The notes under the pieces: generated by a model
Databases searched by the model: none
The model's input: only the letters and a program-made list of their open reading frames with translations
What the model was told of the DNA's origin: nothing
Position numbers and translations under genes: made by a program
Assembly (NCBI GenBank): GCA_036268875.1
Contig: DATATI010000049.1
Span: 62,001 to 126,000, forward strand
Length of the DNA: 64,000 nucleotides
DNA from: Polyangia bacterium
Lineage (GTDB): Bacteria > Myxococcota_A > Polyangia > Fen-1088
Reading direction: 5' to 3'
In this document: piece by piece, positions 1 through 64,000 of the stretch
How the letters are laid out: each line of letters begins with the position of its first letter
Numbering within the stretch: position 1 is the stretch's first letter

Positions 1-2549
1 AAAGTCGGGTCAGGGCTTTCCTCACTGTCGGCGATGGACTCCAGTAACGGCCGCAGGCCTTGCCTGGCCAGCCGCACCCGCCCACCACCGTCGGCAGGAT
101 TGTCGCGCGGTGCGCGGTACGCAGGCGGCACCAGCCGTCGCAGAGTGTCCACGAACAGACGGCGGTAGATCGATCCGTCAGGCCCCGATGCGGCCAAGAT
201 GGCGACCGTTCGTTCGAAGTCGTCACGCGTGCCCAGAAATTCTTCCAGGTCGAGCGCGCGGTGGCCAGCGTCGTTCACGACGTCTTCTTCGGTCGTGGTG
301 CGCAGGACGTTCCGCAGAATTTGCGCCGCCTCTTTGATGTTTCCATGCCGTTGCAGCAGGCGCGCCAGGCCCAGAGCAGCCGGCGCATTGCTGCCGTCGG
401 CCGCCGTTCGTCGGTAGGTAGCCTGCGCTTCCGCATCGCGCCCAGCGCGTTCCTGAATCCCCGCGACGCGCGCCAGGGACTGGGCGTCGCCGGGACCGAG
501 ACGCGCCGCTGCTTCGGCGTAGCCAAGCGCGCGGTCGTCCGCATAACGGCCGAGCTCAATGTCGGCCATCTGCAGCTCGGCGTCCTTGGCGCGGCTAGGT
601 TGCTCGACGATCAGGCGCTGCAGCCAGCTGATGGCTTCGTCTGGCTGCTTGGTCTGCCGTAGAAGACGCACCAGCGCCACCACCGCGTCAGCCTGGCCAT
701 CGCGGGGCGGCGACAAGGTACGGTCGCGCTCGATCACCGCGCGGAGGGTGGTGATGGCGCCGCTGACGTTGCCGTTGCGCTGTTGGGCCTCGGCGACAAA
801 AAGTGCCAGCTCTCGATCTTGTGGGTGCTGGCGCGCTTGCTCTTCCAGTCGAGCCACCCGTTGCGCCAGTCGACCGCGGCCGTCGCGCGCCGCAAGGGCC
901 AAGATGCGGGCGCGCGCCTCGTAACGGCCGCCGGCGTGTTCGGAGCCGCCGTTCAGCGCAAGCACCTTTTCCCATTCGGCGACGGCGTCGTCGGTCTTGT
1001 GCCGTCGTTCAAGAAGCTGAGCCAACGCACGATGTGGGGCCGCGCGCTCTGGTTCCAAAGATCGGGCCGCCGACACCTCGGCGGCCGCTTCGTCGAATAG
1101 ATCGTGATCCATAAGGACGTCGCTCAAGCGCAGATGGGCGTCGCCCTTGCTGACCTTGCGCGATGGTGTGGGGCGCAGCAGCTCGCGCCATGTGCGCAGC
1201 GCCGACTCTTTTTTGCCGCGCTGAAAATACATCTCGCCCAGTCCTACGATCGCCTCTTCATCGCCAGGGGAAATGTGTCGCAGCCGCTGCCAGGCGGCGA
1301 TGGCCCGTTGATCGTCCGTCCAGTGGGCGCCGAGCTGCGCCAGCTCGGCGAGGGCGGCGGGTTCGTTTCCGAAACGAACCAGACTGCGATCAAAGGCCTG
1401 CCGAGCCTGCGCGGTCTGCCCGCGTCGGAAGCGGCGGTCGATGATCTCGACGGCAAAACGCACGTCGCGCGGCGCCAGGCGTTCCAGCGCTTCGTACTCG
1501 GCGATGGCGGCCTCGGGTTGTCCCATCCGATCCAACAGCGACGCGGTCCATCGTCGGACGTCCAGATCGCGGGCGGTCAGAGCGCTGGCCTGGCGCGCGG
1601 CGGCCAGCGCTCCTTCCGGATCGCCCAGCTCGTCTCGCACGTGACTGAGCACGTCCCACTCGATCGGCCGCGGCGCGCGCGCCAGAGTGGCGGCCAGCTC
1701 CGGCAAGTGGCCGCGCCGGCGTTCCACATCCAGCGTACGCATCCACAGTGCCCGCCGCCGCTCGCTCGCTGCGGCCGGGACATGAGCGCGCAGCTCGGCC
1801 AGCACGTTGGCGGCGGCGTCGTCGTCGCCGGCCGCTTCACGCAGGTCGGCCAGGCGCAAACCCAGGTCATAGCGATCACCGCGTCCTTCATGTAGCCGTA
1901 GCGCGAGGAGGTCCGCGGCTTCCGCCGGGCGGCCGGCGCGGGCCAGTGCCGCCACAAGTCCATCAGAGGCTGCCTGATCGCGCGGGGCCAGCTGACAGAG
2001 CTCGCGGCGCACCGACACTTCGCGCTCGATCGCCGTCGCTTGTCCAAGCAGCGGCAACATGGCCTGCAAGATCGGTCGGCGTTCCATCGCCTGGCTGGTG
2101 AGGCCCAACGCGGCTTCGAAAGAGGCCAGCGCGGCCAAGCGATCGCCGGTGACCTGCAACGCTCGAGCGCGCCCGACCAGCGGCGCCGCCTGGTCCGGGC
2201 GCAGCGTCACCGCGCGCGTGAACCAGACGATCGACTGGCCGGCGTGGCCGCCGAGAAGCAACAGCTGGGCATAGGCTTCGACGTCGGTGTACGGGGCGGG
2301 CTCGTTTGCAGCCCGTCGCGCAAACAACGGTGAGAGCGCGGCCAGTCCGGCGCGCCCGGCGGTTCGCAGCAGCCGCGTCGCCCGCGCGGCTTCGTCAGGG
2401 GCGGCGGCGAAAGCGCGCGCGGCCTGCTCGACCAAGGCTTGGTTGCTGTTTCGCTTGACCGTCCAATCAGCAGCCGCTGTTGTTCGCGGAACCGTCCACG
2501 GCATCAGCAGGGCCAACAGCACCAACGCCCGCAAAGCGATCAGGCGCAC
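1..2549 (-). CDS. Exported TPR-repeat protein (3' end outside window)
   Basis: Reading the minus strand from a GTG at 2547-2549 gives at least 849 codons without a stop to the left edge, so the C-terminus lies outside the window. The N-terminus has a signal-peptide pattern (MRLIALRALVLLALLMPW, then Ala/Thr-rich). The rest is almost entirely Ala/Leu/Arg-rich helical pairs with TPR-like spacing, for example alternating A-x-x-x-Y/L-x-x-L and W-x-x-L-x-x-L patterns around residues 60-140 and 440-620. No catalytic motif is visible. Such proteins usually act as periplasmic or outer-membrane scaffolds; the partner is unknown. The start is chosen because it exposes the signal peptide; the ribosome site before it (AGGCAG) is weak. 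It is separated from the PilZ gene by a hairpin followed by a T run. Confidence 0.75.
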   Translation of the reverse strand, partial: MRLIALRALVLLALLMPWTVPRTTAAADWTVKRNSNQALVEQAARAFAAAPDEAARATRLLRTAGRAGLAALSPLFARRAANEPAPYTDVEAYAQLLLLGGHAGQSIVWFTRAVTLRPDQAAPLVGRARALQVTGDRLAALASFEAALGLTSQAMERRPILQAMLPLLGQATAIEREVSVRRELCQLAPRDQAASDGLVAALARAGRPAEAADLLALRLHEGRGDRYDLGLRLADLREAAGDDDAAANVLAELRAHVPAAASERRRALWMRTLDVERRRGHLPELAATLARAPRPIEWDVLSHVRDELGDPEGALAAARQASALTARDLDVRRWTASLLDRMGQPEAAIAEYEALERLAPRDVRFAVEIIDRRFRRGQTAQARQAFDRSLVRFGNEPAALAELAQLGAHWTDDQRAIAAWQRLRHISPGDEEAIVGLGEMYFQRGKKESALRTWRELLRPTPSRKVSKGDAHLRLSDVLMDHDLFDEAAAEVSAARSLEPERAAPHRALAQLLERRHKTDDAVAEWEKVLALNGGSEHAGGRYEARARILALAARDGRGRLAQRVARLEEQARQHPQDRELALFVAEAQQRNGNVSGAITTLRAVIERDRTLSPPRDGQADAVVALVRLLRQTKQPDEAISWLQRLIVEQPSRAKDAELQMADIELGRYADDRALGYAEAAARLGPGDAQSLARVAGIQERAGRDAEAQATYRRTAADGSNAPAALGLARLLQRHGNIKEAAQILRNVLRTTTEEDVVNDAGHRALDLEEFLGTRDDFERTVAILAASGPDGSIYRRLFVDTLRRLVPPAYRAPRDNPADGGGRVRLARQGLRPLLESIADSEESPDPT

Positions 2550-2567
2550 CTGCCTAGAGTAGCACCG

Positions 2568-2612
2568 AAAAATAACGACCCCCGAGCCCCGCACCATTGC
2601 GGGGTCGAGGGC
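2568..2612 (-). terminator. Rho-independent terminator downstream of the PilZ gene
   Basis: On the minus strand a GC-rich hairpin (CCCCGC at 2587-2592 pairing with GCGGGG at 2599-2604, six-base loop, extended by an imperfect outer stem to about 2611) is followed within about ten bases by GTTATTTTT (2576-2568). It lies 37 bases after the PilZ stop and before the TPR gene start, so it would separate the two genes. Confidence 0.5.
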
Positions 2613-2648
2613 CGACCGAGGTGATTTGTCTGCCTGGAAAGACGCGCG

Positions 2649-3044
2649 CTAGTTGCGGATCAGGATCCGGTTCTGCGGAATCCAGCGCAGCTCGCGCAGG
2701 CGTTTTTCAGTGACGAAATCGCGCAGCAGCCGTTCGTGCTTGCGGGCCATCCCGACAAAGCGCAGGCCGCTGACATGAAAATAATCGCCCAGGCGATCGA
2801 ACCGCGATTCCGCCGACGCCCAGATGATCTCGCCCGTTCCGGGCAGTTCGAACTCAAGCCCCACGATGCGTGGCTGGCGCGCCAGCGGCTCGACAAGCTT
2901 TTGCACGTAAAGGCCGGTGTGACTGACGTTGACCGCCAGGCTGCGCGCCGGATCGTCGTCCACATACTGATTGAGAAACATCTCCACCCGCACCCGAGGA
3001 TCCCGCCGCCGTTCCGTATCGCGCAAAACGCTCAGGTGAGACAT
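2649..3044 (-). CDS. PilZ-domain protein (putative c-di-GMP effector)
   Basis: A protein of about 131 residues made of a single PilZ domain. The RRRDPRVRV segment near the N-terminus fits the RxxxR part and NVSHTGLYV fits the D/N-x-S-x-x-G part of the c-di-GMP-binding signature; further on, GLEFELPG and GLRFVG are the usual beta-strand segments. In Myxococcota such single-domain proteins bind c-di-GMP and act on motility, exopolysaccharide or transcription; the partner here cannot be told. The start is uncertain: ATG at 3044 (MSHLSV) is preferred, but a TTG at 3053 (MSYMSHL) is in frame with AGGA just ahead. Either start touches a perfect dyad at 3049-3077. The gene stands alone, closed by the hairpin at 2568-2612. 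Confidence 0.85.
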   Translation of the reverse strand: MSHLSVLRDTERRRDPRVRVEMFLNQYVDDDPARSLAVNVSHTGLYVQKLVEPLARQPRIVGLEFELPGTGEIIWASAESRFDRLGDYFHVSGLRFVGMARKHERLLRDFVTEKRLRELRWIPQNRILIRN

Positions 3045-3048
3045 GTAG

Positions 3049-3077
3049 GACAAAGTATCCTAAAATCCTACTTTGTC
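3049..3077 (-). promoter_or_regulatory. Perfect 9-bp dyad at the start of the PilZ gene
   Basis: GACAAAGTA at 3049-3057 is repeated inverted as TACTTTGTC at 3069-3077, with an 11-base spacer. In the mRNA the loop would be GGATTTTAGGA, which holds the only Shine-Dalgarno-like AGGA for this gene. On the minus strand the outer arm also supplies a perfect TTGACA (3079-3074), 16 bases from TACTTT, in which case the transcript would start close to the ATG at 3044. So it may be a protein operator over a promoter or an RNA hairpin presenting the ribosome site; the sequence alone does not decide. Confidence 0.45.
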
Positions 3078-3319
3078 AAAAATCTTGGCGGGACGAAATC
3101 GACGCTCACCGTGGCCGTCATTATTAGGGCGCGTAACCACGCCAGGCCACCGGTTCGATCGGGTCGGTGTTCGCGATGATGCGGCCGACCTCGTTGCTCG
3201 GTCTTCGGGATCGGTCCAGGCGAGCCTGAACCGATCCGGTGCCACTACATCATCAAGATCGAAGGCCCGTCGCCAAACGAATCATCGAGGAGAGTTGCGT
3301 TCAGGCGAAGCGGAAATGG

Positions 3320-3547
3320 TCACTTTCGCGATCGCAAGAAGCTTCGCACCGCCTCGCGGACTGACGGTGGAATCTGCGTGGCCAGCGCCTCGCGAGACAC
3401 TTCAGCCGTGCGCCGGTAAGTCTCGAAGAAGCTCACACAGTCCGGACACTGCCCGAGATGCCGTCGGAAAAGTGCTTGCTCATCGTTCGGCAGATCACCC
3501 TCGATGTAGTCAAAGCAGAAATCGATCAGCTGTTGACAGTTAATCAC
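3320..3547 (-). CDS. Zinc-finger anti-sigma factor-like protein (zf-HC2/ZAS)
   Basis: A 75-residue protein with the ZAS/zf-HC2 zinc-binding pattern: an N-terminal CQQLIDFCFDYIEGDL helix, then HLGQCPDC (H-x3-C-x2-C), followed by a helical tail that includes PPSVREAVRSFL. Proteins of this kind bind and hold ECF sigma factors in the cytosol, releasing them on a redox or envelope signal. Usually the partner sigma gene lies directly upstream and overlaps; here the upstream side is occupied by a gene on the opposite strand, so the partner must be elsewhere or the protein acts alone. There is no transmembrane segment. The start is GTG at 3545-3547. A GGAACC element, as in ECF -35 boxes, lies about 60 bases upstream, but no convincing -10 partner was found. 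Confidence 0.8.
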   Translation of the reverse strand: MINCQQLIDFCFDYIEGDLPNDEQALFRRHLGQCPDCVSFFETYRRTAEVSREALATQIPPSVREAVRSFLRSRK

Positions 3548-3736
3548 GGCGCGTTTTCCGTCATATCAGCCTTTCGATGGCTCCGATCCAAGGAGGTTCC
3601 GAGAATAATACGCGAAAAGTACGGGCCGCCGGCAACTGGGAATTGCCTGCGAGTAGCCACTTGCGGTTGTTGGGCGCGCGCAACGCACCCAACTGGTCCT
3701 TGACATCGACGGCTGGATAACTGCAAGGCTTGCGCT

Positions 3737-4849
3737 GTGGCTGGCGAACCAGGGCTCCCGGACGGTCGGGCAAACGCGCTGACGTTGCCGCGGGCGCGGG
3801 CGTCGCGGCCGTTTCTGGCTGGCGCCACGCGCTGGATCAAGGGTCATCGGCGCGTCGTGAACGTCGCCCGTTTGGGAGCGATTTGGTTGTCCTTCGATTC
3901 GATCGAGAGCGAGGACGACGATGTCGCGGGGCTGGACGATGACTGCGCCCTGTTCATTCGCCATCAAGGAGAGGCGGCGCAAATCAAGATCGACCGAGCG
4001 CTGGCGGCGGCCGTGGTGAACGCGATCTTGGGAACGGTCACCGACGCGATCGTTGAACGGGAGCTCGGCCGCGGGGAACGTGGTGTGCTGGCCGCGGTGG
4101 TGACGGAAGTCTTGCGCGCTCTCGGCAGTCCGTGGCGTTTGTCGTTGCGGCAAGGTGTGCCGTTGGCCCGAGCAGAAGCGATCAGGCTGATCGTGAACGC
4201 GCGTGTTGAGGCACTGGGGCGCACGGCGCCGATCCGGCTGGAGATCCCGCGACGGTGGAACGAAACGACGGATGCGGCTGCGCACGAACAAGCAGCCACG
4301 TTGGTCACCGTCGCTGGCGTCGAACTGGGCGCCACGAAATTGCCCGCTCGCGAGTGGCTGGCGGTCCAGGCGGGCGACGGCGTAGTTTTTGATGGCTTGC
4401 CCGCGTTGCACGCCGGCGGACAGTGGGCGGTGCGGCTGCGGGTGGGGGCGCACGCGGCGGCCGCGACGCTGGATGCGGACGGCGCCATCCGTTTGCTGGA
4501 CGGATTTCGTGCGCTGCCGATTGCGTCGGGACGCTTTCTGCGAAAGAACGAAGGCTCGATGGACGAAAACAGCAAAGCGGCGGGCAACGCTGTGGTCGAC
4601 CCCACGCTGGTTCTGGCCGCTGCGCCGGTCGAGATCGTTGCCGAGTTGGGACGGCTGGTGGTGCGCGGAGACGAAATCCTGTCCCTGGCGCGCGGGGGCG
4701 TTTTGGCTTTCGCCGGGCCGCGGGCCACAGCGGTTACCTTGCGCGTGGGCGACGAGATCTGGGCGCGCGGCGAGCTGGTCGATGTCGACGGCGACCTGGG
4801 CGTGCGCATCACCCAGGTGACGAACGATCCGACATCCCGCCGCGGCTGA
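3737..4849 (+). CDS. SctQ/FliN-like SpoA-domain protein (type III secretion C-ring family), orphan
   Basis: A 370-residue protein. The C-terminal 70 residues (PVEIVAELGRLVVRGDEILSL... GDEIWARGELVDVDGDLGVRITQV) are a typical SpoA/FliN domain as in SctQ (YscQ, HrcQ). Upstream, FIRHQGEAAQIKIDRALAAA and a GERGVLAAVVTEVL helix fit the SctQ N-terminal half, so the whole architecture is SctQ-like rather than FliN-like. Family members form the cytoplasmic sorting platform or C-ring of type III secretion or flagellar machines. No other secretion or flagellar gene is in the window. The start (GTG 3737) may be too far upstream: the first 50 residues are Arg/Ala-rich without family resemblance. It converges on the next gene with a 16-base gap. 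Confidence 0.75.
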   Translation: MAGEPGLPDGRANALTLPRARASRPFLAGATRWIKGHRRVVNVARLGAIWLSFDSIESEDDDVAGLDDDCALFIRHQGEAAQIKIDRALAAAVVNAILGTVTDAIVERELGRGERGVLAAVVTEVLRALGSPWRLSLRQGVPLARAEAIRLIVNARVEALGRTAPIRLEIPRRWNETTDAAAHEQAATLVTVAGVELGATKLPAREWLAVQAGDGVVFDGLPALHAGGQWAVRLRVGAHAAAATLDADGAIRLLDGFRALPIASGRFLRKNEGSMDENSKAAGNAVVDPTLVLAAAPVEIVAELGRLVVRGDEILSLARGGVLAFAGPRATAVTLRVGDEIWARGELVDVDGDLGVRITQVTNDPTSRRG

Positions 4850-4865
4850 CGGCCGGGCCCGTGCG

Positions 4866-6209
4866 CTAGATCTGCCCGCAGAGCTCTTCGATGGCGCTGG
4901 CGGCGGCAGTCCAGCGCGGCGCTTGTTCCAGCAGCGCTTTCACCAGCGGCGACCAGAGATCGGCATCGGCGCGCAAGGCTGCCGCGCGCCGAATGGCGCT
5001 TTCGATCTGGAAGGCGTCCAGCGATCCGTAAAGCAACGCCGAGCCGGTTGCCGAGCGCGGATCGTAGTCAACCAGATTGTCGCGGTTGGCGCCGGCGTCA
5101 ACCGCGATCGGCAACGTGCCGTATCGCTGGGCCAGCGCAGCGGCACGGCCGGTGCGATCGTCGTCATCGGCGAGCAGCAGCGCATCCGCGGCGGCGCGCA
5201 CTTGGCGCTCGGTGGCCTCATCGGATGAGTGCAGGACGGAAATACGGCCGGGGTTTTGGATGGCCAGGAGGTTGGCTCGCTCGGCCATCTCGGCGTCGCC
5301 GCCGGCCGGGATGATGGCCACGACGTCGTAAGTGCTGAGGCGTTCCAGCGCCGACAAAACCACCTCGCCGCCCTTGCCTTGCCGAAGCGGCGCCACTGCC
5401 AGCAGCAGCGTGCGCGGCCCTAGCGCCAGCGAACAGCGACGGGCGACGGCGCGCCGGCATTCGATCTTGCCAGCCAGATTGGCGGGCGAATAGGTCGCAG
5501 GCAAAGCGGGATCGGTGGCTGGATCATTCGGCGGCTCGTCGCTGCCGAAGCGAATGGCCACCAGGGGTTCGTCAGAGGCGCGGGCCGCCAGACCTGGGTT
5601 GCTGCCCAGGGCGCGAGCGGCGCTGGCGCTGGGCGCGAGAATGGCGTTGGCCGACAACGAGCCGAGCGCCACCAGCGATCGCGAGCCGACGTCGTCGTCG
5701 CCACCCAGCAGGGACGTGCCCAAAAGCTGTGCGTCGGCTGGGCTCAGCGGCGCGCCCACTCGGCCACTGGGCAAAACGAACAGGCGCACGGCGGCGGAGG
5801 TCGCTGACAACGCGGCGGCGGCGGTCTCGCCCCAGCCGATGGTGACCTCGGGCGCGATCAGGCCGTCGCTGGCCAGCGACTTTACGGCGCTGCCAAGCAG
5901 GGCTGCTGTCTGGGCGCGGCCCGACGGCTGGGCGCCGATGATCATAAGTTGCGAGTTGCTGAGGACCGCGCGGCCTTCATACAAACTCAGATCCAGGGAT
6001 TGGTCGCCGATAGACGCCGAGATCGTGCGCAGCCGACGGGCCAACCCCGGGACCCGCGCCACCGTCTCGGGCGCGCCGAGCGACAACACCGTGGTCCGAT
6101 GGCCAGCGGCCGCCAGGGCGCGACTGACCCCAGCGGCAGCCAGAGGAGTTTCCCCCTCGACCAAAGGCGCCACCGCGTCGGTGATTATCAGAAAGTCCCG
6201 GGACGGCAC
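4866..6209 (-). CDS. Glycogen/starch synthase-like (GT5-fold) protein with eroded catalytic motifs
   Basis: A 447-residue protein with the layout of a GT5 glycogen synthase: an N-terminal half starting FLIITDAVAPLVEGETPLAA and GHRTTVLSLG, a linker with NLAGKIECRRAVARRCSLALG, then the second Rossmann domain with APLRQGKGGEVVLSALERL and QRYGTLPIAVDAGANRDNLVDYD. These match the family blocks around the K-x-G-G-L ADP-glucose site, the N-K-x-x-L block, S/P-R-L-x-x-Q-K-G and A-L-R-Y-G-T-L-P. The catalytic parts differ: KTGGL is replaced by VEGET, and the E-P-C-G-L-x-Q block reads DDDDRTGRAAALAQ. Known glycogen synthase activity is therefore doubtful; it may be a regulatory or other-donor relative. 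The start is GTG at 6207-6209, two bases after the preceding small gene, so translation is probably coupled. Confidence 0.6.
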   Translation of the reverse strand: MPSRDFLIITDAVAPLVEGETPLAAAGVSRALAAAGHRTTVLSLGAPETVARVPGLARRLRTISASIGDQSLDLSLYEGRAVLSNSQLMIIGAQPSGRAQTAALLGSAVKSLASDGLIAPEVTIGWGETAAAALSATSAAVRLFVLPSGRVGAPLSPADAQLLGTSLLGGDDDVGSRSLVALGSLSANAILAPSASAARALGSNPGLAARASDEPLVAIRFGSDEPPNDPATDPALPATYSPANLAGKIECRRAVARRCSLALGPRTLLLAVAPLRQGKGGEVVLSALERLSTYDVVAIIPAGGDAEMAERANLLAIQNPGRISVLHSSDEATERQVRAAADALLLADDDDRTGRAAALAQRYGTLPIAVDAGANRDNLVDYDPRSATGSALLYGSLDAFQIESAIRRAAALRADADLWSPLVKALLEQAPRWTAAASAIEELCGQI

Positions 6210-6211
6210 TA

Positions 6212-6415
6212 CTACTCAGTCGCGCCGCGCTCGTCCTCTTCGCCGGGGAATTCGTTAACCGACGGGTATTTCATGATCTCTTTGCGGGAGATCTTCCAGG
6301 CTTTCTGGACAATCCAGGAAAGCGAGCGATCCTGACGGGTCGCCTCTTCTTGGATTTCCTTGAGCATCTCTTCCGGGAAATAAAGACTTTGTTTTCTCTT
6401 ATCGGAACCGCCCAT
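6212..6415 (-). CDS. TIGR04563-type ribbon-helix-helix protein
   Basis: A protein of 67 residues starting MGGSDKRKQSLYFPEEMLKE, with the beta strand (KQSLYFP) and two helices (MLKEIQEEATRQDRS, SWIVQKAWKI) of an Arc/MetJ-like ribbon-helix-helix fold. The pattern matches the TIGR04563 family that is frequent in Myxococcota and of unknown target. The ATG at 6415 is chosen over the longer frame to 6484 because GGAGG lies at ideal distance before it and because the family starts there. The TAG stop is two bases from the GTG of the glycogen-synthase-like gene, so the two form a small operon; it may regulate its own operon. Confidence 0.85.
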   Translation of the reverse strand: MGGSDKRKQSLYFPEEMLKEIQEEATRQDRSLSWIVQKAWKISRKEIMKYPSVNEFPGEEDERGATE

Positions 6416-6557
6416 GGGGCCTCCGCGTGTCATTGAACGCGTTTTGAAGTGGGGAACAGTATTCAGGAACGCGCACTCTGTCAAGACTCGGATGGTGCTG
6501 CTCGAGAATCAGCGGCGCGAAATCTCGCCTTGCTTGTTCAATCCTCGCCGAACGAGG

Positions 6558-6586
6558 TTGACGATCGATACTCAGGAAACTATCCT
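6558..6586 (+). promoter_or_regulatory. Sigma-70-type promoter for the DksA-like gene
   Basis: TTGACG at 6558-6563, 17-base spacer, TATCCT at 6581-6586. Expected transcription start is near 6593, ahead of both in-frame ATGs (6602 and 6629) of the DksA-like gene, which supports the shorter protein. This local stretch is richer in A and T than its surroundings. Confidence 0.5.
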
Positions 6587-6628
6587 TGGGGGCTATTTTT
6601 CATGCGCCATAGAGGCGCGGGGACGTTC

Positions 6629-7006
6629 ATGGAAGGAACTGGCCTGAAGAAGAAGGATCTCAAGCGATTTAGCGACACGTTGCTCGCCAAGAAGAAGGAG
6701 ATTCTCAGAAACGCCCAGCGGACCTTGAACGAGGACATGACTCTGGACGCCGACGATCTGCCCGACGAGATGGATCTGGCATCGTCGGAGTACTTGCACT
6801 CTTTCACCTTCCGCCTGCGTGGCCGGGAAAAAGTTTTTCTGCAGAAGATCGATCACGCGCTGGAGAAGATCAAAGAAGGCAGCTTCGGCATCTGCGAGCA
6901 GTGCGGGGAACCTATCTCGATGAAGCGCCTGGAAGCGCGCCTTGAGACCACGCTGTGCATTCGCTGCAAAGAAGACCAAGAGCGGATCGAAAAGGCGTAC
7001 GGCTGA
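6629..7006 (+). CDS. TraR/DksA-family zinc-finger transcription factor
   Basis: A protein of 125 residues starting MEGTGLKKKDLKRFSDTLLA. It has an N-terminal coiled coil, the conserved segment LDADDLPDEMDLASSEY, and a C-terminal C4 zinc finger C-x2-C-x17-C-x2-C (CEQCGEP ... CIRCKED). DksA-family proteins bind in the RNA polymerase secondary channel and mediate the stringent response with ppGpp; the DxxDxA tip of classical DksA is represented here by the Asp-rich DADDLPDEMD segment. The start at 6629 follows the family; longer in-frame starts (6449, 6602) add residues with no family resemblance. A sigma-70-like promoter is at 6558-6586. The gene is transcribed alone. Confidence 0.85.
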   Translation: MEGTGLKKKDLKRFSDTLLAKKKEILRNAQRTLNEDMTLDADDLPDEMDLASSEYLHSFTFRLRGREKVFLQKIDHALEKIKEGSFGICEQCGEPISMKRLEARLETTLCIRCKEDQERIEKAYG

Positions 7007-7024
7007 GCGCCTCGTGCCGCCTGT

Positions 7025-7624
7025 CTAGTGTGGCGCCGGCGCGGCCGGGATCTTCTCGCCGCGCGCCGCTCCGGGTGGTGGGACGGGCGGGGTGGCGCTG
7101 GGAGGCGGCGATTCCGCGGCGACGCGTGACGCGATTTGCTCCAGGGTCAGCGACATGGTGGCCAGCAGGTCGCGCGGAGCGGTCAAGGTGACCACCACGA
7201 TCTGACGGGTTTGGTCTTCGGCGGTGCGAACCAGATAGATCTGGCGCACCCGTTCTTTGCCAGAGTTTGACTGGGCGTCCAGGATCGCGCCGCCGCGCAA
7301 AGCGGGGGTGACGCCGAGGACGGTCAGCCCTTGCGCCTGCAGCCCTGGGCGATTTTGTTCAGCGGCGTCGCGCGCGTCGCGGAGCTTGGTCTCAGCAGCA
7401 GAGAGTGAGATGCGGCTGCCATTGGGGTGCAGCAGCACCGCGAGGATGTTGGGGTAGCCGGTGTGAACGGACAACTCCCAGCCTGGTGGGGCGTCGACGC
7501 TGAGGCCGTATTTGCTGCTGCTGAATTGCCGTTCTTTGCCGGCGGCGTGCACCGCTGTCGCCCCCGGGCCGGCGCCGGCCGAAAATAGAAACGCCAGTGA
7601 CACGACGGCGGCGAACGGGCGCAT
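7025..7624 (-). CDS. Secreted protein with PsbP/DcrB-like fold, function unknown
   Basis: A 199-residue protein starting MRPFAAVVSLAFLFSAGAG, a clear signal peptide with cleavage expected after VHAAG. The mature part begins FSSSKYGLSVDAPPGWELS, the opening seen in PsbP/DcrB/DUF1795-type proteins, followed by alternating strands and helices to about residue 170, then a Pro-rich tail (PPPSATPPVPPPG). Role unknown; these folds often bind ligands in the periplasm or attach to lipoproteins. A longer frame extends upstream to 7747 but adds residues without a signal peptide, so ATG 7624 is chosen. It converges with the DksA-like gene, 18 bases apart. Confidence 0.7.
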   Translation of the reverse strand: MRPFAAVVSLAFLFSAGAGPGATAVHAAGKERQFSSSKYGLSVDAPPGWELSVHTGYPNILAVLLHPNGSRISLSAAETKLRDARDAAEQNRPGLQAQGLTVLGVTPALRGGAILDAQSNSGKERVRQIYLVRTAEDQTRQIVVVTLTAPRDLLATMSLTLEQIASRVAAESPPPSATPPVPPPGAARGEKIPAAPAPH

Positions 7625-7783
7625 GCGCCGAGTATAGCCGCCCGCACAGGGAACCCGTCGCTGGCGACGGTGCGTGTCCGAGCCGCCGCAAGCCGACCAA
7701 CAGTGGCCAAGAGGTGATTGGAAGAGAGGCATCCGCCTAGCGCACATTGGCCGACGCTGAACAGATTCACAGATATTTTTCCG

Positions 7784-7813
7784 TTGATGAGAATCTATTC
7801 AGTAGAATACATT
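7784..7813 (+). promoter_or_regulatory. Candidate promoter with inverted repeat in the spacer, upstream of the MerR-like gene
   Basis: TTGATG (7784-7789), 18-base spacer, TACATT (7808-7813). The spacer holds an inverted repeat TATTC-agta-GAATA (7796-7809). MerR-type regulators bind dyads placed between the -35 and -10 boxes, so this could be the autoregulatory operator of the following gene. The region is notably AT-rich. Confidence 0.4.
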
Positions 7814-7825
7814 CGTTGTCGTCAA

Positions 7826-8434
7826 ATGAAGCGTAGCAGCTCTAAAGACGACACTGAGAGATCGCTTCTCAGTGGAGGATCTCGACAGGGCGGGCTGCTG
7901 GACGAGCGCGAGCTCTTGGAGATCGAGCGGACCTGGCCGAACGGCCTCACCTCGCGGCAGATCGTCGATGTGTTCGAAACCCGAGGGATCCGATTTTCCG
8001 AGGCGACCCTGCGCAAGTACGTGCAGCTGGGCCTGCTGCCTCGCTCGGTGCGGGTCGGCCGCAAAGGGAAGCACCGCGGGTCGTGCGGGCTTTACCCGGC
8101 CAACGTCATCAGGCGGGTCAACGTGGTCAAGGGAATGATGGCCGAGGACCGGACCATCGAGGAGATCCAGCGGTCGTTCGCCCGCTTCAAAGACGAGATC
8201 GACACCGTGGAGAAGGACCTGCGCGATCTCATCGCCGGGTTCGAACGCGAAGCGAAAGCGCCTTCGGCTGATCCGGATGGGCGCCGCGATCTGGAACGGG
8301 AGATCACCGAAGCCAAGCGGGCCGCCTCCGAGTTGGTGCGGCGGATCAGCAGCCTGGAGAGACGAATTTCATCGCGCGCCGCCGACGAGTTGGCGGGCGG
8401 AGCCGCTGTGGGGAGCGGAAGCGACCTGTACTAG
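7826..8434 (+). CDS. MerR-like transcriptional regulator with C-terminal coiled coil
   Basis: A protein of 202 residues starting MKRSSSKDDTERSLLSGG. Residues about 30-95 form a winged-helix MerR-like domain: GLTSRQIVDVFETRGIRFSE, then TLRKYVQLGLLPRSVRVG, matching the MerR helix-turn-helix and the L-R-x-Y-x-x-x-G-L-L-P signature, and GLYPANVIRRVNVVKGMM. From about residue 110 the protein is a charged coiled coil (EEIQRSFARFKDEIDTVEKDL ... LVRRISSLERRIS), the usual dimer helix. There is no effector domain. The start ATG 7826 is preferred over an upstream ATG at 7718 because it fits the promoter at 7784-7813. The next gene follows after 40 bases in the same direction, and probably shares the transcript. 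Confidence 0.8.
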   Translation: MKRSSSKDDTERSLLSGGSRQGGLLDERELLEIERTWPNGLTSRQIVDVFETRGIRFSEATLRKYVQLGLLPRSVRVGRKGKHRGSCGLYPANVIRRVNVVKGMMAEDRTIEEIQRSFARFKDEIDTVEKDLRDLIAGFEREAKAPSADPDGRRDLEREITEAKRAASELVRRISSLERRISSRAADELAGGAAVGSGSDLY

Positions 8435-8474
8435 TCCGGCGCCCTAACCGCTGGACACACCGAGGAGCGAGCGA

Positions 8475-8999
8475 ATGGACGAACTACCGGATGGGATGGA
8501 TGACGTGGAGGGGATGGTCGTCGAGGAAGAGGACGCGCCGCAACCTGAGGTGGCCCGGATCCGCCGCAAGGTGCACTCGGCCGGCCGCGACGGGCGGGTG
8601 CGATCGAAGACCATCGCCCCCAAGCGCCTGACCCGCGATGAGCGGCGAATGTCCGAATTGATGGTGTATCCCGAGGAGGTCGACCGGCCAGCGAGTCGGG
8701 AGGCGTGCAAGTCGATGGCGCGTCCCTGCCCGTTCGTCAGTTGCTCGCATCACTTGTATCTGGACGTCAATCCGGAGACCGGGGCGATCAAATTGAACTT
8801 CCCGCACCTCGAGGTCTGGGAGATGCCGGAGACCTGCTCGCTGGACGTCGCGGATCGCGGCGGCATCACGCTGGAAGAGGTGGGCGCGATCTTGAACCTC
8901 ACCCGTGAACGTATCCGTCAGGTCGAGGTGCGCGGGCTGGCCAAGATCAAAGACCACACCGGTAACGAGCTGGGCATCCCGCCGGAACGCAACCAATAG
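8475..8999 (+). CDS. Sigma-70 region 4-like DNA-binding protein
   Basis: A 174-residue protein, start ATG 8475 with GAGGAG eight bases upstream. The C-terminus, from [19 protein letters not shown] to [18 protein letters not shown], is a sigma factor region 4 helix-turn-helix including the T-R-E-R-I-R-Q-V-E signature used against the -35 box. The middle carries a Cys/His cluster [14 protein letters not shown] preceded by another Cys and followed by ETCSLDV, possibly a metal site. Regions 1-3 are absent, so it cannot be a complete sigma factor; it is more likely an accessory DNA-binding protein. The acidic N-terminus ([10 protein letters not shown]) is unstructured. It follows the MerR-like gene and probably works with it. 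Confidence 0.8.
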
Positions 9000-9021
9000 G
9001 CCAGGCGCGCGGCACCCGTTT

Positions 9022-9041
9022 GGCGTCCGTCACCGGACGCC
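9022..9041. other. Perfect 8-bp hairpin between sigma-like and BMC genes
   Basis: GGCGTCCG (9022-9029), loop TCAC, CGGACGCC (9034-9041), flanked by GCGCGC blocks that can extend the stem. No T run follows on either strand, so a classical terminator is not supported; it may be a Rho-independent-like pause, an RNA end protector or a structured leader of the next gene. Confidence 0.4.
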
Positions 9042-9103
9042 CGGCGCGCGAGCGGAGCGAAGGTTACCGGCGCCAGCGCCCGCGCCGGTATACTGCGGCG
9101 GTC

Positions 9104-9730
9104 ATGGAGCTTCGCACCTTCACCTTTCTGGACGTCCTGCAGCCGCAGTTGGCGGGGTTTCTGCAAACGGTGTCGCAGGGGTTTCTGCCACTGGACGGCC
9201 AGGCGTCGTTGTTCGTGGAGATCGCGCCCGGCATCGCCATCAACACGCTGACCGACGTGGCGCTGAAACGCGCGCGGGTGGTCCCCGGCCTGCAGATCGT
9301 CGAGCGCGCGTACGGCCTGCTGGAGTTGCACGCTGACAATCAGGCGCCGGTTCGTGCGGCAGCGGCGGCGATCCTGGAACAGCTGGGCCTGCAGCCGAAC
9401 GATCGCCTGGCGCCGAAGATCCTGTCGCGCGAGATCATGACTGGCATCGACCCGCATCAGTCGGCCATGATCAACCGCATGCGACATGGGGACATGCTGG
9501 CCGCCGGGCAAAGTTTGTACACGCTGGAGGTTCACCCGGCCGGTTACGCCGCCATTGCCGCCAACGAGGCGGAGAAGCGCGCCGACATTCGTCTCCTTGA
9601 GGTGGTGACCTTCGGCGCGGTGGGCCGGTTGTGGCTGGGCGGCGACGAGGAATCCATCCGCCAGGCGGCGGACGCCATCGACGGCACGCTGGCGGCGATC
9701 AACGGACGCCCGAACGAAGGACGTCGATAA
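9104..9730 (+). CDS. Tandem BMC-domain protein (bacterial microcompartment shell-like)
   Basis: A protein of 208 residues starting MELRTFTFLDVLQPQL. Two BMC-like domains can be read. The first (about 34-95) contains SLFVEIAPGIAINTLTDVAL, KRARVVPGLQIVERAYGLLELHAD and a helix AAAAAILEQLG. The second (about 135-203) is closer to canonical BMC: LYTLEVHPAGYAAIAANEAE, KRADIRLLEVVTFGAVGRLWL, GGDEESIRQAADAIDGTLAA. Tandem-domain shell proteins (BMC-T) form trimers that look like hexamers and often gate pores. No other shell protein, pentamer (BMV) or encapsulated enzyme gene is present. The tldD ribosome site overlaps its stop codon, so it is co-transcribed with tldD and tldE. The start at 9104 is preferred over 9020 since family resemblance begins there; TATACT just upstream could be a -10 box. 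Confidence 0.7.
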   Translation: MELRTFTFLDVLQPQLAGFLQTVSQGFLPLDGQASLFVEIAPGIAINTLTDVALKRARVVPGLQIVERAYGLLELHADNQAPVRAAAAAILEQLGLQPNDRLAPKILSREIMTGIDPHQSAMINRMRHGDMLAAGQSLYTLEVHPAGYAAIAANEAEKRADIRLLEVVTFGAVGRLWLGGDEESIRQAADAIDGTLAAINGRPNEGRR

Positions 9731-9735
9731 GGACC

Positions 9736-12931
<3,196 letters not shown>

Positions 12932-12954
12932 GCGCGGCCCAAGCCACGGCGCGG

Positions 12955-14055
12955 TCAGTTGTGCGGCTTGGTCAGCTTCATCACCGTAGCGCCGCTGTAG
13001 TTGGTCCAGTAGATGCTGGTGTCGTCGACGGCCACCCCGCGCGGTCCGGCTTGATTGACAGCCAGGGTGATTGCACCGCTGCCATCCTTGGCGCTGGTGA
13101 CGATTAACCCGCTGTCATTGTTACCGCTGGTCCAGTAAAGATTCGTTTGATCGATGGCCATAAATCGCGGGCCTTCACCGGTTGTGGTGGCCAATTGCTT
13201 GGGCGTGGCGCCGCCCGCCTTAGGCACCTTCATCACCCGCCCTTGTTTGTCGCTGCCTTCATCACGCCAGTAGACGGCCGCGTCGTCGACGACGATGCCC
13301 CAGCCTTGGCCAAGGCAGGGCGCCACTGTCTGCGCCGGCGTCATTCCATCCTTGTTTAACCGCTGCACCACCTGGCCATCCAGTGTGGTGAAGTAAAGCG
13401 TGGTGGTGTCCTGGGTCATCAACCAGGGACCGGGCAGCCCCGACGCCAGCGTGGCGACCGCGCCGCTGGTATCCGCCTTGACTTGCTTGAGCACGCGGCC
13501 GCGATCAACGTCGGTCCAGTAAATGTTGGTCTCGTCGACAACCAGCCCGACGGGTTGGCTTTGGTTGGCGGCGATGATCTCCGGTTCGCTGCCGCCGCTT
13601 TTCAATTGGCGCATCACCGTGCCGCCAGCGCGATTGGTCCAGTAAACGTATTGATCGTCGACGGCGATTTGGCCGGGATCGTCTTGCGATCGGGCCAGCG
13701 TGGACGGCGTGCGGGATTTGTCCTTGGGCACCTTGCCCACTGATCCCTGAATCAGATCCTGAGCGTTGTCGTTGGTCCAATAGACGCTGACATCGTCGAG
13801 GACGATGGCCCATGGTTCGGGTTGCGCCGCCGCCAGCACCACCGGCAGTTCGTTGGGCAGGGTGATGGGATCGGCCAGGCTGAACGTGCAGCTGCTGACG
13901 GCCGACGTTGCTGTTGTCGCGATCGCCGTCGCCGCGATCGCCAGGGCGCCCAACCGCGAGCTGATTCGGCGTACAGCCACCACAATCACAATAGCGCGTG
14001 TTTTTCCGATCGAAAATGATGTTGCGCGAGCAATGAACGAATTGTCGCGGGTCAT
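12955..14055 (-). CDS. Secreted beta-propeller protein (NHL/LDL-receptor-B-like repeats)
   Basis: About 366 residues. After an N-terminal hydrophobic stretch (RLGALAIAATAIATTATSAV) followed by SSC, the protein is a chain of six to seven repeats of roughly 45 residues with the core pattern V-D-D/E-x-x-x-Y-W-T-x followed by G-x-V-x-x-x-x-K-x-G, for example AVDDQYVYWTNRAGGTVMRQ, VVDETNIYWTDVDRGRVLKQ and VAVDDTSIYWTNYSGATVMK. This is the YWTD/NHL-like propeller signature, common in extracellular myxobacterial proteins. No catalytic residues. The start is uncertain: ATG 14055 leaves a long N-region before the signal sequence; GTG at 13980-13983 would give a normal signal peptide. Confidence 0.7.
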   Translation of the reverse strand: MTRDNSFIARATSFSIGKTRAIVIVVAVRRISSRLGALAIAATAIATTATSAVSSCTFSLADPITLPNELPVVLAAAQPEPWAIVLDDVSVYWTNDNAQDLIQGSVGKVPKDKSRTPSTLARSQDDPGQIAVDDQYVYWTNRAGGTVMRQLKSGGSEPEIIAANQSQPVGLVVDETNIYWTDVDRGRVLKQVKADTSGAVATLASGLPGPWLMTQDTTTLYFTTLDGQVVQRLNKDGMTPAQTVAPCLGQGWGIVVDDAAVYWRDEGSDKQGRVMKVPKAGGATPKQLATTTGEGPRFMAIDQTNLYWTSGNNDSGLIVTSAKDGSGAITLAVNQAGPRGVAVDDTSIYWTNYSGATVMKLTKPHN

Positions 14056-14195
14056 GACGCGCGCCGCTTGGGATGATGTGGAAGAACGCGGCACTGCGAT
14101 CGGCGGCGGCGCGGTGGGCGGCCAGGACCCGCGGAAACTCGGGCCAATTGGCTCTGGCATTGTTGGTACGTCCGTTGCTGAATGAGCGGGCCGTG

Positions 14196-15866
14196 ATGGC
14201 CGAAGACCAGGGGCGTGGTTCCAAACAGCGGGCGTCGTCGGCGACGACGGTTTCGCCGGGTGTGGCAGTCAGTCGGTTGGTGGTGGTGGCGGTGGCGGTG
14301 GTCGGAATCGCCTGTCGCGGTGCAGACGACGGCGCGATTTCGCAGTCGGGGATCGCGTCCGTCGCCGTGGCCGAGCGCAGCCAGCCCTATCGTGATTATC
14401 TGTCGGTCACCGCCCGGCCACGCGATTCCGCCGACGTTCGCGCCCTGTGGCGGTACAGCGAGTACGTGCTGGCGCCGCACACGCCGCGCCTGGCGCCGCA
14501 CGCGCTGGTGATTCTTTCGTCGACGCTGGAACGCTTGCGCGCGCTGGGCATCGACGTCGTCGTGGAGCCGGTGGATGTGCAAGCGATGATTGACCGAGGG
14601 TACGAACAGGGGCGTGCCGATCCGCTGGCGCACGCTCCGTCCGCGGGCAAGCTGAACCTGTTCGGGCCGTTCTTTCAGCAAGTGCAAGAGCTGGACGCCA
14701 TCTATCAGTATCTGGATCAGCTGGCGGCGGCCAGCGACGGACGGGCCACGGTGACGACCATCGGCAAGAGCGTCCAGAACCGCGACATCAGGGCCATCCG
14801 TGTTTCCACCACGCCGCTCGGCACCGCTCGCCCAGCGGTGATCATCACCGGGACGCAGCACGCCCGCGAGTGGTCGTCGCCCATGGTGGTGATGGGTTTC
14901 GTCGACGCCCTCGTCCGCCAGTACGAAAGCGACGTGCGCGTGCAGGCCGTCGTCGACGGCTTGGAGATCTTCGTCGTTCCGGTGGTCAACCCCGACGGAT
15001 ACGTGGCCAGCCACAACGGCGCGCGGCTGCAGCGCAAGAACATGAACCCGGTGTGCAACGTCGACCTCAACCGCAACTGGGGGCAGTGGTGGGGAATGGG
15101 CACGCCCGTCGACGATTGCAGCCAGGAGACCTACCCGGGGAGGGGCGCGTTCTCGGAGCCTGAAACGCGGGCGGTGCGCGATCTGGCCCAGGCGCACAAG
15201 AACCTGCGTTTCTACATGGACTATCACTCGCCGGCGGATGAAGTGATGTACCCGCTGTGCTTCAGCGAAACGAAGTCCCCTGACGACGACGAAGACAAGG
15301 CCTGGGCGACGGCCTATTCAGCGACGTTCAATTCGATCAACGGCGCCGAGCTTCCGGCGCAGTCGTGTTTCGGCATCGGCGGCAACGAGGGCGGGTGCTC
15401 GAGCGACTGGTTCCGGAGCCAGCTACCGAATGGCCTGGAGGTCGAGCTGCGGCCAGGAGAATCGCTGGGCGGCTTCGGAATCTCGAACCAGCTGGTGCTG
15501 CCGTTCGTGGAAGAGAACTGGTCGGCGTGGATCGGTGTGATGACCAGCGTGGTGCACAAGTACCCGCCGCTGTCGGCGGGCGACGCGGGCGCTGCGCTCG
15601 ACGCGGGCGCCGTCACCGACGCCGGTCAGGGGACGTCCGGCGATGGAAGCGCGCTGGATCAAAACGCCGGAGCGACGCCCGATGTCGGCGAGGTCGAAAC
15701 CGCGCCAGGCAGTGGCTGCGCGCTGGCCGGCTTGCCAAGCACCGGCGATGACAGCGGCCCACCGTGGGCCCGGGCGCTGGCGAGCGTGGGCGCTTTCGTC
15801 TGGGCGCGCCGCCGCCGCCGCTTCGCGCCGCCAGCGATCAACTCGCGTGCGGCACCGGCAGCGTGA
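14196..15866 (+). CDS. Secreted zinc carboxypeptidase (M14) with MYXO-CTERM-like tail
   Basis: About 556 residues. An N-terminal hydrophobic stretch ends VVGIAC, a possible lipobox. The peptidase domain carries the M14 zinc ligands in GTQHAREWSSPM (H-x-x-E) and in MDYHSPADEVMYP (His), the DLNRNWG substrate segment and the general base Glu in VELRPGESLGG, so it should be active as a carboxypeptidase. After a Gly/Asp/Ala linker the protein ends with GCALAG, a hydrophobic stretch and ARRRRRF, which looks like a degenerate MYXO-CTERM sorting tail. It probably digests peptides outside the cell. An ATG at 14073 is also in frame. The last 29 bases overlap the 3' end of the convergent histidine kinase gene. 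Confidence 0.85.
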   Translation: MAEDQGRGSKQRASSATTVSPGVAVSRLVVVAVAVVGIACRGADDGAISQSGIASVAVAERSQPYRDYLSVTARPRDSADVRALWRYSEYVLAPHTPRLAPHALVILSSTLERLRALGIDVVVEPVDVQAMIDRGYEQGRADPLAHAPSAGKLNLFGPFFQQVQELDAIYQYLDQLAAASDGRATVTTIGKSVQNRDIRAIRVSTTPLGTARPAVIITGTQHAREWSSPMVVMGFVDALVRQYESDVRVQAVVDGLEIFVVPVVNPDGYVASHNGARLQRKNMNPVCNVDLNRNWGQWWGMGTPVDDCSQETYPGRGAFSEPETRAVRDLAQAHKNLRFYMDYHSPADEVMYPLCFSETKSPDDDEDKAWATAYSATFNSINGAELPAQSCFGIGGNEGGCSSDWFRSQLPNGLEVELRPGESLGGFGISNQLVLPFVEENWSAWIGVMTSVVHKYPPLSAGDAGAALDAGAVTDAGQGTSGDGSALDQNAGATPDVGEVETAPGSGCALAGLPSTGDDSGPPWARALASVGAFVWARRRRRFAPPAINSRAAPAA

Positions 15867-17808
15867 ACGAGATGGTGGCGCCATGGCCGACCAGGCCTTC
15901 GGCCGAGATGGTGCCGCCGTGGCGATCGATGATGCGCCGGACGGTGGCAAGGCCGATGCCCGTGCCGGGAAACTCGGACTCGCTGTGCAGGCGCTGGAAC
16001 GGCGTGAACAGACGGCGGGCCTGGGTCATGTCAAAGCCGCTGCCGTTGTCACGCACGAAATAGACCGTCTTGCCGTCCTGCTCGCGCGTGCCCATCTCGA
16101 CGCGCGCGGCGCCGGTCTTGGAGGTGAACTTCCAGGCATTTCCCAGCAAATTTTCCAGCGCCGCGCGAATGAGCGGGCTGTCGGCCACCACGGTCATCCC
16201 GGGCTGCACGATGAATTCCACCTGTCGTTTGGTTTCCTTGCGCTGAAGTTCCTCGGCCACCTGCAGCGCCAGATCGGACAGGTTCATCGGCGCTCGCTTC
16301 AGATCGGCGCGACCGGTCCGGGACAGCTGCAGCAGATCGTCGATGAGCTCGTTCATCCGTTTGGTGGCGGCGCGGATCCGGCGCAGGTGGTCCTTGCCGG
16401 TGCCGTCCAGGCGCTCGCTGCAGTCCTCCTGCAGCGCCAGTCCAAATCCGTCGATGGCCCGCAGAGGCGTCCGCAGATCGTGCGAGACCGAATAGCTGAA
16501 CGCCTCCAGCTCTTCGTTCTTTCGTTGCAGCTCCTCGGTCAGAGCGGCGCGCGTCTCGGCCACCTGGCGGGCGGCGCGCGCCTCCGACGCCTCCAGCTCG
16601 CTGCGCAGAAGATCTTCGCGGATCTTGCGGTGCTCGTCCTCGAATTGTTTGCGGCGCAGCTGGGCGCGCAGACGGGCCTTCAGCACCTCGAACTCGCTGG
16701 CCTTGGGGATGTAATCGTCGGCGCCGGCGCCCAGGCCTTCGATCATCGCGCTGCGGTCTTCGATCGCGGTCAGCATGATGAGCGGGATCTCCCGCGCCGC
16801 CGTCGACGATTTGATGCGCCGGCAGGTCTCTTGCCCCGACAGGCCCGGCATCATCAGATCCAGCAGGATGCAGTCGACGGGCTGGGCCGCCAGCATCTCC
16901 AGCGCTTCTTCGCCCGAGTGAGCCAGCACCACGTCGTACCCTTCGATGCGCAAGGTCGAGGCCAGCTCTTGCAGATACGTGACGCTGTCGTCGACGGCCA
17001 GGATGCGCTTTGGCCCCAGCAGGCTGGCGGCGCCGTCGGGCGCGTTGGCCGAGCTGCGCAGCATGGCCGCCACCCGCGCCAGGATCACCGCCAGATCTTC
17101 CTCCTTGCGCACGAAGGCGTCGGCGCCGGCGTCGAGCGCCCGCAGTTCGGCGCTGCGATCTTCGGACGCCGTCAGCAGCAGGCAAGGCGTGCCGCGCAGG
17201 GCAGCGTCCAGACGCACCCGCCGGACCACCGTGCTGCCGTCGATCCCGGGCATCTCGCCATCGACGACGATGGCGTTGGGGCGGCTGGCCGCGGCGACCC
17301 GCAGGCCTTCTTCGCCGCTGTTCGCCGACAGCACGGCATAACCGGCTTGTTCCAGTCCCTGCCGCAGCTCTTCGCGGAAGGTGAGGCTGTCGTCGATCAC
17401 CAGGATGGTCGTCAGCCCTTGGCCAGCGGCCGCGTCGTCGTGCTGGCGCAACAGCTCGCGCGCCCGCGCCACCACGTAACCGGTGTCGTACGGCTTGCCG
17501 ACGTAGTCGTCGGCGCCGGTCTGCAGCCCGCGGATCCGATCCTTCACCTCGGCCTCCGATGACAGCATCAGGACGGGGATCGTCGCGGTGGCCTGGCCCT
17601 GGCGGATCTCCTGCAACAGATCGATGCCGTCGCCGTCGGGCAAGTTGACGTCCAGCACCGCCAGCGACACCGCCTCTTGGGCCAGCGCCTGTCGCGACGC
17701 CGCCACCGTGGCGCAGGGCAGGGTGCGAAAGCCGGCGCTGGCGAAGGCATCAGCCAGATCCATGCGCACGGTCAGGCTGTCGTCGACGATCAGAACGGCG
17801 CCGATCAT
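15838..17808 (-). CDS. Hybrid histidine kinase with three N-terminal receiver domains
   Basis: A 656-residue protein. REC1 has DD at 9-10 and phospho-acceptor D53; REC2 DD at 139-140 and D183; REC3 DD at 273-274 and D317. A coiled coil (about 385-435) leads to HisKA with H443 (SYSVSHDLRTPLRAI) and HATPase_c with N-box ENLLGNAWKF, G1 DNGSGFD and G2 GTGIGLA. There is no sensor or membrane domain, so input must come by phosphotransfer, presumably from the CheA two genes upstream. It takes the place that WspR (a diguanylate cyclase) has in Pseudomonas wsp operons. The ATG overlaps the cheB stop (ATGA). Confidence 0.92.
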   Translation of the reverse strand: MIGAVLIVDDSLTVRMDLADAFASAGFRTLPCATVAASRQALAQEAVSLAVLDVNLPDGDGIDLLQEIRQGQATATIPVLMLSSEAEVKDRIRGLQTGADDYVGKPYDTGYVVARARELLRQHDDAAAGQGLTTILVIDDSLTFREELRQGLEQAGYAVLSANSGEEGLRVAAASRPNAIVVDGEMPGIDGSTVVRRVRLDAALRGTPCLLLTASEDRSAELRALDAGADAFVRKEEDLAVILARVAAMLRSSANAPDGAASLLGPKRILAVDDSVTYLQELASTLRIEGYDVVLAHSGEEALEMLAAQPVDCILLDLMMPGLSGQETCRRIKSSTAAREIPLIMLTAIEDRSAMIEGLGAGADDYIPKASEFEVLKARLRAQLRRKQFEDEHRKIREDLLRSELEASEARAARQVAETRAALTEELQRKNEELEAFSYSVSHDLRTPLRAIDGFGLALQEDCSERLDGTGKDHLRRIRAATKRMNELIDDLLQLSRTGRADLKRAPMNLSDLALQVAEELQRKETKRQVEFIVQPGMTVVADSPLIRAALENLLGNAWKFTSKTGAARVEMGTREQDGKTVYFVRDNGSGFDMTQARRLFTPFQRLHSESEFPGTGIGLATVRRIIDRHGGTISAEGLVGHGATISFTLPVPHAS

Positions 17809-18908
17809 GGCAGCCGCCGCTCCAGGTGATTGACGATGGCCAGCAGCGCGGGTCCGATCTCGGGCAGCGGCAGCACTTGCTCGGCGGCGCCCAGCAGCGC
17901 TGCCTCGCGCGGCATGCCGTACACCACCGAGGTCGCCTCGTCCTGGGCGATGGTTCGTCCGCCCGCCTGGCGAATCCGCAAAAGACCGGCGGCGCCGTCG
18001 CGTCCCATGCCGGTCAAAAGACCGGCCGCCGTCGCCGGACCCATCTCTTGTGCCAGCGATTCGAACAGCACGTCCACCGACGGGCGGCAGGAATGGCGCT
18101 CCGGCGCGGCGGTCAGGCGCAGGCGGCTGCCGTCGACGACCAGGTGCGATCCGGGCGGCGCCATCACCACGTTCCCGGCGTGTGCGGCCAGCGCTTCACC
18201 CTCGCGCGGGTAGACCACGCTGCGCTCGATCTGGCTGCTCAACCAGTCGGCGAAGCTGGCCCCGAACGGCTCGTCGATGTGCAGGACCATCAGCACCGGC
18301 AGCGAAAACGATGAGGGCAGGGCGCGCAGGACTTCGACCAGCGCGCCCGGTCCACCCGTCGACGCGCCCACCGCCACCACCCGCAGCACCTTGCCGCCGC
18401 CGCCCGCCAGCGCGCCCAGGCCGGCAGCCAACGGGGGCGGTGTCGGGCGCGTCGCCCGCCCGAGCGGACCCAGCCGCGCGCGCAGGTGGGTGATGACCTT
18501 GATGCGCGAGACCATCTTCACCGTCGAGAGGAAGGTCCGCTCCCACTGGCCGTCCGGCTCGTCGCCGCGCGGTTTTTCCAGCACGTCCACGGCGCCGGCG
18601 GCCAGCGCATCAAAGGTCTTGAACACCTCGCCGCGGTTGAACGACGCCGACACCACCAGGATCGGCGTGGGGAAGTGCGCCATCACGTATTCGGTGGCGG
18701 CAAGGCCACTCATCACCGGCAGGATCATGTCCAGGGTGATCACGCTCGGCCGCAGCTTGTCGCACAGCTCGATGGCGGCCTGGCCGTTCTCGGCCTCGCC
18801 CACCACTTCGATCTCCGGGTCGCCGGACAGCACGTCGCACAGGCGCCGGCGCACCGTCAGCGAATCTTCGACCACCAGCACCCTCACCTTGTCCGTCATG
18901 TTTGCCAT
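17805..18908 (-). CDS. cheB: CheB methylesterase (WspF-like)
   Basis: About 367 residues: an N-terminal receiver domain (VVEDSLTVRRRL, phospho-acceptor in VITLDMILPVMSG, KPRGDE lysine), a Gly/Pro linker, and the C-terminal methylesterase with the nucleophile in VAVGASTGGPGAL, His in LMVLHIDEPFG and Asp in GMGRDGAAG. It removes methyl groups from the receptor, giving adaptation, and is activated by CheA phosphorylation. Possible starts are GTG 18911, ATG 18908 and ATG 18899; the second overlaps the cheA stop (TGATG) and is preferred. Its stop overlaps the next gene by four bases. Confidence 0.93.
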   Translation of the reverse strand: MANMTDKVRVLVVEDSLTVRRRLCDVLSGDPEIEVVGEAENGQAAIELCDKLRPSVITLDMILPVMSGLAATEYVMAHFPTPILVVSASFNRGEVFKTFDALAAGAVDVLEKPRGDEPDGQWERTFLSTVKMVSRIKVITHLRARLGPLGRATRPTPPPLAAGLGALAGGGGKVLRVVAVGASTGGPGALVEVLRALPSSFSLPVLMVLHIDEPFGASFADWLSSQIERSVVYPREGEALAAHAGNVVMAPPGSHLVVDGSRLRLTAAPERHSCRPSVDVLFESLAQEMGPATAAGLLTGMGRDGAAGLLRIRQAGGRTIAQDEATSVVYGMPREAALLGAAEQVLPLPEIGPALLAIVNHLERRLP

Positions 18909-20977
18909 CACCCGACCAGGCCTCGGATCCGTTGCAGCAGATCGGCTTGATCGAACTCGCTCTTGATGACGTAGGCGCTGGCCCCGGCGTCCAGGCCCCG
19001 CTGGCGATCGGCGGCGGCGTCGCGCGAGGTCACCAAGATCGCCGGCACCGCGCGCAGCGCCGGATCGGCGCGCGTCCGCTCCACGAAGGTGAACCCGTCC
19101 ATCCCCGGCATTTCGACGTCGACCAGGAACAGCGAGTACGGGCGGGCCAGGGCCTTTTCGTAGGCCTCCTCGGCGGACGCCGCCACCTCGACGGCGTAGC
19201 CGGCGGATTCAAGAATGCTTTGCTCCAGCATGCGGGTGGTCATCGAATCGTCGATGACCAGGATGGGCGCGGGCGTCTTGGTTTCGCTCTCGCTGGTCCG
19301 CACCTGGCGCGCGCCCCGGACCAGCCGCTCGGGATCCAGCACGATCTGCGGGTTGCCGGCGGCGTCCAGCGACGCGCCCGCTACCACCGCGTCGGCGGGC
19401 GTGAAATCCGGCAGCCGGCGCACCACGATCTCCTCCGCACCCAGCAGGCGATCGACGCCGATCGCCGCCTGGTGGTGGTTGCCCTCGACGACCACCACGG
19501 TCCAGGTGCGATTGCTGTCGGCGGGCGGCGCCTGGCCGCGCAACGATCGCCACAGCGGGATGAACGGGATGACCTGTCCCTCGAACACCATCGACGCGCC
19601 GCTGGCCGAATGCGCCAGCTCTGCGGCCGGCAGCCGCACCGTGCGGCGCACGGCATCGAGCGGGATGGCCGCGGTGTGGTGACCCGCTTCCACCAGCAGC
19701 GCCTCCATGGACGAAAGGGATAGCGGCACGACGATCTCCAGAGTGGTGCCCTGGCCCGCTTCGGTGCGGATCTCCACCTGGCCACCCAGGCGATCGGTCG
19801 CTTCGCGAATGACGTCGAGGCCCACGCCCCGCCCGGCCAGCTCGGAGACCGTGCCGGCGGTGCTGATCCCGCCGCTCAACATGCGCCGCAACAGGTGAGC
19901 GGGGTCCAGAGCGCCGCCATCGGTGGTCGCTCCTTTGTCGGCCAGGGCGCGGCGGACCGCCTGCAGATCGACGCCGCGTCCGTCGTCGTGACAAAGAAAG
20001 ACCACCCGGCTTCCCCGCCTGGCCACGCTGAGGCTGACCCGTCCGACGGCCGGCTTGCCGGCGGCGATCCGTTCGGTGGGCCGTTCGATGCCGTGGGCGA
20101 CGGCGTTGCGCACCGCCTGCATCAAGGCGTTTTGAATCACGTTCAAGACCTGGGGTGAAAGGCGCACGTCACCGCCCCGCGCTTCGAAGGTCACCCGCTT
20201 TCCCTGGCTGGCGGCCCCGTCGCGGGCGGCGCGCTCCAGCACCACGAACATCAGCTGCGACGCCGACAGGCGCAGGCGCTCAGCGGACTCGCGCACCTGG
20301 CGCAGTTCGCGCCCGACCTGTTCGACGCCGATCGACAGGTTGCGTTCGACGCCGGTCACCAGGCCGCGCAGCTCGTCGACCACGGCGCGCAGCTTGGGGG
20401 CGATCGCGTCTCCGCTGCGCTGGGCCCGCGGCGCGCCCAGCTGATCCACCGCCAGCTCGGCCAGGTGGCGCACCCGCTCGACCGCGCCCAGCGATCGCTT
20501 GAGCGCCGACACCTGGACGTAGGTCTCGGTGATGCCGTCCAGCAAAGCGCCGATCTCGTCCTCGTCGACAGGGCCGCGGTCGTTCGCGGCGATCGCCGCC
20601 CTTGCTGACGCCGGCGCCGGTGCCGCGGCGAGCGTGGCCGCGGTCGCCGCGGTCGCCGCACCGTCGGCGGCCTGACCGAGGGCCTTCACCCGCGCGGCGA
20701 TGGCGTCCAGCCGTTGCAAAAGACCGTCGATGCGATCGTGCGGCACCGCCGGTTGATCGCGAAACGGCGACAGCACGTCTTCCACGGCGTGGGCCAGGTC
20801 GGCGATCTCCGGCTGCTTGACCACCCGGGCGGCGCCCTTCAGCGTGTGCGCCTGGCGCAGCAACTGGGCGACGATCTCGGGGCCGCCGCCTTTCTCCAGA
20901 TCCAGCACGCCGCGACCCATCTGATCCAGCAGATCGCGCGATTCGACGCGAAAGTATTTGTATGGATCGGGCGCCAT
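18908..20977 (-). CDS. cheA: Chemotaxis kinase CheA with C-terminal receiver (WspE-like)
   Basis: A protein of 689 residues starting MAPDPYKYFRVESRDLLDQM. The Hpt domain has H44 in RQAHTLKGAAR. After an Ala-rich linker come the dimer helices, a HATPase with RNAVAHGIE, DDGRGVD and GRGVGLDVI boxes, a CheW-like domain (VEGNHHQAAIGVDRLLGAEE), and a C-terminal receiver with DD near 577 and acceptor D620 (FLVDVEMPGMDG). This CheA-REC fusion is the WspE/alternative-function type. Start ATG 20977 is eight bases after the receptor stop; the same frame stays open far upstream across the receptor gene, but that part is a shadow. Its stop overlaps cheB. Confidence 0.93.
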   Translation of the reverse strand: MAPDPYKYFRVESRDLLDQMGRGVLDLEKGGGPEIVAQLLRQAHTLKGAARVVKQPEIADLAHAVEDVLSPFRDQPAVPHDRIDGLLQRLDAIAARVKALGQAADGAATAATAATLAAAPAPASARAAIAANDRGPVDEDEIGALLDGITETYVQVSALKRSLGAVERVRHLAELAVDQLGAPRAQRSGDAIAPKLRAVVDELRGLVTGVERNLSIGVEQVGRELRQVRESAERLRLSASQLMFVVLERAARDGAASQGKRVTFEARGGDVRLSPQVLNVIQNALMQAVRNAVAHGIERPTERIAAGKPAVGRVSLSVARRGSRVVFLCHDDGRGVDLQAVRRALADKGATTDGGALDPAHLLRRMLSGGISTAGTVSELAGRGVGLDVIREATDRLGGQVEIRTEAGQGTTLEIVVPLSLSSMEALLVEAGHHTAAIPLDAVRRTVRLPAAELAHSASGASMVFEGQVIPFIPLWRSLRGQAPPADSNRTWTVVVVEGNHHQAAIGVDRLLGAEEIVVRRLPDFTPADAVVAGASLDAAGNPQIVLDPERLVRGARQVRTSESETKTPAPILVIDDSMTTRMLEQSILESAGYAVEVAASAEEAYEKALARPYSLFLVDVEMPGMDGFTFVERTRADPALRAVPAILVTSRDAAADRQRGLDAGASAYVIKSEFDQADLLQRIRGLVG

Positions 20978-20985
20978 CGTCGCTG

Positions 20986-22464
20986 TCAGGCGTTGATCTG
21001 CGGCTGCACCAGGCGCAAAAGATCGCGCGACAGTCCGGCCAGCTGCGACGCGGTCTGCAGCGTCTGGCCGGTGCTGGTCTCGCTTTCCTTGGCGGCCTGC
21101 GCGACGTTGGTGGCGGCGACGTTGACCTGTTCGACGGCGGTCGACTGCTGCTTGGTGGAAAGGCCGATCTCCTTGGCCGCGGCGGTGGTGGTGGCCACCA
21201 GGTCGGCGATCTGCCGGAAGGCCACCGCCACGTCGGTGAACTGCTTGGCCCCGGTGTCGACCGCCTTGGAGCCGGTCTCGGTGGTCATCACCGTGGTGTT
21301 CACGGCGCTGCGCACGTCGTCGACCAGCTCGCGGATCTCCTTGGTCGAACCGGCCACCCGATCGGCCAGCTTGCGGATCTCGTCGGCGACCACCGCGAAC
21401 CGTTTGCCCGCCTCCCCGGCGCCGGCCGCTTCGATGGTGGCGTTGATGGCCAGGATGTTGGTCTGCTCGGCCAGCTCGGCGACGATCTCCAGCACCGCGC
21501 CCACCTGCTGCGATTTCTTCCCCAGCTCCAGCATGTGATTCACGATGAGATCGACCTGGCGGCGGATGCCGTTGATCGAGTCCTGGCCGCGCTCGACGGT
21601 GGCGTCGCCGGCCCGGGCGGCGCTGCCGGTCTGCTCGGCGATCTGGACCACCCGATCGGCGCTCTCGGCGATCTGGCGCGACGTGGCCAGAAGCTCGCTG
21701 ATGGTGGTGGTGATCTCGTTCATGGCGGTGGCCTGCTCGCGGCTGCCGGTCGCTTGCTGGCTGGACGCCGATTGCAGCTCGGCCGACGAGCTTTGCATGT
21801 GCCGCACAGCCGACCCGATCTGCTGCGACAGCGAGTTGGTGATGAACCAGCCGATCACCAGCACCACCAAGAGGCCGGCCACGCTGCCCCACAGGATGAC
21901 CGCCTTGGTCAGTTGGGCGCTGGATTCGGCGGTTTCGCGCCGGCGCTCCAGCAGATCGCGCTCGGCTTGATCCATCTCGGCGAAGATGCGGCGAATCTGA
22001 TCCATGTGCCGCTTGCCTGAGCCAGCCGACAGCATCTTTGCGGTCGGTTCGAACCCGGCTGTGCGGCGCAACTCGATCGTCGCTTTCAACTCGCCAAGCC
22101 TGGTTTCGATGAACGGCCGCGCCGAATCCAGTCGGTGCTGCTGCTCGGGGTTGTCGGCGACCAGCTGGCGCAGATCGTCCACCGCCTTGTCGACCTCGCT
22201 GATGGCCGCCTGATAGGGCTCGAGAAAGCTGTCGACGCCGGTGATGATGAAACCGCGCTGGCCGGTCTCGGCGTCTTTCAGCAGCGACAGCAGCTCGATG
22301 ACGTTGCGCCTGACCAGCTGGGTGTGGCTGACCTGCACGTCGTTTTCGATCAAGCGGTGGATGTTCTGATAGCCGGCCATCGCCACCAGCAACAAGATCA
22401 GCGCGGCGACGGAAAACCCAGCCGCGATCTTTTTTCCGAAGGTCCAATCTTGCAGCATCGTCAT
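20986..22464 (-). CDS. Methyl-accepting chemotaxis protein with CHASE3 sensor domain (WspA-like)
   Basis: A 492-residue receptor: transmembrane helix 1 at about 12-32, a periplasmic four-helix CHASE3-type domain with the typical [14 protein letters not shown] block, transmembrane helix 2 at about 187-208, then directly the signalling domain with the hairpin tip [40 protein letters not shown]. No distinct HAMP domain and no CheR-binding pentapeptide are visible. CHASE3-type input is used in surface or envelope sensing by WspA-like receptors; the actual stimulus is unknown. ATG overlaps the cheW stop by three bases. Confidence 0.93.
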
Positions 22465-23006
22465 CGCTCCTTGGCCGGCGGCGCCGGCGGTGTCGGTCGG
22501 GCTATCAGGGCAAAAACCGCGGAAAGCTGGATCACTGGCCGCGCCAGGCCGCCGATGGAAACCGCGCCGCGCACGGCTTCGGCGGTCTCCTGTTCGGCCA
22601 GCGCGGCGTCCAGCACGTCGGCGGCCACGCGCGCGTGACCGTCGAAGCGATCGAACGCCAGCCCGACCGGCGCTGGCCCGTGGGCCAGGACCAGCCAGCG
22701 GGGGCGCGGTCCTGGCCGATAGCCCAGCACCAGTCGGAGATCGAAGATGGGCGCCAGGACGTTGCGGAATCCGCCGATGCCCAGGAAGCGCGGATCGTCG
22801 GAGGGTACAGGAACCACCGCGTGATCGGCGTGCAGGCTGCTGATCTCGGACAGGCGAAGCAGGTGCAGATCGCCGCCCACCTGGATGGTCAGCAGATCGG
22901 CGTGGGCGACCGACGGCGCCGCCTGGGCTTCGGCGAACGATCGATCGAAGGACCGGCGCAACAAGGCGGCGGTGTCGACCCGGCTACCGGGAACAGCGGC
23001 GCTCAC
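22461..23006 (-). CDS. cheW: CheW-like coupling protein (WspD-like)
   Basis: A 181-residue CheW-fold protein with the N-terminal extension [17 protein letters not shown], then the core [60 protein letters not shown] and a C-terminal [17 protein letters not shown]. It links the receptor to CheA. The start GTG (23006-23004) overlaps the stop of the CheR gene (GTGA). A second cheW-like gene opens the operon, as in wsp loci, which also have two coupling proteins. Confidence 0.88.
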
Positions 23007-24565
23007 GGCCGACCCCCCGCCGACAGCCATTCGGCGTGGCACAGGGACAGCAATGATTCGCGGGTGAAGCCGCCGCCGAACAGCAGGAGTCGGGAGGCAT
23101 CTTCGCGCGGGAGCAGGCGAGCGGCTTGTTCCAGCTCGCGCTGGGCGGTGTCGCGATCGCCGAGGCGCCGCGCCATGAGACCAAGATGCAGGCGCGGCAT
23201 GGCGAAGGTGGGATCCAGGTACACCGCGGCCTGATCGTGCTCCTGAGCGCCACGCCGATCGCCGGCCGCCTCGCGACACTGGGCCAAAATGTAGTGCGCG
23301 CCCGTTGACAGCTCGTCGAGGGCCAGCAGGCGCGCGCAGACGGTTTCGGCGGCGGCGATCTGTCCGCTGTGGGTCAGCAGCACCGCGCGCAGCAACAGCC
23401 CGTCGGCATCGGCGGACGTCTCGGGCGCTGCATTGTCCAGCAATTGCAGCGCCTCGTTGAAGCGCTCGCGCTTGAGCAGCTCCAGCGCGGTGGCCAGGGC
23501 GGCGCCGTTGCGGGCCGGCGATGGAGTTCGCTGGCCGCCCTCATCGATTCGCGGCCGTTCGGCCAACGCTTTGATCCGCTGGCTGGCATCACTGACCGCG
23601 CCGATCCAGGCGGTGTCTCCCGTCGGCGCGGGCGGCGACGATGGCGGGGGGGCTGACCGGGCGTTCGCTTGCCAGGGAAGGGCGTCGTCAAAACCATCCG
23701 GCGCGGACGCGGCGGAGGCGCCGTCCTTTCGTTGGTAATAAAAGGTCTCGTGGGTGTGGCAAAGGTGAAAGTCCTGCGACAGGCCCCGCAGCGTCTCGGC
23801 GTGTCCCAGGAAGAGATAGCCGCCTGGAGTCAGCGCGGCGGTGAGGCGGTTCACCAGCGCCTGCGCTTCGTCGGTGGTGAAGTACATCATGACGTTGCGG
23901 CAAAAGATCACGTCGTAACGGTTCGCCAGCCACAGATCGGATCCGCCGTCGGTCAGGTTGCGCTCGTCGAACGTCACCAGCGCACGCACCGACGGATCAA
24001 GGATGAATTCGCGCCCGTCGGCGGTGAACCAGCGGCGCTGGGCTTCGGGCGGCGTCTCGCGCAGCGACCAGGCGGTGTAACGTCCGCGGACCGCCCGATC
24101 CAGCGCGACGGCGTTGACGTCCACAGCACGAATCGAGACGTTGGTTTCGGCTCCCAGGATCCGTTCGCGCGATAGGATGGCCAGCGTGTAGGGCTCGTCG
24201 CCCGAGGCGCAGCCGGCCGAAAGGATGCGCAAGGGTTGCCCAGCAGCGCGTGCCGCCCATCGCTCGGGCAGCGCCACCTCGGCGAAGGCCTGCAGCTGCT
24301 CGCGGTGCCGGAAAAAATAGGTCTCGCCGACGGTCAGCTCCCGGGCCAGCGCGCGCAGTTCGTCGCGGGCGGCGGCGCCGTCGATGCGATCCAGGTAACC
24401 GGCGCTGGTCATGGCGCTGGCGTCGACCCTTCGCTGCAGCACCTCGGCCAGGAAGGACTGTTTGCTCTCGTCCAGGTGCAGGCCCAGATGGCGGGCGATG
24501 GCGGCGCGGAAACGGGCAACGTCGTCCAGCCCGGGCGGCGACGCCACCATCGGCACCGTTGGCAT
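23003..24565 (-). CDS. cheR: CheR methyltransferase with C-terminal TPR (WspC-like)
   Basis: A protein of 520 residues starting MPTVPMVASPPGL. The N-terminal CheR domains show ELTVGETYFFRHREQLQAF and the AdoMet-binding RILSAGCASGDEPYTLAI, followed by DVNAVALDRA and FCRNVMMYF. After a Pro/Ala-rich linker (about 300-350) the C-terminal third has TPR-like helices (GAALATALELLKRERFNEAL, HYILAQCREAAGDRRGAQEH, PRLHLGLMARRLGDRDTAQR). It methylates glutamates of the receptor; the TPR resembles WspC and may contact the receptor, which lacks a tether peptide. The ATG overlaps the upstream cheW stop (TGATG), which is why this start is chosen over 24601. Confidence 0.92.
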   Translation of the reverse strand: MPTVPMVASPPGLDDVARFRAAIARHLGLHLDESKQSFLAEVLQRRVDASAMTSAGYLDRIDGAAARDELRALARELTVGETYFFRHREQLQAFAEVALPERWAARAAGQPLRILSAGCASGDEPYTLAILSRERILGAETNVSIRAVDVNAVALDRAVRGRYTAWSLRETPPEAQRRWFTADGREFILDPSVRALVTFDERNLTDGGSDLWLANRYDVIFCRNVMMYFTTDEAQALVNRLTAALTPGGYLFLGHAETLRGLSQDFHLCHTHETFYYQRKDGASAASAPDGFDDALPWQANARSAPPPSSPPAPTGDTAWIGAVSDASQRIKALAERPRIDEGGQRTPSPARNGAALATALELLKRERFNEALQLLDNAAPETSADADGLLLRAVLLTHSGQIAAAETVCARLLALDELSTGAHYILAQCREAAGDRRGAQEHDQAAVYLDPTFAMPRLHLGLMARRLGDRDTAQRELEQAARLLPREDASRLLLFGGGFTRESLLSLCHAEWLSAGGRP

Positions 24566-25080
24566 CAAGGCGAGACCCTGACCGTCTCCAGCGCCGCCCA
24601 CGCCGACGCCGGCACCGCGCGCGCGCCGCCCAGCACCAACAACAATTGCTGGTCCAGCGAACCAATGGCGGCGACGGCGTCGCTCTCCGCCTGGCCCAGC
24701 AGCGGGGGCAGGGAGCCCAGCGACACCGACGCCAGATCGCGCAGCCCCACCACGTCATCCACCGCCAGGGCGACCCGACGCGCGCCCACCTTCAAGGTCA
24801 CGAAACGCTGCGCCGCCGACGGATGTCCGGCGCCCAGCAGGCGCGCGCCGTCGATCACCGGGATCGCTTCGCCCCGCACCACCGCCAGACCCAGCACGAA
24901 AGGAGGCGCGTGGTCGACGCGCGCGACGGGGAGCGGCCGCATGGTCTCGACCACGCAATCAAGCGGCAGCGCGCAAAGGCCGGCGCCCAATCGGCACAGC
25001 AGCGCCAAAGTTGGTGGCGTCTTTTGATCGGTCGGCCCGGCCCCTCCTCCGGCGACACGCGAATGATCATCGCGAGACAA
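24565..25080 (-). CDS. cheW: CheW-like coupling protein, first gene of the Wsp-like operon (WspB-like)
   Basis: A protein of about 171 residues with the CheW core: TLALLCRLGAGLCALPLDCV, VLGLAVVRGEAIPVIDGARL, FVTLKVGARRVALAVDDVVG, and SLDQQLLLVLGGAR. It is the promoter-proximal gene of the seven-gene operon. The start TTG at 25078-25080 is chosen because GGGAGG lies six bases upstream; a longer frame from 25149 starts in sequence without family resemblance. No convincing sigma-70 promoter was found upstream; a sigma-54-like TGGC/CTGC pair has an 11-base instead of 10-base GG-GC spacing. Confidence 0.82.
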   Translation of the reverse strand: MSRDDHSRVAGGGAGPTDQKTPPTLALLCRLGAGLCALPLDCVVETMRPLPVARVDHAPPFVLGLAVVRGEAIPVIDGARLLGAGHPSAAQRFVTLKVGARRVALAVDDVVGLRDLASVSLGSLPPLLGQAESDAVAAIGSLDQQLLLVLGGARAVPASAWAALETVRVSP

Positions 25081-25186
25081 CGAGACCTCCCGTCGGCACT
25101 GCAGATTTCTTGGCCAGGGCAGCGTAACGCAGGACGGTCCGGGAACCAAGAGTCCCGTCAGTGATAATGCCGTCTCAGCCTCAGGG

Positions 25187-25213
25187 AAAAAGGATATTGC
25201 CGGCTTGGCCGGC
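25187..25213 (-). terminator. Candidate terminator downstream of tam
   Basis: On the minus strand GCCGGC-caa-GCCGGC (25213-25199) is followed seven bases later by TTTTT (25191-25187), 15 bases after the tam stop. The gap between hairpin and T run is longer than usual, and GCCGGC is itself palindromic, so this is only a moderate candidate. Confidence 0.35.
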
Positions 25214-25227
25214 GGCGGCCGAGGCGT

Positions 25228-25998
25228 TCAGACTGCTGCGACAGCGACGATGAAAATGCGGCGAAAAGGAAACAGCGTCTTGCCGTCCGCTTGTGGCGGG
25301 TAGGCCAGCGCGACGCGGGCGGCGTAGGCGGCTTCGAAGGCGGCGCGTTCTTCCGCGGCCAGCGCGTCCAGGAACGTCTTCAGCCAGGTGCCGTTGGTCC
25401 ACTCCTTCACCGGATCGCGTCCTTCCAGAACGTGCAGATATTCGGTCTGCCAGATGTCGAGGGAGGCCACCAGCGGCGCCAGCAACGCATAATAAGCGTC
25501 TGGCTCGGCCACCGGATTGCGGCGCAAAAGCGGCGTCAGTTTGTCGCGCCAGGGGCCGCTCGCCACGGCCTCGGCGATGGCGGTGTGCGACGGGGCCAGG
25601 AAATTACGTGGCATCTGCACCGCCAGCACGCCGCCCGGCGCCAGCTGGCCGACCAACCGCGGAAGCAGCGTCTCGTGCGCCGGCAGCCATTGCAAAGCCG
25701 CGTTCGAGAAGATCACGTCCGCCGGTTGTGGCGGCGTCCACGTCTCCAGCGACTGTCGTTGCCAGCGGGCGCCGGGCAACTCGCCGGCGGCCTTGGCCAG
25801 CATCGAGGCAGAATCGTCGACGCCGGTGAGGGCGGCGGCGGGCCAGCGCTGGGCCAAAAGGCGCGTGACGTTGCCGGCGCCGCAACCAAGGTCGTAGACG
25901 ACGTGCGGAGCGTCGACCGCCACGCGCGCCAGCAGGTCGACCGCGGGCCGCAGGCGCGGCATCGCAAACTTCAAGTACTGCTCCGGATTCCAGCTCAT
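25228..25998 (-). CDS. tam: Trans-aconitate 2-methyltransferase
   Basis: A 256-residue protein that follows Escherichia coli Tam along its full length: start MSWNPEQYLKFAMPRLRPAV, AdoMet motif VVYDLGCGAGNVTRLLAQRW, TGVDDSASML, IFSNAALQWLPAHETLLPRL, GVLAVQMPRNFLAPSH, DIWQTEYLHVL and the C-terminal YPPQADGKTLFPFRRIFIVA. Tam methylates trans-aconitate, an inhibitor of aconitase that forms spontaneously from cis-aconitate, in the cytosol. Transcribed on its own between the chemosensory operon and a lipoprotein gene; unrelated to either functionally. Confidence 0.92.
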   Translation of the reverse strand: MSWNPEQYLKFAMPRLRPAVDLLARVAVDAPHVVYDLGCGAGNVTRLLAQRWPAAALTGVDDSASMLAKAAGELPGARWQRQSLETWTPPQPADVIFSNAALQWLPAHETLLPRLVGQLAPGGVLAVQMPRNFLAPSHTAIAEAVASGPWRDKLTPLLRRNPVAEPDAYYALLAPLVASLDIWQTEYLHVLEGRDPVKEWTNGTWLKTFLDALAAEERAAFEAAYAARVALAYPPQADGKTLFPFRRIFIVAVAAV

Positions 25999-26071
25999 GA
26001 ACGCCTCTTGCGACGAACGTTAGACCATTGAACCATTGAACGTCGGTGTGGTCTTGGTGCCGGTCGTCGAT

Positions 26072-26806
26072 CTAGAACGAGCCACTGCCGCCCGCCACGC
26101 AGGTCGTGCAACCGGGGCCGGTCGGGTCGCTCTGGCAGCTCAGCGGACAGTAGGTGATGGTGCCCAGCGCTCGCGTCACGGCGCCGCAATTGGTGGCGGT
26201 GCCGGTGGCGGTTAGCTGGGCATAGCCGCCCTGGTCTTGAAATTTCTGGGCGCAGGCCAGATTGGCCGGGTCAATCTTCCAGCCGGGCAGCCCGGCCCAC
26301 GTCTGCGCCTGGGTGGCGGTGGTGTAATCGCCGTCGGCGCAATCCTGGACCACCGTGCAATCATCGTTGGCCGGCGTCTTGCCGTTGCCCGCTTTCAAGG
26401 TGATGCACAGGTGATAGCGACCGGGGCAGTCCGTGGTCAGCGTGTCCGTCGACCATGAAGGCAGCGTGGTGGCGGCGGGATCGGGGCACATGCTGGCGCC
26501 GCCGCTTGTTACCGTCGAGGTGACGGTGGTCAGGGTGGCGGCGCCGCCGTCGGCGGGCGTGGTGGAAAGGAAACACGGGGACAGGTTGTCGATCTTCCAA
26601 TTGCCGTGGACGAAGCACGTGCTGCACGTGCCGCCACCGCCGGACGCACCGCCGGTTCCGGCGGCGGCGTCACCGCCCGGCGCGCCGCCGCTTCCGCCGC
26701 CCGCGCTGGAAGAACCGCAGCCCGTTGCCAGCGCCGGCACCAAGATCAACGCCAGCGCCAACAACGCCAGCGCGATCTTTCCCGTTCCCAAGCTGCAGCG
26801 TTTCAT
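26072..26806 (-). CDS. Cys-rich lipoprotein with Gly-rich linker, function unknown
   Basis: A 244-residue protein. The signal sequence (KIALALLALALILVPALATGC) ends in a lipobox with Cys at about 30, followed by a linker GSSSAGGGSGGAPGGDAA and then a compact domain with about fourteen cysteines, including CSTC at the start and CTTC near the C-terminus, which suggests several disulfides. No known family recognised. It is probably outer-membrane anchored and surface exposed. It is transcribed divergently from the next lipoprotein across a 130-base gap. Confidence 0.75.
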   Translation of the reverse strand: MKRCSLGTGKIALALLALALILVPALATGCGSSSAGGGSGGAPGGDAAAGTGGASGGGGTCSTCFVHGNWKIDNLSPCFLSTTPADGGAATLTTVTSTVTSGGASMCPDPAATTLPSWSTDTLTTDCPGRYHLCITLKAGNGKTPANDDCTVVQDCADGDYTTATQAQTWAGLPGWKIDPANLACAQKFQDQGGYAQLTATGTATNCGAVTRALGTITYCPLSCQSDPTGPGCTTCVAGGSGSF

Positions 26807-26936
26807 GGTTGGCCGGGCCTCCGTCGGGCGTCATTGTGTCGGGGGTCCTCCGTCACGTCAAACACGGCGTCGCGATTTTCCCGGGCGTGATTGTCGTCGG
26901 AACGGTCAAAAACAGCGGTAATGTTCGACCACTGTC

Positions 26937-27404
26937 ATGCGATTCATTGTTGTTGTTTGTTTTGTGATCGCGGGGGTGGCGTCGGTTGGATGTGCGGGGT
27001 CTTCGGATACGGCCAACTCGTGTGCGAAGGTTGATGGTTCGACTCCAATGGGCTGCGCGCAAGTCAATGCGGCCTTCACCACTTGCATGGCTTGCCACAC
27101 CACGTCTCTCGCGGACGCCTCCGGAGGTGGGTTCGACATGCAGAAAGTTGGCTGGGAAAAAAATCTGATCGGCCAGAGCACGCCCGCCGACGCGCCCGTC
27201 ACGGCCCTGTGCAAGGGCAAGAACTTGGTGCTGCTGGAGGCGAATGTCGAGCCGGCCAAAGGATTGTTCCTGGACAAGGTGAGCCAGTCGATGCCTCCCT
27301 GCGGAGATCGAATGCCCAAGCTTTTGGATCCGCTCAGCGCCAGCCAGGTCGCCTGCGTGCAGGCCTGGGCCAACAGCGTCGTCGCCGGCTGCACCGGTCA
27401 GTGA
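26937..27404 (+). CDS. Small lipoprotein with CxxCH heme-like motif
   Basis: A 155-residue protein starting MRFIVVVCFVIAGVASVGC, a lipoprotein signal with Cys19. The mature part has one CMACH (C-x2-C-H) near residue 50, then MPPCGDRMPK and LSASQVACVQAWANSVVAGC towards the end. The order CxxCH, a distal MP segment and a terminal helix resembles the short cytochrome c-like domains that Myxococcota and Planctomycetes attach to surface proteins, with a Met in the distal segment as possible axial ligand. It could transfer electrons or simply be disulfide-bonded; heme binding is an inference. Confidence 0.65.
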   Translation: MRFIVVVCFVIAGVASVGCAGSSDTANSCAKVDGSTPMGCAQVNAAFTTCMACHTTSLADASGGGFDMQKVGWEKNLIGQSTPADAPVTALCKGKNLVLLEANVEPAKGLFLDKVSQSMPPCGDRMPKLLDPLSASQVACVQAWANSVVAGCTGQ

Positions 27405-27431
27405 GGATGTCGGTCGGTCGCGCGGAGGACG

Positions 27432-29111
27432 CTAGCGTCGGCGTCGTGCGCGCGAAACGGCCAGCGCCAACAGCGCGGCCGCCAGCGCCCCGCCATTCGC
27501 GCCTGAATCTTCCACACGGCAGAGACAAGCGGATTTGATCGAACCGCCGCTGGACGCGCCCGCGCCGGACCCCGGTGTCGTCCCGCCACTGCCCGCCGCC
27601 ACGTCGGCGCGCGCGTCCAAACCGCCACCGTCTGGCGCGCCCATCGTCGAGCCGGGCTGGCCACCGGCGCCGCCGCCGGTCATCGCGCACTGACCTTTGT
27701 CGCAGGCTGATCCGGCCGGGCATTTGGCGCTGGCGCAGTTGTCGATGCACTGGCCGGCCTGGCAGTGCGTACCAGTGGTGCAGCTGACGGCGGCGCAGTC
27801 GGTGGGGACGCAGGCGTTGTTGGCGCAGGTGTTGCCCGCCCCGCAGCCGCCGCAGGGACAGTTCGAGCAAACGCCGACCGCGTCTTGCGCCGGGCCGTTC
27901 GGATATTTCACCTGGCAAGCCGATCCAGTGTCGCACTTCAGGGTCGAACACACGTCGACGCAGCCGCCGCCCCGGCAAGCCTGGCCGTACGGACAGACGA
28001 TGCCCTCGCACTCGCCGCGGCAGACGCCGGCGCGGCACAGCTGGCCGGCGGGGCAGGTGATGTCCTTGCACGCGGTCTCGATGCAGATCCCGGTCGGATC
28101 GCAGGCGAAGTTCAGCGGGCAAGGATAAAACTCGCTTTGCGTGCAGTTGGGGACGCAGTTGCCGCGGAAGCAGACCTTGCCCATCGGGCACAGGTTGTCG
28201 CCCTCGTCGACGGTGCCGTCGCAGTTGTCGTCGATGGCGTTGCAGCTTTCGGGCGTGGCGCTTTGATTGGGCAGACAGGTCAGCATGCCGGCGCGACATT
28301 GCTGGGTGCCGGCGGCGCAGGCGCCTTTCATTCCGGTGTCACAGCTGGCGCCGCCGCCGCCGCACGAGATGCCGCCCACCCGGGTGACCAGGTCGTTGAA
28401 GTTGTTGTCGCTGCTGATGCCGTCGTCTTCCCAGCCAAAGTAGAACGATCCCGGAGTGGCCGCGCTCTGCCAGGTGAGGACGCGGATGACGTTGGGGGGG
28501 ACGTTGGCGATCGGCGCACCGGTGCGGTCCAGGCCATTGAAGCGGCGCTCTGTATAAAAAGTGTAAAGCGGTTCGGTCATCAGGGTGCCGTTGGCGGCCA
28601 GCGCGCCACAGTCGAAGGAATAGCTGGCCATGAAGAATCCGATCTTGCCCACGCCCGCCGGCAAGGTCAGGGTCTTGGTGGTGCCGGCGGTCTGGGTGTC
28701 CATGCAAGTCAGAAACACGTTCAGGTCGCCGAGGGCGGGCGGGACGTTGCCGCCCTTGACCGCATACCAGCCGAAGGCGTGGGGATAGCGCGAGCCGCCC
28801 TTGGACAGCACCTTGAACGTCAGCTGGCAGCCGGGGTCAAAGGTTTCCTGATCGATGGTGGCGTTGTCGATCGCCTTCACCGTGCCGGCGGCGCCGCCCA
28901 GCGACACCTCGCTGTCGTCCAGGCAGGCCTGCACGTTGAGGCCGCTGTCGCAGGACCCGGTCGCGCTCAGGATCGCCGGGATGACCTGACCGCCAGGTTG
29001 CGAGACCGCGTGCGCCACCGTCGGTGAGGACAGCGCCAGCAGAGCGGCCAGGCCCAGCAGGTGGTCGGTCCGTTTCTTCGCGCGACGTTCGTCTGGACCG
29101 TTGCCCGACAT
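27432..29111 (-). CDS. Secreted DUF4114 / MopE-like Cys-rich repeat protein with MYXO-CTERM tail
   Basis: A 559-residue protein, ATG preceded by AGGAG at seven bases. Signal peptide TDHLLGLAALLALSSPTVAHA. Residues about 40-260 form a beta domain whose end, YFGWEDDGISSDNNFNDLVT, fits the calcium-binding DUF4114 signature. Then comes ESCNAIDDNCDGTVDEG, the MopE-type metal-binding motif common in myxobacteria, and a run of EGF-like short repeats C-x(5)-G-x-x-C-x-x-G-x-C to about 460. After a Gly-rich linker the end is ACLCRVEDSG, a hydrophobic stretch and RARRRR, a clear MYXO-CTERM tail (Cys-x-Cys). Likely a surface-displayed adhesin-like protein. Confidence 0.82.
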   Translation of the reverse strand: MSGNGPDERRAKKRTDHLLGLAALLALSSPTVAHAVSQPGGQVIPAILSATGSCDSGLNVQACLDDSEVSLGGAAGTVKAIDNATIDQETFDPGCQLTFKVLSKGGSRYPHAFGWYAVKGGNVPPALGDLNVFLTCMDTQTAGTTKTLTLPAGVGKIGFFMASYSFDCGALAANGTLMTEPLYTFYTERRFNGLDRTGAPIANVPPNVIRVLTWQSAATPGSFYFGWEDDGISSDNNFNDLVTRVGGISCGGGGASCDTGMKGACAAGTQQCRAGMLTCLPNQSATPESCNAIDDNCDGTVDEGDNLCPMGKVCFRGNCVPNCTQSEFYPCPLNFACDPTGICIETACKDITCPAGQLCRAGVCRGECEGIVCPYGQACRGGGCVDVCSTLKCDTGSACQVKYPNGPAQDAVGVCSNCPCGGCGAGNTCANNACVPTDCAAVSCTTGTHCQAGQCIDNCASAKCPAGSACDKGQCAMTGGGAGGQPGSTMGAPDGGGLDARADVAAGSGGTTPGSGAGASSGGSIKSACLCRVEDSGANGGALAAALLALAVSRARRRR

Positions 29112-29135
29112 GCGGTTGCTCCTGGCTGCGTGCGG

Positions 29136-30509
29136 TTATTTGAACAGGGCCAAGTCGACGGCGTCGGCGATGGCCTGAAGGCCTGCTTCGTTCGGATGCA
29201 GACTATCACCGGCGTTCAGCGACGGGAGATAGCGATTGGGCATGGCCGGGTCGTGGGTGGCGGTGTCCTGATCGACGATGCCGTCGCAGCCGCTGTTCGC
29301 TCCGCGAATGTACGCGTTGATCATGTCGCGGCCCGGTTCCTTCTCGGGCGCCCAGTAGTTCGCGCCCTGGAACGGCGTCAGCGTCGAGCAAAGCCACTTG
29401 ATCCCCATGGCGCGCGCCTTGGTCATCATCGTCTTGATCTGATCGATCTCGGTCTGGGCGGGCGGATTGAAGTTACCGAGGTCGTTGATCGGGTTGTCCG
29501 AAAAGATCACCCATTTGACGTTCGGCTGGGACAGCACGTCACGATCAAAACGTTTGACCGCGTTAGCCACGCCGTCGCCGCTGATGCCCTGGTTCAGCAC
29601 GCCCACCACCCGGTTGGCGCCCACCAACCGCACGGCCAGATCGTTTGGCCAGCGCTTGTTGTCGTTGTTGTTCGAGATGTACCCGTCGGTGATCGACGCG
29701 CCCAGCGTCACCACCGCGCCCTCGGCGGCGGGGTTCAGCACGTCGACGTTCGACAGGAAGTAATAGCTGGTGTTGTTCCCGCCGTTCAGCATCGCGGCGG
29801 AGACCATGTTGCCGTTGGCGGTGTAGTTGGTCTCGAACCCGGACTGGTGGCAGGTGACCCCGTTGTGCGAGACCACGAAGAAGCTGACCGCCAGATCGGA
29901 CACTGCCTTGACCGCAAAGTCGGCGCCGTCGCTGACCGCGTACGTGCCGGCGGCGACGGTGACGCTGGTCTTGCCGTCGAAGGTCAGCGCCTTGTCAGTG
30001 GCCGGGTCGATCGACGCGCCGGTGGTCCGCTGGGCGATATGCACGTCTTGCACCTGCAGCGGCCCGTTGCCGAAGGCGTTCGAGAGGCGCACCCGCGCCG
30101 ACGTGCCGGCAATACTGGTGTGCACGATCTCGCGCATGGTTTGTCCGCCGTAGTTGCCGCCGCAGCTTTGTGGTGACGATGCCCAGGTGCCGGTCCAGGC
30201 GTTGCTGGTAGCCGGGCCGTCGCTGGCATCGCCGCCGTCGGGTTTGTCGTCGCCGCCGGTCGCGTCAGTGGCAGCGCCACCCGACCCGCCGCCGCTGCCG
30301 CTGACCACGGTGCCGCCGGCGCCGCCGGAGCCACTGGCCGGCACGTCGGTCTGGCTGCTCGCATCAGGGGCGCCGCCCGCGCCGCCGCTGCCGCCGCTGC
30401 CCGATCCGCCGGTTCCCGGGCTGCCGCTGCCACCTCCCGAGCAAGCGGCCGTCGACAGCACGACCAAAGTGTAAAGGATGGTTGACAATGGCGCGCCGAA
30501 GATTCGCAT
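29136..30509 (-). CDS. SGNH/GDSL-family hydrolase lipoprotein
   Basis: A 457-residue protein. Signal with lipobox TLVVLSTAACSG, a long Gly/Ser/Ala linker to about residue 100, then a beta-rich module (NAWTGTWASSPQSCGGNYGG, with MREIVHTSIAGTSARVRLSN) and the SGNH hydrolase domain: block I GASITDGYISN (nucleophile Ser), block II LNQGISGDG, block III FSDNPINDLG (Asn), block V DSLHPNEAG (Asp-x-x-His). All four catalytic positions are present. The order resembles secreted family 2 GDSL esterases that deacetylate carbohydrates; the substrate is unknown. It is divergent from another SGNH gene. Confidence 0.85.
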   Translation of the reverse strand: MRIFGAPLSTILYTLVVLSTAACSGGGSGSPGTGGSGSGGSGGAGGAPDASSQTDVPASGSGGAGGTVVSGSGGGSGGAATDATGGDDKPDGGDASDGPATSNAWTGTWASSPQSCGGNYGGQTMREIVHTSIAGTSARVRLSNAFGNGPLQVQDVHIAQRTTGASIDPATDKALTFDGKTSVTVAAGTYAVSDGADFAVKAVSDLAVSFFVVSHNGVTCHQSGFETNYTANGNMVSAAMLNGGNNTSYYFLSNVDVLNPAAEGAVVTLGASITDGYISNNNDNKRWPNDLAVRLVGANRVVGVLNQGISGDGVANAVKRFDRDVLSQPNVKWVIFSDNPINDLGNFNPPAQTEIDQIKTMMTKARAMGIKWLCSTLTPFQGANYWAPEKEPGRDMINAYIRGANSGCDGIVDQDTATHDPAMPNRYLPSLNAGDSLHPNEAGLQAIADAVDLALFK

Positions 30510-30669
30510 AGGTTTGTTGCGAGGTAGACGAACCTGTGGGGAAAAACAGGCAGGTCTCGCACCCTGGGTTTTATGCTGACCGGCATGGACGCCGCGTGGA
30601 TGTCACCGGTTAGGTTCGTCGCGGCGATCGGTCTGCCTGCCCAGCAGCGATTCACCGTCCTAGTCGGGG

Positions 30670-31686
30670 ATGGATCGATCTTTTGTTTTTGCCACCGGGG
30701 TCTGGTTGGCGTTCGCCGGTGGTCTCGTCGGCCTGCCGCGGGCCGCAGCGGCGGCGCCGCTGAAGATCGCTTGCCTCGGCACCAGCGCGATGGCCGGCTA
30801 TGGCTCCAGCGCGGGCCACCACCTCACGGATTGGATGGGGATGGACCTGGGAGCGGACTTCGAGGTGAAGAACTTTGCCGTCGTCGGCGCGACCGTGCTG
30901 AAGCAGACCGACGTGTCGTACTGGAACCGTCCCGAGATGAAAGCGGCAGAAGCGTATAACCCGGACATCGTCCTCTTCTGGTTCGGCGGCAACGACACCT
31001 TCGTGCAGTACTGGAACGCACACAAAGGTGAATTCGAAGGTGACTACACCGATCTGGTGCAAACCTTCCAGGCGTTGCCGAGCCATCCGAAGACCTTCCT
31101 CGTGCGCATGCTGGTCTTCGGCGACGGCCCGGTGCAAAAGTCCGTCGTGGAGAGCGTGATTGTTCCCACCACCGACAAGATCGGCGTCGCCACCGGATCG
31201 TTCATGATCAACTACCACGACCAGTTCAAGAACGATTCGATGTGGTACCCCGACGGATTTCACCCCAACGACACCGGCACGCCGATCATCGGAAAGTATT
31301 TCGCCGACGTGATCAGCGCTGATTTGAAAGCGGCGGCGATGGATGGCGGCGCGGACGCCACGACGGATGGGCCGACCGACGCCGGTGGCATGACGGCTGA
31401 CGTCCCGACCGTCACCGACGCCAGCGGCACCGGCGGCGCGGCGGCCGGCTCGGGCGGCAGCGCGGGTACTGGCGGCGCAGCGGGCGCCACCGGCGGCGCT
31501 AGCGGAAGCGGCGGCGCCCCCACCAGCGGCAGCGGCACCGGCGGCAGCGCAGGGACGACCGGTCAAAGCAGCAGTGGCAGCAGCGGATGCATCGTCGCAG
31601 GCGCACCGCCGTTCCTGGGTCCCGCCGGCTTGGCGGTGGTGGCACTGGCGTGTCTCATGCTCGCCTGCCGCCGTCGTCGCCGCTGA
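30670..31686 (+). CDS. Secreted SGNH hydrolase with Gly-rich linker and MYXO-CTERM-like tail
   Basis: A 338-residue protein: signal peptide FVFATGVWLAFAGGLVGLP RAAAAAP, then IACLGTSAMAGYGSSAG (block I with Ser as nucleophile, GTSAMAG replacing GDS), NFAVVGATVLK (Gly block), LFWFGGNDTFVQ (Asn block) and DGFHPNDTGTP (Asp-x-x-His). A Thr/Gly/Ala/Ser linker covers about 240-300, and the end SGCIVAG, hydrophobic stretch, ACRRRRR fits a MYXO-CTERM-like anchor. Likely an extracellular esterase. It is divergent from the other SGNH gene, and the two are related in fold only. Confidence 0.82.
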   Translation: MDRSFVFATGVWLAFAGGLVGLPRAAAAAPLKIACLGTSAMAGYGSSAGHHLTDWMGMDLGADFEVKNFAVVGATVLKQTDVSYWNRPEMKAAEAYNPDIVLFWFGGNDTFVQYWNAHKGEFEGDYTDLVQTFQALPSHPKTFLVRMLVFGDGPVQKSVVESVIVPTTDKIGVATGSFMINYHDQFKNDSMWYPDGFHPNDTGTPIIGKYFADVISADLKAAAMDGGADATTDGPTDAGGMTADVPTVTDASGTGGAAAGSGGSAGTGGAAGATGGASGSGGAPTSGSGTGGSAGTTGQSSSGSSGCIVAGAPPFLGPAGLAVVALACLMLACRRRRR

Positions 31687-31692
31687 TCGCGC

Positions 31693-32658
31693 TTACCGTC
31701 GCGATTGTCGCCGTCGCGCCGCCCAGGCGATCAATTCGCCGACCACGCCGCGCCGGAAGGCCAGCACGCACACCACGAAGATCGCGCCGGTCAGGACCGT
31801 CACCCACTGGCCCAGCTCGGCCAGGTAGTTTTCGATGGCGGCGATCATGAACGCGCCCACCACCGGACCCACCACCGTGCCCATGCCGCCCAGCAACGTC
31901 ATCAGCACCACCTCGCCCGAGGTGGTCCAGTGCACGTCGGTCAGGGACGCCAGCTGGAAGACGATGGCCTTGGTGGCGCCGGCCAGGCCGGCCAGCGTCG
32001 CCGACAGGACGAAGCAGATCAGCTTGTACTGGTCGACGTCATAGCCAAGAGAGATGGCGCGTGGTTCGTTCTCGCGAATGCTCTTCAGCACGTGACCGAA
32101 CGGCGAATGAATGATCCGGTGAATGAACCAGAACGTGCCGGCGAAGAGCAGCAGCACCAGTTCGTACATCGCCCACGGGTTGTTCAGATCCAGAAGGCCC
32201 AGCAACCGGCCGCGCGGCACCGACTGGATGCCGTCCTCGCCATGGGTGAACGGCGCCTGCAGGAAAAAGAAGTACGCCATCTGCGCCAGCGCCAGCGTGA
32301 TCATGGCGAAGTAGATTCCCTGGCGCCGGATGGTCAGCGCGCCGGTCAGCATGCCCAGCGCCGCCGCCGCCGCCGTGCCGGCCAGGATCGCCGCCTCCGG
32401 CGGAAAGCCCCACTCTTTCGCCGCGTGCGCCGACACGTATCCGGCGGTCCCCAGGAACATGGCGTGCCCGAAAGACAGCAAGCCGGCGAAGCCCAGCAGC
32501 AGGTTGAAGGCGCAAGCGAACATCGCCAGGCACAGCGCCTTCATCAAAAACACCGGGTAAAAGCCCATGGCCGGGGCGAGCGCCAGCGCCACCAGCGCCA
32601 CCAGCGCGGCTATGGTCGGGCGCGAAAAACGCGGCGGCTGTTTTTCGGGCGCGGCCAT
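31693..32658 (-). CDS. livM: Branched-chain amino acid ABC transporter permease LivM
   Basis: A 321-residue inner-membrane permease with about nine hydrophobic segments. Family blocks: LKALCLAMFACAFNLLLGFAG, LLSFGHAMFLGTAGY, ALTIRRQGIYFAMITLALAQ, GHVLKSIRENEPRAISLGYD, and LMTLLGGMGTVVGPVVGA. Together with LivH it forms the channel through which substrates delivered by LivK pass. It is the last gene of the five-gene operon, five bases after livH; start ATG 32658. Substrates of this family include branched-chain amino acids, other amino acids, urea and short amides. Confidence 0.93.
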   Translation of the reverse strand: MAAPEKQPPRFSRPTIAALVALVALALAPAMGFYPVFLMKALCLAMFACAFNLLLGFAGLLSFGHAMFLGTAGYVSAHAAKEWGFPPEAAILAGTAAAAALGMLTGALTIRRQGIYFAMITLALAQMAYFFFLQAPFTHGEDGIQSVPRGRLLGLLDLNNPWAMYELVLLLFAGTFWFIHRIIHSPFGHVLKSIRENEPRAISLGYDVDQYKLICFVLSATLAGLAGATKAIVFQLASLTDVHWTTSGEVVLMTLLGGMGTVVGPVVGAFMIAAIENYLAELGQWVTVLTGAIFVVCVLAFRRGVVGELIAWAARRRQSRR

Positions 32659-32663
32659 GGCGT

Positions 32664-33527
32664 CTAGCGCTCCCGCCCGAACAGGCCGCGCGGCTTGACC
32701 AGCAACACCAGGACCATCACCACGAAGATCACCGTGTTCGAAGCCTCGGCGTAAAAATACTTGGTCAGCCCTTCGACGACGCCCAGGCCGAACCCGGTGA
32801 CGATCGAGCCGCCGATTGATCCCATGCCGCCGATGACCACCACAGCGAAGACGACGATGATCAAATTCGCGCCCATCAGCGGGCTGACCTGGTAGATCGG
32901 CGCCGCCATCACCCCGGCCAGCGCGGCCAGGGCCACGCCGAAGCCGTAGGTCAACGTGATCATCGCCGGCACGTTGATGCCGAAGGCTTGCACCAGCGTC
33001 GGGTTCTCGGTGGCGGCGCGCAGGTACGAACCCAGCTTGGTGCGTTCGATGACGAACCAGGTGCCGCCGCACACCACCAGGGACATCGCGATCACCCACA
33101 GCCGATAACGGGGCAAGAACATGAAACCCAGGTTGAATCCGCCGATGAATGCCGGCGGCAGCCGATATGGCAAGCCCGAGCTGCCATAGATGTTGGTGAA
33201 CACACCTTGCAACACCAAGGCGATCCCGAACGTCAGCAAGAGACCATACAGGTGATCCAGGTTGGCCAGGCGTGACAGCATGAAACGCTGGATGACGATG
33301 CCGATCGCCCCGACAGCAATTGGCACGATCAACAGCGACGGCCAGTAGCCCAGGCCGGCGTGCTCGCACAGCATCCACGCCCCGAAGGCGCCCAGCATGT
33401 ACTGGGCGCCGTGGGCGAAGTTGATGATGTTGAGCAGGCCGAAGATCACCGCCAGGCCCAGCGACAACATGGCGTAGAACGCGCCGTTGATGAGGCCGAT
33501 CAACAGCTGGCCAAACAAAGCTTGCAA
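32664..33527 (-). CDS. livH: Branched-chain amino acid ABC transporter permease LivH
   Basis: A 287-residue permease, blocks LINGAFYAMLSLGLAVIFGLLN, IINFAHGAQYMLGAFGAW, RAATENPTLVQAFGINV and FAVVVIGGMGSIGGSIVTG typical of LivH. TTG at 33527 is used as start since the N-terminus MQALFGQLLIGLINGAFYA matches the family; it has no clear ribosome site. Five bases separate it from livM and 59 from livK. Confidence 0.9.
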   Translation of the reverse strand: MQALFGQLLIGLINGAFYAMLSLGLAVIFGLLNIINFAHGAQYMLGAFGAWMLCEHAGLGYWPSLLIVPIAVGAIGIVIQRFMLSRLANLDHLYGLLLTFGIALVLQGVFTNIYGSSGLPYRLPPAFIGGFNLGFMFLPRYRLWVIAMSLVVCGGTWFVIERTKLGSYLRAATENPTLVQAFGINVPAMITLTYGFGVALAALAGVMAAPIYQVSPLMGANLIIVVFAVVVIGGMGSIGGSIVTGFGLGVVEGLTKYFYAEASNTVIFVVMVLVLLVKPRGLFGRER

Positions 33528-33586
33528 CGTCGGGGCTCGGCGGCGAAGGCGTCGAAGCCGCGCGCTTTACGCGCGCGGCGCGCGGC

Positions 33587-34810
33587 TCACTTGACCAGCG
33601 GACAGCCGCCTTGAGCCATCGGCCGGAACGCCTGATCGGCCGGGATGGTGTTGCGCAGCTTGTAGTAATCCCACGGGTGCTTTGATTCGGACGGCTTCTT
33701 CACCTCGTACAGATAGACCGGGTGAATCTTGCGGCCGTCGGCCCGGATCGATCCTTTGCCGAACAACGGATCGTCGGTGGGCATGGCTTTCATCTTCGCC
33801 ACCACCTTGGTGCCATCGTCGTTCTTCAGCGCTTCAACCGCTTTCAAATAGTGCCGCACCGCCGAGTACACGCCGGCGTGAACCATGGTCGGGTGCACGC
33901 CTTTGTTGCGCTCGGCAAAGCGCTTGGCGAAGGCGCGGGTCTCGGCGTTGGCGTCCCAGTAGAACGTGTTGCTCAGGATCAATCCCTGCGCCGTCGGCAA
34001 GCCCAGCGCGTTCACGTCGGTGATGAAGACCAAGAGGCCGGCCAGGCTTTGCCCGCCCTTGCCGATGCCGAACTCCGCCGCTTGCTTGATGGCGTTGGTG
34101 GTGTCGCCGCCGGCATTGGCCAGGCCGATGATCTTCGCCTTCGAGGCTTGCGCCTGCAGCAGGAACGAACTGAAGTCCTGGGTGTTCAGCGGGTGACGGA
34201 CCTTGCCCAGCACCTTGCCGCCGTTCTCCAGCACGACGTCCTCGGTGTTCTTCTCCAGCGACTGTCCGAAGGCGTAGTCGGCGGTCAGGAAGAACCAGGT
34301 GTTGCCGCCGGTCTTGACGATCGCCTTGCCGGTGCCGTGCGCCAGCATCCAGGTGTCGTAGGTCCAGTGAATGGTGTTCGGCGTGCACGCCTTGCCGGTC
34401 AGGTCAGCCGTGCCCGCGCCCGACACCAGCAGCGCCTTGCCTTTGTCCTTGGTGATCTGACTGACCGCCAGCGCCACGCCGGAGTTCGGCACGTCGACGA
34501 TCACGTCCACCTTGTCCACGTCGTACCACTGGCGCGCGATGTTCGAGCCGACGTCCGGTTTGTTCTGGTGATCCGCCGAGACGATCTCCACTTTGATCCC
34601 GCGCTTCTTGATGCCCGAGTCTTCCACCGCCATGTTCGCCGCCACCACCGAACCCGCGCCGGCCAGATCTGTGTAGAGGCTGGACATGTCCGACAGCACG
34701 CCGATCTTCACCACGCCGTCGGAGACCTGCGCCACGGCATTTCCAGGCCGCGCCGCCGCGCCGGCTATCACCAGCGCCAGAGCCAGCCAAATCTTGGGGA
34801 GTGTTCGCAT
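33587..34810 (-). CDS. livK: ABC transporter substrate-binding protein (Leu/Ile/Val-binding type)
   Basis: A 407-residue periplasmic binding protein. Signal peptide LPKIWLALALVIAGAAARPG with cleavage near AVAQ. Mature part: VKIGVLSDMSSLYTDLAGAG, VEIVSADHQNKPDVGSNIA, RQWYDVDKVDVIVDVPNSG, WFFLTADYAFGQSLEKNT, VHPTMVHAGVYSAVRHYLKA, matching the Peripla_BP_6 family. The C-terminal PADQAFRPMAQGGCPLVK is typical of a subfamily of uncertain substrate. ATG has AAAGGA upstream. It delivers ligand to LivH/LivM. Confidence 0.93.
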   Translation of the reverse strand: MRTLPKIWLALALVIAGAAARPGNAVAQVSDGVVKIGVLSDMSSLYTDLAGAGSVVAANMAVEDSGIKKRGIKVEIVSADHQNKPDVGSNIARQWYDVDKVDVIVDVPNSGVALAVSQITKDKGKALLVSGAGTADLTGKACTPNTIHWTYDTWMLAHGTGKAIVKTGGNTWFFLTADYAFGQSLEKNTEDVVLENGGKVLGKVRHPLNTQDFSSFLLQAQASKAKIIGLANAGGDTTNAIKQAAEFGIGKGGQSLAGLLVFITDVNALGLPTAQGLILSNTFYWDANAETRAFAKRFAERNKGVHPTMVHAGVYSAVRHYLKAVEALKNDDGTKVVAKMKAMPTDDPLFGKGSIRADGRKIHPVYLYEVKKPSESKHPWDYYKLRNTIPADQAFRPMAQGGCPLVK

Positions 34811-34859
34811 GTCCTTTGCCTCTCTCTTTGTCCGTGGGGTGGGATGTCGTCGGGCGCGG

Positions 34860-35606
34860 TCAGACGCCCAGGTATCGGTGCAGCTTGTCCGTGTTCGCTT
34901 CCAGTTCGTGACCGGGAATCATCTCGATAACGCGCCCTTGTTCCATGATGTAGTGACGATCAGCGACGGTGGCGGCGAAATGAAAATTTTGTTCGACCAG
35001 CAGGATGGTGAAGCCTTGGGTTTTCAGGTCGGCGATGGTGCGGCCGATCTGTTGCACGATCACCGGCGCCAATCCCTCCGTCGGTTCATCCAGCAACAAA
35101 AGCCGCGCGCCGGTGCGCAGGATACGCCCGATGGCCAGCATTTGTTGCTCGCCCCCGGATAATTTCGTGCCCGGGCTCCGGCGCCGTTCTTTCAGCGCCG
35201 GGAACATCGCGAACAGTTGTTCGACGGTCAGGCCGCCGGGCCGGATCACCGGCGGCAGGCGGAGATTTTCCTCGACCGTGAGGCTGGCGAAGATGCCGCG
35301 CTCTTCCGGACACCAGCCGAGGCCCCGCCGCGCCACCTGGTGCGACGGCAAGGTGATGGTCTCTGCGCCGTCGACGGTGATGGAACCCGTGCGGCGAGGG
35401 ACCACGCCCATCAGCGCCTTCAGCGTGGTGGTCTTCCCGGCGCCGTTGCGGCCGAGAAGCGTCACCACCTCGCCGGCGCGGATTTCGAACGAGACGCCGT
35501 GCAAAATGTGCGATTCACCGTACCAGGCGTGCAGGTCGCGCACGGCCAGCAGCGGCGCCTTCACTGTTGCGGCCTCGGTGGATTGCGGTACTGCCGTTTC
35601 AGGCAT
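34860..35606 (-). CDS. livF: ABC transporter ATP-binding protein LivF
   Basis: A 248-residue ATPase: Walker A GRNGAGKTT, Q-loop region GWCPEERGIFASLTVEENL, signature LSGGEQQMLAIGRIL, Walker B LLLLDEPTEGLAP, H-switch LLVEQN. The ERGIF after CPE is the LivF hallmark. Start overlaps the end of livG by eight bases. It energises transport together with LivG on the cytosolic side of the membrane. Confidence 0.94.
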   Translation of the reverse strand: MPETAVPQSTEAATVKAPLLAVRDLHAWYGESHILHGVSFEIRAGEVVTLLGRNGAGKTTTLKALMGVVPRRTGSITVDGAETITLPSHQVARRGLGWCPEERGIFASLTVEENLRLPPVIRPGGLTVEQLFAMFPALKERRRSPGTKLSGGEQQMLAIGRILRTGARLLLLDEPTEGLAPVIVQQIGRTIADLKTQGFTILLVEQNFHFAATVADRHYIMEQGRVIEMIPGHELEANTDKLHRYLGV

Positions 35607-36360
35607 GCCCCCCGCCCGCGCCCAGATAGGCTTCGATCACCGCCGGATTCTTCGACACTGTCGCGTAGTCGCCCTCGGCCAGCACTTCGCCGCGCGCCAG
35701 GACGGTGATGTGGTGACAAAGCGCCGCGACGACGTCCAGGTTGTGCTCGACCATCAGCACCGTGCGGTCGGCGGCCACCCGCTTGATGAGGGCGGTGATG
35801 CGCTCGACGTCTTCCTGGGTCATGCCGGCGGTCGGCTCGTCCAGCAGCATCAGCGCCGGGTCGAGGGCCAGCGTGGTGGCGATCTCCAGCGCGCGCTTGC
35901 GGCCGTACGGCAATTCGCCGGCGTCGCGGGTTTCGAACTCCGCCAAGCCGACGGCGTCCAGCAAGGCGCGCGCTTCACCATCCAGCGCGTGCAGCACGTG
36001 GCTGGACCGCCAGAAGTCCATCGAGCGCCCCCGCCGCCGCTGCAGGCCGAGGCGCACGTTCTCGAGGACGCTGAGATGGGGAAACACCGCCGAGATCTGA
36101 AACGACCGCACCATGCCCATGCGCGCGATGGCCGCCGGCGCCGAGCCGGTGATGTCCTGGCCGGCAAAAATGATCGACCCGCGGGTGGGCGTGAGGAAAT
36201 GCGTGAGCAGATTGAAACAGGTGGTTTTTCCCGCTCCATTGGGCCCGATCAGCGCGTGCACGGTGCCGCGGCGGACCTGCAGGTCGACGCCTTTGACGGC
36301 GACGAATCCCTTGAACTCCTTGGTCAGCCCGCGGGCTTCGAGGATGGTTTCGTTCGCCAT
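35599..36360 (-). CDS. livG: ABC transporter ATP-binding protein LivG
   Basis: A protein of 253 residues starting MANETILEARGLTKEFKGF. Walker A GPNGAGKTT, the family block FNLLTHFLTPTRGSIIFAG, VRSFQISAVFPHLSVLENV, and Walker B LMLLDEPTAGMTQED with H-switch MVEHNLDVV. The signature motif is a degenerate LPYGRKRALEIATTLA in place of LSGGQ, which is normal for LivG. It is the first gene of the operon; the start at 36360 is chosen since the longer frame to 36432 adds residues not found in the family. Confidence 0.92.
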   Translation of the reverse strand: MANETILEARGLTKEFKGFVAVKGVDLQVRRGTVHALIGPNGAGKTTCFNLLTHFLTPTRGSIIFAGQDITGSAPAAIARMGMVRSFQISAVFPHLSVLENVRLGLQRRRGRSMDFWRSSHVLHALDGEARALLDAVGLAEFETRDAGELPYGRKRALEIATTLALDPALMLLDEPTAGMTQEDVERITALIKRVAADRTVLMVEHNLDVVAALCHHITVLARGEVLAEGDYATVSKNPAVIEAYLGAGGGHA

Positions 36361-36573
36361 TGCTGGGGCGAGGGCGGGGCTGACGAACTGGCCGACCGGG
36401 CCCGACCTGGCCATAGAAAGACGGTACCGCAACCGACGGCAGGCAAGAAATCCATTCCCATCGATCTGGATCGTTTTTGCGGCGGGAAAGTGAGCCGTGG
36501 CGGCCTCGGCGCGGTTCTCTTCTTTGTGAGTGTCTGCGCCGCGCGCGCTTTTCGCGCCGTAAGGGAGCCAGTT

Positions 36574-38325
36574 ATGAAAGTCTTCCCTGACTTTGCCCGA
36601 CCGAAAACGATCCTCTTCCTGACAGTGCCGGCGTTGCTTCTGGCTGCGTGCTCCGGCGCGGTGGGCAACGGGCCGGCCACGGCAAGCGGCAGCGGAAATA
36701 GTGGCGGCGGCAACAACACCGGTTCAGGTGGTGGGACCAGTTCCGGGAACGGCGGGACCTCGGTGGTCGACGTCAGCGGGCCCATCGTCGGATTGCCGGC
36801 ACCGTCGTCGCGGTTGGTTCGTTTGAACAGCAAGCAGTGGGAGAACAGCGTCCAGGATCTGCTGCGTCTGTCGGCCCCGCTCGGATACTCCAGCGCCTTC
36901 GTCCAAGAATCGCTGCAGACTTCGTTCGACACCAACGGCAGCGTTCTGGAGATCGACACCAACCAGTGGGCCGGTTACAAGCGCGCGGCTCTGCAGGTGG
37001 CGAACAAGGTGGCGCGCGACGCGCAGCTGATCCTGGTGGTGGCGCCGGCAGCTTCTGATCCGACCGCGCGCGCGTCCGGGTTCATCAAGACCTTCGGGCA
37101 GCGGGTGTTTCGCCGGCCGCTCAGCGACGCCGACGTCAAACGGTACAGCGATCTCTTCAACCAAGGCGCCGCGTTGCTCGGCAGCGGCGACGCCTTCGCC
37201 GATGGCGTCGAGATGGTGCTGCGGGCGTTCTTCCAGTCTCCCAATTTCTTGTACCGGATAGAGACCAGCGACACGGTCAAAAGCGGAATGATTCCTCTTA
37301 ACGATTACGAGATCGCCCAGCGTCTTTCGTACAGCCTGACCAACTCGACGCCGGACGACACGCTGCTGACCGCGGCGGCGGCGGGCATGTTGCAGTCGCG
37401 CGACAACGTCAGCCAGCAGGCTCAGCGATTGATCGCCGCCGCTCCCGGCCAGGCCATGGTCTCTGACTTTCACTATCAGCTGCTGCAGCTGGAGAACGAC
37501 GATCAGATCGCCAAGGACGCGACGCAGGTGCCTTTGTTCACCACCGATCTGAACGCCGCCCTGAAAACCGAGACGCTTTCTTTCGTCAAGAACGTCCTTT
37601 ACGACCAGAACAAAGGCTTCGGCGAGCTGTTGACGGCGCCGTACACCTTCGCCAACGGCCAGGTGGCGCAAGTCTACGGCGCCAAGGCGGCCACTGGATC
37701 ATCCGACGCGTTCGCCCGCGTCGATCTGGATCCCACGCAAAGGGCGGGTCTTTTGACCCAGGCCGGCTTCCTGACGTTCTACGCCGACGCTGGCGCCACC
37801 ACGAACCTAATCTTGCGCGGCGCCCGCATCGCGGTGGACTTCCTGTGCGTGGACATCCCGGCGCCGCCCCCCAACATCCCGCCGGTGCCGGCTCTGGCGC
37901 CGAACACCACCAACCGCACGCGCATCACCACCATGACAAAGGATGCGCCCTGCAACACCTGCCACACGACTCTGATCAACCCGCTGGGCTTTGCGCTGGA
38001 AACCCTGGACGGCTATGCCCGCTATCGCACGCAGGAAAATGGCCAGCCCATCGACGCCACTGGCCAGTACACCCTGGACGGCAAGCAGGTGTCCTTCAAC
38101 GGTCCGGTCGAGCTGATGAAGTTGATCGGACCCAGCCAGCAAGCGAACGACTGCTATGCGCGCCACTGGGCGGAATACCTTTACGGCCGCGCGGTCACCA
38201 ACGCCACGCCCGCTGACGCCAGCCTGATCACGCAGGCCGGCGCGCGGTCCCGAATCAACCTGTCGGCCAAGGATTTGATCCTGAAGCTGGTCACCGCCGA
38301 CTCCTTCTTGAATCGGGCTCCGTAA
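36574..38325 (+). CDS. DUF1592/DUF1588/DUF1585-type lipoprotein (planctomycete-like) with CxxCH
   Basis: A 583-residue protein, ATG 36574 with AGGGAG seven bases upstream. The lipobox is LLLAACSG, followed by a Gly/Asn/Ser linker. Then comes RLVRLNSKQWENSVQDLLRL (DUF1587-like), FGQRVFRRPLSDADVKRY and RAFFQSPNFLYRIE (DUF1592), LLTQAGFLTFYADAGATTN with APCNTCHTTLINPLGFALE (DUF1588, carrying C-x2-C-H) and a C-terminal DUF1585 block. In Planctomycetes and Myxococcota such proteins occur with DUF1552 partners; the biochemical role is unknown. The next gene follows with its ribosome site overlapping the stop. Confidence 0.88.
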   Translation: MKVFPDFARPKTILFLTVPALLLAACSGAVGNGPATASGSGNSGGGNNTGSGGGTSSGNGGTSVVDVSGPIVGLPAPSSRLVRLNSKQWENSVQDLLRLSAPLGYSSAFVQESLQTSFDTNGSVLEIDTNQWAGYKRAALQVANKVARDAQLILVVAPAASDPTARASGFIKTFGQRVFRRPLSDADVKRYSDLFNQGAALLGSGDAFADGVEMVLRAFFQSPNFLYRIETSDTVKSGMIPLNDYEIAQRLSYSLTNSTPDDTLLTAAAAGMLQSRDNVSQQAQRLIAAAPGQAMVSDFHYQLLQLENDDQIAKDATQVPLFTTDLNAALKTETLSFVKNVLYDQNKGFGELLTAPYTFANGQVAQVYGAKAATGSSDAFARVDLDPTQRAGLLTQAGFLTFYADAGATTNLILRGARIAVDFLCVDIPAPPPNIPPVPALAPNTTNRTRITTMTKDAPCNTCHTTLINPLGFALETLDGYARYRTQENGQPIDATGQYTLDGKQVSFNGPVELMKLIGPSQQANDCYARHWAEYLYGRAVTNATPADASLITQAGARSRINLSAKDLILKLVTADSFLNRAP

Positions 38326-38335
38326 GGAGATGGCC

Positions 38336-39829
38336 ATGAACGCCAAAACGCACGCCAAAACGACGACGAACGGCACGACAATCATGACAAGCAAAAAGAC
38401 CTTCACCCGGCGCCGATTTCTTCGCGGGGCCGGTGGCGTGGTGGTGGGCTTGCCCGCCCTCGACATCTTTCAGCGGCGCGCCAACGGCGCGGCAGCACCC
38501 ACAAAGATCTATTCGGCGTGGATGCTACAGAACAACGGTCTTGTGCAAGGGCCGCACGCCGGCACCGGCGGCGGGCCGATCACCGCCGTGGTGGCCAACG
38601 CGCCGCCGGAGACGGACATGTTCTGGCCCAAGGCGATGGGCCCCCTCAGCGCCGCGACGATGATGGGCGCCGACGCCGATCAGGCCACCAGCCAGCTGGT
38701 CGATTACGCCAGCAAGCTGATCTTCGTGCGCGGCACCAGCTTCAAGCATTCGTTCCAGCACGGCGGCGGTCCGGTGGCGGCGATGACCGGCGCACCGGTG
38801 ACCGGCGTTTACCCGCGCCAGAACCCCACCTCGGAGTCGGCCGAGTTCTTCATCTCGCGCACCATGAACGGCGGCATGCCGCCGCTGACGTTGTACGTGG
38901 GCCGCAAGAACCAGTTCCGCGACGACTGCTTTTCTTTCGGGATGGGCGGCGGCAACCCGCGCGTCGGGGAGAGCAACCCGTACAACGTCTATCAGGATAT
39001 GGTCGGCCTGACCGGGATGATGCAGACCAACCCGGCGATGGCGGCCAAGGTGCTGGCCCAGGACACGTCGGTCAACGACCTCGTTCGCGGCGAGTTGAAC
39101 GCTCTGCTGGCCCGCACGGATCTCAGCATGGACGATCGGCGCCGCGTCGATCTGCACCTGAGCAGCATCCGGGACATGGAGATCAACATGACCACCGTGA
39201 CGGGCCCGATGGTCGACACCGCGTCCATCACCATGATCAACGGCAAGCACGAAGACGATGCCTTCATCGAACAGGCGGCGTTGCTGCAGATGGATCTAAT
39301 CGCCTTTGCCTTCGCGTCGGATCGCTATCGAAGCGCCTCGCTGCAGGTGGGCGGCGCCAACGACCACACGCGCTACACCGTCAACGGCGCGCTGGCGCCG
39401 GCGTATCACCCGGTCTCGCACCGCAATAACTCGGACGGCCAGGACGGCCCCCTCATCGCCAACTCCGTGCAGATACACCACGGCATCGACCAGATTCATG
39501 CCCGCATGTTCAAGCGCCTGCTGGACAAGCTGGCGGCCTACACCCTGCCCACCGGCGGCACGTTGCTCGATTCCAGCGTGAATGTGTGGACCAACTCGCT
39601 GGACGACGGCCCCACCCACGGCAGCAACAACATCCCGTACGTCATCGCCGGCAGCGGCGGCGGGTATTTGCGCACCGGCCTTCACGTCGTCATGCCATCC
39701 GGCACGGCGAACAACCTGGTGCTGAACACGGTGGTCAGCGCCGCCGGCTGCCGCAAGGCGAGCGGCGATCCTGTCGACAACTTCGGCGATCCGGCCTTCC
39801 CGGGGCTGATCACCGACGTCATCGCTTAG
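38336..39829 (+). CDS. Tat-exported DUF1552 protein
   Basis: A protein of 497 residues starting MNAKTHAKTTTNGTT, chosen over ATG 38330 because AAGGAG (38324-38329) then has six-base spacing. The N-terminus has a twin-arginine signal, FTRRRFLRGAGGVVVGLPAL. The mature part fits DUF1552: KTIYSAWML-like start, HSFQHGGGPVAAMTG, RRRVDLHLSSIRDMEI, ALLQMDLIAFAFASDRYRSA, GPTHGSNNIPYVIAGSGGG. Export in folded state suggests a cofactor or metal. It is always or nearly always found beside DUF1592 proteins, as here; function unknown. Confidence 0.88.
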   Translation: MNAKTHAKTTTNGTTIMTSKKTFTRRRFLRGAGGVVVGLPALDIFQRRANGAAAPTKIYSAWMLQNNGLVQGPHAGTGGGPITAVVANAPPETDMFWPKAMGPLSAATMMGADADQATSQLVDYASKLIFVRGTSFKHSFQHGGGPVAAMTGAPVTGVYPRQNPTSESAEFFISRTMNGGMPPLTLYVGRKNQFRDDCFSFGMGGGNPRVGESNPYNVYQDMVGLTGMMQTNPAMAAKVLAQDTSVNDLVRGELNALLARTDLSMDDRRRVDLHLSSIRDMEINMTTVTGPMVDTASITMINGKHEDDAFIEQAALLQMDLIAFAFASDRYRSASLQVGGANDHTRYTVNGALAPAYHPVSHRNNSDGQDGPLIANSVQIHHGIDQIHARMFKRLLDKLAAYTLPTGGTLLDSSVNVWTNSLDDGPTHGSNNIPYVIAGSGGGYLRTGLHVVMPSGTANNLVLNTVVSAAGCRKASGDPVDNFGDPAFPGLITDVIA

Positions 39830-39836
39830 GGGGCGA

Positions 39837-41255
39837 TCACGCGCCGTCGTCGTCTCCGCTGTCGCCGTTGGCGGGAGGGCGCGCGCCCAGGCCGTGTTCC
39901 TCTAGCTTGGCGTAAAGCAGCGGTCGGCCGATGCCCAGCAGGCGCGCCGCCGCCGACCGGTTGCCCTTGGAGCGTTCCAGGGCGCGGGTGATGAGGCGGC
40001 GTTCCAGGCGGGTGATGGCCGGGTGCAATGACAGATCGTCGTCGTCGCGGTGTCCGCCTTCGCTGCGATCGCCGCCGGCGCTCTCGCCGCTGCGCAGCGG
40101 TTCGGGCAGGTTCACCACGTCGATCACCTCGCCGCCGCACAACACGGCCGCCCGCTGCAAGACGTGAAACAGCTCGCGCACGTTGCCGGGCCAGGCGTAG
40201 GCCGACAGTTGCGCCATCGCCTCTTCGGAGACCGCGCGCGCGGGCGTGCCGCGCAGAGCGTGCGCGACCAGCACCGGGATGTCGCTGCGTCGGGCGCGCA
40301 AGGGCGGCAGCTCGATCTCGATCACCGCCAGCCTGTAATAAAGATCCTCGCGCAGCGCCGCGCCGGGAGCGCCGGGCCGCACCGCGCGGTTGGTGGCGGC
40401 GACCAGGCGCGCGTGGCTGGCCTGCGATTCGTTCCCGCCCACCCGTTCGTAGCCACCTTCTTGCACCACCCGCAACAGCTTGGTCTGCAGCGCCGGATCC
40501 AGATCGCCGATCTCGTCCAGGAACAGCGTGCCGTCGCCGGCGGTCTCAAAGCGCCCACTGCGGCGGGCGCTGGCTCCGGTGAAGGCGCCGCGTTCATGCC
40601 CGAACAGCTCGCTTTCGATCAACGTGGGCGGCAGCGCGGCCAGGTTCACCGCCACGAACGGCTGCGCCGCCCGCGGCGAGTAGCGATGGACCGCCCGCGC
40701 CACCAGCTCTTTGCCGGTGCCAGTCTCGCCGGTGATCAGCACCGGCGCGTCGGAAGCGGCTGCGCGCCCGATCAACTTCCACACCGCCAGCATCGCCGCG
40801 CTGGTGCCGATCAGATTGGCCGGCGATTCGTCGCGCGGCAGCGCCGGCGCCGCCGCTTGCAACAACGACCGTTGCTTGATCGCGCGCTCCACCGTCGCGC
40901 GCAGCGACGGAAGATCGAACGGCTTGGTCAGGTAATCGAACGCGCCGTCGCGCATGGCCCGGATGGTCCGTTCGCTGTCGCCGTAAGCGGTGGCGACGAT
41001 GACCGGCACGTCGCGCGCCGGCCCGGCGCGCAGCTCGCGCAGGAAATCCAGGCCGTCGCCGTCGCGCAGGCGGATGTCCAGCAGCACACAATCGAATGCG
41101 GCTGGCCGGTTGTCGTTGCCGGCGGTGGTGCCCAGGGCGTGGCGCGCTTCGGCCAGGCCGGCGGCGGGCACCGCTTGCAAACCCATCGCCGTGATCACGT
41201 CGCAGAGACCCTGGCGCAGGCCAGCTTCGTCTTCGACGATCAGCACCGCGCTCAT
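39837..41255 (-). CDS. NtrC-family sigma-54 response regulator
   Basis: A 472-residue protein: receiver domain with acidic ED at 8-9 and phospho-acceptor D60 (CVLLDIRLRDGDG), AAA+ domain with Walker A GETGTGKEL, the GAFTGA loop (GHERGAFTGAS) that contacts sigma-54, Walker B FLDEIGDLDP, R-fingers, and a C-terminal Fis-type helix-turn-helix (NRSAAARLLGIGRPLLYAKL). It should hydrolyse ATP to open sigma-54 promoters. Its ATG overlaps the stop of the kinase gene. It ends seven bases from the DUF1552 gene. A sigma-54 promoter lies upstream of the divergent efflux operon. Confidence 0.93.
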   Translation of the reverse strand: MSAVLIVEDEAGLRQGLCDVITAMGLQAVPAAGLAEARHALGTTAGNDNRPAAFDCVLLDIRLRDGDGLDFLRELRAGPARDVPVIVATAYGDSERTIRAMRDGAFDYLTKPFDLPSLRATVERAIKQRSLLQAAAPALPRDESPANLIGTSAAMLAVWKLIGRAAASDAPVLITGETGTGKELVARAVHRYSPRAAQPFVAVNLAALPPTLIESELFGHERGAFTGASARRSGRFETAGDGTLFLDEIGDLDPALQTKLLRVVQEGGYERVGGNESQASHARLVAATNRAVRPGAPGAALREDLYYRLAVIEIELPPLRARRSDIPVLVAHALRGTPARAVSEEAMAQLSAYAWPGNVRELFHVLQRAAVLCGGEVIDVVNLPEPLRSGESAGGDRSEGGHRDDDDLSLHPAITRLERRLITRALERSKGNRSAAARLLGIGRPLLYAKLEEHGLGARPPANGDSGDDDGA

Positions 41256-42715
41256 GCGCCGACCCTGACCTGGGCGGCGTCCGCGGCGCCGTTGCGGGGC
41301 AAGGTGAGATCGAACCGGGTGACGACGCCGTCGCGCCCATAGGCCAGTTCGCCGTCATGCGCCTGGGCGATGGCGCGCGAGATGGCCAGGCCGAGACCGG
41401 TGCCGTCCGGCTTGGTGGTGAAGAACGGTTCGAACAATTCGCCGGCGCGACCGGCGGGAAAGCCGGCGCCGTGATCGACCACCCGCAAACGGACGCGGTC
41501 GCCGTCGACGCTGACGCTGACGTCGACGGCGGCGCCGTCGGGCGAGGCCTCGACGGCGTTGCGCAGGAGATTGTCCACCGCCCGGGCCAGGCGATTCGCA
41601 TCGCCGCTGGTCACGGCGCCGCCGCTGGCTTCGTCGCTGACCCGCACGGTTACCTGGCGCAGCGCTGCCCAGGGAGCCAGCGCCTCGGCGCGCCGTCGGG
41701 CCAGAGCGCCGAGATCGACGGGCGCCCGTCTGCCGAGGGCTCGCCCCGACAGCGTCAGCAGATCGGCGACCAGACCGTCCAGGCGCGCGATCTCCGCCGA
41801 CGCATGGGCGATGGCGGCCGCGGTTTTTGGCGACAGCAGCGGCGTCGTCGCCGCGCCCCCCCCGACCGACGGCGGTGACGCCGCCAGATCAAGGCGCAGC
41901 TTGATCGACGCCAGCGGGTTGCGCACCTCGTGCGCCACGCCCGCCACCACGCGCCCCAGCGCGGCCAGGCGTTCCTGGCGCGCCAGATCGCGCGACATTC
42001 GTTCTTGCGCCTGCCGCGACTCGGCCAGATGTCGGGCCAGGGTGGCGATGCCGTCGCCGATGTCGGCCAGCTCGCGCACCGGCGGACGCGGCACGGGCGC
42101 GTGCAGATCGCTGGCCAGGGCGCGCGTCGCCGCTTGCAATGATCCGGCGCCGCGTTTCAACGTCACCAGCGAGATCAGCGCGATGGTCACCAGCAACATC
42201 GCCGACACGGTCAGCGCCGCCACCAGGATGCGCCAGCTTTGCAGGTACGGCGAAGGCCTCACCGCCGTCGCCACCCAGGCCAGCCGGCCGCCGGCGATCG
42301 CCTGCACGCTGGCCAGCAGGCGCGCACCCAGGATGATCACTTCCTGATCTGCGCGCGTCTGCTGCTGCTGCTGCGCCCGCAGCGCCAGCGCGATCATCGG
42401 CGCGCTCCAGGTGGTCGGGACGCGAGCGCCGACCGCCGCCGGGTCGGCCGCCACGCCGCCGCGCATGCCGATGATGTTGGGTGGCGGCGCGTCCGCGTCG
42501 CGGGTGGCGGTGGTCAGGCGTGCCAGCTCTTCGGTGTTCGAGTCGCGGGCGTGCTCGAGGCGCAGGGTATTCGACACCGCGATGGTCCGGTACATCGCCA
42601 GCACCGCCAGGCCGGAGGTCACCACGCCCAGCACTGCCACCATCAACAGGCCGTGGCCGATGGGTCGGCGAATGCGCACGACCGGTTTTTCTAGCAAGAC
42701 GGGTTCCGACGTCAT
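41252..42715 (-). CDS. Membrane sensor histidine kinase (partner of the NtrC-type regulator)
   Basis: A 487-residue kinase: cytosolic N-terminal tail, transmembrane helix at about 19-41, a periplasmic domain with IIGMRGGVAAD and a Gln-rich stretch (ALRAQQQQQTRAD), a second helix near 165-188, HAMP-like segment, HisKA with GVAHEVRNPLASIKLRLD, HATPase with DNLLRNAVEA, DHGAGFPAG and GTGLGLA. It likely senses an envelope or periplasmic signal and phosphorylates the regulator encoded after it. The start ATG 42715 is about 150 bases from the divergent efflux operon. Confidence 0.9.
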   Translation of the reverse strand: MTSEPVLLEKPVVRIRRPIGHGLLMVAVLGVVTSGLAVLAMYRTIAVSNTLRLEHARDSNTEELARLTTATRDADAPPPNIIGMRGGVAADPAAVGARVPTTWSAPMIALALRAQQQQQTRADQEVIILGARLLASVQAIAGGRLAWVATAVRPSPYLQSWRILVAALTVSAMLLVTIALISLVTLKRGAGSLQAATRALASDLHAPVPRPPVRELADIGDGIATLARHLAESRQAQERMSRDLARQERLAALGRVVAGVAHEVRNPLASIKLRLDLAASPPSVGGGAATTPLLSPKTAAAIAHASAEIARLDGLVADLLTLSGRALGRRAPVDLGALARRRAEALAPWAALRQVTVRVSDEASGGAVTSGDANRLARAVDNLLRNAVEASPDGAAVDVSVSVDGDRVRLRVVDHGAGFPAGRAGELFEPFFTTKPDGTGLGLAISRAIAQAHDGELAYGRDGVVTRFDLTLPRNGAADAAQVRVGA

Positions 42716-42762
42716 GGGCTGGCAGAAATGACTGTCTCACCCCTTGCGGTTGCAACCAAACG

Positions 42763-42774
42763 CGACAGCTGTCG
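42763..42774. promoter_or_regulatory. Palindrome CGACAGCTGTCG, candidate activator site
   Basis: A perfect 12-base palindrome in the divergent region between the kinase gene and the outer-membrane factor gene, 54 bases upstream of the sigma-54 -24 box. A further half site CGACA follows at 42782-42786 and GACTGTC precedes near 42730. Position and repetition fit an enhancer site for the neighbouring NtrC-type regulator; this is inference. Confidence 0.45.
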
Positions 42775-42827
42775 TCTTTCACGACAGGATGGCGGTCGGT
42801 TGCGGGCCAGTTTCTGCGGCGCGCGAC

Positions 42828-42842
42828 TGGCCTGCTTGTTGC
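42828..42842 (+). promoter_or_regulatory. Sigma-54 promoter of the efflux operon
   Basis: TGGC at 42828-42831, seven bases, TTGC at 42839-42842 (GG-N10-GC, the invariant -24/-12 spacing). Expected transcription start is near 42853, with the operon ATG at 42864. The next-door NtrC-type regulator is the obvious activator. The -24 box lacks the A after TGGC, so it is not a perfect consensus. Confidence 0.55.
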
Positions 42843-42863
42843 CCATGCGCAGGTTACTCGCGC

Positions 42864-44237
42864 ATGAACTTTGTCTTCACATTGCTGTCCTGGGCGACTT
42901 TGATGGCCGCCGATCTCCCGTCGCCGGCCGCACCGCCGCCACCGGCCGAAAAACCCACCGCGCCGCCGTCCGGGCCGTCGTTGACCCTGGCCCAGGCCGA
43001 ACAGAACGCCCTTCGCCGCCAGCCCAGCATTCGCCAGGCGAACGGCCAGACCGAGGCCGCTGCCGGGCGGGTCGAGGAAGCGCGCGCCGGATACTTGCCG
43101 CAGGTGACGGCCAGCGGTCTCTACGAACGAACCACGGGCAACTATGCCCCCCGCCCGGGTGCGCTGCCCGCCAGCGCGATGACGGCGATTACGATGACGA
43201 CGACCCCAGCGCCGTCGTGGACGACGACTTACAACACCTGGTCGTTCGGGCTGACCGGCTCGCAGTTGATCTACGATTTCAACGCCACCGCCGATCGCTG
43301 GCGCTCAGCGGCCGTCAGCCGCGACGCCGCCGATTCCAACACGCAAGGGGTCACCTTGCAGGCGCTGCTGGCGGTGCGGCGCGCGTATTTCCAGGCCCGC
43401 GCGCAGCGCGATCTGCGCCGAGTCGCCGAGGAGGCCGTGGCCAATCAACAAAAGCACCTGGATCAGATCCAGGCCTTCGTCAAAGCGGGTATGCGCTCGG
43501 AGATCGATCTGGCGACGGCGCGCACGGCGCTGGCCAATGCCCGGGTGCAGATGGTGACGGCGGAGAACGCTGAATTCTCGGCGCTGGCCGTGTTGAACCA
43601 GGCGATGGGCCTTCCGGAAAATCAGCCGTTCGAATTGACCGACAGCGCTCTGCCGCCCATCAACGGCGAGGACGCCACTTCGCGCGACCTGACCGAACAG
43701 GCCTTGCGGGCTCGTCCGGAGATCGCGCTCGCCAATCAGCAGCGGCGGGCCCAAGAGCTGCAGGCGGCGTCGCTGCGTGGGAATTACGGTCCGTCGATCG
43801 CGGCCGCGGCGAGTTTGACCGGGGTGGGAAAATCTCCAGATAACCTGACACCGAACTGGTTTGTCGGGTTGAACGCCACCTGGGCCATCCTGCAAGGCGG
43901 ACTCACCACCGGCCAGGTGCGCGAAGCCAACGGTACGCTGGCCGCGCTGTCCGCGCAGGCGGAAGCGGTTCGCCTGCAGGTCATCGTCGACGTCGAGCAA
44001 GGCCGCCTGGCCGTCCGGGCCGCCAAGTCCAGCATCGACGGCGCGGAAGAAGCCCTGTCCAACGCCCGCGAGCAGCTGCGCCTGGCCGAGGGGCGCTACC
44101 GAACCGGGCAGGGCAGCGTCATCGAGCTGGCCGACGCGCAGGTGGCGTACACGACGGCAGAGGCGCAGGAAGTGTCCGCACGCTATAGCTTGGCCAGCGC
44201 GCGCGCGCAGCTTTTGGCCGCATTGGGGGTTCGATGA
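42864..44237 (+). CDS. TolC-family outer-membrane efflux protein
   Basis: A protein of 457 residues starting MNFVFTLLSWATLMAADLP. Two tandem OEP domains: LTLAQAEQNALRRQPSIRQA with AAAGRVEEARAGYLPQV, then QGVTLQALLAVRRAYFQARA; second half DLTEQALRARPEIALANQQR and the C-terminal RYRTGQGSVIELADAQVAYT, the typical TolC-type final helix pattern. It forms the outer-membrane channel of the pump encoded by the next three genes. Start 42864 fits the sigma-54 promoter; in-frame ATG 42744 is upstream of it and lacks a signal. The stop overlaps the adaptor gene by four bases. Confidence 0.9.
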   Translation: MNFVFTLLSWATLMAADLPSPAAPPPPAEKPTAPPSGPSLTLAQAEQNALRRQPSIRQANGQTEAAAGRVEEARAGYLPQVTASGLYERTTGNYAPRPGALPASAMTAITMTTTPAPSWTTTYNTWSFGLTGSQLIYDFNATADRWRSAAVSRDAADSNTQGVTLQALLAVRRAYFQARAQRDLRRVAEEAVANQQKHLDQIQAFVKAGMRSEIDLATARTALANARVQMVTAENAEFSALAVLNQAMGLPENQPFELTDSALPPINGEDATSRDLTEQALRARPEIALANQQRRAQELQAASLRGNYGPSIAAAASLTGVGKSPDNLTPNWFVGLNATWAILQGGLTTGQVREANGTLAALSAQAEAVRLQVIVDVEQGRLAVRAAKSSIDGAEEALSNAREQLRLAEGRYRTGQGSVIELADAQVAYTTAEAQEVSARYSLASARAQLLAALGVR

Positions 44238-45625
44238 GCTCGACGAGACGTGGCTGGTGGATCGCGATCGGTGTGGCGGCGGTGGTGGTCGTGGCGCTGG
44301 TGTTCCGCGCGCACGAAAAAGGCAAGGCGGGAGAATCGAGCGGCGCGCAGGCGCAAGGGCAGGGCGCCGGCGCCGGCTTGAAAGGCGGGCGCGGCAACCC
44401 GGCTGATCGCCCGGTGCCGGTGCTGACCGCCAAATCCGTGGCGCGCGATATCCCCATCACGGTGGAAGGCCTGGGCTCGGTCACCGCGTACAAGACGGTG
44501 AACGTGCGCACGCAGGTCGACGGACGTTTGCAGCGGGTGATCTTCCGCGAAGGGCAGTCCGTCAAATCAGGCGAGGTGCTGGCCGAGATCGATCCGCGCC
44601 CATTCGAGATCATGCTGCACCAGGGCCAGGCCGCGCTGGCCCGTGATGAGGCGCAGCTGCACGGGGCCCAGCGCGACCTGGAACGGTATCAGGCAGTGGT
44701 CACCGACAAGCTGATCCCGCAGCAGCAGGTGGACGATCAACGGGCGATGGTCGAGCAGTTCCAAGGCGCCGTGCAGGGCGACCAGGCGCAGATCGAAAAC
44801 GCGCGCCTGCAGCTGGATTACGCGCGCATCAAATCGCCCATCGAAGGCGTCACCGGTGTGCGCCAGGTCGATCCCGGAAACGTGGTGCACGCCGCCGACG
44901 TCAACGCCATCGTGGTGGTGACGCAGCTGGATCCCATCGCCGTCCTTTTCACCCTGTCGCAGGACGAGCTGCCGCGCGTGGCCCAGGCGCAGGCGACGGG
45001 CGCGCTGACCGTCGAGGCGCTGAGCCGGGACGGCAGCCAGGTGCTGGCCACCGGCAGGTTGGAGGTGGTCGACAACCAGATCAACCAGAGCACGGCGACG
45101 ATTCGCCTGAAGGCGATCTTCCCCAACCCGGCGGCCCCTCAACATGCGTTGTGGCCGAATCAATTCGTCAAGGCGCGGATGCGTCTGGCGGTGCGCAAGG
45201 GCGCGCTGGTGATCCCCGGCGTGGCGGTGCAGCGCGGGCCACAGGGCACGTTCGTGTACACCGTCGGCGAGGATGACAAGGCGGTCGTTCGTCCGATCAC
45301 CGTCGACGTTTTGCAGGGCGATCAGGCGCTGATCAGCAAGGGGCTGCAACCGGGCGAGGCGGTGGTGATCGAAGGACAGAATCAGCTGCGGCCCGGGGCC
45401 AAGGTGGTTTTGCGGGCGGGTGGCGGCAACACCGGCGGCGGCAACGGTGGCGCCGCCGGAGCCAATCGCAACGGCGCCGGTGGTGCTGGCGCTGGCGGCG
45501 GCCGTCGTCGGGCCGGCGCCGCGGGCATGAGCGACGGCGCCGCCAGCGGCAGCGGCAATCCCCTCCGCGGCGGCCAGGCCAGCGCCGAAGGAACGGCGGC
45601 GGGCAACGGCTCCGGTCATCCATGA
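44234..45625 (+). CDS. RND efflux periplasmic adaptor (MdtA-like)
   Basis: A 463-residue membrane-fusion protein: N-terminal membrane anchor WWIAIGVAAVVVVALVF, linker, lipoyl half VNVRTQVDGRLQRVIFREGQ, coiled-coil hairpin (QAALARDEAQLHGAQRDLER ... QIENARLQLDYARIKSPIEG), beta-barrel block RLKAIFPNPAAPQHALWPNQ, GALVIPGVAVQRGPQGTFVY. The QNPAAPQHALWPNQFV-like segment and the VPVLTAKSVARDIPITVEGL start are close to MdtA. The C-terminal 70 residues are a Gly/Ala/Asn tail. Overlaps its neighbours at both ends by four bases. Confidence 0.92.
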   Translation: MSSTRRGWWIAIGVAAVVVVALVFRAHEKGKAGESSGAQAQGQGAGAGLKGGRGNPADRPVPVLTAKSVARDIPITVEGLGSVTAYKTVNVRTQVDGRLQRVIFREGQSVKSGEVLAEIDPRPFEIMLHQGQAALARDEAQLHGAQRDLERYQAVVTDKLIPQQQVDDQRAMVEQFQGAVQGDQAQIENARLQLDYARIKSPIEGVTGVRQVDPGNVVHAADVNAIVVVTQLDPIAVLFTLSQDELPRVAQAQATGALTVEALSRDGSQVLATGRLEVVDNQINQSTATIRLKAIFPNPAAPQHALWPNQFVKARMRLAVRKGALVIPGVAVQRGPQGTFVYTVGEDDKAVVRPITVDVLQGDQALISKGLQPGEAVVIEGQNQLRPGAKVVLRAGGGNTGGGNGGAAGANRNGAGGAGAGGGRRRAGAAGMSDGAASGSGNPLRGGQASAEGTAAGNGSGHP

Positions 45626-48600
45626 GCATCTCGGGCCCCTTCATTCGCCGTCCGGTGGGGACGGCGCTTTTGATGGTGGGCGTCCTCATCGCCGGCCTGG
45701 TCGGCTATCGCCAGCTGCCGGTGTCCGCGCTGCCGCAGGTGGATTACCCGACCATTGTGGTGTCGACCCTGCTGCCAGGGGCCAGCGCGGACACGATGGT
45801 GTCGGCGGTGACCACCCCTCTCGAACGGCAGCTCGGTCAGATCCCGTCGCTGGCGCAGCTGACCTCGGTGTCCAGCGCGGCCAGCTCGCAGATCACGCTG
45901 CAGTTCAATCTTGACCGCGACATCGATTCGGCCGAGCAGGACGTGCAGGCGGCCATCAACGCGTCGTCGAACCTGCTGCCGCGCACGCTGCCCACGCCAC
46001 CGACGTACAGCAAGAGCAACCCCGCCGACGTGCCGGTGATTTCGTTCAGCGTCAGCTCGGACACCGTGCCGCTGTCGCAGGTCGACGATTACGCCGATTC
46101 GATCCTGGCCCAGAAGATCTCGCAGGTCTCGGGCGTCGGCCTGGTGACGTTGAACGGCGGGCAGCGGCCGGCGGTGCGCGTGCAAGTGGATCCGGTGGCG
46201 CTGGCCGGGCGCGGCCTGTCGCTGGAGGATGTGCGGACCGTTCTCGCGGCGGCCAACGTCAACCAGCCGAAGGGCAACCTGGACGGCCCGCGCCAGAACT
46301 ACACCGTCGCGGCCAACGACCAGCTGGTCGAGGCGGCCGGCTACGCGCCGCTGATCATCGCCTACAAGGACGGCTCGCCGGTACGCCTGGCCGACGTGGC
46401 CAAGATCGTCGACGGCGTCGAGAACGACCAGCTGGCCGGCTGGGCGGGCGCGCATCGAGCGGTGATCGTCAACGTCCAGCGCCAGCCCGGCGCCAACTTG
46501 ATCGAAGTCGCCGCGCGCGTGAAGGCCTTGCTGCCGCAGCTTTCGGCGTCGCTGCCGCGCGGGATCGACGTCAAGGTCTTGAGCGACCGCACCGAGACCG
46601 TGCGCGCCTCCGTCGACGACGTGCAGTTCACCTTGCTTTTGACCATCGGCCTGGTGGTGGCGGTGATCTACCTTTTCCTGCACAGCTTCCGGGCCACCAT
46701 CATCCCGGGCGTGGCGGTGCCGCTGTCGCTGGTGGCCACGTTCGGCGTCATGCTGCTGGCCGGGTACAGCCTGAACAACCTGACCCTGATGGCGCTGACC
46801 ATCTCGACCGGGTTCGTCGTCGACGACGCCATCGTGATGATCGAAAACATCGCCCGTTACATCGAAGAGGGCGTGCCGCCGCTGGAGGCGGCGCTGAAAG
46901 GATCAAAACAGATCGGCTTCACCATCATGTCCTTGACGGTGTCGCTGGTGGCGGTGCTGATCCCGCTGCTGTTCATGGGGGGGATCATCGGGCGGCTGTT
47001 TCGCGAGTTCGCCGCCACCCTGAGCACGGCCATCGTCGCCTCGGCGTTCGTGTCGCTGACCCTGACCGCGATGATGTGCGCGCACATTTTGAAGCCGCAC
47101 AAGAAAGGCGAAGAGAAGACCAACGCCGTCGCCCGGGTGTCCGAAAAACTGTGGAGCCGGGCGGTGGCCCTTTACGACCGCGGCCTGCAATGGGTGTTCG
47201 CGCACCAGGGCCTGACGCTGGCGGCGACGGTGGCGACGGTGGCGTTCACCGCGCTTTTGGCGGTGATCGTGCCGAAGGGTTTGTTTCCGCAGCAGGACAC
47301 CGGCTTGCTTCTGGGCGTCACCGAGGCGCCACCGGATATTTCGTTCGACGCCATGAGCGAGCGCCAGCGCGCCGTCGCCGACGTGGTGCGCGTCGATCCC
47401 GACGTGGCCAGCGTGGCGTCGTTCATCGGCGCCGACGGCACCAACCCCACGCTGAACAGCGGGCGGCTGTCGATCACCTTGAAGGCGCACAAGGACCGCA
47501 AGGCCGGCGCCCAGGAGATCATCAACCGCTTGAACGCCAAGCTGACCCAGATTGCCGGCGTCGATGTTTACCTGCAGGCGGTGCAAGACCTGCAGATCGA
47601 AACCCGCACCAGCCGCACGCAGTATCAGTACACGCTGGAAGACGCCGACCCGGCCGAGCTGGCCGAATGGGCGCCGCGCTTGCTAGAGCGGTTGCGCCAG
47701 CAGCCCGAGCTGACCGATGTGGCCAGCGATCAACAATCGGGTGGCTTGCAGCTTTCGCTGGTGGTCGATCGCGACACGGCGTCGCGGCTGGGCGTCACCT
47801 CGCAGGCCATCGACGACACGCTGTACGACGCCTTCGGGCAGCGGCAGGTGTCGACCATCTTCACGCAGCTGAATCTTTATCGGGTGATTCTGGAGGTGGC
47901 GCCCGCCTATCAACAAGACCCGCAGGCGCTGGATCAGATCTACTTGCACACCTTGAGCGGCGCGGCTGTGCCGCTGTCGTCGTTCGCCCACTACGAGCAG
48001 CGGCAGACCACGCTGTCCATCGCCCACGAGGGACAGTTTCCGGCCGTCACGCTGTCCTTCAACGTCGGTGGCCGGGCCTCGCTGGGCGAGGCAGTGAAAG
48101 TGGTCGACGCCGCCTTCGCCGCGCTGGGCGCGCCGATGGGACTGCACGGCGACTTCCAGGGCGCCGCCGCCGCCTTCAGCGATTCGCTGACCAGCGAGCC
48201 GTTGCTGATCCTGGCCGCGCTGGTCACCGTCTATATCGTGCTGGGCGTCCTTTACGAAAGTTACATCCACCCGATCACCATCCTCAGCACGCTGCCGTCG
48301 GCGGGCGTGGGCGCGTTCCTGGCGCTGATTATCTGCGGCGAAGAGTTTTCGATCATTGCCCTCATCGGGATCATCTTGCTGATCGGCATCGTCAAGAAGA
48401 ACGCCATCATGATGATCGACTTTGCCCTGGAGGCCGAGCGCGACCAGAAGAAAAGTCCGCGGGAGGCCATTCACCAGGCCTGTCTGCTGCGTTTTCGTCC
48501 GATCATGATGACCACCGCGGCGGCGCTGCTGGGCGGGTTGCCGCTGGCCTTGGGCCGGGGCATCGGCTCGGAGTTGCGGCGCCCGCTGGGGATCACCATT

Positions 48601-48762
48601 GTCGGCGGCTTGTTGCTGTCGCAGGTGCTGACGTTGTTCACCACGCCGGTCATCTATCTATACATGGAACGGGCGGCGGCCTGGCTGCGGCGCAAGCGCG
48701 GCGCGCGCCGGCCGCTGGCGACAGCGACAGCGACGGGCAGGGAAGGGGACAGCGGGTCGTGA
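45622..48762 (+). CDS. RND efflux permease (MdtB-like)
   Basis: A 1046-residue permease with the RND layout: transmembrane helix 1 (SGPFIRRPVGTALLMVGVLI), large periplasmic loop, helices 2-6 with ISTGFVVDDAIVMIENI (the DD proton-relay pair in helix 4), loop 2, and helices 8-12 with GIVKKNAIMMIDFALEAE (the Lys partner). QQDTGLLLGVTEAPPDIS and RTSRTQYQYTLEDADP are typical of the MdtB/MdtC subfamily. Works with the next gene product in a mixed trimer by analogy with MdtABC; substrate unknown. Confidence 0.93.
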   Translation: MSISGPFIRRPVGTALLMVGVLIAGLVGYRQLPVSALPQVDYPTIVVSTLLPGASADTMVSAVTTPLERQLGQIPSLAQLTSVSSAASSQITLQFNLDRDIDSAEQDVQAAINASSNLLPRTLPTPPTYSKSNPADVPVISFSVSSDTVPLSQVDDYADSILAQKISQVSGVGLVTLNGGQRPAVRVQVDPVALAGRGLSLEDVRTVLAAANVNQPKGNLDGPRQNYTVAANDQLVEAAGYAPLIIAYKDGSPVRLADVAKIVDGVENDQLAGWAGAHRAVIVNVQRQPGANLIEVAARVKALLPQLSASLPRGIDVKVLSDRTETVRASVDDVQFTLLLTIGLVVAVIYLFLHSFRATIIPGVAVPLSLVATFGVMLLAGYSLNNLTLMALTISTGFVVDDAIVMIENIARYIEEGVPPLEAALKGSKQIGFTIMSLTVSLVAVLIPLLFMGGIIGRLFREFAATLSTAIVASAFVSLTLTAMMCAHILKPHKKGEEKTNAVARVSEKLWSRAVALYDRGLQWVFAHQGLTLAATVATVAFTALLAVIVPKGLFPQQDTGLLLGVTEAPPDISFDAMSERQRAVADVVRVDPDVASVASFIGADGTNPTLNSGRLSITLKAHKDRKAGAQEIINRLNAKLTQIAGVDVYLQAVQDLQIETRTSRTQYQYTLEDADPAELAEWAPRLLERLRQQPELTDVASDQQSGGLQLSLVVDRDTASRLGVTSQAIDDTLYDAFGQRQVSTIFTQLNLYRVILEVAPAYQQDPQALDQIYLHTLSGAAVPLSSFAHYEQRQTTLSIAHEGQFPAVTLSFNVGGRASLGEAVKVVDAAFAALGAPMGLHGDFQGAAAAFSDSLTSEPLLILAALVTVYIVLGVLYESYIHPITILSTLPSAGVGAFLALIICGEEFSIIALIGIILLIGIVKKNAIMMIDFALEAERDQKKSPREAIHQACLLRFRPIMMTTAAALLGGLPLALGRGIGSELRRPLGITIVGGLLLSQVLTLFTTPVIYLYMERAAAWLRRKRGARRPLATATATGREGDSGS

Positions 48763-51700
48763 GTGACGAGACGCCGAAGCCGCGCGCGCCCGCCGACGGC
48801 GACGCGGTCGAAGCAGAAGGCAGCCAGCGCACCGGCATCTCGGCGCCGTTCATTCGCCGTCCGGTGGCCACCTCGCTGCTGGCGGCGGCGGTTTTGTTGG
48901 CGGGCGGGGCGGCGTTCCTCACCTTGCCGGTGGCGCCGTTGCCGAAGGTGGATTTTCCGACGGTGTCCGTGTCGGCGGCGCTGCCCGGCGCCAGCCCGGA
49001 CACCATGGCGTCGTCGGTGGCCACGCCGCTTGAACGCCGGTTCGGGCGTATCGCCGGCTTGACCGAGATGACCTCGACCAGCGCGCTTGGCTCCGCCAAC
49101 ATCACGCTGCAGTTCGATCTGGACCGCGACGTGGCGGCCGCCGCGCGCGACGTGCAGGCGGCCATCAACGCCGCCGGCGGCGAGCTGCCGCCGAATCTGC
49201 CGACGCGCCCCAACTACCGCAAGGTCAATCCGGCCGATTCGCCGATCCTGATCTTGTCGTTGCGGTCGGACGCGCTGCCGCTGGCCCAGGTGTTTGACGC
49301 CGCCAACAGCGTGCTGGCCCAGAAGATGTCACAGATCGAGGGCGTCGGGCAGGTGTTCGTGGGCGGCGGACAGCAGCCGGCCGTGCGGGTGCAGGTCGAC
49401 GGCGAGACGCTGGCCGGCATGGGACTGTCCAGCGCCGACGTGCGCGCCGCGCTGGCGTCGTCGACGTCCAACCAGCCGAAGGGGATGATCAGCGGCGCGC
49501 ACTCGACGTATTCGGTCTCCGCCAACGATCAGCTGCTGGTCGCCGACGACTATCGCAAGCTGGTGATCTCGTATACCGGCAACTCGGCGGTGCGCCTCGG
49601 CGACGTGGCGCGCGTCTTCGACGACGTCGAGAACAACCGCCTGGCCGCCTGGATCGACGGCAAGCGAACGGTCCTGATGATCATCCGCCGCGAACCCGGC
49701 GCCAATATTCTGGACACCATCGATCGCATCAAGGAAGCGCTGCCGCGCCTGACCGAATCCATCTCGCCAGCCATCGAGGTCAAGCTGGTCATGGACCGCA
49801 CCGAGACCATCCGCGCGTCGGTGCGCGACGTCGAAATCACGCTGGTCCTCAGCGTTCTTTTGGTGACCCTGGTGGTCTACATCTTCCTGCGCAGCGCGCG
49901 CGCCACCATCATTCCCAGCGTCGCCGTGCCGCTGTCGCTGGTGGGCACGTTCGGCATCATGTACCTCTTCGGGTACAGCCTGGACAACCTGTCATTGATG
50001 GCCCTGACCATCTCGACCGGTTTCGTCGTCGATGACGCCATCGTCGTCACCGAGAACATCACGCGCTTCATTGAACAGGGCATGCCGCCGCTGAAGGCGG
50101 CGCTGGCCGGGGCGCGCCAGATCGGCTTTACCATCGTGTCGATCACCGTCTCGCTGATCGCCGTGTTCATTCCGATCTTGCTGATGGGCGGGATCGTCGG
50201 GCGGCTGTTTCGCGAGTTTGCCGTGACCTTGAGCATCGCCATCGCCTTGTCGGCCGTGGTGTCGCTGACGGTGACGCCGACCATGGCGGCCTATCTGTTA
50301 CGGTCAGAGGCCGAAACGCAGCGGACCCGTTTCTACCGCTGGTCCGAACGTTTCTTCCAAGCGCTGTCGCGCGGGTACGACCGCGGCATCACCTGGGTGT
50401 TGAACCACGCCGTGCTGGTGCTGCTGCTGACCGTGGCGACGGTGGCGCTGACCGGGGTGCTGGCCGTGGTGGTGCCGAAGGGGCTGTTCCCGCAGCAGGA
50501 CACCGGCTTGCTGGCAGGATTTTCCGAGGCGTCGCAGGACATCTCGTCGACCGCCATGCGCGGACTGCAGGAAAAGGTGATCGCCCTGGTGGCCGAGGAT
50601 CCCGACGTGGCGCACGTGGTGTGTTTCGTGGGCGGCGGAAACAACGCCGGCAACACCGGCTCGTTGTTCGTGACCTTGAAGCCGTATAGCCAGCGCAAGG
50701 CCACCGCCCAAGAGATCATCGGCCGCCTGCGCCCGAAGCTGGCGCGCGTTCCCGGCATCAGCTTGTTCCTGCAGGCAGTGCAAGACGTGCGCGTCGGTGG
50801 CCGCAGCTCGCGCACGCAGTACCAGTACACGTTGCAAGACGCCAACCTGGACGAGCTGCGCACCTGGGCCCCCCGCGTGCTGGACGGCCTGCGCAAAGTG
50901 CCCGAGCTGCGCGACGTGAACACCGACCAGCAGACCGCCGGTCTGGAGCTGCGCGTGGACATCGATCGCGACAGTGCCGCGCGCCTGGGCATCACGCCGG
51001 CGGCGATCGACGATGCGCTGTACGACGCCTATGGCCAGCGTCAGGTGGCGACGTCCTTCACGGCGCAGAACTACTACCGCGTCGTTCTGGAGGCCACGCC
51101 CGAGTATCAGAAAGGCCCCGATCAGCTGGCGCGCATCTTCGTGCGCAGCGCGACCGGGGCGGTGGTGCCGCTGTCGTCGGTGGCGAAGTTCAGCACCGGC
51201 CTGATGCCGCTGGGAATCACCCACCAGGGACAATTTCCCTGCGTCACCTTGTCTTTCAATCTGGCGCCCGACAAATCACTGGGGCAGGCCATCGCCTCGA
51301 TCGAACGCATCGAACGCCAGATGGGGATGCCCGCCAGCATCAGCGCCGGTTTTCAGGGCACCGCGCAGGCCTTCGGCGCGTCGCTGGCCAGCGAGCCGTG
51401 GCTGATCCTGGCGGCGCTGGTCTGCGTGTACATCGTCCTCGGAATTCTGTACGAAAGCCTGATTCACCCGATCACGATCCTGTCCACGTTGCCGTCGGCG
51501 GCGGTGGGCGCGCTGATCGCTTTGTTGCTGACCAAGCTGGACTTCAGCATCATCGCCTTGATCGGCGTCATCCTGCTGCTTGGCATCGTGAAGAAGAACG
51601 CCATCATGATGATCGACTTTGCCTTGGAAACGGAACGCGCCGAAGGGTTGGATCCCAAGGAGGCGATCCACCGCGCCTGTCTCTTACGCTTTCGCCCGAT

Positions 51701-51947
51701 CTTGATGACCACCTTGTCGGCGTTGTTCGGGGCCATCCCGCTGGCCGTCGGCCTCGGCGCTGGGTCCGAGCTGCGTCGTCCGCTGGGCATCGTGATCGTT
51801 GGCGGGCTGGCGGTGTCGCAGCTTTTGAACCTGTTCACCACGCCGGTGATCTATTTGTTTCTGGACCGGCTGCGATTGCAAAGCCGCCACCGCCGCGGGC
51901 GAAAAGCCGACAAGGCCTCGCCAAGCCCGGCACCGTCGCCGGCGTAG
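48759..51947 (+). CDS. RND efflux permease (MdtC-like)
   Basis: A 1062-residue permease starting at GTG 48759, which overlaps the preceding stop (GTGA) so translation is coupled. It has a 28-residue hydrophilic N-terminal extension (SDETPKPRAPADGDAVEAEG) before SAPFIRRPVATSLLAAAVLL. The relay residues are kept: ISTGFVVDDAIVVTENI and GIVKKNAIMMIDFALETE. It is the paralogue of the preceding gene, with near-identical blocks such as VVPKGLFPQQDTGLLAG and SRTQYQYTLQDANLDEL. An open frame continues far upstream but is a shadow of the first permease. Confidence 0.93.
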   Translation: MSDETPKPRAPADGDAVEAEGSQRTGISAPFIRRPVATSLLAAAVLLAGGAAFLTLPVAPLPKVDFPTVSVSAALPGASPDTMASSVATPLERRFGRIAGLTEMTSTSALGSANITLQFDLDRDVAAAARDVQAAINAAGGELPPNLPTRPNYRKVNPADSPILILSLRSDALPLAQVFDAANSVLAQKMSQIEGVGQVFVGGGQQPAVRVQVDGETLAGMGLSSADVRAALASSTSNQPKGMISGAHSTYSVSANDQLLVADDYRKLVISYTGNSAVRLGDVARVFDDVENNRLAAWIDGKRTVLMIIRREPGANILDTIDRIKEALPRLTESISPAIEVKLVMDRTETIRASVRDVEITLVLSVLLVTLVVYIFLRSARATIIPSVAVPLSLVGTFGIMYLFGYSLDNLSLMALTISTGFVVDDAIVVTENITRFIEQGMPPLKAALAGARQIGFTIVSITVSLIAVFIPILLMGGIVGRLFREFAVTLSIAIALSAVVSLTVTPTMAAYLLRSEAETQRTRFYRWSERFFQALSRGYDRGITWVLNHAVLVLLLTVATVALTGVLAVVVPKGLFPQQDTGLLAGFSEASQDISSTAMRGLQEKVIALVAEDPDVAHVVCFVGGGNNAGNTGSLFVTLKPYSQRKATAQEIIGRLRPKLARVPGISLFLQAVQDVRVGGRSSRTQYQYTLQDANLDELRTWAPRVLDGLRKVPELRDVNTDQQTAGLELRVDIDRDSAARLGITPAAIDDALYDAYGQRQVATSFTAQNYYRVVLEATPEYQKGPDQLARIFVRSATGAVVPLSSVAKFSTGLMPLGITHQGQFPCVTLSFNLAPDKSLGQAIASIERIERQMGMPASISAGFQGTAQAFGASLASEPWLILAALVCVYIVLGILYESLIHPITILSTLPSAAVGALIALLLTKLDFSIIALIGVILLLGIVKKNAIMMIDFALETERAEGLDPKEAIHRACLLRFRPILMTTLSALFGAIPLAVGLGAGSELRRPLGIVIVGGLAVSQLLNLFTTPVIYLFLDRLRLQSRHRRGRKADKASPSPAPSPA

Positions 51948-51981
51948 TCGCAGACGCCACCGACGGACAAGCAGACGGCGG

Positions 51982-53190
51982 TTAAGGAATCAGCGTCAGG
52001 CAGCAGCCGTTGGCGCACACGGTGCCGCCCGGGCATGAAGCCGGATCGATTCCGCCCTGACCACACGACATGATTCCCGTCGGACACATGGTCGGAGGTG
52101 GGCCGGCGTCGGGGCCGGGGGCGCCGGCGTCGGGGCTGCCGCCGCCGGCGCAGAAGATCACGCAGCCTTCGCCCGAATCGCCGCCGCTTTTGTTCTGATC
52201 TCCGTCGTGGACGATGACCTGGATGCGGTAATTGTGGCCGGAGGCCAGCGGCACGGTCCACCGCGCCTCGGCGCCGAAGCCCTGGTCGGTGAGGCCAGCG
52301 GGCGCGGGATCGCCGCCCGCCAGGTCCCATTTGTTCTTGGCTGGATCGGCGTCGGGCGTGATGGTGATCTTGTTGGGCGTCACCGTCTTGTCGACGGTGC
52401 GAACCGCCGCCTTCCACGAGCCGAAGACGGCGTCTGGTCCGCGCGGGACGCCGCCTTGCTGCCAGTCTCCGGCGCGGTTGTTCGCGTCGGCGGTGATGTC
52501 GGTGATGAACAAGACGGGCCACATCGGCCGCAGTGATTGGTCGAGGCCGTTGTTGTCGCCGGCCAGCTCGCTGGTGCCGACCTGCGGGCTCATCACGCTG
52601 CCGGGATCGGTGGTCAGCGGCGAGACCGGGTAGTCCGTCATCGTGGTGCCGGCGGCGGTTTTGATCACGACGCTGCGAACCCCCAGCGTCAGGGCGTGTT
52701 CGTCGTCGTAAAAGACGCGAACAATTCCTTCCGGCGCCGCCCCGGACGGCTGGATGGCGCGCAGCACCTCGCTTTCGCTGAACACGATGCTGGTCAGCGC
52801 GCTGCTGCTTTTGGAGGGATAGCCGCAGTCCGTGACGGCGCTCTGCTGCACGCCGGGCGTGCAGGCCAGGACGCCGGGCGTGCCGCCGTCGCCCGCGGGC
52901 TGTCCGCCCGTCCCCGAGGCACCGCCGCTGCCGGTGGCGCTGGAGCCGCCACCACCACCACCGCCGCTGCCGGTGGCGCTGGAGCTGCCACCGCCATTCG
53001 CGGCGCCCGAGCCGCCGGCATCGTTCGCGGCGCTGCCGCCGCCGCCGCTGCTGGCGTCACTGTGAATGCTGGAGCCGCCGCAGCCCCACACGCCGATGGC
53101 GACCAATGAAACCAGGATGCCCAGGCCGCGCAGGAGCGTTATTGGAGTTGCGGCTGCGCTTTCTGTGTCCGAAGGCGAGAATCGACGCAT
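51982..53190 (-). CDS. Lipoprotein with Gly/Ser linker and C-terminal Cys-rich part
   Basis: About 402 residues, start MRRFSPSDTESAAAT. Signal ITLLRGLGILVSLVAIGVWGC with lipobox Cys near 37. A Gly/Ser/Ala/Thr linker (about 45-105) contains a 25-base exact direct repeat in its DNA. The folded part (110-330) has alternating strands, TDCGYPSKSSSALTSIVFSE, GLTDQGFGAEARWTVPLASG, NYRIQVIVHDGDQNKSGGDS, in which VHDGDQN may bind metal. A cysteine-rich C-terminus (CPTGIMSCGQGG ... GGTVCANGCCLTLIP) closes it. No family is recognised; function unknown. Confidence 0.75.
   Translation of the reverse strand: MRRFSPSDTESAAATPITLLRGLGILVSLVAIGVWGCGGSSIHSDASSGGGGSAANDAGGSGAANGGGSSSATGSGGGGGGGSSATGSGGASGTGGQPAGDGGTPGVLACTPGVQQSAVTDCGYPSKSSSALTSIVFSESEVLRAIQPSGAAPEGIVRVFYDDEHALTLGVRSVVIKTAAGTTMTDYPVSPLTTDPGSVMSPQVGTSELAGDNNGLDQSLRPMWPVLFITDITADANNRAGDWQQGGVPRGPDAVFGSWKAAVRTVDKTVTPNKITITPDADPAKNKWDLAGGDPAPAGLTDQGFGAEARWTVPLASGHNYRIQVIVHDGDQNKSGGDSGEGCVIFCAGGGSPDAGAPGPDAGPPPTMCPTGIMSCGQGGIDPASCPGGTVCANGCCLTLIP
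52921..52984 (-). repeat. 25-base exact direct repeat in a lipoprotein linker
   Basis: Copies at 52921-52945 and 52960-52984, 39 bases apart, so the reading frame is kept and the encoded linker repeats the SSATGSGG unit. Typical of slippage or short duplication within Gly-rich linkers. Confidence 0.75.
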
Positions 53191-53340
53191 CTTCTGAGTA
53201 TCGGCCAAAAGCGATCGAACTTAACCCCGAATTTGTCAGCCCGAGTCTCCGGTGTTGTCGCGAGGTCGTTGCCGAGTGGTTGCTGGACCTGGGCCATGCG
53301 GCCGACGACAGTCGTTGCGCTCTTAATGAAGGAGATCGCG

Positions 53341-53580
53341 ATGCGACTGTCCCAGCTGGCGAACGGACCATGGTGGATGGCGTTGGCCCTGGCCGAGCTA
53401 CTGGGCGGCGCGGGGTTCGCGGCTTGCTCGGCCAGCGACGGCAATACCAGCAAGGCCGACGACACCGGTTCGGTGGCCGCTTCCGACGGCGATCCGGCGC
53501 CGTCGTGCGGGGATTCGTCGACGGTGATGATCGCCTGCAATGCCCCCGGCCCGCAGACCGACGAAGGGTTCTCGCGCTGA
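53341..53580 (+). CDS. Small lipoprotein, 79 residues
   Basis: Start MRLSQLANGPWWMALALAEL with AAGGAG seven bases upstream. The signal sequence ends GGAGFAAC (lipobox Cys about 29), followed by a Ser/Asp-rich stretch (SASDGNTSKADDTGSVAASD) and two further cysteines (SCGDSS, MIACNAPGPQ). No family recognised; it could be a surface or matrix peptide. The stop codon TGA (53578-53580) abuts the stop of the convergent lipoprotein gene with no spacer. Confidence 0.65.
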   Translation: MRLSQLANGPWWMALALAELLGGAGFAACSASDGNTSKADDTGSVAASDGDPAPSCGDSSTVMIACNAPGPQTDEGFSR

Positions 53581-54570
53581 TCAGGGCTGGCCGGCGTCGG
53601 GCGAATCGCCGCAGCCGATCTTGTTGCTGCTGATGCGGATGTCGTCGATCCAGATGTCGGTCAAGATCGGGCTTGCGTGGTACTGCAGCACGCCGATGGA
53701 CATCAGGCTGAACGCCGGCGGTTTGCGGTCGCTGAAGTTGCTGACCTGCTCGGGCAGCTCTTTGTCGTTGACCCACACGCGGCGCATGGTGGTGGTGGCG
53801 TTCCCGCCTTGCATCAGCTCCAGGCAGATCCAGGTCTGCGGCACCAGGCGCGTCGACGAGTCGGGGCCGAACTCCGTGAAGGTCGGGCCGTGCGCGTGGA
53901 CGTCGGGGCCGGCGCCGTAATACTCCGAATAACCCAGGTACTGCTTGTTGCCCGCTGTTGCCAGGCCCGCCTCGACGAACCCGAGATCGTTGTTTCCGGT
54001 CGCCAGCAGATAGGCCATGTGGAATCCGCCCATCATGTCGAAGGGCAGGTCGGGGCTGACGTAGATGAACGCCCGCGTATAGAACGTGTTGCTCTTGGCC
54101 GGGAAGGTGACGGCGTCGGTGATCTGCGCGGTGTTGCTTTGCCCGGCCACCAGCTTGACGTGCAGCGCATGGGTGCCGCCGTGAACGTGTTCGCCGTCGA
54201 CGGTCAGGCTGGTGCCGGTGGTGGTCTTCATGCCCCAGACCTTGGGGTCGATGGCGCCGCTTTCAAAGTCCTCGCACAGCTCGTTGCCGCTGACGGTGCA
54301 GTTTCCTGAAACGGCGCCATCGTCGGCGCTGTCCGTCGCCGCGTCTGCCGCTGGCGCGCCGCCCGTGCCGGCGCCGCCCGTGCCGGCCCCTCCCGTGCCG
54401 CCAGCGCTGCCGCCCGTGCCGGCGGCGCTGCCCTGGTCGACCCCAGCGTCAACCGCCGCCGCGCCACCGGCGCCCCCGCTTCCCCCTTGGCCGACCGCTC
54501 CCGCGCCACACGCCCCCAACCCCGTCGCTGCCAAAATCAAAAAGCCAGACAGGACAGAATTTGCCTTCAT
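53581..54570 (-). CDS. Lipoprotein with jelly-roll (Cip1/polysaccharide lyase-like) domain
   Basis: A 329-residue protein, start MKANSVLSGFLILAATGLGAC with a lipobox Cys21. A linker of Gly/Ala/Thr repeats (AGTGGSAGGTGGAGTGGAGT) extends to about 90. The domain from about 100 (NELCEDFESGAIDPKVWGMK, VDGEHVHGGTHALHVKLVAG, AFIYVSPDLPFDMMGGFHMA, WICLELMQGGNATTTMRRVW, PILTDIWIDDIRISSNKIGC) has the opening and closing strands of the concanavalin-like jelly roll found in Cip1-type and polysaccharide lyase proteins. Carbohydrate binding or cleavage is inferred from the fold. Confidence 0.75.
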   Translation of the reverse strand: MKANSVLSGFLILAATGLGACGAGAVGQGGSGGAGGAAAVDAGVDQGSAAGTGGSAGGTGGAGTGGAGTGGAPAADAATDSADDGAVSGNCTVSGNELCEDFESGAIDPKVWGMKTTTGTSLTVDGEHVHGGTHALHVKLVAGQSNTAQITDAVTFPAKSNTFYTRAFIYVSPDLPFDMMGGFHMAYLLATGNNDLGFVEAGLATAGNKQYLGYSEYYGAGPDVHAHGPTFTEFGPDSSTRLVPQTWICLELMQGGNATTTMRRVWVNDKELPEQVSNFSDRKPPAFSLMSIGVLQYHASPILTDIWIDDIRISSNKIGCGDSPDAGQP

Positions 54571-54781
54571 CTGTTTGTTACAGACGCCGGTGGCCCGACC
54601 GGCAGGCACAAATTCCACGGTTGTCGTGGCCTTGCCTTGACTGCCAGCGGCAGACGGGCGCCGCGTTCGTTGGGCACGGTTGCAGGGCGGCCTTCGCGTC
54701 GTCACGGCAAGGTCACCAGACGTTAACTCGATCGCCGCCGCCGGGCCGTTATGGTGCGGCCCTCTCGAAAGGCGGCGACTG

Positions 54782-54943
54782 ATGACGACCACCGGTATTG
54801 CCCTGGAACAGAACCGTCCGTCCGGTTCGCGACTGGACGAGAAGATGAAAGCCGGGCCCGGGCGCCTCTGGGTGATCGTCTTCCTGATCGCCCTGGTCAT
54901 CGGCCTTGGATACGTGGGCCTCCCCGTGCCGCTCCGCGATTAA
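54782..54943 (+). CDS. Small single-pass membrane protein, 53 residues
   Basis: ATG 54782 opens MTTTGIALEQNRPSGSRLDE, followed by KMKAGPGRLWVIVFLIALVIGLGYVGLPV, a hydrophobic helix of about 20 residues near the C-terminus. No family recognised. The ribosome site (AAAGG about ten bases away) is modest, so its reality rests mainly on the well-formed helix. The following 290 bases up to the RND permease gene hold no convincing gene. Confidence 0.45.
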   Translation: MTTTGIALEQNRPSGSRLDEKMKAGPGRLWVIVFLIALVIGLGYVGLPVPLRD

Positions 54944-55234
54944 CCGATCAAAGTCCCGGAACCAGCGCCGGAATGGCTGTCATTCGGGCCATTCGCGCGA
55001 GCTTGGACCTCCCCATGTGAACCTCCCAGGCAAGCCAGGATACGCGCAGCGAGGGCGGTTGGGTCGAGGCGACACCATCAACGACGGCAAGTGTTCTCGA
55101 AGCGTACCGCGCCACCCACGCGGGCGCCGGTGTCCGAGAGGGGAACCAGGGCCGACATCCTCGGGCATCGGTAGCATGGGATCAGCGCGAAGCGGCCGTT
55201 GGAAGGCCGAACTCGGCAGGGCCGCCCTATGGTT

Positions 55235-58200
55235 TCAAGGGGACGGGAGCCGGGTGGGAAGAAGAGGTGCTCCGTCGGTGGGGACCGTCAGGCCGCCCAG
55301 CAGGCGCGCCCGCTCCTTGCTGTGATCCTTCGCCACCAGCACGTAGACCGACGGAACCACGAAGAGGGTGAAGATGGTTCCGATGGCCATCCCGCCGACG
55401 AGAACGATCCCGATCGAGTTACGCGCCGCCGCTCCGGGGCCGGTCACCAGGGTCAGCGGGAAGTGCCCGGCCACGGTGGCGATGGTGGTCATGAGGATGG
55501 GACGCAACCGCGTCTCGGCCGCCGCCTGCACGGCGGCGACTTTCGACAGGCCGCGGGCTTGCTCGAGGTTGGCGAACTGGACCACCAGGATGCCGTTCTT
55601 GGCGATGAGGCCGACCAGCGTGACCAGGCCGACCTGCGAATAGATGTTGAGCGTCGTCGTCCAGCCCTCGGTGAGCGCGAACCTCATCCCGGGTGGGCCG
55701 GAGAACTTCAGGAAGGTGAACAGCAAGGCGCCGAACATCGCCAGAGGAACCGAACCGGCGAGGACGACGATCGGATCTCGGAACGAGTTGAACTGGGCGG
55801 CCAGCACCAGGAAGATGAGCAGGATTGCCAGGGCCATGGCAGGCAGAAACTTGCCGCCTTCTTGTCGAAGCTGGCGGGATTCACCGGTGTAGTCGACGCG
55901 GCCGCCCGGCGGCATGATCTTTTCCGCGGCGGCTTCGAGGACGTGCAGGCCCTCGTTCAATCCTCGCGGGGCCACGCCGGAGATCTTCACGGCGTTGAGC
56001 TGCTGGAACCGGTTGAGGGTCCGGGGCTCGACGCCCGTGCGGAAAGTGGCGATCGACGAAAGTGGGATCACCGAACCATTGGGACCGGTGACGTTGATGG
56101 CCGCCAGGCTGTCGGGGTTGAGGCGAGCGGCGCGCTCGACCTGGGCGATCACTTTATAGCTGCGCCCCGCCATGCTGAAGCGGTTGATGTAGTTGCCGCC
56201 CAGCATGGTGGCGAGATCGCTGCCCACCTGCTGCATGCTGAGGCCCATGGCGTTGATCTTGTCTCGATCGAGCACCACCTCCGCTTCGGCCTGATCGATC
56301 TTGACGTCAGTCACCGGTGGGAACGCGAACTGGTTGCTCTTGATCGCCTCTGCGACCAGCTGGTCGGCGACCCGCACCAGCTCTTCGTGCGTGCCCGTCG
56401 AGGCGATGACGAACTCGACGGGGAAGATTCCGGAGCTGGGCAAGGCCGGCGGCAAGAACACCGGCGCCAGAACGTCGGTGATGCCCATCAGCTTGCCGAA
56501 CAGCTCCTGCTGGATGTGAAAGATGTCGCGTTTCCGCTCGGTCCAGGGCTTGACGATCATGCCGCCGAAGCCACCGCTCGGGAACGTGATCTGAAAGCTG
56601 TGGCTGAACTCCGGCGTCGACTGGAACGCCTTGAAGACTTGTTCGGTGAAGGGCGTCAGCTGCTCCATCGTGGCGTTCGGCGGCACGTCGACCTTGCCGA
56701 AGACGACGCCCTGGTCCTCGGTGGGTGCCAGCTCCTTCGCCGAGAACGAGTACAGCGGGAAGACCAGCAAGGTGAGCACAATCCACACGGCGTAGACGGC
56801 GGGCCGATTGGCCAGGGTCGTCGCCAGCATGCGTGAGTAGCGGGACTTCACCCGCTCGAACGTGTGCTCGACCGCCTCCGCGAAGCCGCCGTGCCGCTGC
56901 GGACGGGCCAGGACCGAGGCCATCATCGGTGACAGGGTCAGCGCCACGATCCCCGAGATGAGGACGGCGCCAGCCAGGGTGAAGACGAACTCGCGGAAGA
57001 GGGCGCCCGTGAGGCCGCCCTGAAAGCCGATCGGCGTGTACACAGCGGCCAGGGTGATGGTCATGGCGATGATGGGCCCGACCAGCTCGCGCGCACCGAG
57101 GAGCGCGGCGTCGATGGCGGACTTTCCTTCGCGGATGTGACGGTCGACGTTCTCGACGACGACGATGGCGTCATCGACCACCAGGCCCACCGAGAGCACG
57201 ATGGCCAGCAGCGTGAGCAGGTTCAACGAGAACCCGAAGACCTGCATCAGGAAGATCGCGCCGATGAGCGAAACGGGGATGGCCACCACCGGCACCACCA
57301 CCTCGCGCAGCGATCCGAGGAAAAGGAAGATGACGATGATGACGATGAGGATGGTTTCGAACAGGGTCTTGCGCACCTCGTGGATCGCGTTGTCGATGTA
57401 CTTGGTCGCGTCGAAGGCGATCATCGCGGTCAAGCCGGTGGGCAGCTCTCGTTTGATCTTGTCGAGCTCCGTGCGGACGCGGGCGATCACGTCCAGCGCG
57501 TTGGCGTTGGGGAGCACCCACACACCCATGAAGACCGCGCGTTGCCCGGACATGCGCACGTCCTGATCGTAGTTCTCGGCGCCCAGCACCACCTCGGCGA
57601 CGTCGCTGAGCCGGACCAGCGTGCCGCCTTCCTGGCGGATCACCAGCCGTTTGAAGTCCTCGATCGACTGGACGTCGGTGGTCGCCGAGAGGTTGAGCTG
57701 GACGTACGTGCCCTTGGTCTGTCCCACCGCCGAGAGGTAATTGTTGGAGGCGAGCGCTTGCCTGATTTGTGCCGGGCTGACATTCAGCGCTGCCATCCGG
57801 TCGGGCTTGAGCCACGCCCGCAGGGCGAAGGTCCGGCCGCCGAGGATGTCGGCCCGCTGCACGCCTTCCACCGCCGACAGCCGCGGCTGCACGACCCGCA
57901 GCAGATAGTCGGTGACCTGGTTCTCGGCAAGAATCTTCGAATCGAAGCTGAGGTACATCGAGGCGAAGGCGGCGTCCGAAGGCTCGAGGGAGATCGCCGG
58001 GACCTCCGCCTCGGGCGGCAGATCGCCGCGAACCTGGTTCACGCGCGCGCTGATGTCCGCCAGCGCCCCCGCCGTATTCACGTTGAGCTCGAGACGAACA
58101 AAGATGGTCGACAGTCCCTGGTCGCTCTGCGACTCGATGTAGTCGATGCCGTCAGCCGCCGCGACGGAGCGCTCGATGGGGGTGGTGATGAACCCGCGCA

Positions 58201-58375
58201 CCAGATCGGCGCTGGCGCCCACGTAGGGCGTCCGGATGGTGATGGTGGCGCTGTCCAGCCGTGGGTATTGGCGAACGTTGAGGGTACGAATGGCCTGAAG
58301 ACCGGCGATCACCACGATCAGGTTGACCACGACGGCCAGGACCGGCCGGCGAACGAAGATGTCGGTGAGGCCCAC
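55235..58375 (-). CDS. RND efflux permease (HAE1/MexB-MexF type), second pump
   Basis: A 1046-residue permease: LTDIFVRRPVLAVVVNLIVV, ILLSVGLVVDDAIVVVENVD with the DD pair (helix 4), LIAKNGILVVQFANLEQ with the Lys (helix 10-11), SSGIFPVEFVIASTGTHEEL in loop 2 and the C-terminal VGGMAIGTIFTLFVVPSVYV. Closer to hydrophobe/amphiphile transporters than to the MdtB/C pair at 45-52 kb. It is preceded by its adaptor, two bases apart, but no outer-membrane channel follows, so it would borrow one. Confidence 0.92.
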   Translation of the reverse strand: MGLTDIFVRRPVLAVVVNLIVVIAGLQAIRTLNVRQYPRLDSATITIRTPYVGASADLVRGFITTPIERSVAAADGIDYIESQSDQGLSTIFVRLELNVNTAGALADISARVNQVRGDLPPEAEVPAISLEPSDAAFASMYLSFDSKILAENQVTDYLLRVVQPRLSAVEGVQRADILGGRTFALRAWLKPDRMAALNVSPAQIRQALASNNYLSAVGQTKGTYVQLNLSATTDVQSIEDFKRLVIRQEGGTLVRLSDVAEVVLGAENYDQDVRMSGQRAVFMGVWVLPNANALDVIARVRTELDKIKRELPTGLTAMIAFDATKYIDNAIHEVRKTLFETILIVIIVIFLFLGSLREVVVPVVAIPVSLIGAIFLMQVFGFSLNLLTLLAIVLSVGLVVDDAIVVVENVDRHIREGKSAIDAALLGARELVGPIIAMTITLAAVYTPIGFQGGLTGALFREFVFTLAGAVLISGIVALTLSPMMASVLARPQRHGGFAEAVEHTFERVKSRYSRMLATTLANRPAVYAVWIVLTLLVFPLYSFSAKELAPTEDQGVVFGKVDVPPNATMEQLTPFTEQVFKAFQSTPEFSHSFQITFPSGGFGGMIVKPWTERKRDIFHIQQELFGKLMGITDVLAPVFLPPALPSSGIFPVEFVIASTGTHEELVRVADQLVAEAIKSNQFAFPPVTDVKIDQAEAEVVLDRDKINAMGLSMQQVGSDLATMLGGNYINRFSMAGRSYKVIAQVERAARLNPDSLAAINVTGPNGSVIPLSSIATFRTGVEPRTLNRFQQLNAVKISGVAPRGLNEGLHVLEAAAEKIMPPGGRVDYTGESRQLRQEGGKFLPAMALAILLIFLVLAAQFNSFRDPIVVLAGSVPLAMFGALLFTFLKFSGPPGMRFALTEGWTTTLNIYSQVGLVTLVGLIAKNGILVVQFANLEQARGLSKVAAVQAAAETRLRPILMTTIATVAGHFPLTLVTGPGAAARNSIGIVLVGGMAIGTIFTLFVVPSVYVLVAKDHSKERARLLGGLTVPTDGAPLLPTRLPSP

Positions 58376-58377
58376 GG

Positions 58378-59622
58378 TCAGTGATTCTCCGGCCGCGGCG
58401 TTTCGGAGGGCGACAGCTTGAGCTGGTTGTTGACCACGATGGGGGCGCCGTTGCGCAGCTTGAAGACGCCCTGGGTGACCACCTCCTGCCCGGCCGTGAC
58501 TCCATCCATGATGGCGACGAAGTCGCCGCGGGCCTGCCCCGCGCGGACGAATTGCTGGCGGGCCATCTTGGCTGGCTTGCCATCGCGGCCGTTCACCGGG
58601 GCACCCTTGGCGTCCTTGCGAGGTTCCACCACGTAGACCGAATCTCCGAAGGGAGCACGGGCGATCGCCGTGGCCGGGACCGAGACCACTTTCGTCTGCT
58701 CCGGAAGCACCACCGAAACGTTGACGAACATTCCGGGCCGAAGCTGAGCCTTTTTATCGTTGACGCTGGCGCGCATTCTGACGGCGCGGGTGGTGGGATC
58801 GGCGTTCGGTTCTGCCGCGGAGATCTTGCCCTCCAGCGTTTGCGGCGGCTGCGTACCGGGCAGCACGACGCGGGTCACCGCCCCAACGGGAATGTGCGCC
58901 AGCTCCTGCTGGGGAATGGTGAAGTCGACGACCACCGCCTCCGTCGACTCGAGCACCGTGATCGGCGTGCCGGGATTCAGGTACTGGCCAAGGTTGACCA
59001 GGCGGATGCCGAGCTTGCCCGCGAAGGGGGCGCGCACGATCTTCCGTTCGATCTGGGCTTCGAGCGCCGCCACATCGGCGGTGGTCGTCTTGAGCTGCGC
59101 CTCGTCAGCATCGAGTTGCGCCTTGGTGAAGGCCCCCTTCTCGGCGAGCAGCCGGGTGCGTCCGGCTGTGGTGGCGGCCAGCCGCAGGTGCGCCTTGAGC
59201 GACGCCAGCTGGGCGCGCTCGACGGCGGCATCGAGCTCGACCAGCACCTGGCCGGCGCGCACCTGCGCTCCGGAGTCGAAGCGGATGGCGTGGACGACGC
59301 CGGGACTGTCATTGCTGATGGTCACGCCGCGAGCGGCAGTGACGCTGCCGACAGCCTCGAACACGGACGGCCAGTCAGCGGCGGTGGCGACCTCCGTTCC
59401 CACCGCCACCGGGGGAGGCCCCGCCGCTTTCGCCGCCTTGCCCGCGCCAATCAGGGCGGAAATCTGCGCGAACTTGAGACCCGCGAGCACCCCGATGACG
59501 ACCAGGCAAATACCGCCGGCGATGGCGACTCGCTTGACGTTCGAGATCCGCTTCCCGACCGGGCCGTGGGAGTCCTCCGAGACCGATGCATCCGGGTGAG
59601 TCACGTCGGGCAATCCTCGCAT
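58378..59622 (-). CDS. RND efflux periplasmic adaptor, second pump
   Basis: A protein of 414 residues starting MRGLPDVTHPDASVSEDSHG. Membrane anchor RVAIAGGICLVVIGVLAGLK, lipoyl part GVVHAIRFDSGAQVRAGQVL, coiled-coil hairpin with LASLKAHLRLAATTAGRTRL, barrel blocks APFAGKLGIRLVNLGQYLNP and GKISAAEPNADPTTRAVRMR. The PFAGKLGIR...GQYL and EPNADPTTR segments are diagnostic of RND adaptors (MexE/AcrA-like). The start ATG 59622 is preferred over a TTG at 59658. It pairs with the permease encoded two bases downstream. Confidence 0.92.
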   Translation of the reverse strand: MRGLPDVTHPDASVSEDSHGPVGKRISNVKRVAIAGGICLVVIGVLAGLKFAQISALIGAGKAAKAAGPPPVAVGTEVATAADWPSVFEAVGSVTAARGVTISNDSPGVVHAIRFDSGAQVRAGQVLVELDAAVERAQLASLKAHLRLAATTAGRTRLLAEKGAFTKAQLDADEAQLKTTTADVAALEAQIERKIVRAPFAGKLGIRLVNLGQYLNPGTPITVLESTEAVVVDFTIPQQELAHIPVGAVTRVVLPGTQPPQTLEGKISAAEPNADPTTRAVRMRASVNDKKAQLRPGMFVNVSVVLPEQTKVVSVPATAIARAPFGDSVYVVEPRKDAKGAPVNGRDGKPAKMARQQFVRAGQARGDFVAIMDGVTAGQEVVTQGVFKLRNGAPIVVNNQLKLSPSETPRPENH

Positions 59623-59822
59623 GGGAGAATCTCTGTCACGGATCACTGCCCGCGCCAAGTCGGGAAAGCCCTGGCACCCGAGGGTCAGGGATCGGGTCGA
59701 GCGGTTCAGCGCGCTAGAGGATCAGGCCAGCCGAAACTGCTGCGCTTCGTGCGTGACAATGACCGCAGGGCCGTCGCCAACTGAGACGGCGGCCAACTGT
59801 CGCCAGCGCGGACAGCGGGCCT

Positions 59823-59886
59823 TGGCCAGTTGATACCTGACTGCTATCTGGTCTCGGCCAATTAGCATGATGGTGCAAACTGGCCA
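59823..59886. repeat. 9-base inverted repeat in an AT-richer intergenic stretch
   Basis: TGGCCAGTT at 59823-59831 and AACTGGCCA at 59878-59886, 46 bases apart. The block 59821-59880 has 30 of 60 bases G or C, well below the flanking coding sequence. The 296 bases from 59623 to 59918 hold no gene other than this. Confidence 0.5.
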
Positions 59887-59918
59887 GATGCCGCCCGGGG
59901 GCCGACCGATACCTCAGT

Positions 59919-60032
59919 GCGACCATACGAGCTGACGCGATCGCGTCCGGGAAAATGGCGTTTATCAGTGGTCCCCGGCAGGTGGGGAAGACCACGTTGG
60001 CCAAAGCGCTGCTGAACTCGCCGGGGCGTTTG
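59919..60032 (+). pseudogene. Fragment of an AAA ATPase gene (DUF4143/AAA_14 type)
   Basis: In this frame 59919-60032 reads DAIASGKMAFISGPRQVGKT followed by TLAKALLNSPGRL, which is the start of the AAA_14/DUF4143 ATPase family: the strand before Walker A, the characteristic GPRQVGKTT P-loop and the next helix. Resemblance ends at about 60032, at the 3' end of the alpha/beta hydrolase gene on the other strand. Only about 35 residues of a protein that is normally 350-450 long remain, so this is a remnant. These genes are often accessory and toxin-antitoxin-like, and their presence suggests past transfer and deletion. Confidence 0.6.
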
Positions 60033-60038
60033 ACGAGA

Positions 60039-61097
60039 CTACGCGTTGCCTTCGCGTGGCTGATGCCGCTGCTTGTCGGCTTGTTTTAGCTGATCGATCA
60101 GCTCGTCCAGCACCGGGCGGGCGGGGGCGGCCAGCATGATCACGCCGGCGATGCGCCCGGCCCGGGTGGCGATCTCTGGCGCCAGCATCGCGCCCAGGCT
60201 GTGTCCGGCGACGAACACGCGCGCCGGATCCACGCGCGGCTGCCAGCGCACCAGCGCGATCGCCGCCAGCGCGTCCTGGATGCACTCGTCTTCGACGGTG
60301 GCGCGCGGATTGGCGATCAGCAAATCGGGGCGGGCGAACGTGCGCTTGTCATAACGAATGGTCACGATTCCGTGCCGGGCCAGGCCAGCGGCCAGATCGC
60401 GAAAAGGGCGCGCGGCGCCCACCGTCTCGTCACGGTCGACGACGCCGCTACCCGGGACCAAAACCACCGCGGGCAGCGCAGCGCCGCCGATCGCTTGTGG
60501 CCACGTGATGGTGGCGCCCAGGTTGGGTCCGATGGTCACGTCGTGGGTGCTGATGGCGGCTTCTGCGCCGGGTGACTGCGCCGGCGCCGGCGGCTGAAAG
60601 ACGGTGTCGGCCGCGAAGAACAGCCCGGTGACCTGCTGCGTCTGCGGCACGAAAATGATGCGCGCGATCAGCGAGCCAAAAGCGAACGTCAGCCGGTAAA
60701 AACGCCCTTCGTACGGCGGCAGACTCTTGGTCTCCACCGCTGTCCATGACGGCAGCGGCCCGTGCGCCTGGCCCAGCTTCTGGCGAACCGAGGTCAACCG
60801 CGCGGCGGGCATCTTGCTGGCCATGATCGGTTCGAACTGACTGCACGCCGCCTGATCGTCGCCGCGGCGAAAGGCGGTCAGAAATCTTTCCGCCGCGACC
60901 GCCAGAAGGTCGGTGGGCACGGGGGCGGCCGGCGCGGCTGGTTGGCCGCTTGCTGCAACTGGGATGGTGGCGAGCGGCGGGATGGCGGTAACCGGTGCGG
61001 GCGCGGCCCGGGTGGCGCAACCGCTGTTGAGCAAGGCGACCGCGCTGACGGCTAGACGCGTATGCAGCCAGCAGTGCGGGGTGGAGATGAAGTTCAT
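60039..61097 (-). CDS. DUF3887 plus alpha/beta hydrolase lipoprotein, C-terminally truncated
   Basis: A 352-residue protein. Lipoprotein signal TRLAVSAVALLNSGC, Pro/Ala linker, a DUF3887-like domain (ERFLTAFRRGDDQAACSQFE ... VRQKLGQAHGPLPSWTAVE) and an alpha/beta hydrolase with oxyanion region PAVVLVPGSGVVDRDETVG and nucleophile elbow VAGHSLGAM. The protein stops at LDELIDQLKQADKQRHQPRE, shortly after the GVIMLAAPARPVLDELI strand. In relatives about 100-130 more residues follow and contain the catalytic Asp and His, so those are missing here. The 3' end coincides with the AAA ATPase fragment, indicating a deletion or recombination joint. Likely inactive. Confidence 0.8.
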   Translation of the reverse strand: MNFISTPHCWLHTRLAVSAVALLNSGCATRAAPAPVTAIPPLATIPVAASGQPAAPAAPVPTDLLAVAAERFLTAFRRGDDQAACSQFEPIMASKMPAARLTSVRQKLGQAHGPLPSWTAVETKSLPPYEGRFYRLTFAFGSLIARIIFVPQTQQVTGLFFAADTVFQPPAPAQSPGAEAAISTHDVTIGPNLGATITWPQAIGGAALPAVVLVPGSGVVDRDETVGAARPFRDLAAGLARHGIVTIRYDKRTFARPDLLIANPRATVEDECIQDALAAIALVRWQPRVDPARVFVAGHSLGAMLAPEIATRAGRIAGVIMLAAPARPVLDELIDQLKQADKQRHQPREGNA

Positions 61098-61292
61098 TGG
61101 GTTTAAAGACCCTTTCTGTGGCTTTTGATCCCGGTTTTTATCGAGAAAGCGCCTGACGCGGCGGGCGCCGGTGCCGGCAATGCCTATTTTTTGTGGGTGA
61201 TCCGAAACTCCCCTCGTTTACCCGCGTACTGGCAGGGCGTAAAGTGTCGCCCGAATATGGCCGGTTGCCTTCGTCCGCAACATCGACAGGCG

Positions 61293-62789
61293 ATGCCTTC
61301 GTCTGCGCTGCTCGTGATCGTCGCCGTGGCGCTGACCGCGGGGTCGTGCGCGGGAATCAACGGCGGGGCCGGTACCGGCGGTGGCGGCGCGGGCGGCAAC
61401 CTTCCCATCTTGCAAAACGACGGCGGCGGCTCTGACTTGGCGCCGATCGATGCTCACGCGGAGACAGGCGAAGGCGTGGACATGGCCATCGATGTTCAGG
61501 GCGGCTGTCGGAACCTGGCCTGTCAGCAGACGTCGTGCAAGGTTGGCGGCTGCCAGCAGCAGCCGTGCGCGAACGGCGCCAAGACCACGGTCTCGGGCAC
61601 GGTGTACGATCCTGCCGGCGACGTTCCGCTTTACGGCATCGCGGTGTTCGTTCCCAACGCGCCGCTGTCGCCGCTGCCGCAGGGCGTGGCCTGCACACAC
61701 TGTCAGGCCACCATTGAAAACGCGTTGAGCGTCGCGTTGACCGACGTCAAAGGAAACTTTGTCCTGGACGACGTGCCGGTCGGCGAGAACATTCCCATGG
61801 TCATGGAGGTCGGCAAGTGGCGGCGCGCGGTCACCATCGACGTGGTGGCGGCGTGCACGAACACGCCCCTGAACGATCCGAATTTCACCCGGTTGCCGCG
61901 CAATCAGTCGGAAGGCGACCTGCCCAAGATCGCGCTGACCACCGGCGGCCACGACGCCCTGGAATGTTTACTGCGTAAGGTGGGCATCGACGACAGCGAG
62001 TTTTCGCCCACCGACGGCAAAGGCCACGTCAATCTGTTCGCCGGTGAGGGCGGCACCGATCGCTACGCGCCGAGCTTGAACGGGGGCGCGATGTTCACGC
62101 CGGTCCAGCCCTGGTGGGACAGCGTCGACAACCTCAAGCCCTACGACATGATCTTGTATTCCTGCGAGGGCAACCCGAAGGCCACCAACAAGAGCGCAGC
62201 GGCGGTGAAGGCCTTTCAGGCTTACGCGGAAGCGGGCGGGCGCAGCTTTGCGTCGCACTGGCACAACTACTGGTTCGAACAGGCGGCGCCGCCGCTGTCG
62301 ACGGTGGCGACGTTCGACAATCAAACTTCGCCGCTAAGTGAATACCCGTCCATGGTCGACGTTTCTTTTCCCAAAGGCGCCGCGATGGCCGATTGGTTGA
62401 ACAACGTGGGCGCCACGCCGACGCGCGGCCAGCTGACCATCGAGGGGGCGCGCAACACCGTCACGGCGCTGGACAGCGGCCTGGCGCAAAAGTGGCTTTA
62501 TGGCGATTCTCCCAGCACGGTGCAGTATTTCAGCGCCAACACCCCGATCGGCTCGGTCGAGGACCAGCAGTGCGGGCGCGTGGTCTACAGCGACATTCAC
62601 GTGTCGTCGGGGGCCAAGCCCGGGTTCCCGCGCGATCGTTCGTTGAACGGTCCCGGCGATCCGGATCTGGGGTTTCCTTTTCCCACCGGCTGCGTGACGC
62701 AAGGGATGACGCCGCAAGAGCTGGCCCTGGTCTTCATGCTGTTCGACATGCAGTCGTGCATCTTGGGAGGCGTGCCGGTCATTCCATGA
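61293..62789 (+). CDS. Lipoprotein with Cys-rich N-terminus and carboxypeptidase-regulatory-like domain
   Basis: About 498 residues, start MPSSALLVIVAVALTAGSCAG with the lipobox Cys at about 19 and a short Gly linker. Residues 70-110 hold LACQQTSCKVGGCQQQPCAN, followed by GAKTTVSGTVYDPAGDVPLY and TDVKGNFVLDDVPVGENIPM, a carboxypeptidase regulatory-like (beta-sandwich) domain. The rest (PYDMILYSCEGNPK, GGRSFASHWHNYWFEQA, GRVVYSDIHVSSG) resembles a ThuA/glutamine-amidotransferase-like fold seen in large myxobacterial lipoproteins; this is a weak match. Function unknown. In-frame ATGs at 61125 and 61257 lie upstream but give no signal peptide. Its stop overlaps the next gene. Confidence 0.72.
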   Translation: MPSSALLVIVAVALTAGSCAGINGGAGTGGGGAGGNLPILQNDGGGSDLAPIDAHAETGEGVDMAIDVQGGCRNLACQQTSCKVGGCQQQPCANGAKTTVSGTVYDPAGDVPLYGIAVFVPNAPLSPLPQGVACTHCQATIENALSVALTDVKGNFVLDDVPVGENIPMVMEVGKWRRAVTIDVVAACTNTPLNDPNFTRLPRNQSEGDLPKIALTTGGHDALECLLRKVGIDDSEFSPTDGKGHVNLFAGEGGTDRYAPSLNGGAMFTPVQPWWDSVDNLKPYDMILYSCEGNPKATNKSAAAVKAFQAYAEAGGRSFASHWHNYWFEQAAPPLSTVATFDNQTSPLSEYPSMVDVSFPKGAAMADWLNNVGATPTRGQLTIEGARNTVTALDSGLAQKWLYGDSPSTVQYFSANTPIGSVEDQQCGRVVYSDIHVSSGAKPGFPRDRSLNGPGDPDLGFPFPTGCVTQGMTPQELALVFMLFDMQSCILGGVPVIP

Positions 62790-63328
62790 TGGGCGCGGTC
62801 AACAAGATCGGTTGCCGCCTGGCGGGCGCGCTGTGGGTGCTGAGCCTGCTGGCGCCGATCGCTTGCCGCGGCGCCGAGCCCTTCACGCTGGGCGATGACG
62901 GCGGCTTTGGATTCAGCGGCAGCGGCGGTTTCGGAACGTTGCCCGTGACCACCGGCAGCGGGGGCGGCGCTGGCGCGGGGGGCGCGTCGGGCACGGGCGG
63001 CGCTGGCAGCGGAGGGGCCAGCATGGACGCCCAACCAGAGGCCCCGCGCGTGCATGACGCCGGCAGCGGACCGGCACGCGACGCCAACCCGCCGCCCGTC
63101 GTCATGCCCGATGGGCCGCTGACGGCGATCAATTGCTATCTGTATGCGGCCTACAAACCGGGCACGGCGTACACCGACGGCGCGCGCGTCTTCCAGCTCC
63201 GCGATCTGCGCGTGTTCGAGTGCAAGCCGTGGCCGTATTCGGGGTGGTGTTCGCAGGACGCATACGAACCAGACGGGCCGACCGGCTACTGGCCCGATGC
63301 GTGGACGCCCATCGGGTACTGCGAGTAG
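62786..63328 (+). CDS. Lipoprotein with C-terminal chitin-binding-like (CBM5/12) domain
   Basis: A 180-residue protein, start MMGAVNKIGCRLAGALWVLS with lipobox LAPIAC, followed by a Gly/Ser/Ala linker (to about 100). The last 60 residues, AINCYLYAAYKPGTAYTDGA, RVFQLRDLRVFECKPWPYSG, WCSQDAYEPDGPTGYWPDAW, resemble the aromatic-rich CBM5/12 pattern (Y-x-x-G-x-x-V-x-x-x-x-x-x-F-x-C-x-x-W ... W), so it may bind chitin or related glycans. Start ATG overlaps the preceding stop (ATGA). The 3' end overlaps the convergent hydrolase gene by 43 bases. Confidence 0.65.
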   Translation: MMGAVNKIGCRLAGALWVLSLLAPIACRGAEPFTLGDDGGFGFSGSGGFGTLPVTTGSGGGAGAGGASGTGGAGSGGASMDAQPEAPRVHDAGSGPARDANPPPVVMPDGPLTAINCYLYAAYKPGTAYTDGARVFQLRDLRVFECKPWPYSGWCSQDAYEPDGPTGYWPDAWTPIGYCE

Positions 63329-64000
63329 CGGCAGCTCTTCGCCAGATCGCCGCGATCGAGGAACTGCGCCAGCAGCGCGCGCCACGGTCCCCAGTTGTGG
63401 CCGCCGTCGGTGTGGAAGACGTGATCGGGCGGCAGCACGGCGGCCAGTAGCTGGTCGGCGCGGGCCAGCTTGTCGGTGTTGCCGAAGCCGATGTTCAGGA
63501 TGGGCGCCGGTTCCTGACCGCGGGTGGCGGCTTGCAGCCAGCGCAAAAGTTCGCGCTGGTAGTTGTGGCTGTTCATCTGGTCGACGCGCGGGGGGCCCTT
63601 CCATCGATCCAGGCCGCCCGCTTGCCGAACCTCGTCGATCAAGCCGCGGTCGCCCAAAAATGGCGCCAGGGCCAGCACGCCGGTGACGTCGCCCAGACGC
63701 TGGCGTGCATAGAACAACGTTCCGAATCCGCCCATCGACGGGCCGATCAACCAGGTCTGCTGATAGCCGCGCGCCCGGCGCGGAGCGATCACATCGGTCG
63801 CCAGCCGATCGGCGAACACGCCGTGCGAGTAGTAGCCAATGGTGGCGTTCGCGGCCACGACGTCGACGGCCAGGCTGCGCCGCCGAATCTCTTCGACCAT
63901 TCCATGCTGGGCAAACGCCTCGGCCTCGTCACCCATGCCCGGCAGGAACACCACCAGGCACTTCGCCTGGCCTTGCGGCGATGGATAGTCGATGGCGCGC
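63286..64000 (-). CDS. Alpha/beta hydrolase (5' end outside window)
   Basis: At least 237 residues; the frame is open to the right edge (RAIDYPSPQGQAKCLVVFLP), so the true start is outside. Visible: oxyanion strand LVVFLPGMGDEAEAFAQHGM, nucleophile elbow LIGPSMGGFGTLFYA (G-x-S-M-G-G), acid region NIGFGNTDKLARADQLLAAV and the His in HTDGGHNWGPWRALLAQFL. This resembles esterase D/PHB depolymerase-like enzymes. Substrate unknown. The 3' end overlaps the convergent lipoprotein gene by 43 bases. Confidence 0.8.
   Translation of the reverse strand, partial: RAIDYPSPQGQAKCLVVFLPGMGDEAEAFAQHGMVEEIRRRSLAVDVVAANATIGYYSHGVFADRLATDVIAPRRARGYQQTWLIGPSMGGFGTLFYARQRLGDVTGVLALAPFLGDRGLIDEVRQAGGLDRWKGPPRVDQMNSHNYQRELLRWLQAATRGQEPAPILNIGFGNTDKLARADQLLAAVLPPDHVFHTDGGHNWGPWRALLAQFLDRGDLAKSCRYSQYPMGVHASGQ

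Follow-up and report, generated by a model that had tools for sequence, protein, structure and literature searches.

The window, the whole 64,000-nucleotide stretch of Polyangia DNA analysed here, carries on its minus strand a gene encoding a putative GT5-derived pseudoenzyme, which we call pGlgA. The ORF at 4866-6209 is genuine: its coordinates are exact and it encodes 447 aa from a GTG start. The gene and its neighbours are listed below.

2649..3053, minus strand: PilZ-domain-like protein, just under the Pfam cut-off; wider neighbourhood
3320..3547, minus strand: zf-HC2 anti-sigma-like protein; wider neighbourhood
3737..4849, plus strand: SctQ/FliN-type C-ring protein of type III secretion, facing pGlgA convergently; found near GlgA or pGlgA in six families
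4866..6209, minus strand: pGlgA, putative GT5-derived pseudoenzyme, from ORF, profile, orthologue and fold evidence
6212..6415, minus strand: TIGR04563 ribbon-helix-helix protein, 67 aa, likely ATG at 6415; its stop lies 2 nt before the pGlgA start
6449..7006, plus strand: DksA-family protein, transcribed away from the ribbon-helix-helix gene; the open frame probably has its true start further in

Full-length relatives of pGlgA (41-62% identity) were found in 16 of the 17 other genomes of the family, in a search of 59 genomes (the window's own plus 58). Counting the window genome, pGlgA is present in 17/18 family genomes; the genome that lacks it (G012) is 74% complete. A scan of genome contigs with a family-specific pattern retrieved 15 relatives, all from MAGs of uncultured bacteria. 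These were titled Myxococcales, Myxococcota, Deltaproteobacteria or Proteobacteria bacterium, and 9 of the 15 had 'fen' isolate names.

The TIGR04563 gene lies directly upstream of pGlgA, on the same strand, in all 17 family genomes (gaps of 1 to about 100 nt), and the two genes would be co-expressed. A SctQ match adjoins pGlgA in the same 17 genomes; the G009 match is weak, and that of G008 is a fragment interrupted by a stop. SctQ is not co-transcribed with pGlgA, since the two genes are convergent. Beyond SctQ, zf-HC2, PilZ-like and TPR genes follow in some genomes. A promoter and terminator scan gave no site on the minus strand and was uninformative.

Across the family the TIGR04563 protein is 97-98% identical to the window copy (L043 matched over 35 residues only) where the neighbouring pGlgA is only 41-62% identical, which marks it as a very strongly constrained small protein. 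No TIGR04563 gene was found by tblastn in the loci of the other families tried, and a literature search returned no paper on it. Elsewhere in the window, positions 8475-8999 encode a 174-aa protein whose sole domain match is sigma-70 region 4; it is conserved in 10/17 loci, several of the loci being too short to reach it.

Fold and active-site residues of pGlgA

The descent of pGlgA from GT5 is beyond chance. TIGR02095 matched it in the NCBIfam search (E 1.4e-26, 93 bits), and E. coli GlgA was recovered by phmmer in a search of solved structures (3e-13). The first-pass annotation had offered to give up its reading if no GT5 profile matched, and TIGR02095 does match. The match is confined to the C-terminal half (residues 212-443) and its 93 bits are far under the curated cut-off of 328 bits, unlike GlgA; curated cut-offs would not name pGlgA a GlgA. 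In the Pfam search, the Glyco_transf_5 catalytic domain gave no match and PF00534 (Glycos_transf_1) was the sole match, at 19.2 bits, under its cut-off of 26.4.

The AlphaFold2 model of pGlgA, built from 35 aligned sequences, had a mean pLDDT of 93 and a pTM of 0.91. Foldseek matched it to the A. tumefaciens glycogen synthase (8.5e-27). The best solved match in VIA-align 2 was E. coli GlgA 3d1j (Z 37.7, 434 residues, rmsd 3.0, 22% identity), and glycogen and starch synthases filled the first 11 rows of this comparison and were also at the top in Foldseek. Rows named as GPCRs appeared among the matches of both searches; these are probably receptors that were fused to Pyrococcus glycogen synthase for crystallisation, and not relatives. 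The model indicates that the entire two-domain GT-B scaffold is retained, including the N-terminal half missed by the profiles, so that the predicted fold of pGlgA is the whole GT-B fold of bacterial GlgA (GT5, TIGR02095).

Active-site positions are numbered after E. coli GlgA (NC_000913): K15, D137, H161, R300, K305 and E377. They are taken here as the catalytic positions, with R300 and K305 as the phosphate-binding pair. The altered sites of the window protein, all on the minus strand, are:

6147..6167, minus strand: PLVEGET, codons 15-21, in place of E. coli P12-LLKTGGL; K15 replaced by E18
5826..5834, minus strand: WGE, codons 126-128, in place of E. coli H136-D137-W138; no variation at W126 or E128 in 17/17
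5769..5771, minus strand: Pro codon 147 at the H161 place; invariant in 17/17
5388..5390, minus strand: Pro codon 274 at the R300 place; Pro in 15/17, Gln in 2/17
5145..5177, minus strand: LLADDDDRTGR, codons 345-355, at E. coli LVPSRFEPCGL; D351 at the E377 place

Two of these replacements had been read from the window sequence by the first-pass annotation, and alignment with E. coli GlgA bears both out. Its change of KTGGL to VEGET corresponds to PLLKTGGL aligned with PLVEGET, where K15 becomes E18, G17 is kept as G19 and G18 becomes E20. Its Asp-rich DDDDRTG segment in place of the E-P-C-G-L-x-Q block corresponds to LVPSRFEPCGL aligned with LLADDDDRTGR, where E377 becomes D351. The GT5 scaffold blocks that it had reported as kept, QRYGTLPIAVDAG and VDYD, are indeed there, aligned with the conserved C-terminal block of GlgA. 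The window protein has further losses beyond that list (D137G, W138E, H161P and R300P).

The losses extend to the 17 family proteins. Lys at the K15 place is lost in all of them (E in 8, D in 6 and S, F and R in one each). The D137 place holds Gly in 16 and Asp in one, the W138 place Glu in 17 and the H161 place Pro in 17. Arg at the R300 place is lost in 17/17, while Lys at the K305 place is kept in 4/17 (R6, K4, A3, D2, S1, T1). The S374 place is Asp and the L381 place Arg throughout; the E377 place is Asp in 15 and Asn in two. Within LLADDDDRTGR, D348 and R355 are invariant (17/17). Thus, unlike GlgA, pGlgA is without K15, W138, H161, R300 and E377 in every family protein and without D137 in 16/17. 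The C-terminal residues Y389, G390, P393, D403 and W462 are shared with bacterial GlgA and kept in 17/17. A conserved active-site Glu and Lys, which had been named in advance as a finding against the pseudoenzyme reading, were looked for and none was found.

The reference set in the same alignment (A3) comprised 15 GlgA proteins with an intact site, E. coli plus 14 from Myxococcota. D137, W138, H161, R300, K305, S374, E377 and L381 were unchanged in 15/15 of them and K15 in 14/15, a count that is flattered since L053 (His at K15) and L088 (Ala at K15) stand outside A3, as do L076, L077, L085 and L087, among others. Three GlgA-like Myxococcota rows with His, Gln or Ala at K15 keep D137, H161, R300, K305 and E377. 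As K15 varies even among GlgA-like proteins that keep the rest of the site, the case for pGlgA rests on the joint loss of residues and not on K15, whose loss taken alone would be weak evidence. The Asp in place of E377 in 15/17 is a mild change on paper, a non-neutral residue, and counts against inactivity.

The residues lost in 17/17 orthologues come jointly from the acceptor and donor sides and the gene is under purifying selection (see below), which upholds the proposal that pGlgA is a pseudoenzyme. On these sequence grounds, pGlgA is very probably a non-catalytic relative of bacterial glycogen synthase. The same annotation had proposed a changed donor as an alternative; here pGlgA would be an active glycosyltransferase with another donor or mechanism, in which D351, D348 and R355 replace the GT5 residues. 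The GT-B fold kept in the model, the invariant D348 and R355 and the acidic residue at the E377 place in 15/17 fit such an enzyme, but a new donor is not expected to remove phosphate-binding residues. R300 is lost in 17/17 and K305 kept in only 4/17, the catalytic-block Glu is gone, and Pro at H161, Glu at W138 (both 17/17) and Gly at D137 (16/17) go with these losses. The R300 loss above all makes a changed donor unlikely, and we give it very little credence. With the phosphate-binding Arg and the acceptor-side residues lost, we prefer a partner role for pGlgA to a changed donor.

Selection on pGlgA and true GlgA copies in the same genomes

The pGlgA reading frame is open in 17/17 genomes, with 57 invariant columns in the alignment. 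In the 16 closest pairs, dN/dS was 0.084-0.151 (Nei-Gojobori). We compared pGlgA with the true GlgA of the same genomes in 28 pairs drawn from 8 genomes. In the 7 closest pairs, dN/dS was 0.10-0.14 for pGlgA vs. 0.07-0.16 for true GlgA. In the 21 wider pairs it was 0.22-0.45 vs. 0.14-0.28, values that are poorly measured as dS was mostly above 1. The higher values in the wider pairs indicate looser constraint on pGlgA; it is constrained by purifying selection, though less than the enzyme. A decaying pseudogene would account for pGlgA being more diverged than the true GlgA of the same genomes, but the 17 open copies, the dN/dS of 0.08-0.15 in close pairs and the 57 invariant columns rule it out, leaving it next to no probability. 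Since active-site residues were lost and the gene is nevertheless kept under selection, pGlgA probably does a new, non-enzymatic job.

Among 88 columns conserved in at least 14/15 GlgA proteins, only 21 were kept in at least 15/17 family proteins. Eight columns conserved in at least 13/15 GlgA had switched to another residue fixed in 17/17 (H136W, W138E, H161P, V211P, K277R, H361R, S374D and L381R). Five of these eight lie at most 4 residues from a catalytic position (Fisher p 0.013; the pattern had been noticed before this test was picked, and p shifts with the cuts, being 0.013, 0.011, 0.060 and 0.050 in the four tried). From these columns, the former active site looks re-fixed and not drifting, and the re-fixed positions fit the binding of a ligand or partner. 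Six of the eight are taken to be at or near the lining of the GlgA cleft, a placement from E. coli numbering and not from coordinates.

The first-pass annotation had put forward a carbohydrate sensor as a possible role. Such a cleft would also suit a small-molecule sensor, in which the two-domain clamshell would bind a sugar or nucleotide by closing and pass the signal to the ribbon-helix-helix DNA-binding protein, whose gene lies 2 nt upstream. The eight re-fixed positions and the constant, same-strand adjacency of this gene (17/17, protein 97-98% identical) speak for a sensor. However, adjacency is no proof of interaction, and the negative tblastn result in the loci of other families counts against it. 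We consider a sensor rather unlikely, if worth keeping in mind.

True GlgA genes above the TIGR02095 cut-off were present elsewhere in the genome in 17/17 family genomes that carry pGlgA. The window genome has two, one of which (L053) lies with glgC, a branching enzyme gene and a phosphorylase gene; the glycogen pathway can therefore run without pGlgA. L053 (8431-10512, contig C1 of the window genome) encodes a true GlgA of 693 aa that is long because of a C-terminal extension and in which His replaces K15.

SctQ-linked GlgA in other families

The SctQ protein was searched for in 289 genomes of the class, a sample from a larger group; it matched 55/289 genomes, 39 of them outside the family. 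The SctQ stretches of all 39 were examined, some being cut by contig ends. A GlgA-like gene lay near SctQ in 7/39 (G018, G026, G034, G042, G058, G103 at 0.7 kb and G087 at about 3 kb) and was absent from the stretch in 32/39, some of these cut by contig ends; the linkage of SctQ and GlgA is therefore not general. G025 and G050 were added as matches of the pGlgA search whose stretches showed SctQ. In G050, SctQ and the GlgA-like gene share a strand and are separated by about 1 kb. PilZ and TPR genes accompany SctQ in G026, G042, G058, G087, G034, G025 and G050, and a PilZ gene does so in G103. The relatives compared are those in the stretches fetched and not a full census; in the comparison table, L081 was left out as a duplicate of L050, and one spurious short ORF (L084_29) was included.

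The linked GlgA is intact in two families, f2 (G018) and f20 (G058, G087 and G103), and degenerate in three, f10 (G026, G042 and G050), f13 (G034) and f9 (G025). Among the genomes examined, the degenerate form was present in 3/3 of f10, 1/1 of f13 and 1/2 of f9. G050 was found after A3, so it is absent from the A3 counts, and its degenerate status was read by eye from its sequence. G092, also of f20, has an intact GlgA on a contig other than that of its SctQ.

The degenerate linked proteins resemble pGlgA in having SctQ, PilZ and TPR genes as neighbours (G026, G042, G050, G034 and G025). In A3, the R300 place is Pro in all four of those aligned, and the D137 place is Gly in the 3/3 with a residue there. 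Unlike pGlgA, the four aligned proteins keep W138, and they score above it on TIGR02095 (308 bits in G026, 267 in G034, 264 in G042 and 160 in G025).

True GlgA genes are present elsewhere than the degenerate linked gene in G026, G042 and G034. The four genomes whose linked GlgA is intact have no other gene above the TIGR02095 cut-off. No GlgA above the cut-off was found in G025, whose linked copy is degenerate, so a second GlgA copy is not always present; this search did not include G050.

The constant SctQ neighbour raises a further explanation, that pGlgA belongs to, or regulates, a dispersed type III secretion-like machine. SctQ adjoins pGlgA in 17/17, and five other families have it close to an intact or degenerate GlgA. 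An FHIPEP match (SctV or FlhA) was found in 17/18 family genomes, and a SctV-type protein of the window genome scores slightly under the cut-off of its model. Against this, SctQ is convergent with pGlgA in the family, two families hold an intact GlgA beside the same SctQ neighbour, and most SctQ matches outside the family (the 32/39 above) have no GlgA-like gene in the stretch fetched, some being cut by contig ends. A secretion role is improbable on balance, and we prefer that of a regulator or scaffold, set out in the next section. The SctV-type gene of the window genome (L158, 7376-9310, contig C83) is on another contig than the window's SctQ, and its position apart from SctQ suggests a dispersed type III secretion-like system.

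Proposed role and origin of pGlgA

The explanation that we favour as a whole, and hold to be likely, is that of a GT5 pseudoenzyme that may have arisen in place and would serve as a regulator or scaffold. A glycogen synthase linked to SctQ would have been altered in place, released from its catalytic duty where the genome has another, true GlgA. Its rebuilt cleft (W126, E128, P147, R252, D348 and R355) may then hold a partner or small ligand without glucose transfer. Candidates for the partner are the true GlgA proteins, SctQ and the ribbon-helix-helix protein. Taken by itself, a cytoplasmic regulator or scaffold is a tentative assignment.

Pseudoenzymes are a familiar class among kinases and far less so among glycosyltransferases. 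No report of a bacterial GT5 pseudoenzyme appeared among the open-licence papers listed, which is weak evidence of absence. Plant STARCH SYNTHASE 5 (SS5) is described as a starch synthase of noncanonical type and without enzymatic activity, and starch granules are fewer in its mutants (PMC10801857). From its modelled fold and lost residues, pGlgA may likewise be a GT5-fold protein without activity. In contrast to the bacterial pGlgA, SS5 is a eukaryotic protein; it binds MRC and has its role in the initiation of starch granules (PMC10801857). It is the nearest functional precedent for pGlgA, likened by description and not by comparison of residues. With this precedent, pGlgA would be an enzyme fold turned pseudoenzyme, a known kind of change.

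A more specific form of the explanation is that pGlgA is an independent bacterial counterpart of the plant protein, a linked GlgA turned in place into a protein that uses its rebuilt, re-fixed cleft to regulate either true GlgA or a DNA-binding ribbon-helix-helix partner, and that several Myxococcota families have the loss in common. This form is speculative and we think it unlikely to hold in every part. Related families have either an intact or an inactivated form next to the same neighbour genes, so the change from storage enzyme to non-catalytic protein can be tested stepwise.

Descent in place of pGlgA from a SctQ-linked glycogen synthase that is still intact in other Myxococcota families is suggested by these shared neighbours. 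The shared states at two sites, Pro for R300 (15/17 in the family and 4/4 of the other degenerate proteins) and Gly for D137 (16/17 and 3/3), favour a common degenerate ancestor, and convergence is also possible. In a 42-row tree, the degenerate SctQ-linked proteins and the G021 protein fell outside an intact clade (support 92/90). The AU test did not reject the degenerate linked rows as one group (p 0.49, with long branches). In the trees, the intact linked GlgA proteins group with intact GlgA from unlinked loci, apart from the degenerate proteins. AU tests rejected neither descent from the linked lineage (p 0.14 and 0.28) nor descent from unlinked copies (p 0.30); nine of the 17 family rows and L083, L076 and L085 were left out of this source-copy tree.

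The GlgA-like protein of f14 (G036) formed a very long branch within the intact clade, and it is possible that it represents a second, independent loss. The two f14 genomes, G036 and G044, are near-complete; no SctQ match was found in the stretch fetched, and no GlgA above the TIGR02095 cut-off. Their GlgA-like genes (L076, 9206-10777, and L179, 7796-9355) have catalytic motifs that are not intact, and L076 carries VPERVAPTNNLQM at the place of the EPCGL block. A partly degenerate GlgA-like protein is encoded in G021 of f5 (L085, 4676-6094); it keeps E377, H161 and D137 and has lost R300 and K305.
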